Part shown: piece after piece, positions 1 through 64,000 of the stretch | Layout of the letters: each line of letters opens with the position of its first letter | Numbering within the stretch: the first letter of the stretch is position 1 | Assembly: GCF_001983935.1 (NCBI RefSeq) | Contig: NZ_CP017641.1 | Location: 1,922,001-1,986,000, forward strand | Reading direction: 5' to 3' | DNA: 64,000 nt | Source of the DNA: Fuerstiella marisgermanici | GTDB taxonomy: Bacteria; Planctomycetota; Planctomycetia; Planctomycetales; Planctomycetaceae | Translations under genes and position numbers: made by a program | Notes under the pieces: model-generated | What the model saw: the letters and a program-made list of their open reading frames with translations, nothing else | The model's database searches: none | What the model was told of the DNA's origin: nothing

Positions 1-1522
1 CGTCCGAAACCGTGGCAATCAGGCTGTCGTCATGTGAAAAGTGGACCGCTCGGATCGCTTCGTCATCACACAGGATCTGGAAGTACTCAGTGTCCGCTTG
101 AAAGTTCAGCAGGTCCCAACTGAAGCCTCGCAGCGATGGCGGAAAGCGAGTGGCATCGTTCAACTGACGCGAAGCCGCCTGTGGGTCCGCTTCCAGGTGA
201 TCAGACATTTTTGCAAGACGAGCACTCACGATCGCTCGTTCACGTAGATCCAGCGAATGTTCGAGTTCAGCATTGGTCCGTCGCAACTGATCGGCGAAGT
301 GTTGCACGCGGTTTGCAGAAACGAAAAAGATAGCCAGAGCAGAAACGATCGCGACAAATGCGGCGCCAGTGATGGTGCTTAGCAGTACGTTTTTCCGACA
401 CCATCGCCACGTTCTTTCGTAAGCTGAAACGGACCGAGCTTTCACCGGCTCATCGGCCAGCAGACGGTCTGTGTCTGCGATGACATCGTCCATGTTTTGA
501 TAGCGGTAGTCCGGGTCGTAGTCGAGTAACCGACACAGGAAGGTGTCGAGGTCGCGTGAAACGTTGTCGGTTGCGTGAGACAGCCGAATGGCTTTGTCCG
601 ATTGAAACCGGACCGTCACTTCCGCGAACGACAATTTGGTCGAACCGGACGGGTGCTTGTCCGCGAGCAGCTGGAACAAAACAACGCCGAGGCTGTAGAT
701 GTCCGAACGAGTGTCGGGGGTGACCAGAGTTCCCAACACGACTTCTGGGGCCATCCATGCCAACGTTCCAGCCATCGCTTCAATAGAACGTGTTGCTTCC
801 CTGTCGTCGAACGTGGCGATCGTGGCAACGCCAAAGTCAACGAGGTGCGGTTCGCCGTCGTCGGAGACCAGGATGTTTGAAGGCTTGACGTCTCTGTGAA
901 CGATCCCCTGCCGATGAGCGGCCTGCAGTGTGACGCAGATGGATCGGAATTTTCGCAGAATCGTTTTCTGAGAACACTTGTGTTCGAATACGTAGCTGTC
1001 GATCCGTCCGCCGCTTAACAATTGCATGGCGAACCAGAAACAGCGGACACCATTCCATTGCGTAATGCCACTCACGAAGACTTCGGCCAGCCCTGTTGTC
1101 TTGACGGATTCGAAGACTCGCATTTCGCGGCGAAATCGTTTTTCCTGATCTTCCGGATCCAGCGTGGGCTTCAGCACCTTGACAGCAACCACGCGATTCG
1201 GATTCTTCTGCTGGCACCGAAACACAACGCCGCTTCCGCCGACGCCGATTTGCTCCAGCACAAGGAACTCGCCGATCTGTTTCGGCCGGTTCGCGGTATC
1301 GAGCAGATGTCGCCTCTGGTCGACGGCGGCCAGTCGGGCAAGTGAATCCGTCACTGCGCTCAACAGCTCCGGCTCTGCGGCACATAATGTTTCCACAGTC
1401 ACGGGGCGGCCAGCATCGCGAGCCAATTCAAACTCGTCAATCAATTCATCGACACGTAACCGTTCACTGGCCGCCAGTGCCTTAAGAGGATCATCATGGT
1501 TCGGCGGCGTTTCAGAAATCAT
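1..1522 (-). CDS. Ser/Thr protein kinase with TM segment, C-terminus cut by window edge
   Basis: Read on the minus strand, a frame is open from ATG at 1522 to the left edge (507 codons). An in-frame TGA lies five codons upstream, so this ATG is the first possible start. The kinase domain spans roughly residues 83-355: a Gly loop (IGVGGSGVVF), VAVK with Lys115, the HRDVKPSN catalytic loop with Asp211, DFG at 229-231 and APE near 260, all intact, so an active kinase is expected. A hydrophobic segment at about 379-402 should anchor it in the inner membrane. The part after it starts with a coiled segment and ends in a stretch (AVHFSHDDSLIATVSD) that looks like the first blade of a WD40 propeller. 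Kinase-TM-WD40 proteins are a known planctomycete architecture. Substrate unknown. No ECF sigma gene, a common partner, is next to it on the upstream side. Confidence 0.9.
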   Translation of the reverse strand, partial: MISETPPNHDDPLKALAASERLRVDELIDEFELARDAGRPVTVETLCAAEPELLSAVTDSLARLAAVDQRRHLLDTANRPKQIGEFLVLEQIGVGGSGVVFRCQQKNPNRVVAVKVLKPTLDPEDQEKRFRREMRVFESVKTTGLAEVFVSGITQWNGVRCFWFAMQLLSGGRIDSYVFEHKCSQKTILRKFRSICVTLQAAHRQGIVHRDVKPSNILVSDDGEPHLVDFGVATIATFDDREATRSIEAMAGTLAWMAPEVVLGTLVTPDTRSDIYSLGVVLFQLLADKHPSGSTKLSFAEVTVRFQSDKAIRLSHATDNVSRDLDTFLCRLLDYDPDYRYQNMDDVIADTDRLLADEPVKARSVSAYERTWRWCRKNVLLSTITGAAFVAIVSALAIFFVSANRVQHFADQLRRTNAELEHSLDLRERAIVSARLAKMSDHLEADPQAASRQLNDATRFPPSLRGFSWDLLNFQADTEYFQILCDDEAIRAVHFSHDDSLIATVSD

Positions 1523-1868
1523 GAACGTTGTTTGTCAAGGTGTCTTATCTGCCGCGGTGACCGTGATTGTCACTTCCCCAACGCATCTCGACAGGCCGAA
1601 GTTCGATCGTGAAGCAGGTAATTCCGACACGGACCAACGGCGGATTGCTCGACGAACGCCAGCGGTATTTCCGCCCTGCGACCATCAGTCGATATCCACG
1701 CAGTTTCGCTCTTCATTCAGCACCACGCAAGAAAGAACACACCCGGGATTTCCATACCCACGAAGCCCATTTTTAATGCCCACCAGTAAAGCAGGCCGTT
1801 CAAGAACCGCCACCGCAGTGTCGTTGCAGGACAACGCCGGTCGTTGCTAATGGACAACGGTCTTTTGT
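1523..1868. other. Intergenic spacer
   Basis: I see no convincing gene here. Both neighbours are on the minus strand. Two adjacent 20-bp near-copies starting with GTCGTTGC lie at 1820-1860, each able to form a small CGTTG/CAACG hairpin just past the stop of the DUF3365 gene. They may act in transcript ending, but neither has a U-tract. Confidence 0.4.
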
Positions 1869-2462
1869 TCACTTTGATTCGTGAACAGGGACGCTGATCA
1901 CCAAGCCGGAGAATTTGGCTTTCTCCGACGGCTTCTTGAAAAAACCGCCGTGGCAACTGATGCAACCGCTGGTCAAGGGAATCGTGCGTGCCTGACGGTA
2001 GTAGCCGTCTTCCACAACGTCGATTACGGCCTTTTCAGAACCCAGCTCTCTGGCCGCTCGCTTTTCGAAAGCGGTTTCTGGCTCGTGGTCGATGCTCATC
2101 GCCTTCAAATTGATCGAAATCCAGTTTGCTTTCGTGTGTGAGGTCCGTTCCATTTCTTTGAAGACGTCCTCCATCGCTCGAGCGGGCACGACAGCACGGT
2201 CGCCATGAAAATAGCGGTGATGCATCACGTCCAAAGTGGCCGCATACATCTTGTGCATTAATGCCGCTCGTTCGCGAGCCGCTTCGATCGACACGCGATG
2301 AGAATCATCGACAGTTGGTTTCGAGGTCTTATCTACCTTCGGCTGACTTGCTTCACTGCTCTGCGCTGCGGCATCAGCATCAACGGGATCGGCGCTGGCT
2401 GTGCTCAGAACGGACCACACGCACCATGCGGCACTCAGCACATAAAGGGGAATCGTTTTCAT
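1869..2462 (-). CDS. Secreted DUF3365-type (Tll0287-like) heme protein
   Basis: A 197-aa protein with a Sec signal peptide (residues 1-24, ending STASA) and one c-type heme motif, CISCH, at residues 167-171 near the C-terminus. The body, with the PARAMEDVFKEME region and the segment leading to IPLTSGCISCH, matches the DUF3365/Tll0287-like family of exported single-heme proteins with a PAS-like fold. The family is thought to sense redox state or small ligands, or to carry electrons in the periplasm; its exact role is not established. Residues 25-55 are a low-complexity Asp/Ala/Ser linker. A paralogue sits 10 kb away at 12475-13017 beside an Rrf2 regulator. The upstream region shared with the divergent giant gene holds an 11-bp perfect inverted repeat at 2585-2631. 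Confidence 0.8.
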   Translation of the reverse strand: MKTIPLYVLSAAWCVWSVLSTASADPVDADAAAQSSEASQPKVDKTSKPTVDDSHRVSIEAARERAALMHKMYAATLDVMHHRYFHGDRAVVPARAMEDVFKEMERTSHTKANWISINLKAMSIDHEPETAFEKRAARELGSEKAVIDVVEDGYYRQARTIPLTSGCISCHGGFFKKPSEKAKFSGLVISVPVHESK

Positions 2463-2943
2463 TGTTCCTTGTCCTGGTCGTCAGTGCCAAACCGGATGCC
2501 GTTAACGCTTGTTCAAAGTCGGTCGCGCCTTGAATCGTGATGCGCGCATTTGAGCTCGTGACAACACAAGACTCGTCCCGTTTGCCACACTTGAAGAATA
2601 ATACACCTTCATGTAGATGATTCAAGTGTGGGTTTCGAATGCGTCAACGACGGCGTGCCCAGTTCTATGGGTTTCACGTCAAGCGAAACGTGCTCGCTAA
2701 TCAGGCCGAATGGGTGAGGCGCGCACAACGTCGAAAAAATGCGATGACAAGGCAGAGGATTTCATCAGCGCTGGTTATGATCATCGCGCGGCTCGTGTTT
2801 CGTGGTGTTCTGATTCTGAGGAACGAAAGCGGATCACGTGACGCGACGTCCCATCTCAAGATGACTGCTGGTGTCTACAGATCGTTCGATCGATTGCCTG
2901 CGGATCATCGCCCACGTCATAAAGTTTCGGAGAAACTGCTGCA
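2463..2943. other. Divergent intergenic region
   Basis: This 481-bp spacer separates the minus-strand DUF3365 gene from the plus-strand giant at 2944 and must hold both promoters. Short open frames crossing it lack start signals and family resemblance. Apart from the inverted repeat at 2585-2631, nothing is recognisable. Confidence 0.5.
2585..2631. repeat. 11-bp perfect inverted repeat in divergent promoter region
   Basis: Arms CCACACTTGAA (2585-2595) and TTCAAGTGTGG (2621-2631) pair perfectly across a 25-bp spacer. Neither side has a T-tract and no gene ends here, so an operator or an RNA leader hairpin fits better than a terminator. The arms do not resemble the palindromes beside the other DUF3365 gene. 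Confidence 0.55.
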
Positions 2944-5900
2944 ATGTCTCACGCTCGCAAGCTGTCTTTCTTCCAGTCGCTATCACGCGGCAACAAGCGT
3001 AACCGACGCAGCCTGCGCCGTTACGGCACGGATGCTCTGGAATCGCGGACGCTGCTGTCTAGTAATTCCATCGTCCTGCAGAATGCGGCGGACGCTCATA
3101 TTGCTGAGGAGATCGATCCCAACGCCAACATGGGCGGCTCACCGACTCTGGAATTTTACGCTACGTGGGTGCAGTACGGAGGCCCCGCCAATCGCTCGCT
3201 TCTGGAATTCGATCTCGCTCCTACCGGCGGAGCTGTTCCTGCATCTGCCATTTTGGAACTGTATCAACTTAGTTCCAACAATTATGCGGGCGGCGATATG
3301 GCGGTCGAAGTGTACGCTCTGACCGAAGCGTGGGAAGAAGGCAGTGGAACGAATCCGTGGGCACCTGCTGCGGGCGTTTCATGGACTGACGCGACGACCA
3401 ACGACCAATGGCAAACAGCTGGCGGTGACTTTAACACCACTTACGACTTTGGACACGGGGCGAACGGTCTGATCGCCACAGCAACTTTGTCGGGGGCGAC
3501 TGAAGACAGTTGGGTGAGCTTCGACGTGACAGCGGCTGTCGCCGCATGGAATAGCGGGCAACTGGAAAACCACGGCTTTATTACCGTCATCACGTCCGGT
3601 GACTACACGTTGTATCAGATCGCCAGTTCTGAATATTCCGACAGCAGCCTGGCTCCGCGACTGACGGTCGACCAAACTCCCGCACCGGAAATTTCCGTCA
3701 GCACGACTCAGTTGACCGTCGGCGAATCCTCCGGTCCGGCGATGATCACGGTTTCGCTGGCGGAATCGCCTGAAGACACCGTCACGGTTCAATATTCGAC
3801 GGTCGACCAAACCGCGAACGCTGGCACAGACTATCAGCCACAATCCGGAACGCTGACATTTCCTGCGGGAACTCAGACACTCGTTCAACAGGTTGCGATT
3901 CCGATTGTCGACGACACTTCGCACGAACCAACTGAATCCTTCGAACTCGTGATTTTCAGCCCGGTCAATGCCATTCTCGGCAACACCACGGCCACCGTCA
4001 CCATCGAAGACAACGACGAGCGCGGCACGGAACCGATTATCCTGCAAAACGCGATCGACACTCACCTTGTTCCAGAAACGATCCCGAACGCGAACCTTGG
4101 CGGATCGCACGTGCTGGACTTCTACGCCACATGGGTCCAGTGGGGCGGACCGGCGCATCGTTCGCTGCTGGAATTCGACCTGTCTGATGTCGGCGACGTC
4201 GTTCCCAAAGCAGCGACGCTGGAACTTTATCAATTGCCGTCCGAATACTATTCCGGCGGCGACATGTTGGTTGAACTCTACGCGTTAAGTCGTGACTGGG
4301 AAGAAGGCAGCGGACTCGATCCATGGGCTCCCAGCCCCGGCGCTTCGTGGGCAAACGCGTCCAGCAGCAGTCAGTGGTTGCAGCCCGGAGGCGACTATCA
4401 CACGAACTTCGATTTCGGCAATGGAGCCAACGGACTCATTTCAACAGCCACACTGTCGCCAGCGACGGCAGACAGTTGGATTAGCTTTGACGTGACGTCT
4501 GCGGTCGCCGCGTGGAACAGCGGGCTGCTGGCAAACCACGGCTTTGTGACCGTCATCAAAACGGGTGACTACACGCTGTATCAAGTCGCCAGCTCCGAAT
4601 ACGCTAACTCAGACCTTGCGCCAAAGCTAACGATCGAACAGGCAGAATCGTCTCAAGTGGCAGTCGGCACGTCCTCGCTCACCGTTAGCGAAACAGCGGG
4701 AACAGCTTACGTTGCGGTGACGCTGTCAGAAACTCCGACCGAAACAGTCACTGTGCAGTACACAACCTTTAACGACACCGCGATGGCCGTCACGGACTAC
4801 ATGGGCACCAGCGGACAGCTCGTGTTCGAAGCCGCAACCACTCAACTAACTCAGTTTGTCAGCATGCCGATCGTAAACGACGGCCTGCACGAACCAGCCG
4901 AAGCGTTCATTCTGCAACTCAACGGCGCGGTGAACGCGGGGTTGAGCAACGTCACTGCGATGATCACCATTCTGGACAATGACGATCCGTTCGATCCATC
5001 GACGCTACTAGTCGCAGATGCGGTGGTTTCCGAAGGCGAATGGGGTGCCAGACAGGTTGAGGTCGTTGTCACACTACTCAACGGCCCCACAACAACGGTC
5101 ACTGTCGACTACGAAACCGTCGACTACACGGCAGAAGCTGGACAGGACTACACACCAACCAATGGACAGCTCGTGTTTGCACCTGGCCAGACCAGTCAAA
5201 CTATTTCTGTTTCGATTTCGGGAGATCGAAAGCATGAAACTGATGAGAAGTTTCGCATTCAGCTGCGCAATGCCGTCGATGCTGGTGTCGGTGACGGATC
5301 GGCGATGATCACGATTAGAAACGACGATGCCGCCGATCCCGAAATGCTGCCATTCTTTGATCCTTCGGAGTTCATGAACGGCTATCTGGGGGCCTTCGAA
5401 CTTCCGGCTGGCGGTGCGAATGGCGAATTCGGTTTCGGTGGTTACTACGGAGGACTCGGATTAGCTCTGAGGCCAAACGCAGACGGCACCGGCAACACGT
5501 TGTACGTGACCGGCGAGAATTCTCGCGATGTAACGCCGCCGAATAGCCGCACCTATTCTGTGGCGGCCAATTCTGTGCTGGCGGAGGTCAGTATTCCTTC
5601 AGAGCTTGCCACTGATCCTGCTCAGATGCAAATTGCGACGCTGTTTAGTCACGTTGACTTGGCTGGCATGTTGGAAATTGACAGCCGCGGCCAGAAGGGC
5701 GATGTGCTTTTTGAAGGCAACGGCGCCAATTACGAGATCCAGATCGATGATGTTTTGGTTGTCGGCGACAAGCTTGTCGTGTCTGCGATTGTTGGATACG
5801 ACGTGGGAGTCGGTGCGTCACATTCCCACTTCATCATTGACGGTTTGGATCTGGATCAAATCACAGACAGAAAAGTCCATGGGCTGTTCAACGTCGCTGA

Positions 5901-7026
5901 CAGTCTTTCCGGGCAGGGCTTCGACGGAACGGACGCGGGTTTTGTTGCTGGCTACATGACGGAGATTCCCTCCGAATGGCAGGCAGCGTTGGGCGGATCT
6001 CATTTGTTGGGCCAGTCGGGACTTAGCGGATTGCTCAGAACTTCCATGGGACCTTCGGCGTTTGCGTTCGACGCATCAAAGATCGGAACGTCCGACTTCC
6101 AGACTCCGGAAACCCTGACGTACTATCCGCACGCGGCCGATTGGCACGCCGGCGAAACTTCTCATGCCCTGGCGTTTATTGAACCGAGCCATCGCCCTGG
6201 ACCGGCGATTGTCGACGATCCGTTGTACAACTGGAACGCAACGGTCGAAGACGTCGTGTTTGCTCCAGGCACGCGATCTGTATTGTTCTTTGGATCGATT
6301 GGAGTCGACGACGACACGGGAGAATCCTTCGTCGGCTATGGCGATAGCCCCGTCTACAACGACTACGCTCGCGGGCACTACAAGGGGCCTCATTCGTTAA
6401 ACGGCGAATACGAGTACCAGGTTTGGGCCTACGATGCCTACGATTACGCGAAGGTCCGCAGTGGCGAACTGGCTCCGTGGGAAGTGCAGCCACACGACGT
6501 CTGGACATTCGACTTCCCCGGCATGACCGATCTTGATCCCGCCAAACAACTCGCCGGCACCGCCTTCGATCCCGCAACCAACCGCCTGTATGTCGCTCAA
6601 CAGCGCTGGGGAGACCCAACAAACGACATTCCCAGCGGATCACCCATCGTGCACGTCTTCCAGCTTGGACCGCCACCGAACATCACGGCTTCCGGTAGCC
6701 CAATGTCCGGTGATGGCAACTCAGCCACTGAGAAATCGAACGTTGCTCAGACACCATTCGCCGCCCCGCCCGCTGATGCAGACTTTGCCCAGGCAGACGA
6801 ACGCCTCGAGCTCCCGCCGATACCGTTTGACGCAGGTGGGCACCCCTTGCCTATTGAGACTTCTATCGAGCCTGCCGACAACGATTCTTCAAAGCAGGAC
6901 CGAACTGACAACGATGAGCTGTTCGATCCTGTCGGCCAGTTGGCGGTCGCTTCCGTCGGTAGTGGGAACCAATCCGACTTGTTGGCGGGGTTGTTGGACG
7001 AAATTAACCTGGCGGTTCTCAACTAG
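2944..7026 (+). CDS. Giant secreted protein: LEPR-XLL-like head, two DNRLRE + three Calx-beta domains
   Basis: A 1360-aa protein. GGAGAAACTGCTGCA upstream provides a ribosome site. The head (residues 1-40) is Lys/Arg-rich and ends in ALESRTLLS, a match to the LEPR-XLL type N-terminal motif of planctomycete surface proteins. Then come DNRLRE-like domain 1 (about 42-240), Calx-beta 1 (about 250-357), DNRLRE-like domain 2 (about 362-570), Calx-beta 2 (about 575-680), Calx-beta 3 (about 685-797), and a C-terminal region of about 440 residues that I do not recognise. It ends in an acidic, Pro/Asp-rich linker and a hydrophobic tail (DLLAGLLDEINLAVLN). Calx-beta domains bind Ca2+ and are common in adhesins, so a surface structural or adhesive role is inferred. 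The C-terminal block could be a separate enzymatic or binding module. Two further head-motif proteins follow within 20 kb. Confidence 0.85.
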   Translation: MSHARKLSFFQSLSRGNKRNRRSLRRYGTDALESRTLLSSNSIVLQNAADAHIAEEIDPNANMGGSPTLEFYATWVQYGGPANRSLLEFDLAPTGGAVPASAILELYQLSSNNYAGGDMAVEVYALTEAWEEGSGTNPWAPAAGVSWTDATTNDQWQTAGGDFNTTYDFGHGANGLIATATLSGATEDSWVSFDVTAAVAAWNSGQLENHGFITVITSGDYTLYQIASSEYSDSSLAPRLTVDQTPAPEISVSTTQLTVGESSGPAMITVSLAESPEDTVTVQYSTVDQTANAGTDYQPQSGTLTFPAGTQTLVQQVAIPIVDDTSHEPTESFELVIFSPVNAILGNTTATVTIEDNDERGTEPIILQNAIDTHLVPETIPNANLGGSHVLDFYATWVQWGGPAHRSLLEFDLSDVGDVVPKAATLELYQLPSEYYSGGDMLVELYALSRDWEEGSGLDPWAPSPGASWANASSSSQWLQPGGDYHTNFDFGNGANGLISTATLSPATADSWISFDVTSAVAAWNSGLLANHGFVTVIKTGDYTLYQVASSEYANSDLAPKLTIEQAESSQVAVGTSSLTVSETAGTAYVAVTLSETPTETVTVQYTTFNDTAMAVTDYMGTSGQLVFEAATTQLTQFVSMPIVNDGLHEPAEAFILQLNGAVNAGLSNVTAMITILDNDDPFDPSTLLVADAVVSEGEWGARQVEVVVTLLNGPTTTVTVDYETVDYTAEAGQDYTPTNGQLVFAPGQTSQTISVSISGDRKHETDEKFRIQLRNAVDAGVGDGSAMITIRNDDAADPEMLPFFDPSEFMNGYLGAFELPAGGANGEFGFGGYYGGLGLALRPNADGTGNTLYVTGENSRDVTPPNSRTYSVAANSVLAEVSIPSELATDPAQMQIATLFSHVDLAGMLEIDSRGQKGDVLFEGNGANYEIQIDDVLVVGDKLVVSAIVGYDVGVGASHSHFIIDGLDLDQITDRKVHGLFNVADSLSGQGFDGTDAGFVAGYMTEIPSEWQAALGGSHLLGQSGLSGLLRTSMGPSAFAFDASKIGTSDFQTPETLTYYPHAADWHAGETSHALAFIEPSHRPGPAIVDDPLYNWNATVEDVVFAPGTRSVLFFGSIGVDDDTGESFVGYGDSPVYNDYARGHYKGPHSLNGEYEYQVWAYDAYDYAKVRSGELAPWEVQPHDVWTFDFPGMTDLDPAKQLAGTAFDPATNRLYVAQQRWGDPTNDIPSGSPIVHVFQLGPPPNITASGSPMSGDGNSATEKSNVAQTPFAAPPADADFAQADERLELPPIPFDAGGHPLPIETSIEPADNDSSKQDRTDNDELFDPVGQLAVASVGSGNQSDLLAGLLDEINLAVLN
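3067..4990 (+). repeat. Internal tandem duplication of a DNRLRE+Calx-beta unit
   Basis: Unit 1 (about 3067-4032) and unit 2 (about 4033-4990) are each roughly 960 bp and encode the same domain pair. Both open with I-x-LQNA and keep the same order of LEFDL, LELYQL, W-EEGSG and FDVT motifs. DNA similarity is visible by eye, with many third-position changes, so this is an old duplication kept in frame. Confidence 0.8.
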
Positions 7027-7134
7027 AGCACTTTACGTTTTGTTGTGGACGGTGCTGGCTCGTGGGAACCGGCCCACGTAGGACAATAACCGATTTCCGC
7101 GGCCACAAGTTAGCGTGAAACGCTGTAACACGAA
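7024..7134 (+). repeat. Dispersed intergenic element, copy 1
   Basis: Starting at the stop codon of the giant gene (TAGAGCA), this segment aligns with 28619-28735, which begins at the stop of the photolyase gene. Shared blocks are TAGAGCA, TTG-TGTGGAC, GGCTCGTG-GAA and the end block AGCG-AAACGCTGTA. See copy 2. Confidence 0.6.
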
Positions 7135-7162
7135 TATTGTTCATTCATAGCAGGCCTGACAC

Positions 7163-8869
7163 ATGCAACGTCTGATTCTTTTCTTTCTTATTCTGTGTGC
7201 TCCGACTTTTGCCGATGAAACGCCATCAAACCGGATGCTGGTGATTGGAATCGATGGCTGTCGTCCTGACGCTTTGGCAGCTGCTGAAACGCCGAACCTG
7301 GACGCGTTGATTAAGTCGGGATCGTTTACAGACAAGACGCAGATTCTTGGAAGCCGCTATCGAGACAACGACACCGTCAGCGGGCCGGGCTGGTCGAGTT
7401 TTCTGACGGGCGTCTGGGCCGACAAGCACGGCGTCAACGACAACTCGTTCGAAGGAAAGAAGTATGAACAGTTTCCGCACTTCTTTCGGCGCATCAAAGA
7501 TCGCTGGCCCAATGCTCGCACAGGTTCGTTCGTCGATTGGGAACCGATTGACACTCATATTGTTGAAGCGGCCGATGTTCGAGTTGTGCACCCGGCGAAG
7601 GGGGCCGCCAACTACGCCGAGAACGACATTCTACTCGCCCGCGAAACCAGTCAGTTTCTGTCGTCCGGCAATCCGCACGCCGCGATGGTGTATTTCGGAG
7701 CCGTGGACGAAACCGGCCATGCTCACGGTTTTCACCCTGACGTTCCCGAGTACATCAACGCAATTGAAACGGTTGATGAGCGTGTTGGCGAAGTCGTGCG
7801 TGCGATGACTCAGCGTGCGAACTACGCAAAGGAAAACTGGCTGGTAGTTGTGTCAACGGATCACGGCGGCAAAGACAAGGGCCACGGCGATGGACACAAG
7901 GTGCCCGAAATCCTAACCACGTTTCTGATTGTCAGCGGCCCAGGCAGTGTGAAAGGAAGTATCGATCAACCTACATATGTTGTCGACGTCGCAGCGACAG
8001 GCCTGGCTCATCTGGGCGTAGAACTCCCAGACGACATGGATGGAAAGGCGGTCGGGCTGGCTGACGTTCGGACGACTCAGAAGAACGCAGCTCAGGCAAC
8101 AGGCTTGTCGATTTCGTGGGACAAAAACTACCTCGAAGTGAGTGGCCCCGATATTCCGGGTGGCCCCATTCGCACTAACTATCTCGAGGCCTATTGCCGT
8201 CCCGGCTCAACCGATCGAGACTGGCACGAAACTGTCATTCCGCACAAAAGCGAACTCATTTTGGCCACAGATGATCGCAAACGTATTGAACTGGAGGATC
8301 GACTGAGCGACGGTATTGTGGTACGACATGTGATTACTGCCGGGCTGGACGAACTTACGTTTACTGTCACGGCGACAAACCCGACAGACACTGAATCACA
8401 AGCCCATTGGGCTCAACCTTGTATGCGAGTCGATGGCTTCACCGGCACGGACAACAAAGACGCTCGCAAAACTTATCCGCCCTATATTCAGAAGTGTTTT
8501 CTGATGTTGGACGGGAAACTGACGCGACTGCCGACCGAACCCTGGGCTTTGAAAGCTCGCTACATTCCTGGTCAGGTCTATGCGCCAGCTGACGTCGATC
8601 GCAACGACGTCAATCCACGACCGCTTAGCGAACTCGTGCCTTCAGACGGACTCACCGGCTGCTATTCAGCAGATGAAAAACGAATTCTGGCCGTTGCATG
8701 GGAACCGTATCAGGAAATTTTCCAGGGCGTCATCACGTGCATGCACAATGACTTTCGGATCGGAGGACTCGCGCCGGGCGAAGCGAAAACGATTCGCGGT
8801 AAGCTCTATATCGTTCCCGCTGACGAAGCCGCATTGGTGAAACGTTTCCGCAACGACTTTGCCAAGTAG
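7163..8869 (+). CDS. Secreted alkaline-phosphatase-superfamily phosphodiesterase/phosphatase
   Basis: A 568-aa protein with a signal peptide (about residues 1-17, cleavage near TFADE). The N-terminal 300 residues carry the metal-site motifs of the type I phosphodiesterase/nucleotide pyrophosphatase branch: VIGIDGCRPD (about residue 30), VSGPGWSSFLTG with the likely Ser/Thr nucleophile, VDETGHAHG (about 180) and STDHGGKDKGHG (about 231). This predicts a two-metal phosphohydrolase outside the cytoplasm, with substrate unknown. The C-terminal 260 residues look like a beta-rich domain often found behind such catalytic domains in planctomycetes; I cannot name it. It sits between two surface-protein genes in the same direction but with long gaps, so it is probably transcribed on its own. 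Confidence 0.85.
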   Translation: MQRLILFFLILCAPTFADETPSNRMLVIGIDGCRPDALAAAETPNLDALIKSGSFTDKTQILGSRYRDNDTVSGPGWSSFLTGVWADKHGVNDNSFEGKKYEQFPHFFRRIKDRWPNARTGSFVDWEPIDTHIVEAADVRVVHPAKGAANYAENDILLARETSQFLSSGNPHAAMVYFGAVDETGHAHGFHPDVPEYINAIETVDERVGEVVRAMTQRANYAKENWLVVVSTDHGGKDKGHGDGHKVPEILTTFLIVSGPGSVKGSIDQPTYVVDVAATGLAHLGVELPDDMDGKAVGLADVRTTQKNAAQATGLSISWDKNYLEVSGPDIPGGPIRTNYLEAYCRPGSTDRDWHETVIPHKSELILATDDRKRIELEDRLSDGIVVRHVITAGLDELTFTVTATNPTDTESQAHWAQPCMRVDGFTGTDNKDARKTYPPYIQKCFLMLDGKLTRLPTEPWALKARYIPGQVYAPADVDRNDVNPRPLSELVPSDGLTGCYSADEKRILAVAWEPYQEIFQGVITCMHNDFRIGGLAPGEAKTIRGKLYIVPADEAALVKRFRNDFAK

Positions 8870-9677
8870 AGCGCTCGTGCAGAGTTGCAGGCGCCTGATG
8901 CCTCAACCATATGAGCGTACACTTCCGCTCGGTCAGCACAGCATGCTGCTGAGCGTACATCGCTGCTTGGCGCGAACTCCAAAACGTGTGCCACTGAGTC
9001 CCGATGATGCGCCGGGGCTTTGTCATGGCTATGGGGTCAATCTGAAACTATCAGACGATGGCCATTGGTCCCGGCAATGCGCTCGTGAACTAGTGCTAAC
9101 GCCCCGCATCGAATGTGGACAAAGCACGTGCCGATTGTCAGGCAGTCAATTCATTGCAGCCCCGATGGTTGACGAGTAACGACCACGCTTCCAGTGGCGA
9201 TTCCACCGTTATGCAATCGGTGGCGAAGTGGCGCCCAGATTCCGACGTCAGTGTCATCCCATTGTTATCGGTGACGTGCTGCTGAAGGCTTGCTGGAACT
9301 CATAAACGCCTTCGACATACCTCGCCAATATGCGACGGCACCGAAGTCATGGGACGAGCCCATGCGCACTGCATTGCGTATCTGAGGCTCGCGTTGATCA
9401 CGCTGACAGCCGCACCGTGCTCTCCTAATACTGACAAGCATTTTTCGCTTTGCTTACCGGAGGAGGGTTTACCTTACCGAAATTTCCGGTGCAACACGCG
9501 CGATCTGTGGGCAAACCCGCCGCCGGAGGTGGGGCATTGCAGGACGTATGGGGGTTGAGACGAAAAAGTAGGAAATCACACAATCGGCAAAGAAATGTGG
9601 TCCGGTTTGACCGGACTGGTGCGATTCAAACGGCGATTGGATATCTCACTTCTCACTCGTTAAGCGGACACACCACG
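8870..9677. other. Long intergenic region (about 0.8 kb)
   Basis: No gene is supported in either direction. Short frames here lack ribosome sites, domain resemblance and coding-like codon use. A frame running into the next gene is open from 9450, but the stretch before ATG 9678 reads as random, so I treat it as 5' leader. A regulatory RNA or long leader is possible but I see no known fold. Confidence 0.4.
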
Positions 9678-10712
9678 ATGTTGGATCAGTTTCTTTCGTA
9701 CTGCCACGCGCTCTCCTCCACTGTCGTTTTGAACAGTACCTCTTCTCTGAAATCGGCATCACGTCAAAACCGACGTCGCCGTGCTGCTATTGATCGATTG
9801 CCCCAACAGGTCAACGTGCTGGAAACGCGGCGAATGCTGAGTGCGGAGAATCCACTTCCTACTTTTACAATGTTGGAAGGTGAATCCGGTGTGCTGTTTG
9901 TGGAGGTGGATGATGCCCCCGGCGGAGGTGAATTGGTCGTGATTATCACCGTTGAAGGTGAAAGCTCTCCGTCACATGAGCTCGAAATGCTGCCGGGGTC
10001 GTGGGAGGTGTTTGACCTCAACACATTGATTCCGCCCAACAGCTCCAAGGATGTGACAGTAAAGATCCGCGAAACGGAAGTTATGCTGGATGCAAACGGC
10101 GCACCACATATGACACAGTTCCAATACACTTCTCAAACCGTCAGCGTACCTGGGGTGGAGTTGGTTGCACACGAATTCAACGCCATTGACGGCCACATGA
10201 GCGTGCTGAGCGGCGATGTTGACATGACAAATCCGATGGGCACAGTAACCTTGGTTTATCGTGTAGCTGGCACTTCGCAATGGACGGATATGACAGAACT
10301 GTCTGATAGCAACGACGGCTTTTTCGCAGAGATTATCAACGAGGCAAACGGAGAAACAGATTTTGAATTCGCCACGCGGACGTCAATGTTCGGTGTGAAT
10401 GTCTATAGCGCGATTCATACGATCGAAGACTTCCCGGCGTATGTTCCGGGCGACTATGACCCGGACGGTGGTGACGGAACAGGTGGTGACGGAACAGGTG
10501 GCGACGGAACAGGTGGCGACGTTGGCGGCATAGACGAAGGAATGGGAGAGGATGGAATGGGTGGCGGCGTGCATGATGACACCACCGACGATGGCGCCAT
10601 GCACGACGATGGCATGGGCTACACTGGTGATGGTATGGACGGTGACCTTGCGTGGACCGGGGCAGGCGACGATGACGACGAAGATTTCTGGGGCGACTAT
10701 CCGGGCGCTTAA
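9678..10712 (+). CDS. Secreted protein with LEPR-XLL-like head and Gly/Asp/Met-rich tail
   Basis: A 344-aa protein using ATG 9678; the frame is open upstream to 9450 but that part looks non-coding. The head is basic (RQNRRRRAAIDR) and followed by VLETRRMLSA, the same motif class as in the genes at 2944 and 14944. The middle (about 60-250) is beta-rich with no family I can name. The tail from about 258 is low complexity: GGDGTGG repeats, then Met/Gly/Asp-rich sequence, ending in an acidic run (GAGDDDDEDFWGDYPGA). The tail may bind divalent cations or act as a flexible surface segment; this is inference. No strong ribosome site precedes the ATG. Confidence 0.75.
   Translation: MLDQFLSYCHALSSTVVLNSTSSLKSASRQNRRRRAAIDRLPQQVNVLETRRMLSAENPLPTFTMLEGESGVLFVEVDDAPGGGELVVIITVEGESSPSHELEMLPGSWEVFDLNTLIPPNSSKDVTVKIRETEVMLDANGAPHMTQFQYTSQTVSVPGVELVAHEFNAIDGHMSVLSGDVDMTNPMGTVTLVYRVAGTSQWTDMTELSDSNDGFFAEIINEANGETDFEFATRTSMFGVNVYSAIHTIEDFPAYVPGDYDPDGGDGTGGDGTGGDGTGGDVGGIDEGMGEDGMGGGVHDDTTDDGAMHDDGMGYTGDGMDGDLAWTGAGDDDDEDFWGDYPGA
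10467..10520 (+). repeat. 15-bp in-frame tandem repeat (about 3.6 copies)
   Basis: The unit GGTGGTGACGGAACA is repeated at 10467-10481, 10482-10496 and 10497-10511, then a partial copy to 10520. It encodes GGDGT. Copies differ only by a T/C third-position change, suggesting recent slippage and a likely length-variable site between strains. Confidence 0.85.
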
Positions 10713-10841
10713 CGATGCGGACGTACGACCGTTCGTCTCAACACCGTTTCCCGATTTGTCACGAAGATGTTAGGCGACAACGCCATCGCCATTCCGTCCG
10801 GGGATGGCTTTCAGCGAACTCTGTTGTCAGCCTGAAATCGG

Positions 10842-11456
10842 CTATTGAAATTCGGGCGAAATTCTCAACAGTTCAGGGATGAACTTTGAGAAGGCTCGGG
10901 CACGATGGCTGATGCGCTGTTTTGTCAGCAGTGACAATTCGCCAAACGACTTGTGATATTCGCGGATCAGGAAGTACGGGTCGTATCCGAAGCCGCCTTC
11001 GCCTCGTCGTTCCTGCAGGATTCGGCCGCGGCAGGTACCTTCGACGGCAATTCGAACTTCGCCCGCTGGGTTCGACAACGCCACACTGCAGACATAACCG
11101 GCTCCGCGTTTTTCATCCGGCACGTCCGCCAGTTCCTTCAGAAGCTTGGCGTTGTTTTTTTCATCAGTTGCGCCTTCGCCGCTGTAGCGAGCTGAATATA
11201 TGCCTGGAGCGCCTTTCAGTGCGTCGACTCGCAAACCGCTGTCTTCGCCGATGGTCCATTGCCCAAGCGCCGTAGCCACTTCAGTTGCTTTTTTGGCGGC
11301 GTTCGCGGCAAAAGTGTCACCGTCTTCCACGACATCGGGAACGTCGGGAAACTCTGTCACTGGAATAACTTTGAAGCCTACAGCGGCCAGCAAGTCAGCG
11401 ACTTCTTCGGTCTTTTTCTTATTGCGGCTGGCGAGGATGATTGTGCGATCAGACAT
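10842..11456 (-). CDS. rdgB: XTP/dITP diphosphatase (RdgB/HAM1 family)
   Basis: Hydrolyses non-canonical purine triphosphates (XTP, dITP, ITP) to monophosphates, keeping them out of DNA and RNA. Start ATG 11456 gives 204 aa with the family N-terminus at once (MSDRTIILASRNKKK, the S-x-N-x-x-K substrate motif). The catalytic EDSGL and the GAPGIYSARY segment follow, and GGFGYDP lies in the second half. All key motifs are present and the length is typical. The start overlaps the end of the small TPR gene upstream by 8 bp, which implies translational coupling. It converges with the gene at 9678. Confidence 0.95.
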   Translation of the reverse strand: MSDRTIILASRNKKKTEEVADLLAAVGFKVIPVTEFPDVPDVVEDGDTFAANAAKKATEVATALGQWTIGEDSGLRVDALKGAPGIYSARYSGEGATDEKNNAKLLKELADVPDEKRGAGYVCSVALSNPAGEVRIAVEGTCRGRILQERRGEGGFGYDPYFLIREYHKSFGELSLLTKQRISHRARAFSKFIPELLRISPEFQ

Positions 11457-11769
11457 TTTGTAACTCCTGCTTAAACTGAGCCATCTCACCAGCAGCGTGA
11501 TCGTCGCCCTGTAACTGAGCTTGTTGAATGCCGCCATCGTAGGTCGCAACGGCATCCTGAATTCGCCCCAGCCTGGCCAGTTGCTGCCCTGCCATCAGAA
11601 ACGCCGGTACGTAAGGTTTTTCGTCCTGCATCAGGCTGGTCAACAACTCCAGACTGCGGTCGCTGTTGTCTTCCTTGTCCAGTTCCATCGCCAGCATGTA
11701 GCGCAATGTCTGGTCCGACGGGTCGTCAGCCAACATTGCTTCGAGTTTTTCTTTGCGTGATTGCGTCAT
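11449..11769 (-). CDS. Small TPR protein coupled to rdgB
   Basis: A 106-aa cytoplasmic protein without signal peptide, from ATG 11769 with AAGAAGG just upstream. It is all helical, with about two and a half TPR-like units (DQTLRYMLAMELDKEDNSDRS, then YVPAFLMAGQQLARLGR). TPR units mediate protein contacts; no partner is evident. Its TGA overlaps the rdgB start, so both are made from one message. Small TPR proteins of this kind are common hypotheticals in planctomycetes. Confidence 0.75.
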   Translation of the reverse strand: MTQSRKEKLEAMLADDPSDQTLRYMLAMELDKEDNSDRSLELLTSLMQDEKPYVPAFLMAGQQLARLGRIQDAVATYDGGIQQAQLQGDDHAAGEMAQFKQELQNV

Positions 11770-11862
11770 CAAACCTTCTTTGTAACGGGCGTTCCTGAGG
11801 GTTGCTGCTTGTGCAGGTTGAATGCATCCTGTGACGTGCGGAATTCGCTCGCCATGCTGACA

Positions 11863-12291
11863 TTAATCTTCCGCGCCACACAGCGGCACGCTGGGGTTCG
11901 GATCCTGCAGAAGCTCAGCCAGTGTGGTGGAGCGGAAAGCATTTTCCATTTCCTTGATTGCATCGTCCATGCGTCGGTGCAGAGCACACAATCTCACGCC
12001 ATGAGCGGCCAGATCAAGTGGGCAGGTTGTGATTCTCTGAATCGGATCCACGGCGTTCACAACATCCAGAATCGTCAACTCAGCCGGCAACTTAGCGAGC
12101 GACACGCCGCCGCCAACACCACGCTGCAGGTGGACGATGTCTTCTGTCCGTAATCCCTGCAGCACCTTGGACAGGTACGCCGGCGGCACTTTCGTGACGG
12201 CTGCGATTTCGCTCGTCTTTTGCGGCTCTGGGGCATGTTGAGCCAGATAAACGACGGCTCGCAGGGCGTATTCAACAGTTTGCGAAAGCAT
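11863..12291 (-). CDS. Rrf2-family transcriptional regulator with atypical Cys set
   Basis: A 142-aa DNA-binding protein starting at MLSQTVEYALRAVVYLA, the standard Rrf2 N-terminus, so ATG 12291 is preferred over longer frames. The winged helix includes the recognition segment PPAYLSKVLQGLR and the wing RGVGGGVSLAK. IscR and NsrR hold a [2Fe-2S] or [4Fe-4S] cluster through three Cys in the second half. Here I count Cys90, Cys102 and Cys138, with His97 where the middle Cys would fall and His105 at the IscR His position. A cluster with mixed Cys/His ligands, or no cluster, are both possible. It is divergent from a DUF3365 heme protein gene, and the palindromes at 12373-12386 and 12411-12430 are its likely binding sites. 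Control of itself and the heme protein by redox or NO is inferred. Confidence 0.88.
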   Translation of the reverse strand: MLSQTVEYALRAVVYLAQHAPEPQKTSEIAAVTKVPPAYLSKVLQGLRTEDIVHLQRGVGGGVSLAKLPAELTILDVVNAVDPIQRITTCPLDLAAHGVRLCALHRRMDDAIKEMENAFRSTTLAELLQDPNPSVPLCGAED

Positions 12292-12372
12292 TAAATCAGC
12301 GGTCCTGTGGCATGGCAGAATGGCGAAAAACACGGGCGAAGATACCGAAATCCCGCGACTAGCCTCCAAACT

Positions 12373-12386
12373 GGATGTTGACATCC
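12373..12386. promoter_or_regulatory. Palindrome 1, candidate Rrf2 operator
   Basis: GGATGT-TG-ACATCC, a perfect 6-2-6 inverted repeat that overlaps the putative -35 box of the divergent heme-protein gene. It lies 82 bp upstream of the Rrf2 start codon. Confidence 0.5.
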
Positions 12387-12405
12387 TGTTTTAAAGTGGT
12401 AAATT
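12378..12405 (+). promoter_or_regulatory. Candidate sigma70-type promoter for the DUF3365 gene
   Basis: TTGACA at 12378-12383 (perfect -35 consensus) and TAAATT at 12400-12405 (4 of 6 matches to -10) with a 16-bp gap. Palindrome 1 covers the -35 box and palindrome 2 would cover the transcription start, a typical repressor layout. Confidence 0.5.
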
Positions 12406-12410
12406 CCGAG

Positions 12411-12430
12411 ACTGGACATTCTTGTCCAGT
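12411..12430. promoter_or_regulatory. Palindrome 2, candidate Rrf2 operator
   Basis: Arms ACTGGACA and TGTCCAGT, a perfect 8-bp inverted repeat around TTCT. It sits just after the putative -10 box and 45 bp before the ATG of the heme-protein gene. Dyads of about this size are usual for Rrf2 regulators. The core differs from palindrome 1, so the two may have different affinity or bind different proteins. Confidence 0.6.
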
Positions 12431-12474
12431 TTAGTTTCCGGTTTTTCGTTCAATTCCCTTCGGAGGTATTCAGA

Positions 12475-13017
12475 ATGAAGCTCTCGCGACGCCTGTTGTC
12501 TCTCTCCCTGGCTGGCATTGTAGCCGCCAGCCTTGCCAATCCTGCCCTCACTGACGAAGCAACCTCAACAAAAAAAGCTTCCGACGCGGCACTTGAACGA
12601 GCACGCCGTGAAGTGAGGATGCTGGATGACATTTACAAAACCAGCATCGTGCTGATTACGACTCACTACGTTCACGACGACGAAGACTTGCCAGCTGGCG
12701 AAGCCTTTGTGGCATTGTTCGACGCGGTCAACAAAAAGGGCTGGCACAAGGTTCGATTGGTCGACGCCAGCGGCGAAGCGTATGACGACGACAACCTTCC
12801 GAAGAAGGGGTTTGAGCAACGAGCCGTCAATGAAATCCTGAAAGGCAAGCCGTCCTACGACGAAGTTGAAACCGAAGATGGCAAGCGGTTCTTATACGCG
12901 GCGACAGCGATTCCCGTGGTCATGGATAAGTGCATCATGTGCCACGAGAACTACCGCGACGTACCAAAAGGGAAAGCCATCGGCGCGTTGAGCTATCGAG
13001 TGCCAATTCTGGAATAA
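12475..13017 (+). CDS. Secreted DUF3365-type heme protein (second copy)
   Basis: A 180-aa protein with a clear ribosome site (GGAGG at 12462-12466) before ATG 12475. The signal peptide covers about residues 1-26 (ending NPALT/DEA). One heme c motif, CIMCH, lies at 153-157. The central part (YDDDNLPKKGFEQRAVNEIL, then KRFLYAATAIPVVMDKCIMCH) matches the Tll0287-like/DUF3365 family. It differs clearly from the copy at 1869-2462, so the two are old paralogues. Its regulation by the divergent Rrf2 protein is suggested by the operators. A strong terminator follows at 13049. An electron-transfer or gas/redox-sensing role in the periplasm is inferred from the family. Confidence 0.82.
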   Translation: MKLSRRLLSLSLAGIVAASLANPALTDEATSTKKASDAALERARREVRMLDDIYKTSIVLITTHYVHDDEDLPAGEAFVALFDAVNKKGWHKVRLVDASGEAYDDDNLPKKGFEQRAVNEILKGKPSYDEVETEDGKRFLYAATAIPVVMDKCIMCHENYRDVPKGKAIGALSYRVPILE

Positions 13018-13048
13018 CGTCGTCTTCGTCATCATCAGTTACGGCTGC

Positions 13049-13088
13049 AAGAGCTCGGCTTCTTAACAAGAGAGCCGAGCTCTTTTCT
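13049..13088 (+). terminator. Rho-independent terminator after the DUF3365 gene
   Basis: A perfect 12-bp stem, AAGAGCTCGGCT (13049-13060) with AGCCGAGCTCTT (13073-13084), and a 12-nt loop, followed by TTCTTG. It begins 31 bp after the stop codon. Confidence 0.85.
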
Positions 13089-13112
13089 TGCGCGTCCGCC
13101 CGCCATGACGCC

Positions 13113-14516
13113 CTATTCCGCATTCTCTTTGAACTCCGTCACAACTTTTCGTTCCGTTACCTTCCACCAATCGTCCAGCGTGGCAGCCAGGCGAGCGACG
13201 ACGTCCGGATTATCGGCGGCGAGGTTGCTGGTTTCGTGCGGATCGGCTAGCAGATCAAACAACTGAGGCCGTTTTTCATCACGCATATGAACGGCACCGT
13301 AGCGGTTGACCTTACCGTCGTATGTCAGCAACAGCTTCCACTGATCTTCGATCACCCAACGGTAAAGAAGACTTTCCTGAGGATTGTTGATGTCGGCCAC
13401 ATCGTGAGCGAAGCTTTCACCAAAGATGCGTTTGCGCTGCATTTGTTTTTCGCCCGTTGCGATCGGTAGCAGGTCGATTCCCGGTAGATTGTCGGGCACG
13501 CGAGCTCCTGCGGCCTTCAACAAAGTGGGAGCCAAGTCAATGCTACTGACGACTTCCTGTCGATCGCTTGGCTGAATCTTTGCGGGCCAGCGGATCATGA
13601 TGGGGGTGCGAGTTCCGCCTTCCATCGGCGACTGTTTGGACCCCGGTCCGAACGATGGTCGCCAACCTTCGGGTACGTTGACGTCCGGCGTTCGTTGAAT
13701 CCAGCCGTTGTCGCAGACGTAAACGATGATCGTATTGTCTGACACACCGGATTCTTCGACGTGGTCAATCAAGTCACCGCATGTTTCGTCGAACCATGCA
13801 CACATCGCGAAGTATTTTGCGAGGGCCGGATGCCGATTTGGCTGGCGGTAGTGTTGCAGAATGCGTTCCGGTGGATTGTGGGGCGTGTGCGGTAAAAATG
13901 GAGCGTACCAAACGAAGAAGGGTTTCTTCTGTTTGATTGCCTTGTCCACGAAATCGAATACAGGCTTCATACCTTCGCGTCCAATCTTCAGCCCATCATC
14001 ACCGTGTCGTCCGCCTTTTTGGGGAAAGCCGCGAGTCATGCCTTCCGTGAATCCGCCTCGCTGGTAGCTGCCTTCCCACCATTTGCCACTTTGATGACTG
14101 ATGTAACCCTGTTCGGCGAGTAGTCCAGGCAGGGTTTCGAACCGATCCAGTTTTGCAATCAGTCGCTCACGCAAAGCGTCATATTGTTCCTTCGACAACT
14201 TGGGATCCGGTGCCGGATCGTTGCCCGTGATGCCATGCTGGTGTGGGTACAGACCGGAGATCATGGTCGCCAGAGATGGTCGGCAAAGAGCGGTGGGAAC
14301 GTACCCGCGTCGAAAGAGAGCGCTGCTGGTCGCCAGCCGGTCCAGGTGCGGCGTGCGAATATCCGGGTGGCCCATGAAGCCATAATCCGTCCACGCCTGA
14401 TCGTCGCTTAGAATCATCACAATGTTCGGCTTGGCATCTTCTGCGACCGCAGCCGAAAAGTAGAGCGGCACGATGGCCAGGGCGACGGCAAACATACTGA
14501 TTCGTTTATGCTTCAT
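13113..14516 (-). CDS. Secreted sulfatase (formylglycine type)
   Basis: A 467-aa exported enzyme with a signal peptide (about 1-25, SAAVA/ED). Metal-binding Asp38-Asp39 (ILSDDQ) and the sulfatase signature around Cys78 (LCRPSLATMISGLYPHQHG) are clear. Family members hydrolyse sulfate esters after Cys is turned into formylglycine. The usual C-x-P-S-R core reads C-R-P-S-L here; the Leu variant is frequent in planctomycete sulfatases, so it may still be modified. Further conserved parts are GKWWEGSYQRGG, the FLPHTPHNPP segment and DNGW. Substrate unknown, probably sulfated algal polysaccharide. No modifying-enzyme gene is in the window. The gene converges with the DUF3365 gene. Confidence 0.92.
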   Translation of the reverse strand: MKHKRISMFAVALAIVPLYFSAAVAEDAKPNIVMILSDDQAWTDYGFMGHPDIRTPHLDRLATSSALFRRGYVPTALCRPSLATMISGLYPHQHGITGNDPAPDPKLSKEQYDALRERLIAKLDRFETLPGLLAEQGYISHQSGKWWEGSYQRGGFTEGMTRGFPQKGGRHGDDGLKIGREGMKPVFDFVDKAIKQKKPFFVWYAPFLPHTPHNPPERILQHYRQPNRHPALAKYFAMCAWFDETCGDLIDHVEESGVSDNTIIVYVCDNGWIQRTPDVNVPEGWRPSFGPGSKQSPMEGGTRTPIMIRWPAKIQPSDRQEVVSSIDLAPTLLKAAGARVPDNLPGIDLLPIATGEKQMQRKRIFGESFAHDVADINNPQESLLYRWVIEDQWKLLLTYDGKVNRYGAVHMRDEKRPQLFDLLADPHETSNLAADNPDVVARLAATLDDWWKVTERKVVTEFKENAE

Positions 14517-14943
14517 TGGATGTAACTCATTCTACAGGGTCAGTTTCAGGTCTTTGCCGGGAGGTCATTTGGCAACTTGGTCATGCCCTTCCATGGCTGC
14601 GTTGGCGTCATGATAGCCACTTCCTTCGGTCCCGGGGAGTGTCCCGAAAATGGAGGTTTACGAGTACCGCGTACAGCAAAATGATGGTCGCTTTGGCGGG
14701 CTGCCATGAGGTTTCCGATTGGGCAGGCAGCGGTCTATTTTGCGGTCGGTAAAAATGGCCGATTTACCTTTTGCATTCTAATGCCATTGGCCTGCAGATG
14801 GACAAGCGGTGCTTGACCGAGTGGAAGGCGGCTCGTACTGTTCAGCACGGGGTTCTGCAACAAGTGACCGCCGAATTGGTTCATTGTTTTGCGGCTGTTC
14901 TTCGGCCGCAAATTGGCCGTCTTTTCCGTTCTAGGCATATGCT
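14517..14943. other. Divergent intergenic region with small inverted repeats
   Basis: 427 bp between the sulfatase (minus) and the 2544-aa gene (plus). GGTAAA (14748-14753) pairs with TTTACC (14763-14768), and TTTGCGGC (14888-14895) pairs with GCCGCAAA (14905-14912), the latter in the probable leader of the giant gene. No gene is supported. Confidence 0.4.
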
Positions 14944-17900
14944 ATGTTCAATTGCGAACGTCCTGTTGGTGATGGTTTGGTTTCTCGTTTCATTTCGGCA
15001 CTGCGTAGCGATCGACGCGCTCAGGCTAGACAACGAAGAACTGACTTCGGCACGCAGAATGGGAGAGCGCTGGAAGTTCAGACGCTGGAAGACCGGTTGC
15101 TGTTGACCATCGATTTCGACTTCATTTATGAAGGCGAGATTGCAGCCGCAGGCATCGGTTTTGAACACGAAACGGAAGGCCAGACTCGTCGCGACGCGTT
15201 GGAGCAGGCGGCCGATCAGCTCGGAAGTATTTTCGATCACACGGCAACGATCACTTTGTATGTGACATCCATCGAAGATGCCGGCAGCGATACGCTGGCA
15301 TCGGCGGGCAGCAATTTCAGCGACACGCTGACCGACGGATTTGACGGCAACGAAGTCGTCCGTACGAAGATTCTGACCGGCACAGACACCAACGGTGCCA
15401 CGGCCGATGGTTCGGTCGAAGTGAACTGGGGTAAGGACTGGGGCCTGAGTGCCGATCCCACTCAAATCGACGTTGACGACTTTGATTTTTCATCAACAAT
15501 CTATCACGAACTTCTGCACGCGATCGGCTTCAGCTCAACGTTAACTGAAGATGGTCGAGACCTGCGGGACAATGACACTTCTGGCGGTGGCACCGGGGCG
15601 TGGGGCTACTTCGATCAGTTTTTGGTGGATGCGTCAAACGATCCAGTTGTTACTGCGGGCTTCAGTCTGGATGCGACGGTATACGACGCCGGCAAAGTGG
15701 GCGGGGCCAGTCCTGCCGCGGGCTTGTTCTTTAACGGCACCAACGCCAGAAATGCGAATGGCGGTTTGCCGGTGGGACTGTACACGCCGACGAGCTTTGA
15801 AGAAGGTAGCAGCGTGTCGCACCTGGATGACGAAAACAGCGCGCTCGACGGCCTGGTGATGCTTTCTGCAACGGATTCCGGCCCGGGGGCTCGGAATCTG
15901 TCGACGCTGGAACGAGCCATCCTCACCGACCTGGGTTACAGCTTTCTGGCGGGGGGGCTTTCTATCACTGAAACAGACGGCTCTACATCTGTTTCTGAAG
16001 ACGCGACGACTGACACGTTCGACGTCGTGTTAACATCGGCGCCACTGGTGGATGTTGTGCTGAATCTGTCGAGCGGCGATACAGACGAAGTGACCGTCAG
16101 CCCAGCGACGCTGACGTTTACTCCGGACAATTGGGATGTGGCTCAAACAGTCACGGTGACCGGCGTTGACGATCAGGTCAGCGACGGGCACGTGTCGAGA
16201 AACATCACAATTTCCGTCGATGATGCAAACTCTGATGATGGCTACGATGACATGGTCGACGTCGATGTGGCCGTAACAATCCTCGACAACGAACCTATCA
16301 TTCTCACGACGGACGGAACGGCCAACGCCGACGACATCGTGCTGAACCTGACCGGCGATGGAGAGGGCAATATTGAGGGCGTTGGTGCCACCAGCAACTT
16401 TATGGGGACCGACGGATTCGTTTTTAACGGCGATGAGGGCGACGACACTCTGACGATCAATCTGAACGGCAACGCGATTCCGTCCAGTGGAATCGTGTTC
16501 AACGGACAGGGCGGAAACGACAAACTGATTGTCATCGGTTCCGGCAATGAAGTCACCGTCTACACGCCGGATGCGGCAACGTTCGGCAACGGCGTCGTGA
16601 TGGTTGGCGGCGTTCCAATTACCTTTACCGGACTGGAACCAGTCGACATCTCAGGGATGGCAAGCGCCACGTTGAATTTGCCCGGTGCCGATGACGTGCT
16701 AACCGTCGAAACCGGAGTCGACTACGCCACAGGGAACGCGGACGCACTGCGAGTCTCTGGCACCAGCGGGGGCGTGGCGATTGAAACGGTCGCGTTCTTC
16801 AACAACACGTCCGTCACGATCGACACCTCGACCACTGATGGCGACGACACCGTAACGATTACAGCAGCCGATAACGCTCACGGTAACGAATCGTTAAACG
16901 TGATCACGGGTGCCGGAACAGACAGCATCATCATCGGCGGAGACGTGGTGACAACCGGAAACCAACTCTACAGCGACGCCGTCAGCTTAACGGCAGACGT
17001 TACACTGACCAGCACAACAGGCGACGTGCAACTTACCGATTCTGTGGCGTTGGACACTCATTCACTGAACGTTGCAGCGGCCGGAAACAACAGTTTTTTG
17101 AGTAGCGTAAGCGGCAGCGGCGGGCTGACGTTTTCCGGCAGTGGCCGCACCAATTTGTTTGGAGCCAACAGCTATACAGGCGTGACCGACATTACGGCAG
17201 GCGAAGTCTGGGTCAACGATGCCTCAAGTCTGGGCGCGGCGGGTGCAGCGTCTGGCACGAGTGTCGCTGATGGAGCCGAATTGTATTTGACGGGCAATGA
17301 CAGCTTCGCAGAAGATCTCGCGTTGGCGGGAATCCTCGCGGTGGGAACAACTTCTGCACCAACGTGGTCTGGCCCTATCGTGTTGTCCGGCGGCAGTTCC
17401 GAGTTTGAACTGGACCAGCCCTCCGACACTCTGACGGTGTCCGGCGCAATCACTGGCGACGGAGGCTTTGCGAAAACCGGACTCGGTACGCTGACGCTTT
17501 CCAGCGCTGCCAACGACTACACTGGCAACACCGTGCTGAGCGACGGCACGACATTTGTGAATGGCACCACGTCGACGGGCAGCGATTTCTTCGTGCAAAC
17601 GGGAGCAACTCTGGGCGGCACGGGAACGATCGGCGGCACGTTAACGGTGCAGGACGGCGGACGCCTGGCCCCCGGGAATAGCCCCGGCATTATTTCGACT
17701 GGTGCATTAGATGTGCAGGCCGGTTCGACGCTGGATATTGAAATCGACGGCATCACAACGGCGGGAACCGATTACGATCAGATCGCGACGACCGGCACGG
17801 TCACTCTGGGCGGCACACTGAATTTAATCGATGGCTTTGCCGGCACGGGCTCCACCGGCGACACGCTACTGTTAATTGACAATGGAAGCCCCGATCCGGT

Positions 17901-20900
17901 GTCCGGCACCTTCGACGGCTTGCCGAACGGAGCCGACGTTGTCTTCAACGGTGAATTCTGGCGCATCGCGTACGACGGCGGCGACGGTAACGATGTGGTG
18001 TTGGTGAATGGACCAGCTGGTGTCAGTATCGCAGATGTCTCACAGGACGAAACCAATTCCGGTCAGACGTCGTTCGTGTTTACGGTGACGGTGGATTCCC
18101 CGGTAGGAGAAGCCTTCACAGTTGAGTATTCAGTCACTCAACAAACGGCGAGCGAAGTGGACGACTACGTCACCACATCGGGGACGCTAACTTTTAACGG
18201 CACGTCATCTGGCGAAACCCAAACGATTGCGGTGACTGTCAATGGTGACCTGCAGATCGAAGACGACGAAACGTTCCTGGTCACGCTGGCCAACATCGTC
18301 GGTTCGTCAAACGTCGTGCTGATTGATCCGGAAGCCACAGGCACGATCGTCAATGACGACTTCCCGGCTGACGTGAACCTCAGCGTTAGCAGCGGTGTCG
18401 CCACCGAGGCGGCTGGGACAGTCGTGACGCTGACCGCAACGGCGGATAGTGCAGTCTTTGGCGATCAAACAGTTGACGTGGAAGTCACCGGAACAGGCCT
18501 TGATGCGGCCGACTACAGCCTATCGACCGTGCAGATCACCATTCTGGATGGACAAACAACGGGCACGGCTACATTCACGGTAGTGGACGATGCTGTGGCC
18601 GAACTTAATGAAGTCGCCACGATCTCAATCGCCAATCCGTCCGCCGGAGTAGCCCTTGGGCAAACAGCGTCGCAGCAGGTGACAATCACCGACAATGACG
18701 CCGCCGCAATTACGATTGGCGACGTTGTGATGGACGAAGCAGACAACGGCGACACCACGTTCGTGTTCACAATCACGCTGGACGCGGACGTTGATACGCC
18801 CGTCACAGTGGACTTCGCCACAGCCGACGGGACCGCCCAGTCGGCAGACAATGACTACACGCCAATCACCAGTGGTTCAGTGACGTTCGACGGAACAGCA
18901 GGCGAAACCAAAACCGTTGCCGTGATCGTGAAGGGTGACGAAAAAGTCGAACGTGATGAGACGTTTGTACTGAATCTGACCGGCCTCGACGCAGCTGGCC
19001 GCAACGTAACGTTCACAGATGATCAGGCCACGGGGACCATCACAAACGATGACGCAGCTTCGCTGACAATAAACGACCGGAGTGTCGCGGAAGGGGATTC
19101 CGGCCAAACTGCCGTCACTTTCACCGTAACTTTGGACGCGGCTGTCGACACGAGTTTCACGGTCAACTACTCAACGATTGCCGGCACGGCAACGGCAGGT
19201 AGCGACTATACGGCGGTGACCAATAACGTACTAACGTTTGCCGGAACTGCGGGCGAAACTCAAACGCTGCAGGTCTTCGTCAAAGGCGACGAAGTGGCGG
19301 AAGCAGACGAAACATTTACCGTAAGATTGTCAAACCTGTCTGCGTCGGATCGAGACATTCTGGTGTCTGACAACGAGGGCGTCGGCACAATTGTGGACGA
19401 CGATGGTGTCCCGGTCGTGATTTCTGTCGACACGGTAGCCGCCACAGAACAGGCCGGGACGGTGGTCACCATCACTGCCACCGCTGCGTCGGCCGTAACT
19501 GGCAATCAATCCGTGGACGTTGCCGTCAGCGGGACGGGAATCACACCGGGCGATTACAACCTCAGCGCCGTCACAATCCCGATTGCCGACGGACAGACGG
19601 TCGGTACCACCACGTTCACGATTCTGGACGATGCCGTCGTAGAACTTAACGAAAACGCGACCATCACGTTGGTGAATGCGTCGGTGGGCGTCAGGTTTGC
19701 GGCGACGCAGTCAGTGGATATTTCCATCGCTGACAATGACGCCGCTACGCTATCGGTTGCAGACGTCACTGTTGTCGAATCGGACACAGACGACACCATT
19801 CTGGTGTTTGAAGTTGTACTGAACAATGCCGTTGATGCTCCGTTCACCGTTGACTACGCAACAGCAGATGGCACAGCTACTGTGGCCGATGGCGATTACG
19901 TTTCGGGCACCGGAACGCTCACCTTTGACGGAACCGCCGGTGAAACTCAAACCGTAGCCGTCGTGGTGACTGGCGATCAGACGGTGGAACTGGATGAAAT
20001 GTTCGTCCTCGACCTATCCAACGTTATGGCAAACGGCCGCAACGTCACGATCGCTGATGCTCAGGCAGAAGGCACCATTGAAAACAACGACGCCGCTCAA
20101 CTTTGGATCGACGACGTTTCAATAGAAGAAGGTAATGCGGGCAGTACAACCTTCACATTTACGGTCCGACTGGATGCCGCAGTCGACGGGCCAGTGACTA
20201 TTGACTTTGCTACGAACGACGGAACCGCAGTGGCGGGAGACGACTACGTTGCCAGTAGCGGCACTGGTCTCACGTTCTCCGGCACGGCCGACGAAACACA
20301 GACGATTCAGGTGACAGTCAACGGCGACACGACCGCCGAACTGGATGAAACATTCGTCGTCGACCTGACAAACATCGACGCCAATGGCCGCAACGTCACG
20401 ATCGGTGATTCTCAAGGCGTGGGCACGATCATCGATGACGACGGAATCAAGGTGAATCTCGGCCTGAGTGCTTCCGCCGGAACTGAAGCCGGCACAACCG
20501 TGATTACCGTGGCGGCGACAACTCAGGAAGCTGTCACGCAGGACCAAACCGTGCAGATCATGGTAACGGGCACCGGTGTGACTGCTGGCGACTACACACT
20601 GTCGACGACGACCATCACAATTCCGGCCAATCAAGCCGTCGGTCTGGCCACCTTTACAATCGTGGACGACCCGCTGGCGGAAGACACTGAAATCGCAATG
20701 CTCACGCTGCATTCGCCGTCGGTTGGGCTAAGTCTTGGAAGCGTCCGTTCGCTGCCGATCAGTATCGCAGATAACGACGCCGCGTCGCTAAGTATCGCGG
20801 ACGTCAGTATGGAAGAAGGTACGTCCGGAACGTCGACCGTGTTTACCTTTACGGTGACATTAAACGGCGGCACGGGCGATGCCTTCACCGTTGACTACGC

Positions 20901-22578
20901 GACCTCCGATGTCAGCGCGGTGGCGGGAGACGACTACACGGCGACAAACGGCCGACTGACGTTTTCCGGAGCCGATCAGGAAACGCAAACGTTCACGGTG
21001 GAAGTCAATGCCGACAGCGCCATCGAACCGGACGAAGACTTCCTTGTGACTTTGTCGAATATCATTCCTACTGGTCCCGTGATCACGCTGGCGAAGGCAG
21101 AAGCGACCGGAACGATCGTTAACGATGATCGGCTGGCCGTGAATCTCGCCGTCAGCGAGAGCAGTGTCAGCGAAGTCAGTGGCACCGTCGTCACATTAAC
21201 CGCCAGTGTTGACACTCCGGTTGTGGGTAACCAAAGCGTTGAAGTTCAGGTTTCCGGTACGGGCATTACAGGAAGCGACTACACACTGTCGTCCGTCACC
21301 ATCAATATTCCCCACGGACAGATGTCTGGCTCCGCAACGTGGTTCGCAAAACTGGATGGGCTGCTGGAACCTGCCGAAGTCGCGACTCTGGCGATTATCA
21401 ATCCATCCAGTGGTCTGGAACTTGGAACCAACACGTCTGACGATGTCGTGATTGTCGACCATACAACAGTTGTGCTGGATTCAGTCAGCAAGTTCCCGGG
21501 TAACCAACCAACACTGACCTGGCAGGATGTTCCCGGAGCCGTCGGCTACGAAATCTGGTTCTCTCGAATCTTCCCTGCGACAACTCGAATCTATTCTGCC
21601 AACGACCTGACGCTTAGCGAATGGACTCCACCGGAAACCCTCGATCCCGCGTTCTATCGATATTGGGTGCGAGCCTACGATGCGAGCGGGACCACTTCCT
21701 TCTGGTCCGACAGCAAATCCTTTGAAGTGCAACCGACCCTGGTTTCACCACTCACGCCGACCTTCAACAAGCGGCCCACGTTCGAATGGGACGCCATCCC
21801 GTTTGCAACGTCTTATGAATTGTTCGTCCGCACCAGCAGTGGCGACATGATTATGGACGATCTGACGGACACCACGTGGACTCCGACAGAAGACCTGCCC
21901 GATGGCAATATTCGATGGTGGGTGCGAGCGACCGATGCTACCGGTAACCGTGGCTGGAGTGAGGTGGGGCTGACAAGCGTCGACAGCCGCACAACGGTGC
22001 TCACGCCAACAGGTTCCGGCACGGACACCACTCCGCTGATTTCCTGGGTGCCGATCATCGGCGCGGGCCGCTACATACTGCACGTGCAGAACCTTGATAC
22101 AGACACCGTGGCGATACGCGAAGAAAATCTAACCACCACGTCGTACACGCCAACCACGCCGCTGCCAGCGGGCAATTTCCGAGTCTGGGTGAAGGCGATC
22201 GACGCGGCTACGAACACGTTCTCGTCCGGTCTGTGGAGTCGCGGAGTCGACTTCAGCATCACGGTGACGGCCCTTGAACCTCGGGAAACCGATTCGGTGC
22301 CGATGATTCAACTGACAGTGCTGTCAGCAGAAGGCTCAAGCGTAAATGCCGTCGTGAAGCAGGACTCAGCTGATGAAGCAGTGGTTGAACGACCTGTCGA
22401 CCGTGGTCAGCTTGAACTCACTGCCGACCAGCGAATGGTGAATGCCCCGTCGGATGCAGCCGTCGCGGTCGCGTCGTCCCACGTCAAGGCCGCACCAGTC
22501 GGTGACAACACGTTCCTGGACACCGAATTGGCATGGTTGGACAGCGTGATGGCTCAGCTTCCGCTGATGTTAGAGTAG
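14944..22578 (+). CDS. 2544-aa secreted protein: HExxH peptidase-like head, beta-strand repeats, ten Calx-beta, FN3-like
   Basis: The head is basic and then carries VQTLEDRLLLT (about residues 43-54), the LEPR-XLL type motif. Residues about 56-338 form a peptidase-like domain with HELLHAIGF at 188-196: two zinc His and a catalytic Glu. The third metzincin His is not at its usual place (Ser instead). Next is a Calx-beta-like domain (about 339-450), a beta-rich region, and passenger-like repeats (about 735-960; LTLSSAANDYTGNT, LAPGNSPGI) of the autotransporter-associated strand type. Ten Calx-beta domains fill about 1026-2173 in two sequence types. Three FN3-like repeats (LTWQDVPGAVGYEIW, FEWDAIPFATSYELF, ISWVPIIGAGRYILH) follow, then a short hydrophobic tail. 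A very large Ca2+-dependent adhesin or surface protease is inferred. ATG 14944 is preceded only by a weak AGG. Confidence 0.85.
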   Translation: MFNCERPVGDGLVSRFISALRSDRRAQARQRRTDFGTQNGRALEVQTLEDRLLLTIDFDFIYEGEIAAAGIGFEHETEGQTRRDALEQAADQLGSIFDHTATITLYVTSIEDAGSDTLASAGSNFSDTLTDGFDGNEVVRTKILTGTDTNGATADGSVEVNWGKDWGLSADPTQIDVDDFDFSSTIYHELLHAIGFSSTLTEDGRDLRDNDTSGGGTGAWGYFDQFLVDASNDPVVTAGFSLDATVYDAGKVGGASPAAGLFFNGTNARNANGGLPVGLYTPTSFEEGSSVSHLDDENSALDGLVMLSATDSGPGARNLSTLERAILTDLGYSFLAGGLSITETDGSTSVSEDATTDTFDVVLTSAPLVDVVLNLSSGDTDEVTVSPATLTFTPDNWDVAQTVTVTGVDDQVSDGHVSRNITISVDDANSDDGYDDMVDVDVAVTILDNEPIILTTDGTANADDIVLNLTGDGEGNIEGVGATSNFMGTDGFVFNGDEGDDTLTINLNGNAIPSSGIVFNGQGGNDKLIVIGSGNEVTVYTPDAATFGNGVVMVGGVPITFTGLEPVDISGMASATLNLPGADDVLTVETGVDYATGNADALRVSGTSGGVAIETVAFFNNTSVTIDTSTTDGDDTVTITAADNAHGNESLNVITGAGTDSIIIGGDVVTTGNQLYSDAVSLTADVTLTSTTGDVQLTDSVALDTHSLNVAAAGNNSFLSSVSGSGGLTFSGSGRTNLFGANSYTGVTDITAGEVWVNDASSLGAAGAASGTSVADGAELYLTGNDSFAEDLALAGILAVGTTSAPTWSGPIVLSGGSSEFELDQPSDTLTVSGAITGDGGFAKTGLGTLTLSSAANDYTGNTVLSDGTTFVNGTTSTGSDFFVQTGATLGGTGTIGGTLTVQDGGRLAPGNSPGIISTGALDVQAGSTLDIEIDGITTAGTDYDQIATTGTVTLGGTLNLIDGFAGTGSTGDTLLLIDNGSPDPVSGTFDGLPNGADVVFNGEFWRIAYDGGDGNDVVLVNGPAGVSIADVSQDETNSGQTSFVFTVTVDSPVGEAFTVEYSVTQQTASEVDDYVTTSGTLTFNGTSSGETQTIAVTVNGDLQIEDDETFLVTLANIVGSSNVVLIDPEATGTIVNDDFPADVNLSVSSGVATEAAGTVVTLTATADSAVFGDQTVDVEVTGTGLDAADYSLSTVQITILDGQTTGTATFTVVDDAVAELNEVATISIANPSAGVALGQTASQQVTITDNDAAAITIGDVVMDEADNGDTTFVFTITLDADVDTPVTVDFATADGTAQSADNDYTPITSGSVTFDGTAGETKTVAVIVKGDEKVERDETFVLNLTGLDAAGRNVTFTDDQATGTITNDDAASLTINDRSVAEGDSGQTAVTFTVTLDAAVDTSFTVNYSTIAGTATAGSDYTAVTNNVLTFAGTAGETQTLQVFVKGDEVAEADETFTVRLSNLSASDRDILVSDNEGVGTIVDDDGVPVVISVDTVAATEQAGTVVTITATAASAVTGNQSVDVAVSGTGITPGDYNLSAVTIPIADGQTVGTTTFTILDDAVVELNENATITLVNASVGVRFAATQSVDISIADNDAATLSVADVTVVESDTDDTILVFEVVLNNAVDAPFTVDYATADGTATVADGDYVSGTGTLTFDGTAGETQTVAVVVTGDQTVELDEMFVLDLSNVMANGRNVTIADAQAEGTIENNDAAQLWIDDVSIEEGNAGSTTFTFTVRLDAAVDGPVTIDFATNDGTAVAGDDYVASSGTGLTFSGTADETQTIQVTVNGDTTAELDETFVVDLTNIDANGRNVTIGDSQGVGTIIDDDGIKVNLGLSASAGTEAGTTVITVAATTQEAVTQDQTVQIMVTGTGVTAGDYTLSTTTITIPANQAVGLATFTIVDDPLAEDTEIAMLTLHSPSVGLSLGSVRSLPISIADNDAASLSIADVSMEEGTSGTSTVFTFTVTLNGGTGDAFTVDYATSDVSAVAGDDYTATNGRLTFSGADQETQTFTVEVNADSAIEPDEDFLVTLSNIIPTGPVITLAKAEATGTIVNDDRLAVNLAVSESSVSEVSGTVVTLTASVDTPVVGNQSVEVQVSGTGITGSDYTLSSVTINIPHGQMSGSATWFAKLDGLLEPAEVATLAIINPSSGLELGTNTSDDVVIVDHTTVVLDSVSKFPGNQPTLTWQDVPGAVGYEIWFSRIFPATTRIYSANDLTLSEWTPPETLDPAFYRYWVRAYDASGTTSFWSDSKSFEVQPTLVSPLTPTFNKRPTFEWDAIPFATSYELFVRTSSGDMIMDDLTDTTWTPTEDLPDGNIRWWVRATDATGNRGWSEVGLTSVDSRTTVLTPTGSGTDTTPLISWVPIIGAGRYILHVQNLDTDTVAIREENLTTTSYTPTTPLPAGNFRVWVKAIDAATNTFSSGLWSRGVDFSITVTALEPRETDSVPMIQLTVLSAEGSSVNAVVKQDSADEAVVERPVDRGQLELTADQRMVNAPSDAAVAVASSHVKAAPVGDNTFLDTELAWLDSVMAQLPLMLE
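18361..21470 (+). repeat. Higher-order Calx-beta repeat, period about 1.04 kb
   Basis: Calx-beta domains of two types alternate in the order A-B-A-A-B-A-A-B-A-B. B domains start near 18361, 19405, 20442 and 21130 and share G-T-G-(I/L/V)-x-x-x-D-Y. A domains share V-D-(Y/F)-A-T. The B-A-A unit repeats at 18361-19404 and 19405-20441, then B-A at 20442-21129 and a last B. Unit junctions keep (D/N)ND-AA. This implies growth by copying a three-domain block. Confidence 0.8.
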
Positions 22579-22948
22579 TCAATGGTCGGCCAGTAACACC
22601 GCGCCTCGGTTCTTCGCTATCGAGGCTGACATTTGCTGCGGGGCTGCAGAGCGTCAGTAACGAACTGCACGACGCCGACGCCGTGGCAAGTGAATCCTGT
22701 TCCTCACGTACATCCGCAGCTTTGAGCATTTTCAAATGCTGCCGTTGTGGGGGGGCAGGTCTGTCGCTGCGGAAGTACCTTCGGTTTGCCCGCCACTCGT
22801 GTGCATCCCGTGCCCTGCGCGACGGCGCTAAGCTTGAACCGAAATAGCTCGGTCGGGCGGAGGACACTTGGTGGTTCACCGTTGATTGTCTGTGACCGAA
22901 CTCAAGCCTGACCAACACCGACTCAAAATAACAGGACGTGCCGCGGAA
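22579..22948. other. Intergenic region between convergent genes
   Basis: 370 bp between the ends of the giant gene (plus) and the methyltransferase (minus). Short frames on both strands look like noise. No clear terminator with a T-tract was seen. Confidence 0.4.
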
Positions 22949-23665
22949 CTAGCGTTTGACGACTTCCACCAGAATGCCACCCATTTTCATGACTTCATGA
23001 AACCGCGTGAACCACAGTTCGCGGTCCCATTCCAAGCCCACACGATCGCAGGCGTCTCGCAATTCGCCGCGTGAAAATGTGCGGCACTTCCAGGTGTGGC
23101 TGGTGAGCAGCCCGGAGATCGAGTCTTCTGTGACAAGCAGCAGAGCCACGCCGCCTGGTTTCAGTACGCGAGCGAACTCCGACAGGCCTGGCAGCGGGTC
23201 CGGTATGTGTTCCAGCACGTAGCCACAGGTGACGCAGTCGAACGAGTTATCTCGAAACGGCATTTGCATCATATCGGCCGCCACAAAGAACGGGCGATCG
23301 GAATCCAATCGTTCGCGAGCTCGCCGCAGCATTTCTGCGGACAGGTCGAATCCGACAATTTCTGCGTCGGGTTGAGCGGTCTGAAGCAGGTGCCGAATGA
23401 TCTGACCGGCTCCGGATCCCACGTCCAAAATGCGGTCAAAACGTGACGAATCGAATCGGCCAGACTTAAAAAGCTGGCCCATCAAAGGTTCATGAAGCGA
23501 CAGGATACTGCTAAACTTCAGCACGGCGCCCTGAGGCCCGTCGTACAGTTTTTTAACTGAACTCTGATACTGGTTTAACGGCTGCTCCCGAATTCCGCCA
23601 AATTCCGCAAACCGACGCACCTTGCTTTTTGCTGCTGAACGCCACTTCGATACTGCCTTCTTCAC
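22949..23665 (-). CDS. Class I SAM-dependent methyltransferase
   Basis: A 238-aa soluble protein. The Rossmann fold begins at about residue 79 with ILDVGSGAGQIIRHLL (motif I, SAM binding), followed by VGFDLSAEMLRRAR (acidic loop) and FDCVTCGYVLEHIPDPLPGL (motif post-II). It belongs to the Methyltransf_11/UbiE-like group. The basic N-terminus (KKAVSKWRSAAKSKVRR) is an extension that may contact membrane or nucleic acid. Substrate cannot be told. It is a single gene, with a structured region upstream at 23753-23797. Confidence 0.88.
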   Translation of the reverse strand: MKKAVSKWRSAAKSKVRRFAEFGGIREQPLNQYQSSVKKLYDGPQGAVLKFSSILSLHEPLMGQLFKSGRFDSSRFDRILDVGSGAGQIIRHLLQTAQPDAEIVGFDLSAEMLRRARERLDSDRPFFVAADMMQMPFRDNSFDCVTCGYVLEHIPDPLPGLSEFARVLKPGGVALLLVTEDSISGLLTSHTWKCRTFSRGELRDACDRVGLEWDRELWFTRFHEVMKMGGILVEVVKR

Positions 23666-24077
23666 GATGACTCCGATTCATTAAACAGGTGGGACTCACC
23701 AGACATACCAACAGCATCGATCTGCGTGAGGGTGGAAAAGCATACCGTCGATCCACCACCAGCCAAAGGCCGCAGCGGCCTGAAATGGTGGCTTTTTACG
23801 GCGAAGTTCCTGGGGGAAGTCCAGGCCCGCCATTATTCGTCGACAAACCGGCCCATTGAGTCGTAAGTCATTTATTCAAAACATGTTGCAGCTTCTACGT
23901 CACCCCTCAAAATCCGGTCAATTCGCAACGAACCGTCAGGAATTGAGTGACCGCCCCTTGAGATTTTGCCGGTCTCACGCCATTATGTGGCACGAAAAGA
24001 GGCGAATGTACGCGAGAGAAAACTGAGCCTTTTGATTGCCTCATCCGAACATTGGACGTTTTGAAGAACAAGGTTCC
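23666..24077. other. Divergent intergenic region
   Basis: 412 bp between the methyltransferase and the phosphatase/rpiB operon. It holds the terminator-like hairpin at 23753-23797 on the plus strand. No gene is supported. In-frame TGA at 24033-24035 limits the phosphatase start. Confidence 0.45.
23753..23797 (+). terminator. Orphan terminator-like hairpin
   Basis: Inner stem AGGCCG-CAG-CGGCCT (23767-23781), outer stem CCACCA (23753-23758) with TGGTGG (23786-23791), then C and five T. No plus-strand gene ends upstream, since the methyltransferase runs away on the minus strand. It could end a small RNA or an antisense leader transcript. Confidence 0.4.
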
Positions 24078-24557
24078 TTGCGAGTACTCTTCGTCTGTAC
24101 AGGTAATACGTGTCGTAGCCCGATGGCTGAGGCCGTTTTCAGAAGGCTGGCCAGCAACCGGCTGGACTGTCACGAACAGAAATTGTTGGATCACAAGATC
24201 GACGTGTTGTCGGCCGGCGTAGCGGCTGCCGACAGCGCTCCGGCGGCTGCTGAGGCGATTCGTGTCCTGGGAGACCGGGGAATCGATCTTTCAAATCACC
24301 TCAGTCAGCAGGTGACCAATGAAATGCTGGAAAAATCAGAATTGGTGCTGACAATGACAGCGAGCCATCTCGAAGTTCTTCGAAATGCACGGCCGGATTT
24401 GGCAGACCGAATGCGAGTGTTGAGGCCGGATGGGGGCGATATCTCCGATCCGATCGGCGGCGGATTAACTGAATACCAGGATTGCGCCGACGAGATTACC
24501 AGTTGTCTGGATTCTCTCCTCGACGACTTAATCAAAAAGGATACCCCGGGCAAATGA
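24078..24557 (+). CDS. Low-molecular-weight phosphatase, YwlE-like (protein-arginine phosphatase type)
   Basis: A 159-aa protein. The P-loop CTGNTCRS carries the nucleophile Cys7 and Arg13, and a DP pair (DISDPIGGG, near residue 124) supplies the general acid. Thr11 in the loop matches Bacillus YwlE, where this Thr favours phospho-arginine over phospho-tyrosine; classic tyrosine phosphatases have Ile or Leu there. With TTG 24078 as start the numbering (Cys7, Thr11, Arg13) equals YwlE, and AAGG lies 5 nt upstream. A longer TTG start at 24036 is possible but has no ribosome site. The stop overlaps the rpiB ATG (ATGA), as in the B. subtilis ywlE-ywlF pair. No McsB-type arginine kinase is in the window, so the physiological substrate is open. 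Confidence 0.85.
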   Translation: MRVLFVCTGNTCRSPMAEAVFRRLASNRLDCHEQKLLDHKIDVLSAGVAAADSAPAAAEAIRVLGDRGIDLSNHLSQQVTNEMLEKSELVLTMTASHLEVLRNARPDLADRMRVLRPDGGDISDPIGGGLTEYQDCADEITSCLDSLLDDLIKKDTPGK

Positions 24558-25021
24558 GAATAGCCATCGCCAGCGATCACCGTGGCTTTCAGATGAAAAA
24601 CCGACTGATTCAGTTGGTTCAAAGTCTGGGTCATGATGTCACCGACTTCGGCCCTGATTCGACGGATAGCGTCGATTACCCCGACTTCGCACAGCACGTT
24701 TGCGAAGGAATCACGTCTGGTGACTACGATCGTGGTGTGCTGATCTGCGGTACGGGTATCGGCATGTGTATCACGGCTAACAAGTTCGACGGAATCCGAG
24801 CGGCCAATTGCAACGACAGTGTGACGGCCGAATACAGTCGTCTGCACAACGACGTCAATGTCGTCTGTCTTTCGGCCGACCAACTCAGTGACCAGCTGGC
24901 CGATCAGATTCTGCAGATCTGGTTGAAAGCCGAATTCGAAGGTGGTCGCCACGCTCGGCGATTGGACAAGATTGCAGAGATTGAAAAATCGCCGTCTGCC
25001 GAACTCACGCCAGGTGCTTGA
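24554..25021 (+). CDS. rpiB: Ribose-5-phosphate isomerase B
   Basis: Interconverts ribose 5-phosphate and ribulose 5-phosphate in the pentose phosphate pathway. 155 aa from ATG 24554, which starts directly with the family sequence MRIAIASDHRGFQMK. The active-site Cys segment LICGTGIGMCI, the RLHNDVNVVCL motif (R-x-H-N-D) and the C-terminal EFEGGRHARRL are all present. Length is typical. The start overlaps the upstream phosphatase stop by 4 bp, so they are translationally coupled. A frame extending further upstream is ignored because the family start fits here. Confidence 0.95.
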   Translation: MRIAIASDHRGFQMKNRLIQLVQSLGHDVTDFGPDSTDSVDYPDFAQHVCEGITSGDYDRGVLICGTGIGMCITANKFDGIRAANCNDSVTAEYSRLHNDVNVVCLSADQLSDQLADQILQIWLKAEFEGGRHARRLDKIAEIEKSPSAELTPGA

Positions 25022-25027
25022 AATCCG

Positions 25028-25705
25028 TTGAACGATCCTCTGCCGCCGTGCCAACTGCATGTCGACGCGATTCCGCAAACCGGCCAGCGGAACATGCAGC
25101 TCGACGGCGAAATGCTGCAACAGGTCGTGGATGATGAATCCACTTCCATCGTGCGCATCTACCGTTGGGATCAGCCCACTGTTTCGCTGGGCTACTTCCA
25201 AAAGCACGATGAACACACCGATCCTCGGTTGCAGCAATGTGATCGAGTTCACCGCGTCACTGGTGGTGGTGCGATCCTGCACGACGACGAATTGACTTAC
25301 TCGTGCGCCGTCCCGGCCGTTCATCCGATCCGCAGCCACCCAACGGAATTGTACTGCGACGTACACTCAGCAATTGTCAGCGTGCTACATACGTGCGGTG
25401 CGACCTGTGCGATGCGGAAGGACACCGCACCATCAGCGGTCGATCCCAATGCCGACGAACCGTTCCTGTGTTTTCTTCGAGCCGACCCGCGTGATGTCGT
25501 TCTCCAGGGACACAAGATTCTCGGCAGCGCCCAACGCCGGCGCAAAGGGGCCATTTTGCAGCACGGAAGCATTCTGCTTCGGCATTCAACATTGACTCCG
25601 GAAATCCCCGGCATCATTGATCTCTGCCCCGATTTTGACGTCGTTCAATTTACGGAACTGCTACCGAAAGCAGTCGCGCGGGCGGTCGCCAACGACATTT
25701 GCTAA
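25028..25705 (+). CDS. Lipoyl/octanoyl transferase, LipM-like
   Basis: A 225-aa BPL/LplA/LipB-fold protein, TTG start 6 bp after rpiB. The lipoate-family core is clear: RVTGGGAILHDDELTYS (about residues 76-92) and KILGSAQRRRKGAILQHGSI (about 160-180). A Cys in PFLCFLRADPRDVV lies where LipM octanoyltransferases have their catalytic Cys (ACFD-PSWYE context), and LplA ligases lack it. I therefore favour octanoyl-ACP:protein transferase over ATP-dependent lipoate ligase. Such enzymes start lipoylation of pyruvate and 2-oxoglutarate dehydrogenase complexes and the glycine cleavage H protein. The gene appears to be third in the phosphatase-rpiB operon. Confidence 0.82.
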   Translation: MNDPLPPCQLHVDAIPQTGQRNMQLDGEMLQQVVDDESTSIVRIYRWDQPTVSLGYFQKHDEHTDPRLQQCDRVHRVTGGGAILHDDELTYSCAVPAVHPIRSHPTELYCDVHSAIVSVLHTCGATCAMRKDTAPSAVDPNADEPFLCFLRADPRDVVLQGHKILGSAQRRRKGAILQHGSILLRHSTLTPEIPGIIDLCPDFDVVQFTELLPKAVARAVANDIC

Positions 25706-25836
25706 CGGCTTGTTGATTCGTGGCAACGCTGATTTTTGGAGCGGATGCAGTTTTTGCGGGCGTTCCACTGCCATGCGTCTGTTATCGTCGTATGATGGCG
25801 AACAGCGGCCAAAGCGACGGACTGGGGGAAGCAATC

Positions 25837-26475
25837 ATGTGGCATACTTCGAGCGGCGATCGGATTCTTTCGGGCGCAGAAGCGAAGCTGTTCAAAGCGG
25901 CTTTAACCGGTCTGGTTGAAGAAACGATGCTGTCAGACTGCGACTTCTGCGGATGCGGCATCGAACTGTTTGATGAGCTCACTTCTTCACAGCGACTGGC
26001 TGTCCTTGAAGGGATCGCAACAGCGCTGCTGACAGACACGGTCGATATGCCAAATCTAACCGCGGTCAACGAATCCGCGGTCGCAGCGGTGTTTGAGTAC
26101 GCCAGGTTTGAGGTCGAACTCGAAATCGACGATTGCACTGCGGGCACCACGTGGCGTCAGATGGTCTTTGATTCGTACCACGAATGTTTCGCAAACGAAA
26201 GCGGTAGCGATTCAGAGCATTGCTGTCCGGCACACGCGGGCAGCGACTGTCGTACTGAATGGCATTGGGCCGTTGAATCCCTCGCGGACCGCGTTCTGTG
26301 GGATCGCGATTTTGAGATGGTTGGCAGCTTTCTAGATGAGCCCCCCGAAAAGGCGGCCATGATGCGGCAGGTGCTGGGCATCGACGACGACTATTTCTCC
26401 GCCGCTGCCGACGATTTCACGACACGCGATGCCGCTGAGCAGTCGATCGGGCGTCTGACCAGAATCCTGCAGTAG
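25837..26475 (+). CDS. Cys-rich hypothetical protein
   Basis: I do not recognise a family. ATG 25837 is chosen because GGGGGA lies 7 nt upstream (25824-25829); ATG 25792 and GTG 25720 are in frame but lack a site. The 212-aa product is acidic and soluble, without signal peptide. Two Cys groups stand out: SDCDFCGCGIELFDEL near the N-terminus and EHCCPAHAGSDC in the middle. The rest is mostly helical (KLFKAALTGLVEETML, QRLAVLEGIATALL). The Cys/His groups could bind a metal. It follows the LipM-like gene in the same direction by about 130 bp. Confidence 0.65.
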   Translation: MWHTSSGDRILSGAEAKLFKAALTGLVEETMLSDCDFCGCGIELFDELTSSQRLAVLEGIATALLTDTVDMPNLTAVNESAVAAVFEYARFEVELEIDDCTAGTTWRQMVFDSYHECFANESGSDSEHCCPAHAGSDCRTEWHWAVESLADRVLWDRDFEMVGSFLDEPPEKAAMMRQVLGIDDDYFSAAADDFTTRDAAEQSIGRLTRILQ

Positions 26476-26596
26476 CATTTGTCCTGCAAAAAATCGCGCC
26501 ATCGACGACTTGAACTTGTTGGCCCCGCGTGTAGAACCGCACGCAGTGTCGCTGCGCACTTCGCGTATGTGCACCAGGAAGGCTCGGCGAGACGTC

Positions 26597-27097
26597 ATGG
26601 TCAACATTCTATGGGATCGCTCAACCCACGCTTATATGCTCCGTTCTGAGGTGACCCTGCCGGCCAGCAGAGACACGCTGTTCGAATTTTTCAGCGATGC
26701 GTTCCAGCTGGAAAAAATCACACCGCCGTGGCTGAATTTCAAGGTGGTGACACCGGCCCCGATTCAAATCCAAACTGGCACACTAATCGACTATCGACTG
26801 CGCCTGCGAGTGATCCCGATCCGCTGGCGGACAGAAATCTCGACCTGGAACCCGCCGCATTCCTTTACTGACCGTCAACTAAAGGGGCCGTACTCTCTGT
26901 GGGAGCACTTCCACAGGTTCGAGGAGGTCGACGGCGGAACTTTGGTGACGGACGAAGTTCGCTATCGAGTACCGGGCGGCGCTCTGGTCCATTCGCTGTT
27001 CGTGAAACGCGAACTGGAAAAGATATTTCAATATCGGCACGATAGGATCATTGAATTGTTTAGCCACTCGAACGACGTTTCCAACGTCGCCGATTGA
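26597..27097 (+). CDS. SRPBCC-family protein upstream of photolyase
   Basis: A 166-aa protein of the SRPBCC/START-like ligand-binding fold: the opening strand SEVTLPASRDTLFEFFSDA, then LEKITPPWLNFKVV and the later TLVTDEVRYRVPGG. Proteins of this subgroup are often encoded beside photolyases or NAD-dependent epimerases; their ligand is unknown. ATG 26597 is preferred; earlier in-frame starts (TTG 26510, ATG 26567) give a non-conserved Arg-rich lead. The photolyase starts 39 bp downstream, so they probably share a transcript. Confidence 0.8.
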   Translation: MVNILWDRSTHAYMLRSEVTLPASRDTLFEFFSDAFQLEKITPPWLNFKVVTPAPIQIQTGTLIDYRLRLRVIPIRWRTEISTWNPPHSFTDRQLKGPYSLWEHFHRFEEVDGGTLVTDEVRYRVPGGALVHSLFVKRELEKIFQYRHDRIIELFSHSNDVSNVAD

Positions 27098-27136
27098 GTC
27101 CAGGTTTTTACCGCTTCAAATTTCAGAGTCTGCTTT

Positions 27137-28621
27137 ATGGCCGCCGTCGACGAGCTGCGAATCGAGAATTGCAATCAAGCCGATGTCAACAGCGACGGTC
27201 AGTACGTCGTGTATTGGATGATCGCGAATCGACGTTTGCACTACAATTTTTCTCTGCAACGAGCCGTCGAATGGGCCGTTGAACTTAAAAAGCCGTTGCT
27301 GATTTTCGAAGCGCTGCGCTGCGGTTACGAATGGGCGAGCGTACGTTTGCATCGATTTGTGTTGCAAGGAATGGCAGATAACAAGGCGGTTGCGTCCAAA
27401 GCGGGAGTCAGCTACTTGCCGTATGTGGAGCCAGAACACGGCGACGGCAGCGGCCTGCTGAAACGGATCGCGAAAGATGCGTGCGTGGTCGTCACGGATG
27501 ATTTCCCCTGCTTCTTTCTGCCCCGAATGGTCAAGGCAGTGGCCGATCGGTTGCCGGTGAAGCTGGAAGCCGTTGATTCCAATGGCATCTATCCGATGCG
27601 ACATACTGATCGCATTTTCACGCGGGCATTTTCTTTTCGCAACCACTTACAGAAAACGCTGACTCCGTTTCTTGAAGACTTTCCCGTCCGCGATCCGCTT
27701 TCGCACAAATCGCTCAACAAGCAGGATTGCATCCCGAAGGATGTTACGAAACGATGGCCGCCGGCCAGTGACAAACTTCTTTCTGCCAGTGCGGACGTGC
27801 TCGCTGAGTTTCCGATCGACCAGACGGTTGGGCCCGCCTTTCTGGACGGTGGAGAAGTCGCCGCTCGAAAACAGACGAATGCGTTCGTTAAGAAGCGTCT
27901 GGAACGCTATGCGGATGATCGCAACCAACCCGACGACGATCCCAGCAGCGGACTGTCACCGTATCTGCACTTCGGCCACATTTCCGCTCACGAGGTCTTC
28001 CAGAAGGTTGCCGCCAGCGAAGAATGGTCGACCGGCGACTTGAATGACGTGAAGAAGACGAAGGGCAGCCGATCCGGTTGGTGGGGCATGTCACCTGCCG
28101 CTGAATCGTTTCTTGATGAACTGATTACCTGGCGGGAGATTGGCTACAACGCATGTTGCCATGATAAGAATTATGCAGAGTACGATTCGCTTCCGGACTT
28201 CGCGAAGACCACTTTGGAGGAGCACGCTGACGACGAACGCGAATTTATCTATTCGCACGAAGAATTTCAGAACGCAGCCACGCATGACGAAATCTGGAAC
28301 GCCGCTCAATCACAGCTTGTTACCGAAGGTCGCATGCACAACTATCTGCGGATGCTGTGGGGCAAGAAAATTCTCGAATGGACGGAGACGCCTCAGCAGG
28401 CGCTCGACATCATGATCGATCTAAACAATCGCTATGCCGTCGATGGCCGAAACCCGAATTCCTATTCCGGTATCTTCTGGGTGCTGGGCCGCTATGATCG
28501 AGCCTGGGGGCCGGAGCGTCCGGTGTTCGGAAAGATTCGCTTCATGAGCTCCGACAGTACTCGGAAGAAGCTAAAGTTGAAGGGTTACCTCGAACGTTAT
28601 TCGCCGAGTGATGGCGATTAG
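27137..28621 (+). CDS. Deoxyribodipyrimidine photolyase, class II
   Basis: Uses light and FAD to split cyclobutane pyrimidine dimers in DNA. The 494-aa length fits class II enzymes. The N-terminal antenna-type domain (VVYWMIANRRLHYNFSLQRA) is followed by the FAD-binding helical domain with SGLSPYLHFGHISAHEV (about residue 275), FLDELITWREIGYN (about 325), the WNAAQSQLVTEGRMHNYLRMLWGKK core (split here as WNAAQSQLVTEG and RMHNYLRMLWGKK) and the C-terminal NPNSYSGIFWVLGRYDRAWGP pattern, which separates class II from class I. No truncation is seen. Immediately after its stop lies copy 2 of a dispersed element. Confidence 0.94.
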   Translation: MAAVDELRIENCNQADVNSDGQYVVYWMIANRRLHYNFSLQRAVEWAVELKKPLLIFEALRCGYEWASVRLHRFVLQGMADNKAVASKAGVSYLPYVEPEHGDGSGLLKRIAKDACVVVTDDFPCFFLPRMVKAVADRLPVKLEAVDSNGIYPMRHTDRIFTRAFSFRNHLQKTLTPFLEDFPVRDPLSHKSLNKQDCIPKDVTKRWPPASDKLLSASADVLAEFPIDQTVGPAFLDGGEVAARKQTNAFVKKRLERYADDRNQPDDDPSSGLSPYLHFGHISAHEVFQKVAASEEWSTGDLNDVKKTKGSRSGWWGMSPAAESFLDELITWREIGYNACCHDKNYAEYDSLPDFAKTTLEEHADDEREFIYSHEEFQNAATHDEIWNAAQSQLVTEGRMHNYLRMLWGKKILEWTETPQQALDIMIDLNNRYAVDGRNPNSYSGIFWVLGRYDRAWGPERPVFGKIRFMSSDSTRKKLKLKGYLERYSPSDGD

Positions 28622-28735
28622 AGCAGTTTCTCTCTTGCTGTGGACAACCCGGGCTCGTGCGAAACAGCCTTCATCGACTGAAACGCTTATGCCGCAGCCA
28701 GAAGTCAGCGAAACACGCTGTAGCTGTTTCGCGCG
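28619..28735 (+). repeat. Dispersed intergenic element, copy 2
   Basis: Begins at the photolyase stop codon (TAGAGCAG) and aligns along its length with 7024-7134. Conserved blocks: TAGAGCA, G-TGTGGAC, GGCTCGTG-GAA, CCGC-GCCA and AGCG-AAACGCTGTA. Both copies have the same orientation relative to the upstream gene. Function unknown; a 3'-end RNA element or a mobile non-coding repeat is possible. Confidence 0.6.
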
Positions 28736-28829
28736 ACGAGTCGTCGCTTCGTTGATCTCGATTTAGCGGCAAGCCGGCAACCAGTGACCAAACTTCAGCC
28801 CGCGACTGCCGAACGTGGGCCGGCGACTA

Positions 28830-30740
28830 TCACGGTTGATCGAGGACGCTGCGGATTTGTTGCTGGAGATCTGCGATCAGGAATGGCTTCTGAAGAAAAG
28901 CCGTGCGAGTTGTTTCGATCGTTTGGTGGATCTGTTCGTCGTCGCTGTAGCCGGACATAAACAACACGCCGATATCCGGCCTTCGCTCAGTCAATTTCTC
29001 TGCCAGTTCGCGACCGGACATCAGCGGCATGATTAGGTCGGTCAGCAACAGGTCGATGCGGGTTTTCGCATTGGTCGCGACTTCCAACGCATGTTCACCA
29101 TTGACCGCTTCAAGAACCTTGTACCCACACCGTTCGAGTGCCATCTTCGTCATACGGCGGACGGGGTGTTCGTCTTCAACCAAAAGGACGGTTTCACCGC
29201 CGCGGTCAGAACTGGCTGGTTCCAACAGGCTGACCGGCGCAGCGGTCGCATCAGTCACGGGAAGGTCAACGCAACCGACTGCATTGCTGCTGCCATCATT
29301 CTCTATACTGATCCGGCCATGGTATTGCTGCACAATCCCATAAACTGCGGCGAGTCCCAGACCGGTTCCTTCAGTTTGTTTGTCCGACGAGAAGAACGGG
29401 CCGAATACATGCTGGCCCACGTCGGGGGCAACACTTGGGCCACCGGCTGTCACCGTAATTCTCACATAACGTTGCTCTGCCCCATCCGGGACTACTTCAG
29501 TGGTTGTTGACACCACGAGTTGGCCAGCCGAAGGCAGCGCATCTCGGGCATTGGCGATAAGACTTATGACCAGTTGTTCTAGCTGGCTGCGGTCTGCTTT
29601 GACGGAGCCAACCTTCGGGTCAAGGTGACTGCACAGGTCGACACTCGATCCAAACAGGTGCCGTACTAACGGCTCAAGGTCACGAATCACATCGTTTAAG
29701 CGAAGCACTTCCGGAGGCGGTGTCTGCTTTCGCCTGAACGTTACGATCTGATGCGCCAATGCGGCAGCGCGATTGCCAGCATCGTGAATTTGCTTCGCTA
29801 CGTCTTTTTGCCCCGGAGAGCTTTCTGCGCTGTTCAGCAGAAAGTCACTAAACCCAATGATGACTGTCATGAGGTTGTTGAAGTCATGAGCGATCACACC
29901 CGCGAGTCGTCCAGTGGCTTCCAGTTTTTGAGCCTCTCGCAGATCTTCTTCCATCTGACGCCGCTGCGTGACGTCACGAAAGATGAGTACGCTGCCTGTG
30001 ACGCGGCCCTTTGCATCCCGAACCGAAGACGCGTGGTTCTCGATGAATCGTTCAGTTCCGTCGTCACAGATCAGAAGGCCGCCGTCGGACAGCGGCGTAC
30101 TCTCGCCAGTACGCAACGTTAACAAAGCGGGATTGGTTACCGGCTGGCGGGCTTCGGCAGATACAGGTTGGAAAACTTCGCGCAGCGCACAACCGACAGC
30201 GTCTTTCTGGTTCCAACCAGTGAGCTCTTCTGCCACAAGGTTCATCGAACGGATAATTCCCTGATCGTCCGTCGCGATCACGCCGTCGCCGATACTGTTA
30301 AGCGTCGTCGTGAGCCACGCCTGGTGCTCTCGCATTCGCGCCTCACAACTGTGGCGGTGTCGAACAATTTCGATGGCTGTTTGCAGATCATGGTCTGTGT
30401 AAGGCCGTGACACATAACTGAAAGGTGCACTGATCTCGGCACACTCCAGCGCTGCATCGTCCGGATCGGCGGTCAGGTAAACCACAGGGATGTCCGCGTC
30501 CCGACGAATCAACTCCGCCGCTTCCATGCCATCAATGCCACCTTCGAGATGAATATTCATCAGGATGATGCCGGGCTCTGTTTTCAATGCCATCCGAACA
30601 GCATCGTCACCGGACGTCGCCAGTCCCGCGATGCTGTATCCCAGTGCTTTCAGGCGTTCTGCGATTCCTGTGGCATGAGTCGTGTTATCTTCAACAACCA
30701 GAATGGAAATTGCAGGCTCAGCTTCTGCGCTCACGAACAT
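28830..30740 (-). CDS. Hybrid sensor kinase: pseudo-receiver, PAS, HisKA/HATPase, receiver
   Basis: A 636-aa soluble protein; ATG 30740 is chosen for its AGGAG site. Order: N-terminal receiver (about 11-128), PAS (about 140-265), HisKA with H-box VIAHDFNNLM, HATPase, C-terminal receiver (about 510-630). Two oddities: the N-terminal receiver has Asn62 (ILMNIHLEGG) where the phosphate-accepting Asp should be, and the ATPase G1 box reads VTAGGPS instead of D-x-G-x-G. The N-box (NARDAL) and the G2-like GTGLGLA are intact, and the C-terminal receiver keeps its Asp (LLTDLIMP). It may be weakly active and depend on another kinase. A second hybrid kinase with intact motifs lies directly upstream on the same strand. 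Confidence 0.9.
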   Translation of the reverse strand: MFVSAEAEPAISILVVEDNTTHATGIAERLKALGYSIAGLATSGDDAVRMALKTEPGIILMNIHLEGGIDGMEAAELIRRDADIPVVYLTADPDDAALECAEISAPFSYVSRPYTDHDLQTAIEIVRHRHSCEARMREHQAWLTTTLNSIGDGVIATDDQGIIRSMNLVAEELTGWNQKDAVGCALREVFQPVSAEARQPVTNPALLTLRTGESTPLSDGGLLICDDGTERFIENHASSVRDAKGRVTGSVLIFRDVTQRRQMEEDLREAQKLEATGRLAGVIAHDFNNLMTVIIGFSDFLLNSAESSPGQKDVAKQIHDAGNRAAALAHQIVTFRRKQTPPPEVLRLNDVIRDLEPLVRHLFGSSVDLCSHLDPKVGSVKADRSQLEQLVISLIANARDALPSAGQLVVSTTTEVVPDGAEQRYVRITVTAGGPSVAPDVGQHVFGPFFSSDKQTEGTGLGLAAVYGIVQQYHGRISIENDGSSNAVGCVDLPVTDATAAPVSLLEPASSDRGGETVLLVEDEHPVRRMTKMALERCGYKVLEAVNGEHALEVATNAKTRIDLLLTDLIMPLMSGRELAEKLTERRPDIGVLFMSGYSDDEQIHQTIETTRTAFLQKPFLIADLQQQIRSVLDQP

Positions 30741-31035
30741 GAATCTCCTGGTTGGTCTCTGGATTGATGCCTGCAAGCCGAATCACGTTACTCGTACCGA
30801 AGTCCAGCGATTTCGACATTGTCGGCCGTATGCCGCACCAGCCTATTCGCCAATCGAGCCTTTAAGCGGTCGATTGTTTAGAAAGTTTACAATCCCCGGC
30901 ATTCTCACGCCATCCTCGGCCTCGGTCATCCCACGATAGCACGGAGAATGATTGCCTGTCTTCCGACAGGTCCGCCGTGCAGACGCGAAGTAAAGGGCTA
31001 CTAATGTGAAGTCATACCAGCGGTATTGCGAAGTC

Positions 31036-33702
31036 TTAATTTTTGATCTGATCGGAATCGGGGCCAGATGAGCGGCCCCACATGTTTGTAACCTCTTGCA
31101 GCTGCTCCAGAGAAAATGGTTTTGGAAGGCTGCCCTTGAAGCCGTACGCCTTGCAATCGGCCATCACCGGATCTTCTGCGTAGCCGCTGGCGCATAGCAC
31201 GCACGCATCCGGATTCAGCAGCAAAATGTGCTGCACTGCTTCCTTGCCGCCCATGCTGCCGGGGATCGTTAGGTCCATGATGACTACGTCAAATGGAGCT
31301 TCGTTGCGGAGCGATTCCCAGTACGCCGTAATCGCCTGGTCGGCGTTGCAGACAGTTCGGACTTCACACCCCATTCCTTCAAGCATTTGCGTTGTCACGG
31401 TTCTTACCGTGGGCTCGTCATCCATGACCAGAACTCGAGGCGGCCGCTCTTTCAGCTGTGGCTTGAGTTGCGTTGAAGTCTTCTCTGCAGCAACTTTTTT
31501 CGCAGCGGGAAGATGAACGGTAAACGTCGTGCCTTCCCCCATTTTTGAAGTGACGCCAATGTGTCCGTTGTGGCGGTCAACGATGGAATGGCATGTCGCC
31601 AAACCCAACCCGTGTCCCTGCGACTTTGTGGTGAAATAAGGAGCAAAAATGCGGTCCAGGATATCCGTCGGGATTCCTGTCCCTCCATCATGGAATTCGA
31701 TTTTCACGTAACGCCCGGATTTCAGGTGAGGATGCTGGCCGTCGCTAAGTTCCACGTTCTGCAGTGAGATCGAAAGCTTTCCTCCTGTCGACATCGCCTG
31801 TCTCGCGTTGATCGCCAGATTGGAAAACACCTGTTGTAGCTGCCCGACGTCGCCGGATACGTTCCACAAGTCTTCGGGAACCTGCAAAGCAATCTCGACA
31901 TTGCTGCCGGACAGGTCGAAGGCAGTCACCTCGCGAATCATTGGAGCGAGATTCACGACCTCCATGATTGGGGCGCCGCCCTTGGAAAACGTCAGCAGTT
32001 GCTGCGTCAGTCGTTTCGCACGCTCCATCGAATGCTCGGCTTCCGCCAGGAATTCGGCGGCGGGGTTATTTTCCGGCAGCACAGTTCGCGCTAGCGAGAC
32101 GTGCCCGAAAATACCTGTCAACACGTTGTTGAAGTCGTGAGCAATTCCCCCGGCCAGCGTTCCCAGACTTTCGAGGTGCGCCAATCGTTGCAGCTCTTCT
32201 TCGGCATGTTTCCGGTCAGTGACGTCGAAAACGATTGTGTGTAGTAACTGCTGTTCACCGACCTGTACAGGCCCGGTGGAAATCTGCACATCGCGGACTT
32301 CCCCGGAAGCCTTTCGATGTTGAAATTCGAAAGTCGCGTTTTCGCCGGCTCGGGCCTGTCGCAAACGTTCGCGGACGCCGCTTTCGTTTAACGTGTTGAT
32401 ATCCCAGATGTGCAGCCTGGACAGTTCATCGGAGGTATAGCCGTAGAAACGACTCGCCGCAGAATTGGCTTCGACGATTCTCCCGGTGTCAGGGTCGATC
32501 AGCAGTTTTACGGCGCTGCTGTTTTCGAAGATGTCACGGTAGCGAGTTTCGCTCTCACGCAGCCGCTGTTCCGTTTCTTTACGCGACGTGATGTCCTGAT
32601 GGATTCCGGAAATCAGCAGCGGTCGCCCGTCGGGATCGCGTTCCACAACTTTGCCGCGATCGAAGACCCAGATCCACGATCCGTTGCGGTGCTTCATTTG
32701 AACTTCGTGTTCGTAGTGATCGCGTTTTCCGCTGAAGCATTCGCGCAGCAAGCGTCGAGCGTCTTCGATGCTGTCGGGATGGTACAGCGCCATCCATGTG
32801 TCTTCGTCGAATGAGGGGGCTTCTGTCGGAGGGTATCCCAAAATGGCTTCCCACCTTTCGCCAAAGGTGAGTCGTCCGGTGGCAACGTACCATTGCCAAT
32901 CGCCTACGCGGGTACCAGCCAAAACTTCGGCCAGTCGAAGGCGTTCTGCCTTCAGCTGTTCTTCTGCCACGCGCCGTTCGGTGATGTCCTGAAACGTCCC
33001 TCGCAGTCGAATCGTTCTTCCGTTTTCGACGATCGGAGTGCAAATGCTGCGAGTATATCTGGCATTGCCTTTGGCGGTCGTTAAACGCAGCTGCAAATCG
33101 TATGGCTGGCCGAAGGCGAAGGCTTTGCTAATGGCTGTAGACAAAGTTGTTCGGTCATCCGGATGGAAAAAACGAAGAGCGTCCTCCAGCGGCGGCGTGC
33201 CATCAGCAGGCAATTCGTGAATGCGGAAGGTTTCTTTGGTCCAGGTCACCTCGCCAGTGCGTGCGTCCAGTTCCCAGCCGCCGACCTTGGCCATTTGAGC
33301 CGTCGCTTCGAGCAGTTCTTCAGACCGCCATTGAACGGTCGCACGATTCACCGGCTGCAGCACCAACAACAACTGCTGCTGTGATTCACCGTCGGCTGGG
33401 ACGATTCCGCTTAGGCTTGATACTTCGAAACTGCCACCGCATTCGCTGGAGACGATCAGGCGGTCAGCGACAAAATCCGCCGCAGTCACGCGTTCGCTCA
33501 AGTAACGACTGAGATGCGAACCTACGCCAGGGTATGTTAAGACGGCGTCCAGCGTCCGATCGACCGGTTCGCCATCAAACAGCGTCGTGTTTTTACGTGA
33601 TGCGCCGTTCGCAAACACGATGCGTCCGTGCGTGCTTACCACAATGGCGGGTGCCTGAATGGCATCGATTAGCGAAAATTGGCTATGGGAAGAGCTTCCC
33701 AT
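31036..33702 (-). CDS. Multi-PAS hybrid histidine kinase
   Basis: An 888-aa protein with no signal peptide or transmembrane segment. Four PAS units: a divergent one at about 8-110, then about 130-245 (FQDITERR), about 250-375 (HQDITSRK) and about 380-500 (VFDVTDRK). HisKA follows with the H-box GGIAHDFNNVLTGI, then HATPase with intact N-box (INARQAM), G1 (DGGTGIP) and G2 (GHGLGLAT), and a receiver with IMDLTIPGS. All catalytic residues are in place. It is a cytoplasmic sensor of unknown signal. GGAG precedes ATG 33702. Phosphotransfer to, or co-operation with, the adjacent degenerate kinase is plausible from position only. Confidence 0.92.
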   Translation of the reverse strand: MGSSSHSQFSLIDAIQAPAIVVSTHGRIVFANGASRKNTTLFDGEPVDRTLDAVLTYPGVGSHLSRYLSERVTAADFVADRLIVSSECGGSFEVSSLSGIVPADGESQQQLLLVLQPVNRATVQWRSEELLEATAQMAKVGGWELDARTGEVTWTKETFRIHELPADGTPPLEDALRFFHPDDRTTLSTAISKAFAFGQPYDLQLRLTTAKGNARYTRSICTPIVENGRTIRLRGTFQDITERRVAEEQLKAERLRLAEVLAGTRVGDWQWYVATGRLTFGERWEAILGYPPTEAPSFDEDTWMALYHPDSIEDARRLLRECFSGKRDHYEHEVQMKHRNGSWIWVFDRGKVVERDPDGRPLLISGIHQDITSRKETEQRLRESETRYRDIFENSSAVKLLIDPDTGRIVEANSAASRFYGYTSDELSRLHIWDINTLNESGVRERLRQARAGENATFEFQHRKASGEVRDVQISTGPVQVGEQQLLHTIVFDVTDRKHAEEELQRLAHLESLGTLAGGIAHDFNNVLTGIFGHVSLARTVLPENNPAAEFLAEAEHSMERAKRLTQQLLTFSKGGAPIMEVVNLAPMIREVTAFDLSGSNVEIALQVPEDLWNVSGDVGQLQQVFSNLAINARQAMSTGGKLSISLQNVELSDGQHPHLKSGRYVKIEFHDGGTGIPTDILDRIFAPYFTTKSQGHGLGLATCHSIVDRHNGHIGVTSKMGEGTTFTVHLPAAKKVAAEKTSTQLKPQLKERPPRVLVMDDEPTVRTVTTQMLEGMGCEVRTVCNADQAITAYWESLRNEAPFDVVIMDLTIPGSMGGKEAVQHILLLNPDACVLCASGYAEDPVMADCKAYGFKGSLPKPFSLEQLQEVTNMWGRSSGPDSDQIKN

Positions 33703-33920
33703 GATTTACTCCGGCAGATCCGCTCCGATGACGGGGACTTTAAGCTAGTGGCAGACCTCTTGTAGCGACAACGGCACCCATTGTTAAGCACCTTTACTAC
33801 TGCGTAGGTCAATATGTCTTCCTTAGACACGTCGACGACATTTACCAACAAAGTTATCGAATTCCGGCCCCCGCCTCGCAGGAATTTACGACGAATTCGG
33901 CTTTAACGGTGCATCCCAAA

Positions 33921-36203
33921 CTACCGGGAATTTATTGGATCGACGTCCACAGCCATCTCGACGCTGTCCGGCAGCTTTAACTTTCCTTCCACCCGCTGCC
34001 ACAGCAGCTTGACGCGTTCATGCGACGGCGCCGCAATCTGAAGATGGAAGCGGTAATAGCCGCGCAGGCGGGTGATCGGTGCGGGAGCGGCCCCCAGAAT
34101 TCTGGCTTCGGGGTCAAGATCCTTCGCGACCGTTCGCAATTTGTTCGCAACCTCGCGAGCGGTTTCGCAAACCTGCGGCTCCGACATGCCTCGAAAGATG
34201 ACTCGCGTGACAGTGCTAAACGGCGGAGCACCCGTTTCTTTGCGCTGTTGCAGTTCATGGTAGGCGAAGCCCATGAAGTCGTGTTTTGATGCATACTTAA
34301 TCGACGGTGCGTCGGCATTGGTAGTCTGCACGAGTACTCGACCGCCGCGACTGCTGCGGCCGGTTCGACCGGCGACCTGAGCGATCAATTGAAACGTTCG
34401 TTCCGACGCGCGCATGTCTGGCTGATTTAGCATACTGTCGGCATCGATGACACCAACCAGCGTGACGTTGGGAAAGTCTAACCCTTTGGCAATCATCTGA
34501 GTGCCCAGCAGGATTTCCACCTCGCCGTGCCGAAACTTCTCCAACGCTTCATCGTGGCTGCCGGGCTTCCTCATCGAATCGCTGTCCATCCGCAGCACTC
34601 TTGCTGCGGGAAACGCGGCGGCGACTTCTGCTTCCAGTTTCTGAGTTCCCGTGCCGAAGTATCGCACGGCTGCGCTTTCACACGTGGGACATTTTTCTGG
34701 AGCCGGGATGCTGTAGTCGCAACTGTGGCACACGGCTTCCGCTCGATCGCGATGCCACGTTAGCGTGATGTCGCAGTCGGGACACTTCACACCCGTACCG
34801 CAACTGCGACACCAAACCGTCGGCGAATAACCGCGCAGGTTCAGAAACAGAATGACCTGTCCCTTCTCATTTAACGCACGACCAATGGATGTGAAGAGGG
34901 CTCGCCCCAGCGACGAACCTTTGCCAATGCGTGGATCGTTGCGAGTGTCGACAACCACAACCGGCGGCAGAGGCAATTCGGCAACTCGATCAGGCATCGA
35001 CAACAGCGTGTCCTGCCGCCTAGTCGCTCGCAGCCATGATTCGAGCGTAGGCGTGGCCGATCCCAGCAACAATGGAACACGTTCCTGCATGCAGCGATAA
35101 CGCGCGACTTCACGCGCATGATATCGTGGTGTGGAATCCTGCTTAAAAGTCGGTTCGTGTTCTTCGTCGATTACAATCAGGCCCAGGTTTGGCGTTGGCG
35201 CGAAGACGGCGCTGCGAGCGCCCACCACCACTTCAATTTGTCCCTGAGCAATCTGCTGCCATTGCCAGTGCCGTTCGGAATCCGTCATGTGACTGTGCAG
35301 CACGGCGACCGATTTAAAGCGGCAGCGAAAGCGTCGAATCGTTTGCGGCGTCAGACTGATCTCCGGTACCAGCACAATTGCCTGCCGGCCGTAACTAACG
35401 ATCTCACGGATCGACCGAATATAAACCTCCGTCTTGCCGCTGCCGGTCACGCCGTGCAAAAGCATCGTGCTGTGTTCACCTGATCGAACGGCAGACAGAA
35501 TCTTGTCCAGGGTTTGCTGCTGCTGTGAGTTCAGAATCAGGTCTTCCGTTTGAACGGCATCTTCCAGCATCTCGCCGCTCACTTCCGACCGAATTCGCAG
35601 CGCCGTGACGATCCCCTTTTTGCGCAAAGCGGTAATCGGTCCGGGGCCACATTCGGCGAGTTCGCACAGCCGAGTTGCCGCGACTGGTTCGGTGAATTCT
35701 CGTAGCACATCGACGACAGTTTGCTGCTTCTTGGGAAGCTTGCCTGCTTCAATCAGCTGATCGGCTTTGCTCGAAAGTTCAAACGACTGAACCAGGCGTG
35801 TTCCGCTTTTCCGGCGAACGCCGGCTGGAATCACGCTGTCCAAAACCTGTCCCCAGCCACACAGATAGCGTTCGCCGATCCAGTGAGTCAGCTTCAGCAT
35901 CACGTCGTTCAACAACGGCTCGCTGTCCAGCACTTCGTGGATTGGCTTCAGTTTGCGAATCGCGCTTTCGGCCTGGCGTACGTTCACGCAGTACCCGACG
36001 ACGGTACGATTGCCCCGCCCCAACGGCGCTTTGACTCGCATACCGGCTTTCAGCAGTTCGCGAAATTCGTCCGGAATGCTGTATGTGTACGGCTTTTCGA
36101 GCGGCAGGTTGAAGACAACTTCCGCTACCTGCAAATCTTCCGCTGCCGCCTGCTCCCATTCCGGCAGGTCGGCGAATTCGAATAGGCCCTGCTGGTCGCT
36201 CAC
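33921..36203 (-). CDS. priA: Primosomal protein N' (PriA helicase)
   Basis: Restarts stalled replication forks by loading the replicative helicase. 760 aa from GTG 36203. The N-terminal DNA-binding part (about 20-130) precedes the helicase core with Walker A GVTGSGKTEVYI (about 250) and the DEEH box VIDEEHEPTFKQ. A zinc module has paired Cys motifs (CRSCGTGVKCPDCD, CHSC, CPTCES), and motifs V/VI (GRTGRSSRGGRV) follow. All are intact. The GTG lies 2 bp after the stop of the DUF58 gene, so the genes form an operon. The first 20 residues are an acidic lead not typical of E. coli PriA. Confidence 0.96.
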   Translation of the reverse strand: MSDQQGLFEFADLPEWEQAAAEDLQVAEVVFNLPLEKPYTYSIPDEFRELLKAGMRVKAPLGRGNRTVVGYCVNVRQAESAIRKLKPIHEVLDSEPLLNDVMLKLTHWIGERYLCGWGQVLDSVIPAGVRRKSGTRLVQSFELSSKADQLIEAGKLPKKQQTVVDVLREFTEPVAATRLCELAECGPGPITALRKKGIVTALRIRSEVSGEMLEDAVQTEDLILNSQQQQTLDKILSAVRSGEHSTMLLHGVTGSGKTEVYIRSIREIVSYGRQAIVLVPEISLTPQTIRRFRCRFKSVAVLHSHMTDSERHWQWQQIAQGQIEVVVGARSAVFAPTPNLGLIVIDEEHEPTFKQDSTPRYHAREVARYRCMQERVPLLLGSATPTLESWLRATRRQDTLLSMPDRVAELPLPPVVVVDTRNDPRIGKGSSLGRALFTSIGRALNEKGQVILFLNLRGYSPTVWCRSCGTGVKCPDCDITLTWHRDRAEAVCHSCDYSIPAPEKCPTCESAAVRYFGTGTQKLEAEVAAAFPAARVLRMDSDSMRKPGSHDEALEKFRHGEVEILLGTQMIAKGLDFPNVTLVGVIDADSMLNQPDMRASERTFQLIAQVAGRTGRSSRGGRVLVQTTNADAPSIKYASKHDFMGFAYHELQQRKETGAPPFSTVTRVIFRGMSEPQVCETAREVANKLRTVAKDLDPEARILGAAPAPITRLRGYYRFHLQIAAPSHERVKLLWQRVEGKLKLPDSVEMAVDVDPINSR

Positions 36204-36205
36204 GC

Positions 36206-37102
36206 CTAGAACCTCGCCTGCCGCTGATACAGGTACTCCGTCAGCGCTTTATCAAACGGCATGCTGGTATCCAGCGGTACATAATCGATACCAAGTGCGA
36301 AACACTCGCTGCGGTAGCGTTCTCGCAGATCGTTTAATGCCGAAATGTAATCCGAACGAATCCCCGCCGCGTCCACGATTTGATGGTCGCTGGATTCCGG
36401 TTCGATCAGGTCCACACTGCCCGAAAATGGAAACGTGACTTCGGCTTCGTCCAACACGTGAAACAAAATGATGTCGTGGCCGGAATACCTCAGCATGCGC
36501 AGGCTGTCGATCACATCATCGGGGTCGGTCAGCAGGTCCGACATCAGCATCAGCAGCCCCCGATGACGAATCATCGATGCAACCTGTTTCAGATTGTCGG
36601 AAATATTTGTGTCGCCGGATGGTTTGCTCTGCTGCAACACCGCAAGAATGTTCGCCAGTTGCGAACGTCGGCTGCGAGCAGGCAGCGATTGGCGGAGCTT
36701 GTCGTCGAACGTGATCAGCCCAACCGGATCCTGCTGATGAATCATCATGTAACTGATGGCCGCCGCCAGACAGACGCAATAGTCGAACTTGGTTAGGTCT
36801 TGCCGATACGTGTACGCCATGCTGCGAGACATGTCCATCAGCACGTAGCCGGTGATGTTGGTTTCGGCTTGGTACTTTTTGACGTAGATGCGATCAGTGC
36901 GAGCGAACACCTGCCAGTCGATGTCTTTGGGATCGTCGCCCGGGTTGTAGCGCCGGTGCTCGCTGAATTCGACGCTGAAGCCGTGGAATGGGCTGGCATG
37001 CAGACCGGACAGAAATCCTTCCACAATAAACTTCGCGCGCAGGTCAAGCCGAGCGATGTTTTGGATGACTTCGGGTTTGAGATATTGTTCGGCTGAGGAC
37101 AT
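36206..37102 (-). CDS. DUF58 domain protein (vWA-like)
   Basis: A 298-aa soluble protein. The DUF58 hallmark is YNPGDDPKDIDWQVFARTD (about residues 50-70), followed by a vWA-like domain whose metal site is conserved (LMDMSRSM). Such proteins usually work with a MoxR-type AAA ATPase in protein-complex assembly or cell-envelope upkeep; no MoxR gene is in the window. It lies between the secreted protein at 37111 (8 bp gap) and priA (2 bp gap), so the three are co-transcribed. Confidence 0.9.
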   Translation of the reverse strand: MSSAEQYLKPEVIQNIARLDLRAKFIVEGFLSGLHASPFHGFSVEFSEHRRYNPGDDPKDIDWQVFARTDRIYVKKYQAETNITGYVLMDMSRSMAYTYRQDLTKFDYCVCLAAAISYMMIHQQDPVGLITFDDKLRQSLPARSRRSQLANILAVLQQSKPSGDTNISDNLKQVASMIRHRGLLMLMSDLLTDPDDVIDSLRMLRYSGHDIILFHVLDEAEVTFPFSGSVDLIEPESSDHQIVDAAGIRSDYISALNDLRERYRSECFALGIDYVPLDTSMPFDKALTEYLYQRQARF

Positions 37103-37110
37103 GCGGGCGG

Positions 37111-37803
37111 CTAGCGGCGACTCGTTTGAATGTAGCCGCTGACTTTGACTTTAATGCGGCCGAGGCAACGAGTTCCTTCAGGAACGTTGACCTTCAGGAA
37201 TAGGGTCCCGCCTTTTTTCGGCGTGTGTTCGAGTTGCGATTTGACAGGAAACGGCTTGCCCGGTTTGCCATCAGTCACGATCACGCCCAGCAGACACCCG
37301 AGTGGTGCTCCGGGAAGATAATCTTTGGATTCCTTATCCGGCTTCAGACCATCAACTGTCACGGTGGCGTTGAATGTCATTTTGAATTCGCCGGACGATT
37401 GAATGCGAAACGGCTTGTCTTCAGAAACCTCGCCAATCGATTCCCATGGCTTCTTTGTGTCCAGATCGAATTCGTTGGCATTTTCATCCATCAGTTCCTC
37501 GTTGATCTGCTTAATCTGATCGCCGAGTCCCTCCAGACGCGGATTAAGTTCCTTCAGTCGCCTCAACATAGCCATCGACTTTTCTTTGTCGCCCTGGTTG
37601 TAGAGTTTCATTGCGACGTCTTTGTATTCGGAGACCAAGGCGTCTTCCGCCTTGGAAAGCCGCATTTCGAGCTCCCGATCCGTCAGCACATCCTCTTTTT
37701 CCTGCCGACTGCGCGAAGACTGAGCGTCTGCAACGGCCTGCAGCACTAGACAACAGGCACACACAACGACTGTGGCTCGGATATACTCGATGATGGATTT
37801 CAT
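37111..37803 (-). CDS. Secreted protein with helical repeat and beta domain
   Basis: A 230-aa exported protein with a signal peptide (about 1-28, VADAQ). Residues about 35-100 are charged helices resembling a single TPR-type hairpin. The C-terminal 130 residues are beta-rich, ending with the pattern GGTLFLKVNVPEG and VKVSGYI. This looks like the jelly-roll found in LecA/PA-IL-like carbohydrate-binding domains, but that is a weak guess. First gene of the DUF58-priA operon; it starts at ATG 37803. Confidence 0.65.
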   Translation of the reverse strand: MKSIIEYIRATVVVCACCLVLQAVADAQSSRSRQEKEDVLTDRELEMRLSKAEDALVSEYKDVAMKLYNQGDKEKSMAMLRRLKELNPRLEGLGDQIKQINEELMDENANEFDLDTKKPWESIGEVSEDKPFRIQSSGEFKMTFNATVTVDGLKPDKESKDYLPGAPLGCLLGVIVTDGKPGKPFPVKSQLEHTPKKGGTLFLKVNVPEGTRCLGRIKVKVSGYIQTSRR

Positions 37804-38038
37804 GGTGAATGCCTCAGCACTGCTTTCGATGTTCGAGGTGTGTTAGCAGTTTAGCCGCTAGAGTAGGCGTCGGAAAGTGGGCGTTGAAAACCGCTGGAAC
37901 AGGTCGGCAATGGCAGGAACTTCGGAAACGCGGCGCGGTATCCCGTGTTTCTGATTGCAGTTGTCATCAGCGACGCGGATAATTGACAGGTAGACCGGAC
38001 AAAACGGTGCCACCACTCAAATTGAAGGAACGCATGAA

Positions 38039-39535
38039 ATGACACGTATATTCTGCACGGCAGCACTGTCATGCGTGTTGCTGCTGGCGGGTCGAAGTGA
38101 TTCGGCGAACGCTCAGGTTTTCAACAACTCGCGCCAGCGAGCGTCCTCCAACAGCAGTTCAAGGACGGTGACAGGGGCGATTTCCAACGGCCGCAGCGGT
38201 GCTCCGTCGAGCAGCCGAGTGACCGTGCCAGGAATGGTGCGGAACGGTCGCAGTGCGAAGCCCGTGTATTCCAACAGTCGCTACGGATCGTTCGATCGCG
38301 GTCGCTCACAGTCTGGATTCGGCAGCCGGGAATATTCTCGGTATCCGGGCCGGATTCAATATTCCGACTACGGTCGTGGGAACCACCGCGGCCACGGCCA
38401 TCATCATGGCGACTACCACCGACATCAGGGAGGCCTGCATCCGTATGATGCCGCTCGCAGTTATGCGGGACTGTCACTTCAGTATTCGGTGGGACCATTC
38501 CGGACCGCACCATGGTCGACGGGATGGGGCGCCGGCATCGGCTATCCAACCATTTTAGCCCCGCCCATCGTTGTGCCGTTTGGCGGGTCATCGCTGGCGA
38601 CATACGGCGTGTATGATCGAACGTTTGGCCCCACGCTGGATCAACGAAGCTTCCCGGATATCGCGCCGCCATCGCCGGGCCAGTATCTGCCGCCCGCACC
38701 ATTGCCGGGTGGTGTTTTGCCGAACGCGATTCCGCCAAGCCAACATGACAACGCAATGTCAGAAGTCCTTCCTCCCGACCAACAGCCACTGATCAATGAA
38801 TTTCCGACAGAGCGAGTCGTTGCTGCAGAGGTTGCAGCGGTCGATCGGATTCGCAGTCTGCGATACCAAACAACCGGCGACAATTCGTTTGTGCGGGGTG
38901 ACTATGCCGACGCAGCAGCGTTCTACGAAACAGCCGCCGACACGGCACCGATGAGGCAGGCACCGTGGCTACGGCTGACGTGGGCGAACATCACACAGCG
39001 CCAATTTAAGGATGCCGCAATCAATCTGAAGAAGGCTTTATTGCTGCAGGATGACCCAACGAAAGCATGGGTGACCGGTCGCGAATTGTATGGAAAACAC
39101 TTCGACCTGAAGTCCGTCGAGCATGATGAAGAACTATGGCGCTGGTTGGAAGAACGTCCCAATTCCACAGACCGGCTGCTCCTGACGGCCGCGTTTCAAA
39201 GGTTACGGGGCCGTAGCAGCGTCGGCAAAGAGTTACAGGACGCCGCAATTCGTCTGGGTGTGGACCAATCTCTTGTCGATGCCATGACGCGAATGTCTGC
39301 TGCCGCCGATGACGCTCGCCAGCGCGAACGAAAACCATTGCCGCCCGCCAACGGCATCGATCCGGTCGAGGCCGCTGCTGAATCGGGTTCGGCCAAGCCA
39401 GAAATGTTCGACGACGGCATACGTCTGCGTGGTCGAGACGAAATTCAACCGGAAGCCGAACCGGACTTCGGAGTTGGATTACCGGAACCGCTGGAAGAAA
39501 ATGAACCGGTTCCGTTCGATCTGACGATCCCGTAG
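38039..39535 (+). CDS. Secreted protein with His/Gly-rich segment and TPR-like C-terminal half
   Basis: A 498-aa exported protein with a signal peptide (about 1-26, SANAQ). GAAGGA lies before ATG 38039. Residues about 27-110 are Ser/Arg/Gly-rich. A His-rich stretch around 110-140 (NHRGHGHHHGDYHRHQGG) may bind metals. Then comes a Pro/Gly-rich region and a helical half with TPR-like units (about 270-400; GDYADAAAFYETAADTAP, QFKDAAINLKKALLLQDDP). The C-terminus is acidic. I do not recognise a named family. It converges with lpxI (8 bp gap). Confidence 0.7.
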   Translation: MTRIFCTAALSCVLLLAGRSDSANAQVFNNSRQRASSNSSSRTVTGAISNGRSGAPSSSRVTVPGMVRNGRSAKPVYSNSRYGSFDRGRSQSGFGSREYSRYPGRIQYSDYGRGNHRGHGHHHGDYHRHQGGLHPYDAARSYAGLSLQYSVGPFRTAPWSTGWGAGIGYPTILAPPIVVPFGGSSLATYGVYDRTFGPTLDQRSFPDIAPPSPGQYLPPAPLPGGVLPNAIPPSQHDNAMSEVLPPDQQPLINEFPTERVVAAEVAAVDRIRSLRYQTTGDNSFVRGDYADAAAFYETAADTAPMRQAPWLRLTWANITQRQFKDAAINLKKALLLQDDPTKAWVTGRELYGKHFDLKSVEHDEELWRWLEERPNSTDRLLLTAAFQRLRGRSSVGKELQDAAIRLGVDQSLVDAMTRMSAAADDARQRERKPLPPANGIDPVEAAAESGSAKPEMFDDGIRLRGRDEIQPEAEPDFGVGLPEPLEENEPVPFDLTIP

Positions 39536-39543
39536 CGGCACAC

Positions 39544-40476
39544 TCACGCCGCGACGTGCAGGGCCAGTTCTTCCGCATTCACCGCCACGATTGCGATACC
39601 AAATCGGTCGGCCACGCGAGTGACTTCGTCCGGATCGATAATGATTGTTGCGCCAGCTTCAATCGCGAGAACTCGCCCGCCGGATTCGTGCATCGTCTTG
39701 ACGGTTTCGACGCCCACGGAAGGTACGTCAAAACGCATGTCCTGCTGCGGCTTTGCGACCTTTACAACCGTGAATCCGCCGCGGCGGCACAGTTCGCCCG
39801 CGCGACGAATGCAGCTGTCGGTGCCTTCGATGGCTTCGACGGCAATCACAGAGGTGTCGTTGACGACCACCGACTGGCCCACGTCCAGCCGTCCCATTTC
39901 GCGAGCCATTTCCCAGCCTAACTGGATGTCTCGCCATTGAGCGGCCGTGGGTTTTCGAGACGTCAGGAATCCGTGCTTCACAAATAACTCCGGGGCGTAT
40001 TCAAGTGCAGCATCGAACTGAAAACCGTCGCGTTCGAATTCGCGAATCACGGCCCGCAAAATCGTGTCGTCCTTGTCATTCTTCTTCATGTATCGGAACC
40101 ACATCCGAATCGTTCGCCAGTCCGGCATCAGCCGCAACCAGCGAAAGGGATGAAACAGAATCGTTGTTTCGATCTTACCCGCCATCACAATCCGTTCGAC
40201 GCCCGCGCGGCGAAACAGTCGAATGGCTTTATTAATTCTGGCCAGTTGAGTGTACCGAAACCGGTCACACACCGTTTCGAGTTCCTCCGATGCCATTCCA
40301 GCAACGCCGAGGCCATACACGGTGTGACCGGCCGCATGGGCCGCGTGAGCGAACTCAACCGGAAACCGGCCACCGCCAGCGAGCAAGCCCAGACAAGTTG
40401 GTTTCATCGCCTTCACCGGCGCGCAGCGTTCGCGCGGGAAGGGCAGAATATCCTGATGTATGTACGGTTCATCCAT
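39544..40476 (-). CDS. lpxI: UDP-2,3-diacylglucosamine diphosphatase LpxI
   Basis: Cleaves UDP-2,3-diacylglucosamine to lipid X and UMP in lipid A biosynthesis; LpxI replaces LpxH in many bacteria outside the gamma/beta proteobacteria. 310 aa with the family start LGLLAGGGRFPVEFA (about residue 28), RINKAIRLFRRAGVERIVMAGKI and the C-terminal segment with RVLAIEAGATIIID. ATG 40476 is used; ATG 40407 (MKPTCLG) would fit the family start equally well. lpxD lies 57 bp upstream on the same strand, a sensible pathway pair showing the strain makes lipid A. Confidence 0.92.
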   Translation of the reverse strand: MDEPYIHQDILPFPRERCAPVKAMKPTCLGLLAGGGRFPVEFAHAAHAAGHTVYGLGVAGMASEELETVCDRFRYTQLARINKAIRLFRRAGVERIVMAGKIETTILFHPFRWLRLMPDWRTIRMWFRYMKKNDKDDTILRAVIREFERDGFQFDAALEYAPELFVKHGFLTSRKPTAAQWRDIQLGWEMAREMGRLDVGQSVVVNDTSVIAVEAIEGTDSCIRRAGELCRRGGFTVVKVAKPQQDMRFDVPSVGVETVKTMHESGGRVLAIEAGATIIIDPDEVTRVADRFGIAIVAVNAEELALHVAA

Positions 40477-40533
40477 CGCAGCCGTCGCAGAAACGTAACC
40501 GATATCGGGAGCACGAAGCGACTCGCAGCACAG

Positions 40534-41676
40534 TCATGCGGCTCTTCGGATCTCGCCAGCATCATCGCTCCTGCCGGTCGATGTGGAATTTGCTAATGCA
40601 GACACCAGAGTCGCCACTTGCCCCTGCAGCTCAGCAATCTGCTTTTCCATCTGCTTTACGGTGGAACGCATTTCCGGCAACCGCTTTAGCGCCATCTGTT
40701 CGCGAGCATGCAGGGTGGCACTTCGAGCGGGAATGCCCAAATAAGCTTTGTCGCCTGGCATATCCCGATGAACCCCGGTCTTCGCCCCAATGACCGCTCG
40801 ATCACCCAGGTGAACGTGGTCAGCGATGCCCGCCTGTCCGGCACACACAACGTACGAACCTGTGGAACTCGATCCAGCGATGCCGGTTTGTCCAATAATC
40901 AGGTTGTGCTTGCCGATTTGGCAGTTGTGAGCAATCATCACAAGGTTATCGATCCGAGTGCCTTCAGCAATCGTCGTTTCGCCGACCTTCGCACGGTCGA
41001 TGGTCGTGCAGGCCCCGATTTCAACGTCGTCCGCAATGCGGACGATGCCGAGATGCGGCAACAGTTCATGCCGACCATCGACAAGGCGATAGCCAAACCC
41101 AGCGGCACCGATGACGGCTTGAGCCAGAATCTTCACGCGACTGCCGACAACGGTGTCCGGATACAACACCGCATGAGCATCAATCGCGGTATCGTCGCCG
41201 ATCGTGCAGCCGTCGCCAATGACAGCGCCGGGGCCGATGTCACAGTTGTCGCCGATTTCGACGTAGTCACCGATCACGGCCAACGGATGAATATTCGTTT
41301 TGGAACCAATCACGGCCGTGTCCGCGACAATGGCCTTCGGTGAGATCCCGATGTTGGCACGTGGGCGAGCCGGAATAAGGCGCTCGGCGATCTTCAGGAA
41401 TGCCACTTCGGGCTGATCGACCGGGATGAAAGTCACGCCTTCAAACGCAGCGAATCGCTCGCGACAGTCATTCGGCGCGATGACGACACGAGCCTCACAG
41501 GTCGCGGCTCGCTTCAAATTCTTTTCGCACCCGACGAACGCCACATCTGTTTCGGCAGCCCGCTCGATGACGTTAAAGCCACGCACACCACGGGTGCCGT
41601 CACCGATAACGTCAGTCCCCAAAATCTCAGCAATCTGAGTTGCTGTAAGCTCGTTGCGTTCGCGTGTGGTTGCCAT
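40534..41676 (-). CDS. lpxD: UDP-3-O-acylglucosamine N-acyltransferase LpxD
   Basis: Adds the second acyl chain to UDP-3-O-acyl-glucosamine in lipid A synthesis. 380 aa from ATG 41676, which has a perfect AAGGAGG site. The N-terminal uridine-binding domain (about 10-100) is followed by the left-handed helix of hexapeptide repeats (about 105-310) containing the catalytic His in VMIAHNCQIGKHN. A C-terminal coiled segment (RLPEMRSTVKQMEKQIAELQ) and a Ser/Asp-rich tail follow, making it longer than E. coli LpxD (341 aa). Precedes lpxI. Confidence 0.94.
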   Translation of the reverse strand: MATTRERNELTATQIAEILGTDVIGDGTRGVRGFNVIERAAETDVAFVGCEKNLKRAATCEARVVIAPNDCRERFAAFEGVTFIPVDQPEVAFLKIAERLIPARPRANIGISPKAIVADTAVIGSKTNIHPLAVIGDYVEIGDNCDIGPGAVIGDGCTIGDDTAIDAHAVLYPDTVVGSRVKILAQAVIGAAGFGYRLVDGRHELLPHLGIVRIADDVEIGACTTIDRAKVGETTIAEGTRIDNLVMIAHNCQIGKHNLIIGQTGIAGSSSTGSYVVCAGQAGIADHVHLGDRAVIGAKTGVHRDMPGDKAYLGIPARSATLHAREQMALKRLPEMRSTVKQMEKQIAELQGQVATLVSALANSTSTGRSDDAGEIRRAA

Positions 41677-42138
41677 CCTAGCCTCCTTGCTTTGATGTTT
41701 CTGCCACAGAATGTTCGTCGCCGAATCGCTGGCTGTGTCCCAGATCAAACTCGGGTTCGAAAAATCATCTCTGTTCCCTGTTGAAGAAAACCGCTCCGGA
41801 TTTCTTTCCGCAGTCAGAACTGTACTGAATTTTCTATTCCGGCTGCAAGACGAACCAGTTCACGATCATTGTTCGCGAGGCGACGCCGGACTCATACTTA
41901 ATGTTTCGGCTAGTTCGCTCGCGGCGTTTGAGTTCGATTTTGCAGATCAGGTAATCTTTAAGGCTTGCCGCGTTTATTAAGAATGCCGAATCATCGAATC
42001 CTGTGGTTTTCTCGCTAGAATCCGGCCAGCCACACATTTGCGGTCGAATGTGCGGCTTAGAATTCCTGCTGCAAACGCGGTCGCCGCCGATTGAATCGGA
42101 ACTGGACCACGATCTTCATCCTGTGACACAACCTTCGC
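41677..42138. other. Divergent intergenic region with metX leader hairpin
   Basis: 462 bp between lpxD (minus) and metX (plus). A hairpin at 42029-42056, GCCACACATT with AATGTGCGGC (one A-C mismatch) and an 8-nt loop, lies about 83 nt before metX and may be part of its leader. I could not fit it to any SAM or SAH riboswitch. No gene is supported. Confidence 0.4.
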
Positions 42139-43353
42139 ATGTCTGTAGCACCGCAAGAAGAAATGCTGGATGACGCAACCAATTCGGTTGGCGTTGTGCG
42201 GACCCAATATGCGACGCTGTTCGAATCACCCACGCCACTCACCCTCCAGGGTGGTGCGACGCTAAGCCCCGTGACTGTCGCGTACGAAACCTACGGACAA
42301 CTTAACGAAAAGAAGGACAACGCAGTTTTCATTTGTCACGCATTGACCGGCGACGCGCATGCGGCCGGGTTGCATGGCAATGAAGGCGAGAAACCTGGTT
42401 GGTGGGACGGATTCATTGGCCCGGGCAAGGGCATCGATACCAACCAGTATTTTGTTATCTGCGCGAATGTGTTGGGCGGGTGCCAGGGTACGACTGGTCC
42501 CGGAACGATTAACCCCGCCACCGGCGAACGATTTTGCGAATCGTTTCCCTTTCTAACTGTCGGTGACATCGTCACGGTGCATTCCGAATTGGTCCGACAT
42601 CTGGGTATCGAACGTCTGCTGGCGGTCGTCGGCGGAAGTCTGGGTGGAATGCAGGTTCTGGACTGGTCTGTCAGATTCCCCGACCAGGTCCTGGGCAGCG
42701 TGGTTCTGGCGTCGGCTCCGAAGCTGGCGGCTCAGGGGATCGCCTTCAACGCGGTGGGGCGGCGAGCCATCACGGCAGATCCGGGCTTCGAAGGCGGGCG
42801 ATATTACAACTCCGAGGGCCCACGCTACGGATTGGCACTGGCTCGCATGGTGGCTCATATCACCTACCTGTCGGAAGATTCTATCGAGTTGAAATTCGGG
42901 CGACGCCTGCAGGACAGTGATCGCTTTGCGTTTGATATGCAGAAGGAAACGGAGTTTCAAATTGAAAGCTATCTGCATTATCAGGGAAAACGCTTCGTCC
43001 AGCGGTTCGATGCGAACAGCTATCTGTATCTAACGCGAGCAATGGATTACTTCGATCTGTCAGACGGCCACGAAAGCCTCGCCGCCGCATTCCAGGACGT
43101 GCAAAGTCGCTTTCTGGTCGCGTCGTACGACACCGACTGGCTGTTCCCGACTAGCCAAAGTTGCGAACTAGTTTCGGCACTGCTGGAAGTGGGCAAGCAC
43201 GTTTCGTACGTCGAATTAAAATGCCCATTCGGCCACGATTCTTTCCTGATCGATCTAGGCCCTCTCACGGATCTTGTCGGACCGTTTCTGCAGCAAACGC
43301 AGTTAGCCAATAGTGTGTCGCAGCTCAACAATTCTGCCGGTGGCGGAATCTGA
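42139..43353 (+). CDS. metX: Homoserine O-acyltransferase (MetX)
   Basis: Activates homoserine with an acyl-CoA in methionine biosynthesis. A 404-aa alpha/beta-hydrolase with nucleophile Ser167 (VVGGSLGGMQ), catalytic Asp333 (YDTDWLFP) and His366 (FGHDSFL). Family blocks VCHALTGDAHAAG-like (FICHALTGDAH), NVLGGCQGTTGP and NAVGRRAI are clear. Whether it uses acetyl- or succinyl-CoA cannot be read safely. Paired with metW downstream (178 bp), the usual metXW arrangement. A leader hairpin precedes it. Confidence 0.95.
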   Translation: MSVAPQEEMLDDATNSVGVVRTQYATLFESPTPLTLQGGATLSPVTVAYETYGQLNEKKDNAVFICHALTGDAHAAGLHGNEGEKPGWWDGFIGPGKGIDTNQYFVICANVLGGCQGTTGPGTINPATGERFCESFPFLTVGDIVTVHSELVRHLGIERLLAVVGGSLGGMQVLDWSVRFPDQVLGSVVLASAPKLAAQGIAFNAVGRRAITADPGFEGGRYYNSEGPRYGLALARMVAHITYLSEDSIELKFGRRLQDSDRFAFDMQKETEFQIESYLHYQGKRFVQRFDANSYLYLTRAMDYFDLSDGHESLAAAFQDVQSRFLVASYDTDWLFPTSQSCELVSALLEVGKHVSYVELKCPFGHDSFLIDLGPLTDLVGPFLQQTQLANSVSQLNNSAGGGI

Positions 43354-43531
43354 GACACCGTGTTTTACCGGATCAATTCTGCAGGCTGTAAACCATACTT
43401 AGCACCATGAAAACGTTCGAAACACGGAAGCAATTCTGAGGCCTTCCGTAAGCTCTGTGATCAAGCCTTCAAGAACCGCCAGACACCCAGTCAGCACCAG
43501 AATCAGAAAACGGTGGAGTCAGTAAACTCGC

Positions 43532-44158
43532 ATGTCCGATTCGCGTTACCATCTTCCCGATCCGTCGGTCCAACTTGTCGACGATCTCATTATGCGGCAC
43601 ATTGATCGCGACAGCCGAGTCATCGACCTTGGCTGCGGCGATGGCCGTTTGATGCAACGGTTGAACCAGGAAATGGGGTGCCACGTCGTCGGAATTGATG
43701 TCGAACCGGCGAACATCACCGCCGTCATTCGCCGCGGATTGCCGGTGGTAGCCGCGGATTTGAATCAGGGCCTGAAAGACATTCCGTCCAACTCGTTCGA
43801 CTTCGCTGTGTTAAGCCAGACATTGCAGCAGGTACAGCATCCGAAGCAGCTGCTGCAGGAAATGCTGCGAGTCGCCAATCGTGGTTTGGTGGTCGTGCCG
43901 AATTTCGGGCACTGGCGCGTTCGCTGGGAAGTATTGCTTCGTGGCCGCACCCCGATTACGGATAAGCTGCCGTACGAATGGCACGAAACCCCCAACGTGC
44001 ACTTTATGTCCATGCGAGACTTCCATGAATTGATGCAGAGCATCGGTCTGCACGTGGTGAAGGAACGCCCAATCATTCGAGGCCGCTCGGTCGACCGTGC
44101 CTGGGCAGCCAACATTCGCGCAGACAGCGCATTCTACCTGCTCGAACGCACCACGTAG
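43532..44158 (+). CDS. metW: Methionine biosynthesis protein MetW
   Basis: A 208-aa methyltransferase-fold protein that accompanies MetX in methionine synthesis; its exact action is not fully settled, but it is needed for MetX function in several bacteria. Hallmarks: YHLPDPSVQLVDDLIMRHI, the SAM-type motif VIDLGCGDGRLMQRL (about residue 30), VIRRGLPVVAADLNQGL and FDFAVLSQTLQQVQHP, then NFGHWRVRWEVLLRGR. Start ATG 43532. Confidence 0.94.
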   Translation: MSDSRYHLPDPSVQLVDDLIMRHIDRDSRVIDLGCGDGRLMQRLNQEMGCHVVGIDVEPANITAVIRRGLPVVAADLNQGLKDIPSNSFDFAVLSQTLQQVQHPKQLLQEMLRVANRGLVVVPNFGHWRVRWEVLLRGRTPITDKLPYEWHETPNVHFMSMRDFHELMQSIGLHVVKERPIIRGRSVDRAWAANIRADSAFYLLERTT

Positions 44159-44471
44159 CCGCTCGTAGATTTCCGTGGATCCGAGTTGGCACATCCCCAA
44201 GGGCGACTGCCCAGACCATCGTCGCCGGTTTGCACTGCAGCGGGTGTACGCAAACGGGCGTTCGATGCGTATCCGCCGCTGAACTCCCGCACATTCCGCC
44301 GATAGCAGTCTGTCACAGCGCTCAAAACGCCAAACGAGCCGATCCGAACGCCGCTTGTCTCGTTGAAAACGCAGCGTTTTTGCAGCTCGTCTTGACGCGT
44401 TTTGCAAATCACGGTTACCGTCCGCTGGTATTCTGATCAACACAATGTCTTAGCTGACCTGTGTGAACATC
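44159..44471. other. Intergenic region
   Basis: 313 bp between metW and the next plus-strand gene. No gene or clear promoter pair was seen; short open frames here lack support. Confidence 0.35.
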
Positions 44472-45581
44472 ATGTTGTCCGGGTTTCATCACATCTTACG
44501 AGTCGCTTTGGGGTTGACCGTTCTTGCGACGGTTGCCGCCGATGAGCTTCCGCTGCGCGAGTCCTCGCGAGTCGAAGACGACCTGCTGGTACTCACAAAC
44601 GGACGCGTTGTTTCAGGCCGATTGATGCCGCGGCCCGGTGGTTATGACGTGCTACAGCCCGTTGGAAGGATGTTCGTTCCCAGCCAGCAGGTCCGCTTCA
44701 AAGCCACCGATCTGCTGGACGCCCATCAAAAAATGCGAGATTCTGTTCAGGAACTCACACCAGAAACGCATCTTGAACTTGCGCGGTGGTGCCTGGCCAA
44801 TGGACTGAAACAAAAGGCTCGACAGGAGCTACTGGACGCATTGCACCAGGACCCGTATCGAGCCGACGCGAAACGAATGTTGGAAGACATAAAACGCGAT
44901 GAGCGTCGCGCGGCAGTTTCCACGTCCGCCATCGCCGCCAATTTTGATCCGGCGATGGCGTCGAATCCCGAACTGTTGCCGGAACGCCGTTCGCTGGGCG
45001 GCCTGCCCGATGAACTGGCCGCGGAGTTCACTCGTCGCATTCAACCACTGCTTTCCAACAAGTGCGGCAACGCTCGCTGCCACGGAGCGGGGCGCAATGG
45101 TTTCGCTGTGGTGCTGGTGCGAGGCCAGTCAACACCCGCTATCGCCGAACAGAATCTGGCCGCTGTACTAAACCAGATCGACTTTGAATCACCGAACCAA
45201 AGCCCGTTGCTAAATGCGACTGTTGGGCTGCATGGCGGCAGTCGTAAGCTGCTGTTTCCAGGCCGCGCTGGCGGAGCTCAGGTCGAAGTTATGCGAAACT
45301 GGGTCACTGCTGCTGCGTCGTCATTGCGTCAAAATTCGCCCGTGCTTACGGCTCAACACACTGAACAGCAAGACTCGCCCATTCAGCAAACGGCATTCAA
45401 CAGTTCAAGCAGTCAGCCGATCAATGAAGCAGACACGGCTGAGTCGATGTTGACGGACCGCGATCGTAAATTTCTGAAGGAGGCGGACGAAGCGATTCGT
45501 CAGGATGCCTTCGATCCCAATATTTTCAACCAACGCTATCATGGCCCCGGCGCAAAAAGTGCGACGGGACTGACACCCTGA
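44472..45581 (+). CDS. Secreted protein with CX4CH heme-like motif
   Basis: A 369-aa exported protein from ATG 44472 (GTG 44463 is the alternative; neither has a strong ribosome site). Signal peptide about 1-23. A helical part follows (LELARWCLANGLKQKARQEL, TPR-like), then a C-terminal domain around LSNKCGNARCHGAGRN: Cys and Cys-His separated by four residues instead of two. It resembles the heme-binding start of planctomycete cytochrome domains but the CX4CH spacing is unusual. The C-terminal end is Ser/Gln-rich. A terminator-like hairpin follows at 45594. Confidence 0.72.
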   Translation: MLSGFHHILRVALGLTVLATVAADELPLRESSRVEDDLLVLTNGRVVSGRLMPRPGGYDVLQPVGRMFVPSQQVRFKATDLLDAHQKMRDSVQELTPETHLELARWCLANGLKQKARQELLDALHQDPYRADAKRMLEDIKRDERRAAVSTSAIAANFDPAMASNPELLPERRSLGGLPDELAAEFTRRIQPLLSNKCGNARCHGAGRNGFAVVLVRGQSTPAIAEQNLAAVLNQIDFESPNQSPLLNATVGLHGGSRKLLFPGRAGGAQVEVMRNWVTAAASSLRQNSPVLTAQHTEQQDSPIQQTAFNSSSSQPINEADTAESMLTDRDRKFLKEADEAIRQDAFDPNIFNQRYHGPGAKSATGLTP

Positions 45582-45593
45582 ACCAAAACTCGA

Positions 45594-45635
45594 CCGGTTT
45601 CGCCGCCCGCATGATGCGATGGCGGCGACCGTGTT
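45594..45635 (+). terminator. Likely terminator
   Basis: TCGCCGCC (45600-45607) pairs perfectly with GGCGGCGA (45621-45628), extended by CGG/CCG outside a TT bulge and followed by GTGTTTCG. The T-tract is short. It lies 12 bp after the stop codon of the CX4CH protein gene. Confidence 0.5.
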
Positions 45636-45690
45636 TCGATCAACTAAAATCATACAACGTTCATAGCAGAACGTCGCGGAGGGAATCGCG

Positions 45691-46866
45691 ATGAAAGCAC
45701 TTCTGAAAATCACGGCTTTGGTCGTGCTGGCAACCAGCTTCACAGGTTGTTCACGGTTCCGCGAAAAAATGACGAGGCGCGATTACGCCTTGCTGCGAGA
45801 TCCGTTTACTGGCCGCGCCGACGAAGCCTCGGCGTCCGTCGCGCCAACCGAGCCATCCATGCAGGCGTCGCCGCTAAGCCAGGCGGGGATCGCTCGAGTG
45901 ACACCAGCCGGAAAGGCAAAGCTGTCTGACAGTGCGACCGCGAACTACAGCAATGTCGCTTCAGTAGCGCCAGCTGAACCCAAAACAGCAGCGAACACAA
46001 CCGGCGTCAGTTCGACTAAGTTTCCGGGAGCGCAAGCCAGCAGCATGAACGAATCTGTGGCGACGGCTAAAGTGGATGCCGATCCGTCGGCCGCAGCGAA
46101 CCCATTTGCTGCCGCGATTGAAGCGGCTTCGCAGCAGACGGCTGCTGGTGCACAAAATTCAGATGTCAATGCAACTGACCAAGCGCCCGACATGGCGGGG
46201 CTTGCGAAGTTCATGGAGGACCAGGCCAAAGCGAGCGGGATGACAGACACGGCTAAGAACCTTAGCGAAGATTTGTCTGAATTCGCCGCTCAAAGGAAGA
46301 AGGCCTGGGACAGCGAAGTGGCAGCTGTTGAGGAGAAAGCAGCTCCACTCATTCAGTCGGTGCGTCAGGTCAGTCAAACGGTTGAGCAGGTCGCTGGTCA
46401 GTCCAACAGCGCCAGCACTGCTGTCACGAATTCCGGTTTCAGTTCAGCCGTGAACGCAACGACGCAGCCGGCTGAGAAAGTTCAGCCGTTTATCACCAAC
46501 CAGCTGCCGAGTCCTCAGGCTCAACGTCCTGCTATTCGCAAAAGCACTCAGCCACCAATCGGCGATGCGAATCCGTTCGCAGCTATCGAAGCAGCCATGA
46601 CACCGTCAACAGCGCCATCAAAACAAACCACCCCACCAGCGCCCGTGTTCAGTTCTGCAGTCGCTGCAGATTTTGATGCGAACAATCCATTCAGCGCGTT
46701 CGACACGCAGGACGCCGGCACTCGGAATGGTGCGAGCGTTGTCGCGAAGCCGAGTGAGTTCGACTCGTCAAACGGTGAAACCTCCGGAAAAGTCTCCGGC
46801 GACACACTGGATGCCGGGTTCAGCTTTGACAGCGGATGGCGACCGTCCACGGCAACTCGACCGTAG
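45691..46866 (+). CDS. Ala/Ser-rich lipoprotein of unknown function
   Basis: A 391-aa protein with an excellent site (GGAGGG) before ATG 45691. The signal ends in a lipobox (TSFTGC, Cys20), so it is a lipid-anchored protein. After residue 45 the sequence is low complexity, rich in Ala, Ser, Thr, Pro and Gln, with repeated ANPFAA(A/I)EAA and NPFSAFD segments (three NPF-A sites). A central helix (about 190-235) may form a coil. No enzymatic domain is visible. It ends 6 bp from the convergent gene at 46873. Confidence 0.72.
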   Translation: MKALLKITALVVLATSFTGCSRFREKMTRRDYALLRDPFTGRADEASASVAPTEPSMQASPLSQAGIARVTPAGKAKLSDSATANYSNVASVAPAEPKTAANTTGVSSTKFPGAQASSMNESVATAKVDADPSAAANPFAAAIEAASQQTAAGAQNSDVNATDQAPDMAGLAKFMEDQAKASGMTDTAKNLSEDLSEFAAQRKKAWDSEVAAVEEKAAPLIQSVRQVSQTVEQVAGQSNSASTAVTNSGFSSAVNATTQPAEKVQPFITNQLPSPQAQRPAIRKSTQPPIGDANPFAAIEAAMTPSTAPSKQTTPPAPVFSSAVAADFDANNPFSAFDTQDAGTRNGASVVAKPSEFDSSNGETSGKVSGDTLDAGFSFDSGWRPSTATRP

Positions 46867-46872
46867 GCTTTC

Positions 46873-47643
46873 TCAAATCCGCTGACCGCGTTCGATGGTC
46901 GGAAGTGACCACACCGCGAGGCTTTGCGTGTCGCCCGGGAAGCACTCGATGATGCAGCGAGTGATCATGCGGTCGTCGTCGTGGACTGACGACGCGAGGC
47001 CACCAGTCTCAGGGAAGCTGTGACGCAGGCCGGCAAGGATCAGAGTCCAGGCCTGACTGTTTTGAGGGGCAATGCGTTCTCGGTGAAAGCGGTCGCGATA
47101 GAATTCGCGGGCGCGCTGTTCGTCGTAAGCGTAGTCCCACAAGGCGTACGAATCCATCAGCCCGCAGCTAAGCAGGTCAGCCCAGCGTTCTGCCGACGTT
47201 CGCAGCTTTTCGATTTGCAAAACCTGCTCAGGTTCCAGCGAGGAATCGTTCAGGCATACGCTCAACGCACGATGGCGGACTGTCTGGTGGCTGCGAAACA
47301 CGTTGTGAGCCAGTGATTCAATCCGCGTTTGACGTCGGTGACGATCACACGCCACCAGCATCACCGTCCATACGCGGTTTAGCAGGTCATTGACCAGAAT
47401 CTGTTGCGCCAGCGAAAGCGCGGGCGGCTCTTTCGGGCTAAGTCCAAACAGATGCAGAGGGTCGCGAATCGTCACGCCGTGTTCGAGGTCATTCAGGTCA
47501 CGCATCCAGCGATTAAACCGGTTGCGACTGTGAATGTAGTAATCCCCCAACAATGCGTTCGGGATGTCCTCAGACTTCTCAATCAGCAATCGGCTGTGAG
47601 CTGATGCGAGAGCGGCGACTTCGACTAAGTAGGCAAGTTTCAC
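46873..47643 (-). CDS. Hypothetical helical protein
   Basis: A 256-aa protein from GTG 47643. No signal peptide, no family recognised. It is mostly helical with a regular coding pattern through the whole length (DYYIHSRNRFNRWMRDL, LAQQILVNDLLNRVWTVMLVA, ALWDYAYDEQRAREFYRDRF). The even spread of Arg, Trp and His suggests a globular cytoplasmic protein. It is probably conserved in planctomycetes, but I cannot confirm this here. Confidence 0.65.
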   Translation of the reverse strand: MKLAYLVEVAALASAHSRLLIEKSEDIPNALLGDYYIHSRNRFNRWMRDLNDLEHGVTIRDPLHLFGLSPKEPPALSLAQQILVNDLLNRVWTVMLVACDRHRRQTRIESLAHNVFRSHQTVRHRALSVCLNDSSLEPEQVLQIEKLRTSAERWADLLSCGLMDSYALWDYAYDEQRAREFYRDRFHRERIAPQNSQAWTLILAGLRHSFPETGGLASSVHDDDRMITRCIIECFPGDTQSLAVWSLPTIERGQRI

Positions 47644-47877
47644 GATGTAAATTCCGGCAGTATGACTTACGACAGCGTGTGCTTCACGCGCAAGGATTTC
47701 TTAACGGCAAACCGAATGCCGGAAGTCCGATTTGTGAAACCGCCAACGGAAGCCTCCGGTGCGAAGTGAGATTCAGCAGCAAAAACGCTGACCAACGGCC
47801 GATGATGCAGGGGACGTGGAATCCATGTTGCGTTTCGGCAACATGTTCAGCACGTTGTCGGAAAGCATCACACACAA

Positions 47878-48681
47878 TCATTTTGGTGACTTTTGGGCAT
47901 CCTTCGCGCCAGCCTTCCCGGCCGCTGGCAAGGTCCGCATGCGCGCGTTCCGTATCCAACCTGTACTCTGGAAAGTCGCGAAACCCATCGGTCGGGAAGC
48001 GTCGACTTCGAAGCGAACGCCGATCTTATGCCCGGCCGTTTCGACATCCACAATCTTGTGTTTGTCCAACCATGCTTCGATGCGATCGTCGGTCACTCGC
48101 AACCGAACTTTGTACCACTTGCCGTTTTCGAAATTCGAATAACTCGTGGTCTCGTTCTCCACGGCATCCATCCCGTCAAGGCTGGACAGACCGCAAACGC
48201 CACCTCCCCAACCGCCGCAAATCAGACTGCAGCTGGATTCCTTCACGGGAAACGTAAAGCCGATGAAGAAGTCACTGCCGGCAGCTCGTTGAGCTTCGAA
48301 CTGCACTTCGTAGTTACTCTTCGGCAGATCTTTGCGGGTCGACGTGATTCCGGACAGCTGGACGCCCTGAGTGATCACGACGTTGCCTTTCTCAAAATAC
48401 ACTTCGCCTTCGCCGCCGAATTCCGTTGACTTCCAACCTGTCAGGTCCTTGCCGTTGAACAGCGGCGACCAGCCATCGGCGTCCGATTTCTTCGCTTTGT
48501 CTGACTTCTTAGCAGATGCGTCGTCCGCCTTTCCGTCATCGTTTTTGGCTGTTGCGTTTGCAGCCGGCTCGTCAGCCGGTGAAGTTTTCGTTTGAGCGAT
48601 CGCAGACGGAAGCGTCGAAACCGCCGCCATGGACAGCACCGCGACGATTGTGGAAAGTCGAGGAAGGCGTGCAAATACCAT
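47878..48681 (-). CDS. Secreted DUF1080 (3-keto-disaccharide hydrolase-type) domain protein
   Basis: A 267-aa exported protein: signal peptide about 1-29, an Ala/Lys/Asp-rich linker to about 68, then the DUF1080 jelly-roll opening with WSPLFNGKDLTGWKS and ending in GFATFQSTGWIRNARMR. The family is expanded in planctomycetes and some members hydrolyse 3-keto-glycosides; others may only bind sugars. ATG 48681 has a GGAGA site. Relation to the oxidoreductase cluster at 52.7-63 kb, whose enzymes could make keto-sugars, is possible but speculative. Confidence 0.88.
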   Translation of the reverse strand: MVFARLPRLSTIVAVLSMAAVSTLPSAIAQTKTSPADEPAANATAKNDDGKADDASAKKSDKAKKSDADGWSPLFNGKDLTGWKSTEFGGEGEVYFEKGNVVITQGVQLSGITSTRKDLPKSNYEVQFEAQRAAGSDFFIGFTFPVKESSCSLICGGWGGGVCGLSSLDGMDAVENETTSYSNFENGKWYKVRLRVTDDRIEAWLDKHKIVDVETAGHKIGVRFEVDASRPMGFATFQSTGWIRNARMRTLPAAGKAGAKDAQKSPK

Positions 48682-48960
48682 TATGAATTCTCCGCAGAAT
48701 GTTGATTCGTTTGTTTCGACCAGTTTACAGAATGCCGTGGTCCGCGAAAGGAAGTTCGAAAAATCACGTCCGTGACGTGCCCGGAAGCTCGAAATGTCGA
48801 TGCGTCACGCGACTTTGCATAGCGTAAAAAGTTGTGATGTGGGCTAGCGCGGTCAGTCAGGCCAGGTTCGCCGGGCAACCGCCTTTCATCGCATGGGCTT
48901 CGTCCAGGCAGCAGCGGTTGCGTATTGCAATTCTGCCGTTGTCGACGGACAATAGGCATC

Positions 48961-50061
48961 ATGAAAAACACCGCACTGTTTACCCTGCTGTTCCTCGTGA
49001 CCAGCCTTTCCCGATGCTCGACGTCGCTGGCGGAAGATGCCGCCGCGCCGACGATGAACCAAAGCGCATTGACCGGTTTGGTGGCTGCGTTACGGTCGGA
49101 CGACTTTTCGACTCGGCTGCAGGCCGCAGAAAACCTGAAGGACGTCGACGTCGATCAACTTCAACAGATTGCGGACCTGCCCGAAGGTCAACTGAATGCA
49201 GAAGTTGCCGCGCGGCTGTTTGCCGAACTGGACGCTCGGTACATGCAGGATGGCAAAACCAAAAGCGGCGCGGCGTCGGAATTGCTTGAGCGGCTGGCAC
49301 AGTCTGATCGCCTTCTGTTGGCGGACGGTGCTCAACGAATATTAAACAGACGTTGGCAACGTCGCGTCGAACTAGCCGCCAAGATACTCGAAGAAATGGG
49401 GGCGGAATTTCGAGCGGGTTCATTCACCGGGCAGTTGGGCATGCGTTGGGGGCCGGCCGCTTCTCGACCAAACGTGCAGTTGTTTGTCGGCGAAGAATGG
49501 ACGGGCGGGGATGAGGGCATTTCCGTGATGGAACGCCTGAAAGCGCTCGCGGATCCGGGTTTGCGAGCGTCTGGTCTGGTTGTTTGGCTGCTGGAAGGGC
49601 ATCCGCTGAACGACGATCAGCGAAGTCGTTTGCGCGATCTTGTGGGCGAAAGCCGCATTAATGAACGTTCGCGCGTTGCGTTGGGAATTCTGGGCGAGCA
49701 GGCATTTGCGCCAGGCGTTTTAGTGAGGCATGTTTCCGGCGGCAGTTCGGCGGCCGCTGCCAAATTGCAAATCGGCGACGTTCTGACGGCAATGCTGGAC
49801 GCAGCTCCACCAGAAGACGTCGAACCGGCTGATATTGACGTCAAGGAACCCGAAAAGCTGAAAGACTTCGACCACCTTGTCGAACGATTGAAGGCCTACC
49901 GCAAAGGCGACAAGATCTGGCTGATCGTCGAACGAGGCCGAGTAGTCCCGATGAATAACGGCTTCATCCTGCCTCAGCGATTTCCTCGCCCCGAACCAAC
50001 GGTGCAGGTAATTGAGGTGACGCTCAAAGGATGGAGCGATTTGGAAGCGAGCCCCAACTAA
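48961..50061 (+). CDS. Secreted protein with C-terminal PDZ domain
   Basis: A 366-aa exported protein from ATG 48961 (AGG five nt upstream); signal peptide about 1-24. The N-terminal 220 residues are helical repeats (LVAALRSDDFSTRLQAAENL), HEAT-like. The C-terminal part has a PDZ-like fold: VLVRHVSGGSSAAAAKLQIGD then DKIWLIVERG. There is no protease triad, so a binding or scaffold role is likely. Confidence 0.75.
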   Translation: MKNTALFTLLFLVTSLSRCSTSLAEDAAAPTMNQSALTGLVAALRSDDFSTRLQAAENLKDVDVDQLQQIADLPEGQLNAEVAARLFAELDARYMQDGKTKSGAASELLERLAQSDRLLLADGAQRILNRRWQRRVELAAKILEEMGAEFRAGSFTGQLGMRWGPAASRPNVQLFVGEEWTGGDEGISVMERLKALADPGLRASGLVVWLLEGHPLNDDQRSRLRDLVGESRINERSRVALGILGEQAFAPGVLVRHVSGGSSAAAAKLQIGDVLTAMLDAAPPEDVEPADIDVKEPEKLKDFDHLVERLKAYRKGDKIWLIVERGRVVPMNNGFILPQRFPRPEPTVQVIEVTLKGWSDLEASPN

Positions 50062-50099
50062 CGGGACTTGTCGCCGCGTTTTCCAAGCCCAAACGACAA

Positions 50100-50132
50100 A
50101 CGGCTTCGTCTGCAAAATGCAAACGAAGCCGT
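50100..50132 (+). terminator. Hairpin after the PDZ gene
   Basis: ACGGCTTCGT (50100-50109) pairs perfectly with ACGAAGCCGT (50123-50132), 38 bp past the stop. There is no T-tract, so termination strength is uncertain. Confidence 0.5.
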
Positions 50133-50900
50133 CAGATTAAGTGGCTCGCGGAAGTACGTGGGAGGAGAACGAAGTAGCATCTCCGTATAGATATATGCGA
50201 GCACGTTACGAATCGATCGATCCGCAGAAAAAATTCACGCTGTGCAAGGCTGCAGGCTACGAATCTTGAACCGGATCGAATAGGCGAATCGCAGAAAATG
50301 TGCCGAATTTTCTAAAATTCTCCAACGCCGCGAAATTCACGCGTTTTCGCAGTGAATAAAGGGTGTTTCACAACGAGAACTGATCGTTCTGACCAGCCGC
50401 ACGACTCAAAATCGCACGCTGCAACCGCTTTCCGTGGCATTTTCAAACACACTTTGCAGCGTAGGCCCACTGGAATAGATATTCGGGCCGGTCACGTATG
50501 ACAAACGTCGCAACAATTGACGTCGCGGATCTTAGGACCCGTAACCAAACCTGTGTGGCCGCGTTGGGACGACAGTGGTCGAGATGCAAGGAAGAGTGAC
50601 GAGTCGACAGATGTCGTCGAGGAGCGCTGACGCCGCAGACCGGCTGCTGTCGTCGCAACCCGTCGGGACCCTTGCGTTTACGTCTCAGGCGGCTTCGTTC
50701 GTCGTCGACGACATTTGTCGCCTCCTCCTCACTTCTTGCCTGAAACGAAACCAAAAACGTCGCGGCTCACACAGGTTTTTCAGCGGTTCTTAATTCGATC
50801 CAGCGCCCTCATCGCGGAGCGCTCCACGACAATGCGCCACTTGCTTGTTCCGGCGTTCCTTAACCGGCCAGGAACCAACCTCAACTGCAGCTTTGGGAGG
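50133..50900. other. Long intergenic region, AT-richer part at 50150-50360
   Basis: About 770 bp with no supported gene on either strand. The first 200 bp are clearly AT-richer than the surroundings and contain a 7-2-7 palindrome, GAATTTT-CT-AAAATTC (50305-50320), and repeated GCAGAAAA words. A regulatory RNA or long promoter region is possible; I recognise no known RNA fold. Confidence 0.4.
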
Positions 50901-51158
50901 TCAGAGGTTGCACTTCGAGTCACATTCGCTCGGGCACATGGCTGCGTGCATCAGACACTGGTTCGGGGCTGCAACTGTGCGGTCGAAGATGGGAGCGGTC
51001 ACCGCGTCACCTGAGCCCCGCACGGGTTCGTAGTTCTGAAACATCGTTGCGAACGGGTGGGACGATCCAGCCCCGGTCGACATGCATCCACTCATCCCCG
51101 CTGTCGCGGCTACCACGATTATCATTCTGAAAATCGATTTCCATCCTTGAGTCAACAT
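50901..51158 (-). CDS. Small lipoprotein
   Basis: An 85-aa product from ATG 51158, with AAAGGATGGAGTT upstream as ribosome site. The lead MLTQGWKSIFRMIIVVAATAG ends in a lipobox (GMSGC, Cys25), so a lipid-anchored 60-residue peptide is predicted. The mature part has four more Cys near the end (QCLMHAAMCPSECDSKCNL). It is the only supported gene in a 1.4-kb gap; the Cys pattern and signal argue against chance. Confidence 0.6.
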   Translation of the reverse strand: MLTQGWKSIFRMIIVVAATAGMSGCMSTGAGSSHPFATMFQNYEPVRGSGDAVTAPIFDRTVAAPNQCLMHAAMCPSECDSKCNL

Positions 51159-51486
51159 AACTCCATCCTTTCAGTTCAGTACATCATTCCTCCACAAACA
51201 CTTCCGATGCTAATTCCATGCGTCGTTGTCCCGGCGGCGATCCTGCCGCTCACTATCTCTATTAACGCTGCAACACGCGGATTGTCGACAAATTTCGGCG
51301 CCGTTCCGATCCGAATGACCGTCTGACACACTGCCCACAGGCCTTAAACTCGTCAACTCCGCAGAAGAAACCTCGCGAGCGGCAAGTCCTGCCGGCAAGC
51401 GGAGCCCTAAACTCTATCCGCGGCTAGGTGCAGGAAATCTGAGAGTCGTCAAATAGAGCTTGCTTCATCCACGTAATGAACACCGA
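51159..51486. other. Divergent intergenic region
   Basis: 328 bp between the small lipoprotein (minus) and the CFI-box membrane protein (plus). No clear promoter or other feature was recognised. Confidence 0.35.
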
Positions 51487-52437
51487 ATGCGGGCGTGTAT
51501 GTGGCTCACCCGCTCATGCTTTGTCACGGCGATGGTGTTGAAAATGGCACAGATCTACTTGCTGGTAGCGCTGGCAGCATTGTTTTGCGTGGCCACACCT
51601 TTGCCAGCCATCGTCGCGTTTCGCGCAGCGTGGCACCCGGAATTCTTCTGTGAGCGCACCATTCTTCGAAAGCTATTGCTGCTGGTGCCTACCACAATCT
51701 TTCCCGTAGTCGTGCTGTCCCTGCATGCAAGTTCTCCATCGCTCCATTGGAAAGATAGTGGAGAATCCTATTTCAATTACCTAGCGCGAGGTTCGGCGTC
51801 GTGGATCTATTTTCCACCGTTTGCTATGGCCAATTTCCTGATTGGCAGGACAGTCGTCGACACGGAGTACGCCCACAAGACACTATTGACGCCGATCAGT
51901 TTGGTGACTTGCATTCTCATATGCGCATTTTTCACGCTCGGCAACCTGAAGGGCGCTTGGCTATTTCCGTTGTCGGCGGGCTGCGGTTATTTCTACGGTC
52001 TCCAAACTCTGATTCAACGACGTGGTCTGCCGCGAATAACAGCGAGACATGTGTGGTTGATCGTCGGGTGGCTAATGACAATGGCGGCGACTGTGACCAT
52101 CGGAGCGGCCAGGACCAAGCAAATCGTGTCAGAGCTGCCTGACGAGCCGCCAGGTTGTTTTATCGTTACTGCTGCCTGCCGAGGGCATCAAACGGTTGTC
52201 CGAAGTACAGTAGACACGACCACGGGACAGCTGACAAACGACCAGCTTGCTGTCTTTCGCACGTTCGAACGTTGGTTACAGGAGCGTAAACCAGTCGTTC
52301 ACAAAGTCGCTCGGCAAGTCTACAACCGCGTTGCTCCGCCGATCGCACGCGCAATCAGGTTTCGCTGGCAGGCGGACTGCGTGTATTTGATGCTGAAGCC
52401 ATTCGAATGGTTAATCCGGGTGACCATCGGCCGCTGA
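51487..52437 (+). CDS. Membrane protein with CFI-box-like C-terminal domain
   Basis: A 316-aa polytopic protein with about five or six hydrophobic segments in residues 15-215. The C-terminal part starts PGCFIVTAACRG (Cys224) and continues with LAVFRTFERWL and YNRVAPPIARAI. This layout, CFI-x-TAA then an FR motif then a Y-x-x-x-x-PP-x-A helix, resembles the CFI-box-CTERM domain found as a C-terminal tag on varied bacterial proteins. Start is uncertain: ATG 51487, ATG 51499, ATG 51532 and TTG 51460 share the frame and none has a good ribosome site. Function unknown. Confidence 0.7.
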   Translation: MRACMWLTRSCFVTAMVLKMAQIYLLVALAALFCVATPLPAIVAFRAAWHPEFFCERTILRKLLLLVPTTIFPVVVLSLHASSPSLHWKDSGESYFNYLARGSASWIYFPPFAMANFLIGRTVVDTEYAHKTLLTPISLVTCILICAFFTLGNLKGAWLFPLSAGCGYFYGLQTLIQRRGLPRITARHVWLIVGWLMTMAATVTIGAARTKQIVSELPDEPPGCFIVTAACRGHQTVVRSTVDTTTGQLTNDQLAVFRTFERWLQERKPVVHKVARQVYNRVAPPIARAIRFRWQADCVYLMLKPFEWLIRVTIGR

Positions 52438-52711
52438 CGAAACTGCAACAGTATGCCCTGATTCACGCATCAACTGTGCGTCTTCAGAATGCCAGGTGCC
52501 TGGCCAACGGGCGAACGCTTTCCATGCGGAAGCTTTGAGTCAACATTGCGTTCGAACTGAAAAATGTGACGCGTGTGAGTTACGAAACTGTTTGCCAACC
52601 GCTAGAAAAATGGCAGAGCAGTTCACACAATGAATTCGTGCACTCAAAGTTTTGCAAGGGGGCGTGTGACACGCGTCCGAGTGACGAAACACTCCACATA
52701 CGAAAGTGATC

Positions 52712-53479
52712 ATGTCCCTGAAAGATAGAACCATCGTTGTCACCGGAGGCACTTCCGGAATTGGCGAAGCCTGTGCGCGGCATTTCGTTCAGTTGGGGGC
52801 CAACGTTGTCATGGCGTCTATTCAGCAGGCCGAAGGTGAGGCGCTGGAAGCCGAGTTATCCGAAACGTCGCGGGCAAAGTTCATTGCGTGTGACGTGACT
52901 CAGGAAGACCAGGTGCGAAGTCTGATTGACGGCGCCGTGGCTGCATTTGGCCGAATCGACGCGATCCACTGCAACGCCGGTGCGTGGGGACAGGGGACGG
53001 CGGAAGATTTCGACGACGCCATCTGGAACAAAGTGATGGGCGTCAATGTTAAGGGAGCTCTATTGACGGCAAAGTACGGCATCCCGGCGATGCGGGCGAC
53101 GGGCGGCGGGACGATTCTGGCAACAACATCCGTCGCCGCCCAAATCGGTTTTCCCCAACATGCCGTTTACTGTGCATCCAAAGCTGCGTTAGAAGCTTTG
53201 GTTCGTTGCCTTGCCGTCGACTACGCGGGCGTTGTGCGAGTGGTCGGTATCAGCCCCGGAACCGTGAAGACACCGATGCTGGCGGCGACGTGCCAGGGCT
53301 GGGATAAGCCGATCGAGGAGTTGTATGCAGAGGTCGCGAAAAAAATTCCTGTGCGACGTCTGGGAGAACCGGAAGACGTTGCCAAAGCGGCCGCTTTTCT
53401 ACTCAGTGACGACGCCAGCTACATCAACGGAACGATTCTGACATTGGACGGCGGCACTATGCCACTACCGCCGTGGTGA
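52712..53479 (+). CDS. SDR-family oxidoreductase
   Basis: A 255-aa NAD(P)-dependent short-chain dehydrogenase. Cofactor motif TGGTSGIG (about 11-18), NAG motif (CNAGAWG), catalytic Ser140, Tyr153 and Lys157 (Y-x-x-x-K in VYCASK), and the C-terminal YINGTILTLDGG that marks classical SDRs. The Asp after the second strand (here VMASIQQAEG) is absent, hinting at NADP preference. ATG 52712 is preferred over GTG 52706. First gene of the locus, 61 bp before the CBM9-like gene. A sugar or sugar-acid substrate is inferred from context. Confidence 0.92.
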   Translation: MSLKDRTIVVTGGTSGIGEACARHFVQLGANVVMASIQQAEGEALEAELSETSRAKFIACDVTQEDQVRSLIDGAVAAFGRIDAIHCNAGAWGQGTAEDFDDAIWNKVMGVNVKGALLTAKYGIPAMRATGGGTILATTSVAAQIGFPQHAVYCASKAALEALVRCLAVDYAGVVRVVGISPGTVKTPMLAATCQGWDKPIEELYAEVAKKIPVRRLGEPEDVAKAAAFLLSDDASYINGTILTLDGGTMPLPPW

Positions 53480-53540
53480 TTAAGCGTTCCAGCCGCCGCT
53501 ACACTGCAATAACTCCGCACCTTCCCGTCCAAACACCACC

Positions 53541-54194
53541 ATGCCGAAAACCTACGAAGCCAAACGTCTCGAACCCGGCGCGTCGATTGCCATCGACGGT
53601 CACGGCAGCTTTTCTCGCTGGCAGGCGGCCAATGTATTGACCGATTTCGACTTCCCGTGGATCAAACGCACGCCCCCCGCCACTGAATTCCGCGCGTTGT
53701 GGAACGACCAGTCTCTGTTTCTGCGTTATGACGTCACTGACACCGATGTAGTGCTTGGGGATGGGGCGAACGCGATGGAGAAGGTGATCGGATCGGACCG
53801 CGTGGAAATCTTCTTCAGCACCGGGCCCGATTTGAAACCGTACTATGGAATCGAATTTGATCCGCGCGGGGAAGTGCTTGACTACCAGGCCCGATTCCAT
53901 CGAGAGCTGGACTTTGAGTGGGCATGCGACGGTCTGAAGGTAGCCACGTCATTGAATGACGCGGGCTACGTGGTGGAAGCCAGCCTACCGATTGCGACAT
54001 TCAAGACACTAAGCTGCCTGCACCGTGATGACGGCGGCGATTACCTGATTGCGGGGCTGTACCGAGCAGAATTCAGTCACGGTCCGAGTGGCGGAGCGAT
54101 TGTTGAAGACTGGATGAGCTGGGTCGATCCCGAAGTTTCGACTCCTGACTTCCACGTGCCCACATCGTTCGGAACCATTCGACTGGTCCGTTAA
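53541..54194 (+). CDS. CBM9-like carbohydrate-binding-fold protein
   Basis: A 217-aa protein matching the carbohydrate-binding family 9-like fold: WNDQSLFLRYDVTDTDVV, DRVEIFFSTGPDL, YYGIEFDPRGEVLDYQA and a C-terminal PDFHVPTSFGTIRL. Such domains bind sugar ends in xylanases. This protein stands alone and has no signal peptide, which is unusual for a binding module and points to a cytoplasmic use. Ends 1 bp from the convergent VOC gene. Confidence 0.85.
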   Translation: MPKTYEAKRLEPGASIAIDGHGSFSRWQAANVLTDFDFPWIKRTPPATEFRALWNDQSLFLRYDVTDTDVVLGDGANAMEKVIGSDRVEIFFSTGPDLKPYYGIEFDPRGEVLDYQARFHRELDFEWACDGLKVATSLNDAGYVVEASLPIATFKTLSCLHRDDGGDYLIAGLYRAEFSHGPSGGAIVEDWMSWVDPEVSTPDFHVPTSFGTIRLVR

Positions 54195-54542
54195 TCACGC
54201 CAAATCCGCGAACTCCGTTGCACCGCCTTCGAACTTCATGAACTCAATTACCGCGCCGTCTTCTTTCACAAATGCGACGCTTAAACCGGCCATTGGAGTA
54301 AACGGCTCAAGGATAATTTCCTTGCCGGCAACAGCCGCCGCCATGTCATCAACTCGGTAAGCCACATGAGGCATATCGCGCAGCGGACCAGTGACCGGCG
54401 AGTCGTTTTCGAACCGAAGAAATTCGACGCGGTACGGATGGTCTGCCGGATCTGTCACCCAGACTTTTGTGTCTTCGACATACGATTCGTTTGGTTGCTT
54501 CTCCTGCGTTGGCAGGCCAATATGATGAAAGATTCTGCCCAT
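54195..54542 (-). CDS. VOC-superfamily protein (glyoxalase fold)
   Basis: A 115-aa protein with AAGGAG ahead of ATG 54542. The start IFHHIGLPTQ, the middle VAYRVDDMAAAVAG and the end GAVIEFMKFEGG show the paired beta-alpha-beta units of the vicinal-oxygen-chelate fold, with likely metal residues His6/7 and the C-terminal Glu. Reaction unknown; isomerase or dioxygenase-like. It runs against the flanking genes, so it is not part of either operon. Confidence 0.82.
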   Translation of the reverse strand: MGRIFHHIGLPTQEKQPNESYVEDTKVWVTDPADHPYRVEFLRFENDSPVTGPLRDMPHVAYRVDDMAAAVAGKEIILEPFTPMAGLSVAFVKEDGAVIEFMKFEGGATEFADLA

Positions 54543-54702
54543 GCTGACTCCTTGTTTTCGTAACAACGTTGCTTAATTCAATCCGGCGATGTTGCCTGTC
54601 GCGTGTCGGATGAGAATACAGGAACTGCGATGAGCCTGCACTCCGGGCATGCATTGAAGTGTGGAATTGTGCGGTTAGGATCCACAAAAAAAGGAGTTCA
54701 AA

Positions 54703-55710
54703 ATGAATAGAACAAAGCCGATCCGCTGGGGAGTTATCGGCCTGGGTTGGTTCGGCGAAGTGCATGCTGACAACCTGGCCGAAATGCCGGACATCGAACT
54801 GACCGCTCTGTGTACGCGGCGCCCCGAACGAGTTGCCGAAATCGCAGACCGCCTTGGCGTTGAGAATCGCTACACGGACTACCACCAGTTGCTGGCCGAT
54901 CCCAATGTTGATGTCGTAAGCGTCACGACTCACATTAACGATCATCGCCAGATTGCAATTGATGCACTGCGAGCCGGCAAGCATGTGCTGCTGGAAAAGC
55001 CGATGGCGCCGACGGTCGCTGACTGCGACGAAATTGTGAAGGCGGCCGAAGAAGCAAGCGGCCTGTTTATGGTGGGCCACATCTGTCGGTTTGATTCCCG
55101 AGTCGCTCTGGCGAAAGAAGCTATCGAGCAGGGACGCATCGGCACAATCATTTCGATGCACGCTCGGCGAAACCTTTCCACCGCAATCGGCCAACTGGTG
55201 TTAGACGACATTTCCGCTTTGATGGGAGACGGTATCCACGATGCTGACCTCATGCTGTGGTTCAGTGAAGCCAAAGTGCAGACGGTCTATGCTCAGGAAG
55301 TTCATCCTGGGAAAAACAAATACCCGGATGGAGGCTGGTCGATCGCTCGGCTGGATAACGGGGCCGTGGCTGTCGTCGAATCGGTCTGGCACCTACCCGA
55401 AAGCACGCCCTATGCGATTGATGCTCGGCTGGAAGTCATCGGCACGGAAGGAGCGTTGTACATCAACTGCGGAGAAGCGGGCCTGCAAATTCATGATGCC
55501 GCGGGCGTAAAAATACCCGACACGATGTACTGGCCTCGTCCGTTTGGCCAGTACGCCGGAGTCCTGCAGGAAGAACTGCGCTACTTTGCGAACTGCGTGC
55601 AAACTGGTGAAGCGCCCACACGAATTACTCCTGGCGAATCCAGAGCTGCCGTGGCATGGATGGCGGCCGCCACGAAATCTGCTGAGTCTGGTTCTGTGAT
55701 TGCATTTTGA
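54703..55710 (+). CDS. Gfo/Idh/MocA-family oxidoreductase (cytoplasmic)
   Basis: A 335-aa NAD(P)-dependent sugar or cyclitol dehydrogenase. AAGGAG before ATG 54703. Intact Rossmann motif (VIGLGWFGEVHA), the EKP loop (VLLEKPMAP, about residues 93-101), then the C-terminal alpha/beta domain with MGDGIHDADLMLWF containing the His expected in the active site. No signal peptide. It is followed after 38 bp by the propeller/cytochrome gene, so co-transcription is likely. Confidence 0.93.
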   Translation: MNRTKPIRWGVIGLGWFGEVHADNLAEMPDIELTALCTRRPERVAEIADRLGVENRYTDYHQLLADPNVDVVSVTTHINDHRQIAIDALRAGKHVLLEKPMAPTVADCDEIVKAAEEASGLFMVGHICRFDSRVALAKEAIEQGRIGTIISMHARRNLSTAIGQLVLDDISALMGDGIHDADLMLWFSEAKVQTVYAQEVHPGKNKYPDGGWSIARLDNGAVAVVESVWHLPESTPYAIDARLEVIGTEGALYINCGEAGLQIHDAAGVKIPDTMYWPRPFGQYAGVLQEELRYFANCVQTGEAPTRITPGESRAAVAWMAAATKSAESGSVIAF

Positions 55711-55748
55711 ATCGAACGGCGCACCGCGTTTCAGCAAGGAACATCGTT

Positions 55749-58289
55749 TTGAAAACACCAAGCTCCGTTCTCACAAACCCTCGCTGGAATTCACGCGTGT
55801 CGCAACGAGTTCTATTAACCTTGCTGCTGTGTTGTGTCGCTGCACCTCTGCACGGTGATGATGATCTTCCCGGCGGTGGCCAGGCGACTCCCGTAGATTC
55901 GATCTCCCTGCCCGCTGGGTTTCGAGCTCAATTGCTGCGATCGGCGGGTAAGGGCGAAGGTTCGTGGATTAGCATGACGTTCGACAATCGCGGTCGAATT
56001 GTGCTCGGACGCGACAAACGCGGCGTGGTGCGACTGTCTCTGAACGACGAACGTGACAGTGTGGATCACTTCGAAGTGATCGATAACAAGCTGCAGCATT
56101 GTCGAGGCATTCTCTGGGCACACGATAGCCTGTATGTGTGTGCAACAAACGCCAGCGGTTTGTTCCGTCTGCGAGACAATAACGGCGATGATCAGTTCGA
56201 TTCCGTACAGGAAATGAAGTCCTTCGATTACAAAAGTCGCTACGGACACGGACCCAACCAGGTTGTGTTGGGCCCAGACGACATGCTGTACATCGTCAAC
56301 GGAAACGATGTGGCGTTTCCGGAAGGTTTCGCGGTCGATTCGCCCTATCGAAATCCACAGGACGACCACCTGTTGCCTGAACCGCGAGATTCCGTGGAAG
56401 ACATTCGCGTGGGGCATATTGTGAAGACCGATCCCGACGGTACGAACTGGGAAATCGTCGCCGGAGGTTTTCGCAACCAGTTCGACGTGGCCTTCAATAA
56501 CGAGGGCGAAATGTTTACCTACGACGCGGATATGGAATGGGATGTCGGGCTGCCATGGTACCGCCCGACTCGGTTGAACCATGTTGTCTCCGGCGGCGAA
56601 TACGGATGGCGATGGGGAACGGGCAAGTGGCCGGAATACTTTGCCGATAGTCTGCCGACGACGCTCGATACCGGTTTGGGCTCACCGACGGGGATGGAGT
56701 TCGGTACGCGGTCAAAATTTCCGCCAGGCTACCGTGACTCTTTATTCATGGGCGACTGGCAGCATGGCCGCATTTTTCAGGTTCAGTTAACGCCGCGCGG
56801 TGCCAGCTATGGCGGCGAATACAAAGTCTTTCTGGAAGGCGGAGCGTTAAACGTTTGCGACCTGACTTTTGGACCAGATGGAGCCATGTACTTCATCACC
56901 GGCGGTCGCGGTTCGCAGTCGGGGCTGTATCGAGTCACTTATGATGGCCCTGAAGTTGCGAAAGAGTCGCTCACCGCCGAGCAAACTCAGCAGGCACAGG
57001 AAGCCGTCGCTGCACGCGAAGTCCGACACCAGTTGGAACAATTTCACCGACGCCGCGACTCCAAGGCAGTTGATGTTGCCTGGCCTCTTCTGAACAGCAA
57101 CGATCGCTGGTTGCGATTTGCGGCGCGTCTGGCCGTTGAACGTCAGTATCCCGCATTGTGGCGCGAACGTGCGTTGCGTGAATCGCAGCCGAGAGCGTCG
57201 ATTGCCGCGTTGCTGGCGTTGGCTCATTTGGGGCGTGCTGAGGATCAGTCAGACTTATTGGCGGCACTGAATCGATTGCCGTTGAAGACGCTGGATCGAG
57301 AACAATTGCTGGACGCTCTGCGATTGTGGCAATTGAGCTTTATTCGCCAGAGCAAACCTTCTGAAGCAAACAAAGCTCGTGCCTTGAGCCAACTGGATTC
57401 ATTGTACCCGCACACAAGTACCTACGTGAATCGTGAATTATGCCAGTTGCTGATCTACCTTCAGGCTCCCAACGTAGTCCCGCGCACAGTCGAATTGATC
57501 CGCACGGCGATCAGCCAGGAAGACGCCATCTATTATTCACAACGGCTGGCTCGTGTGTCCGAAGGCTGGACGGTTGAAACACGCGAGACGTTCTTTGATG
57601 CGTTGCTTGCGGCTCGCCGTTATCAAGGCGGAAATCTGTTGGATGCTTCTCTGCAGCATATTCGGGAAGACGCGATTGCCAAATTGACCGACGCGGAAAA
57701 GAAGCACCTGAAACCTCGACTGGAACAACTCGCGGTCGCTTCTGAAGAAGCCGACGTACCGGAATTGCCTCCCGCTGCGTTTGTCAAACAGTGGACGTGG
57801 GAAGAACTGGAAGCCGAACTGCCGCGCACTCGTCACGGTCGATCATGGGAACAGGGCCGCGCCGTATTGGCCAAAGCGCAGTGCGTGAAGTGTCATCGCG
57901 TGAGCGAGCAAGGCAGCTCAACGGGACCGGACCTGACGCACGTCGGACGCCGCTTTGACGAACGCGCGCTGCTGGAATCGATTGTCCACCCGTCCAAAGT
58001 GATTGACGAAAAGTATCGCCTCAGCAACTACGTGATGGACAGCGGCAAAGTGGTTACCGGTCGCCCGGTTGGCGTGTCAGCCATCATGATCACCGTCCAG
58101 CCCGATTTGCTGAGTGCTGAGACGGTGGCGTTAAAACGCGAGGAAATTGAACAGACATCACCGGCCAGTCTGTCGCCCATGCCGGCCGGTCTGGTGAATG
58201 TCCTGACGCTGGATGAAATACTGGACGTGATTGCATTCCTAAAATCCGGCGGCGATCCGCACGCAGCCGCTTACAAAGCTCGCCCATAG
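55749..58289 (+). CDS. Secreted PVC-type dehydrogenase-like propeller with HEAT region and heme c domain
   Basis: An 846-aa exported protein. TTG 55749 is chosen for the AAGGA site 8 nt upstream; TTG 55707 overlaps the previous stop and lacks one. Signal peptide about 20-37. Residues about 50-400 form a glucose/sorbosone-dehydrogenase-like propeller (NRGRIVLGRDKRG, GPDDMLYIVNGNDV, FGPDGAMYFITGGRG). A helical HEAT-like part covers about 430-690. The C-terminal planctomycete heme domain has CVKCH at 712-716 and the tail VLTLDEILDVIAFLKSGG. Sugar oxidation with electrons passed to the heme is the expected role in the periplasm; the true substrate is unknown. Confidence 0.88.
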   Translation: MKTPSSVLTNPRWNSRVSQRVLLTLLLCCVAAPLHGDDDLPGGGQATPVDSISLPAGFRAQLLRSAGKGEGSWISMTFDNRGRIVLGRDKRGVVRLSLNDERDSVDHFEVIDNKLQHCRGILWAHDSLYVCATNASGLFRLRDNNGDDQFDSVQEMKSFDYKSRYGHGPNQVVLGPDDMLYIVNGNDVAFPEGFAVDSPYRNPQDDHLLPEPRDSVEDIRVGHIVKTDPDGTNWEIVAGGFRNQFDVAFNNEGEMFTYDADMEWDVGLPWYRPTRLNHVVSGGEYGWRWGTGKWPEYFADSLPTTLDTGLGSPTGMEFGTRSKFPPGYRDSLFMGDWQHGRIFQVQLTPRGASYGGEYKVFLEGGALNVCDLTFGPDGAMYFITGGRGSQSGLYRVTYDGPEVAKESLTAEQTQQAQEAVAAREVRHQLEQFHRRRDSKAVDVAWPLLNSNDRWLRFAARLAVERQYPALWRERALRESQPRASIAALLALAHLGRAEDQSDLLAALNRLPLKTLDREQLLDALRLWQLSFIRQSKPSEANKARALSQLDSLYPHTSTYVNRELCQLLIYLQAPNVVPRTVELIRTAISQEDAIYYSQRLARVSEGWTVETRETFFDALLAARRYQGGNLLDASLQHIREDAIAKLTDAEKKHLKPRLEQLAVASEEADVPELPPAAFVKQWTWEELEAELPRTRHGRSWEQGRAVLAKAQCVKCHRVSEQGSSTGPDLTHVGRRFDERALLESIVHPSKVIDEKYRLSNYVMDSGKVVTGRPVGVSAIMITVQPDLLSAETVALKREEIEQTSPASLSPMPAGLVNVLTLDEILDVIAFLKSGGDPHAAAYKARP

Positions 58290-58327
58290 CGGGCTGACGA
58301 TACACCAACAACCGGAGATAATCTCTT

Positions 58328-59347
58328 ATGAATTCGCTCACCGCCAAAGCAATGCACTTCGCCCTCGCGATCGCGTGCGTTTTATCAACGCTAACCGGAA
58401 CGGCTTCCGCCGATGAACGGCCGCCTCTTAAAGCCGGCATCATTGGTTGCGATGCTCACGCTTTGCCGTGGACAAAAATCATCAACGCCGCCGACGCGAC
58501 TGGAGAGCTAGCCGACATGACGGTCGTGGCCGCTTTTGCCGGCGGCAGTGACGATATTCCGCAAAGCATTCAGATCCGAGACAACAGCATCGAAGGTATC
58601 AAAGCACTCGGTGTCGAGATGGTGGATTCGATCGACGAACTCATCAGCAAAGTCGACGTCGTGATGATTCTTAGCATCGACGGACGCACTCATCTGGAAC
58701 AAGTGCGGCCTGTGTTTGCTGCCGGCAAGCCTGTGTTTGTGGACAAACCCATCGCCGGTTCACTCGTCGATGCCATCCGTATTTTTCAGTTGGCCAAAGA
58801 ACACAACGCTCCGTGTTTTTCGAGTTCCTCGCTGCGATTCGCATCGCGAACATTGAATGTCGGCAAGGATCCAAAGCTGGGCGAAATCGTGGGCTGTGAT
58901 CAGTATGCGCCCTGTGCCCTGGAACCTCACCATCCCGATTTTTTCTGGTACGGCATTCACGGAGTTGAACCGCTGTTTACGATCATGGGCACCGGCTGCG
59001 AATCAGTGACCCGCGTGCACACCGAAGGAACCGACATGGCGGTTGGTGTGTGGAAAGGCGGTCGCATCGGCACGTTCCGAGGCATCCGTGATGGGCAGCG
59101 TGGCTACGGCTCAACAGTGTTCGGAACAAAAAGCATCGTTCCCGGAGGCGGCTTCGATGGCTACGAACCGTTAATCGTGGAGATCGTCAAATTCTTTCGC
59201 AGCGGCAAGGCTCCTGTCAGTGAAGCTGAGACGCTGGAAATCTTCGCCTTCATGGAAGCGGCCGACGAAAGCAAACGCCAGGGCGGTGCTTCTGTGGCGT
59301 TGAAAACCGTTTTAGAAAATGCCAGAACAACGGCGAGCAACAAATAG
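58328..59347 (+). CDS. Secreted Gfo/Idh/MocA-like protein
   Basis: A 339-aa protein with GGAGA before ATG 58328 and a Sec-type signal peptide (about 1-28, TASADE; no twin Arg). The fold is Gfo/Idh/MocA: KAGIIGCDAHALPW, then VDVVMILSIDGRTH and VFVDKPIAGS (DKP in place of EKP). The Rossmann glycines are reduced to G-x-x-G, unlike the intact motif of the cytoplasmic paralogue at 54703. An exported Rossmann protein lacks free NAD(P), so it either keeps a tightly bound cofactor or has lost catalysis. It lies 38 bp behind one cytochrome gene and 67 bp before the other. Confidence 0.87.
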   Translation: MNSLTAKAMHFALAIACVLSTLTGTASADERPPLKAGIIGCDAHALPWTKIINAADATGELADMTVVAAFAGGSDDIPQSIQIRDNSIEGIKALGVEMVDSIDELISKVDVVMILSIDGRTHLEQVRPVFAAGKPVFVDKPIAGSLVDAIRIFQLAKEHNAPCFSSSSLRFASRTLNVGKDPKLGEIVGCDQYAPCALEPHHPDFFWYGIHGVEPLFTIMGTGCESVTRVHTEGTDMAVGVWKGGRIGTFRGIRDGQRGYGSTVFGTKSIVPGGGFDGYEPLIVEIVKFFRSGKAPVSEAETLEIFAFMEAADESKRQGGASVALKTVLENARTTASNK

Positions 59348-59414
59348 TTTGGCGATCGCCGAAAGTCTTCCTTCCCACCACCCACCTTTCCACACCCTCC
59401 CCTGAAAATTCATC

Positions 59415-62400
59415 ATGACCAGATCTCTCCTTGCACCATGCCTCGCTTTGTTTTTCTGCCTGTCGGCGGCCACGGCTGCTGAATGGGAAACGGTTTCCGT
59501 TCCCGGCGAGCAGGACTTCACGGGCTTTGCCTGGTACCGCACGTGGCTGAAGCCCCATCCTTCGTTTTTCAACAAGCACGAACGCGACCTGTACGGCGAG
59601 TCCGTCATTCTAAATGTGCGTGGCCTGACTGGAGCTCACGAACTGCACATTAACGGCAAAAAGATCGGCAGCGGCGGCCAGTTTCCACCGGAGTTCAAAG
59701 ACGGTCGTGACGGCAATCATCGACACAAGATTCCGTCCGGCACATTTGTCCCGGACCAATGGAATGAGATCGCATTTCGAGTTTACAACCCCGAAGGCAA
59801 AAGCGGTTTTCTGACCGAAGCGCCGTTCATCATGAACTACTTTGAAGAGTGCGTGTTTGAAGGCAAGTGGGAGTTCCGCAAAGGTGATGAGCCATCAGTC
59901 GGTGGCGCCCTGAAGGAAAAACCAACGACGTCGGCGTTCTCCGACTTTCACCAGTCCAACCGCGTGTTGGGCGAAGCGGCGAAACTGTTTCACGGCGACA
60001 AACTTCCCCCGGAAGAATCGTTCGCCAAAATGAAGGCGGCGGATGACTTAACCGTGGAACTGATGCTGGCCGAACCCTTGGTCGCTCAGCCTACGCACTT
60101 CAGCTTCGATTCGCGAGGCCGACTTTGGGTTTCGCAGTACCGACAGTATCCGTATCCGGCCGGTCTGAAGATGATTAGCCGTGACCGCTACTATCGTTCA
60201 CATTATGACAAAGTTCCACCCGCTCCGCCCAATCATGTCCACGGTCGAGACATTGTTTCGATTCACGAAGACACAGATGGCGACGGCAAATACGACAAGC
60301 ACAAAATCTTTCAGGACGGCCTGAACATGGCGAACGCGGCCATTCGCGGTCGCGGCGGTGTGTGGGTGATGCACACGCCTTACTTGCTGTTTTATCCGGA
60401 CAAAGATTTTGACGACGTGCCCGATGGTCCGCCCGTTGTGCATTTGCAGGGCTTCGGCATGGAAGACACTCACTCAGTCGCGAACGGCCTGACCTGGGGC
60501 ATGGACGGCTGGCTGTACGGAGCTCAGGGAAGCACAACCACCTGCCACGTGACTCGACCAGGCATTGACCCGCCGAAGGCTCCGGGAGTCTACTTTCAGG
60601 GATGCATGGTGTGGCGTTATCATCCGGAAACTCATCGCTTCGAAATCTTTGCCGAAGGTGGCGGCAACAACTTTGGTCTGGAACTGGATGCTGGCGGACG
60701 ATTGTTTACCGGAAACAACGGCGGACAGACACGCGGCTGGCACTACATGCAGGGCGGCCTTCATTTAATGCAGGGCACCACGCCGAACAAGTTTGGCCCC
60801 GTGCGCAATCCCTTTGCCTTTGGCGAACTGCCGCACATGGGCACGGAACAGCCGATTCCTCGGTTCACGCATTTTGCCACGCTGGTCGAATCGACGGCGC
60901 TGCCGAAGAAGTACCAAAATTCGTTTTTCAGCGTCGAGCCGCTGCATAACTTTGTGATCGCCAGTGGACGCAATGTTCTGGGAGCGACATTCCGGACTGA
61001 CGACATCGGCAAGGTGCTGACGTCCGATGACTTCGCGTTTCGTCCGGTATATATCGGTAACGCTCCGGACGGTTCAGTGCTTGTGGCCGACTTCTATGAA
61101 CACTATATCGCTCACGGCCAGCACTACCAAAGTCAGATCGATCCCACGACCGGCCGCATCTTTCGATTGCGAGGCAAAGAAGAGAAGCTCGAGCAGGATC
61201 TGAACCTGCACAGCAAGACGACGGACGAACTGATCGCTTTGCTGGATCACCCAAACCGCTGGCACCGTCACACGGCCGTGCGGTTATTGGGCGAACGCAA
61301 AGACAAGTCATCAGCGGCCCCGTTGCGACAGCTTGTTGCAGAAGGCGAAGGTCTGAAATCGCTGAACGCTCTGTGGGCTCTGTATCAGGGGTTTGGCTTA
61401 GACGACGAAACAGCGCTCGCCGCGCTGCAGCATCCGTACCCGATGACTCGCTACTGGGCCGTGCGTCTGATTTGCGACGATGTCGGCTTTGCTCACAAGC
61501 GAAAGACCATCGGACTGGCAGATAGCCTGGGTGAACTCAAAGACGGGCCCACCGAAGTTTCCCACAGCTTGTTGCAGGCGATCCTGAAACAAGCGGCCGT
61601 TGAAGACAACGCGGAAGTGAGGTCTCAGATTGCCGGTTCTGCCAGACGACTGCCAGCCAGTCAGGGGCTTACTCTGGTGAAAGCCGTGTTGAAGCATCGC
61701 GAAGACATTGATGACCTGTACGTTCCATTGTTGTGCTGGTGGGTTCTGGAAATGAATCTGGATCGCGACCGCGAGGCGGTGATGGCGTTGTTCGAAGACG
61801 CCGACTTTCGCAGCGAGCCGATGGTCGTGAAGCACATTCTGTCACGAATGATGCGAGGCCTGGCGTTGAAAGGTAAGAACCATGACCTGCAGCAATGTGC
61901 CAGACTTCTGGAACTTGCAGACAACAAAGAGCAGGTCGATCAGTTGCTGTCAGGCTTCGAACAGGCGTTCGCCGGACGGAGGATGATTGGCCTACCGACG
62001 AAGCTCGCCAAAGCTCTGGTCGACAGCGGCCGTTCGTCGCTGGAACTGCGAGTTCGTCTGGGCGACGAAGCGGCCACGGCCGAAGCGATTGCAGCGCTAT
62101 CCAACGACAAAGCACCGTCCGAGGAACGCTCAGCCGTCGCTCGCACGCTGGGAGAAGTGAAGGCGGCCGACAGCGTTGAACCGTTGCTGAACGTCGCTCT
62201 TACAGCAACGGACTCCGCACTTCAGCGAGCTGCCCTGACAGCAGTCGCCGCCTTTGATGACGCAGAGATTGCCGAACGCGTACTCAATCACTTTGCGAAA
62301 TTTCCAGCGGACGTGCAGCCAGCATTCTTCGACGTGATGTTTAGCCGGATCGCCTGGACTCGCCAATTGGTCAACGCGATCGCCAGTGGCACTATTCCTA

Positions 62401-62978
62401 CGGACGGCATTCCCAACGACGTTGCTGTCCAACTAAGGATGCATTCTGATCCGTCTATCGCAAATCTTGCTACACAACATCTTGGCGAAGGGGAAGCTCT
62501 GAAGCCGGAAGATATTCGGCAACGAGTTCAGCAAGTGCGAGCCATCCTTGACGGCGGAACGGGAAATCCGTACGCGGGCGAAGCGACGTTTATGACTCGC
62601 TGTGCGGCGTGCCACAAACTCTTCCACAAAGGTGGCAAGGTCGGACCGGACCTGACTCCGTATCAGCGAGGCAATCTGGACACCCTGCTGACCAGCGTGG
62701 TTGCTCCGAGCGCGGAAATCCGCGAGGGGTTTGAGTACATGTCGGTGGTGACGGTCGAAGGCCGCATTCTGTCCGGTTTTCTTGTCGATCAGGATAACCA
62801 GATTATCACTCTACGCGTGAAGGCGGGTGAGGACGTTCGCATCGAAACCAAAGATGTGGACGAAATCGCTCCGGTCGGCCGCAGCCTGATGCCCAACGGT
62901 TTGCTGAACGGTCTAAGCGATCAACAGCTAAGAGACTTCTTCGCTTACCTGAGGATCTCGCAACCAATTTCGCAGTGA
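59415..62978 (+). CDS. Secreted 1187-aa protein: jelly-roll head, propeller, HEAT, heme c domain
   Basis: Signal peptide about 1-21 (ATAAEWE). Residues about 22-155 resemble the sugar-binding jelly-roll of GH2-type enzymes (SVILNVRGLTGAHELHINGK, QWNEIAFRVYNPEG). About 195-595 is a PVC-type dehydrogenase propeller (FSFDSRGRLWVSQYRQYP, NGLTWGMDGWLYGAQG, FGLELDAGGRLFTGNNGG). HEAT-like repeats cover about 595-1010. The C-terminal heme domain holds CAACH at 1063-1067, GPDLTPYQRGNLDTLL and the last helix LSDQQLRDFFAYLR. Last gene of the four-gene run; oxidation of a sugar on the cell surface or in the periplasm is inferred. Confidence 0.88.
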   Translation: MTRSLLAPCLALFFCLSAATAAEWETVSVPGEQDFTGFAWYRTWLKPHPSFFNKHERDLYGESVILNVRGLTGAHELHINGKKIGSGGQFPPEFKDGRDGNHRHKIPSGTFVPDQWNEIAFRVYNPEGKSGFLTEAPFIMNYFEECVFEGKWEFRKGDEPSVGGALKEKPTTSAFSDFHQSNRVLGEAAKLFHGDKLPPEESFAKMKAADDLTVELMLAEPLVAQPTHFSFDSRGRLWVSQYRQYPYPAGLKMISRDRYYRSHYDKVPPAPPNHVHGRDIVSIHEDTDGDGKYDKHKIFQDGLNMANAAIRGRGGVWVMHTPYLLFYPDKDFDDVPDGPPVVHLQGFGMEDTHSVANGLTWGMDGWLYGAQGSTTTCHVTRPGIDPPKAPGVYFQGCMVWRYHPETHRFEIFAEGGGNNFGLELDAGGRLFTGNNGGQTRGWHYMQGGLHLMQGTTPNKFGPVRNPFAFGELPHMGTEQPIPRFTHFATLVESTALPKKYQNSFFSVEPLHNFVIASGRNVLGATFRTDDIGKVLTSDDFAFRPVYIGNAPDGSVLVADFYEHYIAHGQHYQSQIDPTTGRIFRLRGKEEKLEQDLNLHSKTTDELIALLDHPNRWHRHTAVRLLGERKDKSSAAPLRQLVAEGEGLKSLNALWALYQGFGLDDETALAALQHPYPMTRYWAVRLICDDVGFAHKRKTIGLADSLGELKDGPTEVSHSLLQAILKQAAVEDNAEVRSQIAGSARRLPASQGLTLVKAVLKHREDIDDLYVPLLCWWVLEMNLDRDREAVMALFEDADFRSEPMVVKHILSRMMRGLALKGKNHDLQQCARLLELADNKEQVDQLLSGFEQAFAGRRMIGLPTKLAKALVDSGRSSLELRVRLGDEAATAEAIAALSNDKAPSEERSAVARTLGEVKAADSVEPLLNVALTATDSALQRAALTAVAAFDDAEIAERVLNHFAKFPADVQPAFFDVMFSRIAWTRQLVNAIASGTIPTDGIPNDVAVQLRMHSDPSIANLATQHLGEGEALKPEDIRQRVQQVRAILDGGTGNPYAGEATFMTRCAACHKLFHKGGKVGPDLTPYQRGNLDTLLTSVVAPSAEIREGFEYMSVVTVEGRILSGFLVDQDNQIITLRVKAGEDVRIETKDVDEIAPVGRSLMPNGLLNGLSDQQLRDFFAYLRISQPISQ

Positions 62979-63054
62979 TCGCAAACGCCTTAAGCGAAGG
63001 CACGCGGCTGATCGGACGAACGCCTTGCACTGTGTGCCATTAAGAATTTGGCCC

Positions 63055-63103
63055 AAAAGAAAAAACGGCACACCGGCTCTGAAATTCAGAGCCGATGTGC
63101 CGT
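63055..63103 (-). terminator. Strong terminator of the minus-strand gene at 63150
   Basis: 19-bp arms 63065-63083 and 63085-63103 pair with one mismatch, and on the minus strand the stem is followed by TTTTTTCTTTT. It ends the 63150-63638 transcript; the stem may also slow readthrough from the plus-strand cytochrome gene. Confidence 0.85.
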
Positions 63104-63149
63104 CGCCCTACCCGATCTTCGTGGTCAGTCGCCTGACCGATATCGGCAT

Positions 63150-63638
63150 TCAGCCGGGGGTGTTCCCGCCTGAAGCTGTATGATGATTCTTAAGACCCGG
63201 TCCGACATAGCGTGGCGGTGTGCCGAGCACTTCCAGTTGTACGGTCTGTTCGCCTTCGACGGTGCCCACTACCGAAATCAGTGATCGTGTGGCATCGTTA
63301 AAGCGTTCATCGTGCTCATTGCTGAGCGAATACCATTCCAGCCGGTCGACTGATTTAAACAGATCAGTCATCCGGCACAGATCGATGCGATAGCTGACGT
63401 GATCGATCTGCCCGTCTCGCGGCCCGCCAATAATTTCGGTCGTGCCAAGGTACATCGTGACAATCCAGTTGCGGTCGCTTAACTGACAATCAAACCCAAC
63501 GCGACCGGCGTGTTCCAGAGGTTCGAACACCTCAGCTGCGTTTTGAATGAAGCTTCGCAGCCATTGTGGCCGGTGGTCTCGCCGTTCCCTGCGATTGCGA
63601 TAGTCCTCCATCTGCTGCAGCAGTTCTTCAATGGACAT
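63150..63638 (-). CDS. Hypothetical cytoplasmic protein
   Basis: A 162-aa protein from ATG 63638, no signal peptide. Opens with a charged helix (IEELLQQMEDYRNRRERRD) followed by a beta-rich body (GFDCQLSDRNWIVTMYLGTTEII, VSYRIDLCRMTDLF, EGEQTVQLEVLGTPP). No family recognised. A strong terminator follows, which supports a real single-gene unit. Confidence 0.7.
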   Translation of the reverse strand: MSIEELLQQMEDYRNRRERRDHRPQWLRSFIQNAAEVFEPLEHAGRVGFDCQLSDRNWIVTMYLGTTEIIGGPRDGQIDHVSYRIDLCRMTDLFKSVDRLEWYSLSNEHDERFNDATRSLISVVGTVEGEQTVQLEVLGTPPRYVGPGLKNHHTASGGNTPG

Positions 63639-64000
63639 TTATATGAGCCAACGGTTATAGGATGTGAAACAGTACATTCCCGCGGCAGCCTGAAGTTGTG
63701 CAGGTTGCAATTTCCAATCCGTCGGTCCCGGGATGAAAGCGTCCGATAGCTGCCATGGGGCAGGATCGCTGTCACGTAACAGGTGTATCGGGCTGACCGA
63801 ATCGGTCGGCCATAGGAATGTGCCCGCCGGTCGTCGGATCGCCCAACAGCGGGTGGATTGGTGCTGTCAGCACGCACCACAACCGTTGCGCGGCTAGTAC
63901 CGGTTGCACTCATTTTATTTCACGCCGAATTCTCTCTACACTTCCTAACCCTCGCTGACAGGGTGTTCCTGTCGCGGTTGATGTTTGAATTTTACACTCA
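63639..64000. other. Intergenic end of window
   Basis: 362 bp upstream of the hypothetical gene up to the window edge. No supported gene or element; the promoter of the 63150 gene should lie in its first part. Confidence 0.35.

Follow-up and report, generated by a model that had tools for sequence, protein, structure and literature searches.

The regulator P0002 and the divergently encoded heme protein P0001 of the 64 000-nucleotide stretch of DNA analysed here (the window) probably form a nitric oxide (NO) response system, in which P0002 would act as an NO-stress repressor on two operators and control a heme effector that is interchangeable in relatives; DNA binding, the cluster, induction by NO and binding of NO are predicted from sequence. 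The pairing of Rrf2 and DUF3365 genes is genuine, is conserved, and extends beyond what the window alone shows. Coordinates are given in table 1.

Table 1. Features of the Rrf2–DUF3365 locus, in window positions.
Feature	Position	Strand	Evidence
Rrf2-family regulator P0002, 142 aa	11863..12291	-	PF02082, 109 bits (cut-off 30)
Putative operator 1, 24-bp imperfect palindrome AAACTGGATGTTGACATCCTGTTT, holding the -35 box	12368..12391		palindrome search, matrix, pattern scans
-35 hexamer TTGACA	12378..12383	+	promoter scan
-10 hexamer TAAATT	12400..12405	+	promoter scan
Putative operator 2, 24 bp, AGACTGGACATTCTTGTCCAGTTT, over the expected transcription start	12409..12432		palindrome search, matrix, pattern scans
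GGAGG before the DUF3365 gene, probable ribosome-binding site	12462..12466	+	by eye
DUF3365/Tll0287-like (sCache_heme) protein P0001, 180 aa	12475..13017	+	PF11845, 33.2 bits (cut-off 24.1)
Heme-binding CIMCH motif (codons for residues 153–157)	12931..12945	+	sequence, conservation
Terminator-like hairpin with perfect 12-bp stem, between convergent genes	13049..13084		stem 13049–13060/13073–13084

The original prediction, an Rrf2 regulator divergent from an exported single-heme DUF3365 protein, was confirmed for both genes with PF02082 and PF11845. P0002, which belongs to the Rrf2 family by its PF02082 score above the gathering score, also gave 106.6 bits with the NCBIfam model rrf2_super (cut-off 73.3). 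The long open reading frame starting at 12384 was rejected as the regulator gene because relatives matched from the Met codon ending at 12291 and because the longer frame would enter the promoter. P0001 has an export-signal-like N-terminus (by eye), a single CXXCH and no other Cys. A single-sequence search of the PDB with P0001 gave nothing at E 0.1, and a profile search gave only 5b82 (E 0.47). The fold model (pLDDT 84, pTM 0.74, 27-row alignment) was closest in Foldseek to GSU0935, a periplasmic sensor domain (3b42; E 3.3e-5, TM 0.37–0.49, rmsd 14–15), and to the heme protein Tll0287 (5b82; E 9.3e-4, TM 0.51–0.57), a predicted Cache-like fold with moderate TM-scores (0.37–0.57). Together with PF11845 and CXXCH, the model places P0001 in the sCache_heme/DUF3365/Tll0287 family; DUF3365 is a c-heme Cache domain according to a preprint (PMC12889525).

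The spacer between the genes (183 bp, 12292–12474) contained the sigma-70-like TTGACA/TAAATT promoter that had been proposed, with a 16-bp spacer, as the one match in 1.5 kb compared with 0.5 ± 0.6 in shuffles. The perfect dyads previously noted at 12373 (6-2-6) and 12411 (8-4-8) are present, each as the core of a longer 24-bp operator. Dyad 1 (12368–12391) is AAACTGGATGT-TG-ACATCCTGTTT, with 11-bp arms that are 91% complementary, and dyad 2 (12411–12430) is ACTGGACA-TTCT-TGTCCAGT (8-4-8, perfect), AAACTGGA half-sites being common to both. Their proposed position over the -35 and start region also held: the -35 box sits inside dyad 1, the 24-bp operator 2 begins 4 bp past the -10 box, and the spacing between the operators is 41 bp. 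At 0–1 mismatch the pattern AAACNGGAY-N6-RTCCNGTTT matched only operators 1 and 2 within the window, where three matches were found at up to 3 mismatches (0.83 expected), and at up to 1 mismatch they were the sole sites in the 8.92-Mb own genome. A scan of that genome at up to 3 mismatches was set aside as noise (538 matches vs 306 with the reversed-pattern control, the matches listed omitting the window's own two sites). The heme gene had been said to end in a perfect terminator; the stem is indeed perfect and the hairpin stretch folded better than 200/200 shuffles (z -3.86, DNA parameters), and the T run after it is interrupted, the hairpin being missed by a simple terminator scan.

At E 0.001, 72 of the family's 100 genomes had a DUF3365 relative, and the named collection supplied 42 loci. 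The survey combined 52 strong matches (E 4.4e-40 or better) with these 42 loci and, after removal of duplicates and of one locus without a match, comprised 81 loci, near-copies remaining among them (e.g. L086/L087, L093/L095 and L081/L085). Of approximately 100 weaker matches, with E-values from 2.6e-13 upwards and most of them from other subfamilies, 11 chosen neighbourhoods were viewed (L258–L268). An Rrf2 gene lay within 2.4 kb of DUF3365 in 49/81 loci: a divergent ortholog of the window's regulator (window-type) in 13 (51–86% identical, the window itself aside), a co-directional upstream NsrR-like Rrf2 in 31, and other placements in five, namely four upstream on the opposite strand (different Rrf2) and one downstream. 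No Rrf2 was found within 2.4 kb at 32 loci, in three of which the upstream sequence was shorter than 700 bp. In 8.92 Mb the own genome holds just four PF02082 matches (three over the cut-off; profile search), so the adjacency is far beyond chance, and chance adjacency was rejected. Sequence comparison with related bacteria shows the divergent pair, its putative operators, their conservation and the exchange of the effector described below. A published pairing of Rrf2 with DUF3365 genes was not found; among the matches listed, one paper had both words, on separate genes.

Training of the operator matrix used 11 first sites, all from the DUF3365 side, so first-site scores on that side are not independent. 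With this matrix a strong operator (14.4 to 39.0) was found at 12 of the 13 divergent DUF3365 loci. In 11 the strong site was that holding the -35 word in the same register (TTGACA in 10, TTGACG in L045); L065 departs from this, with a weak score (0.6) where the -35 word lies and 14.4 at the downstream site. At L030, divergent with an Rrf2 51% identical to that of the window, the matrix found no operator. A second site (score of at least 5) followed at 35–48 bp in 10/13. Conservation of the pair and of the dyads in relatives, which had been proposed as the check on the prediction, was in this way examined and found. Operators also precede DUF3365 genes without an adjacent Rrf2 (e.g. L012, L033, L037, L039, L046 and L049), and several kinds of Rrf2–DUF3365 pairing exist; the predicted self-contained unit did not stand.

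Co-occurrence was tested in the 51 surveyed genomes whose DUF3365 match was strong. Window-type Rrf2 (at least 56% identity) was present in 17/17 genomes with an operator (score of at least 13) vs 13/34 without (p = 9.7e-6), in a table made by hand with thresholds chosen after inspection of the data. When genomes with adjacent genes were left out, the counts were 9/9 vs 12/33 (p = 0.0013), so the operator tends to accompany the regulator even when the genes are apart.

P0002 had a match at E 1e-25 in 81/100 genomes, paralogs included. Neighbourhoods of window-type Rrf2 genes were taken from the best 60 rows by E-value, of which 59 were fetched (G009 being covered as L023). In these best 59 the divergent gene encoded DUF3365 in 7, a protoglobin in 27, a c-heme protein of no known family in five and none of these in 20. 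The protoglobin identity rests on PF11563 scores of 134.6 and 129.2 bits (two tested). Protoglobins are cytoplasmic heme b proteins that also bind O2; they are unrelated to DUF3365 as a protein family, and in relatives they take the place at the promoter that DUF3365 has in the window, with an operator and a regulator of like kind. The operator beat all 200 dinucleotide shuffles in 27/27 protoglobin-side spacers, a result independent of matrix training, and likewise in 3/5 c-heme spacers and 1/20 spacers with other neighbours; all seven DUF3365-linked spacers had an operator, these not being independent of the training set. A second site beat all shuffles in 19 of the 27 protoglobin promoters and none did so in eight, and the -35-register word in the upstream site was TTGACA in 15/27 and TTGACG in 4/27. 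Because a like regulator and operator precede protoglobin in relatives, the heme effector appears interchangeable. The own genome lacks a close protoglobin at E 1e-20 and has two weak PF11563 matches, one being the globin part of hmp. The literature search gave no match for Rrf2 together with protoglobin.

Each of the two trees was built from one gene by a short search and has many weak forks, L030 and L065 being long and unplaced in the Rrf2 tree. The DUF3365-linked rows of the Rrf2 tree need four changes, three forced by strongly supported branches. Two of these rows, L023 and L051, join the protoglobin-linked L249 (support 99) outside the main group that contains the window (support 96), so effector exchange seems to have occurred more than once. 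In the DUF3365 tree, regulator type needs 11 changes (many weak forks).

The regulator is exchanged as well. All 31 co-directional Rrf2 proteins have a TDxxLR start and three spaced Cys (C-x6-C-x5-C in 28, C-x7-C-x5-C in three), and in the two tested the NsrR model was the best specific model, at 93.9 and 122.3 bits, below the cut-off of 182. An NsrR-type dyad, scored with an E. coli NsrR 11-1-11 consensus, stood out (10/200 shuffles or fewer as good) at 19/31 of their promoters and failed to do so at 12/31; such 11-1-11 sites are described in PMC5320621. A third, paralogous Rrf2 class, 43–49% identical to P0002, stands at the head of one or two DUF3365 genes that are more distantly related, and faces a flavohemoprotein-like gene in L261, L263 and L264 and a NorB gene in L268. 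The L263 protein is an NO-inducible flavohemoprotein (NF009805, 540.6 bits, cut-off 432; one tested). In L261 and L263 the Hmp promoter has the sequence ATTCTACA-CATTGACA-TGTAGAAT, with TTGACA hidden in the dyad in the same register; the third, in L264, had no intact dyad. The letters of the L261/L263 dyad, ATTCTACA-N8-TGTAGAAT, differ from those of the window operator. In the own genome hmp, a PF04405/PF01814 gene (presumably ytfE/RIC-like) and norB lie in a row at approximately 892.7–897.0 kb.

These associations with protoglobin, NsrR-like regulators, Hmp and NorB narrow the gas part of the predicted redox-or-gas sensing to NO, and NO defence is probable, since in relatives a gas-binding globin gene is preceded by a regulator and a DNA switch of this kind. 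Counting against it, 20/59 window-type Rrf2 genes have no heme gene of the three kinds opposite them, and the regulator is present in 13/34 genomes without an operator at DUF3365. As a mechanism we propose that P0002, presumably a dimer, would hold an Fe–S cluster by C90 and C102, with E7 contributed by the partner subunit and perhaps with H97 or H105 as a His ligand, and that the dimer would occupy both operators. The -35 box would then be hidden at operator 1 and the expected start covered at operator 2, so that the heme gene would be off. NO, or an accompanying redox change, would alter the cluster, the repressor would leave the DNA and the exported c-type heme protein would be made; its heme iron, free of a conserved axial Cys, may bind or turn over NO outside the cytoplasm. 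Repression, the cluster, NO as the signal and NO binding are what we infer from these arrangements. Rrf2-controlled NO defence would itself be of a known kind; new would be its own operator, the interchangeable heme effector and perhaps an Fe–S site of its own sort.

The predicted cluster site was examined in an alignment of 66 subfamily rows (the window protein included twice, rows cut at the Met ending at 12291), in which E7, C90, H97, C102, H105 and D109 of P0002 are invariant and C138, close to the C-terminus, is kept in 58/66. The best PDB matches of P0002 were chains 6y45 and 6hsd, which we take to be RsrR, a redox-sensing [2Fe-2S] member of the family. E7, C90 and C102 align with Glu8, Cys90 and Cys110 of 6hsd, and with Asp8, Cys93 and Cys105 of NsrR chain 5n07, which are cluster ligands; the RsrR ligands are of the types Cys, Glu and His. 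The aligned residues fit an Fe–S site, the cluster itself being predicted. Canonical RsrR membership was rejected, as the two Cys and the Glu are shared but the position of the ligand His12 (chain 6hsd/6y45) is taken by R11, invariant in 66/66 rows. NsrR, an NO-sensing repressor, resembles the P0002 system as an Rrf2 protein with palindromic operators on the promoter and targets of gas-binding heme kinds, but canonical membership was likewise rejected: the sensor loop of NsrR has three Cys and that of P0002 two (C90 and C102 alone being invariant there in 66 rows), NF008240 gave 52.4 bits against a cut-off of 182, and the window operator, AAACNGGA-N8-TCCNGTTT, differs by eye from the NsrR operator gATGyAT-N5-ATrCATc given in PMC1274295. 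We found no description of this apparent two-Cys Rrf2 subfamily of Planctomycetota.

In P0001 and its relatives the heme Cys pair and His are present in 80/81 rows (the remaining row has a gap there), and after residue 30 no Cys other than the heme pair occurs in 80/81 rows. According to PMC12889525, a signalling sCache_heme protein without an axial Cys binds NO tightly and a stand-alone one with it does not, the latter still releasing NO fast when its Cys is changed to Ala; absence of the axial Cys is therefore insufficient for tight NO binding. P0001, unlike the stand-alone protein tested in that preprint, is without the axial Cys found in the redox type (Tll0287, P. putida) and adjoins an Rrf2 gene; neither Rrf2 nor Planctomyc occurs in the preprint's main text. 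As no Cys beyond the heme pair is found in 80/81 rows, P0001 would resemble the NO-binding kind by ligand, with the architecture of the redox kind. The general proposal, that the two-Cys Rrf2 subfamily of Planctomycetota is an NO repressor and that its stand-alone exported sCache_heme protein binds or consumes NO in the periplasm interchangeably with cytoplasmic protoglobin, is put forward tentatively.

The main alternative is a redox or oxygen switch, in which the Rrf2 protein works like RsrR through a redox change of its cluster; the exported heme protein would then carry electrons or react with oxygen, roles that have been proposed for stand-alone proteins of the Tll0287 type. The PDB matches with their aligned Glu and Cys, the redox roles assigned to stand-alone domains (PMC12889525) and the O2 binding of protoglobins point this way; against it stand the invariant R11 at the His12 position, the missing counterpart of the axial Cys in 80/81 DUF3365 rows and the associations with NsrR-like regulators, Hmp and NorB, and we consider it unlikely. 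An Rrf2 protein sensing iron or Fe–S status in the manner of IscR or RirA, with expression of the heme protein tuned for iron economy, is very improbable: P0002 scored near-equally with the NCBIfam models for the SUF regulator, RirA, IscR and NsrR (52.3–55.9 bits, all below cut-off), but the divergent genes identified as targets encode heme proteins of the kinds that bind gases. That two unrelated genes simply share a spacer is hardly credible, since, although 32/81 loci have no Rrf2 nearby, 49/81 have one in varied arrangements against four PF02082 matches in 8.92 Mb, and the operator accompanies the regulator in protoglobin spacers and across genomes.

The NO repressor reading supplies a testable function for stand-alone DUF3365 heme proteins and for the two-Cys Rrf2 subfamily; a single promoter switch is found before two heme effectors of unrelated families, and effectors that are orthologous swap regulator. 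If true, a periplasmic NO role would contradict the current proposal of redox roles for stand-alone sCache_heme proteins. Planctomycetota participate in nitrogen cycling. A literature search combining Rrf2, Planctomycet and nitric oxide gave a single paper, on Magnetospirillum.

Several further genes and sites were recorded. A second DUF3365/Tll0287-like gene lies in the window (1872–2462, minus strand, 197 aa, PF11845 34.8 bits); the surrounding 7 kb (L266) gave no Rrf2 match at E 1e-15. Another Rrf2 paralog of the own genome (L104, 4.70 Mb; 46% identical) adjoins frames resembling by eye the NrfD-like and 4Fe–4S genes of L261 and a molybdopterin-oxidoreductase-like frame. A weak operator-like dyad (13.2) with embedded TTGACA, a candidate site only, lies approximately 100 bp before hmp in the own genome (L276:5622–5645). 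An exported-looking CxxCH protein is encoded repeatedly downstream of DUF3365, protoglobin or Hmp genes (L168, L170, L171, L180, L187, L194, L261 and L263). The copies tested matched nothing in Pfam or NCBIfam, and the protein is a candidate for an unnamed NO-stress heme protein; its own-genome copy (L267:1976–3334, 453 aa) is divergent from another DUF3365 gene.
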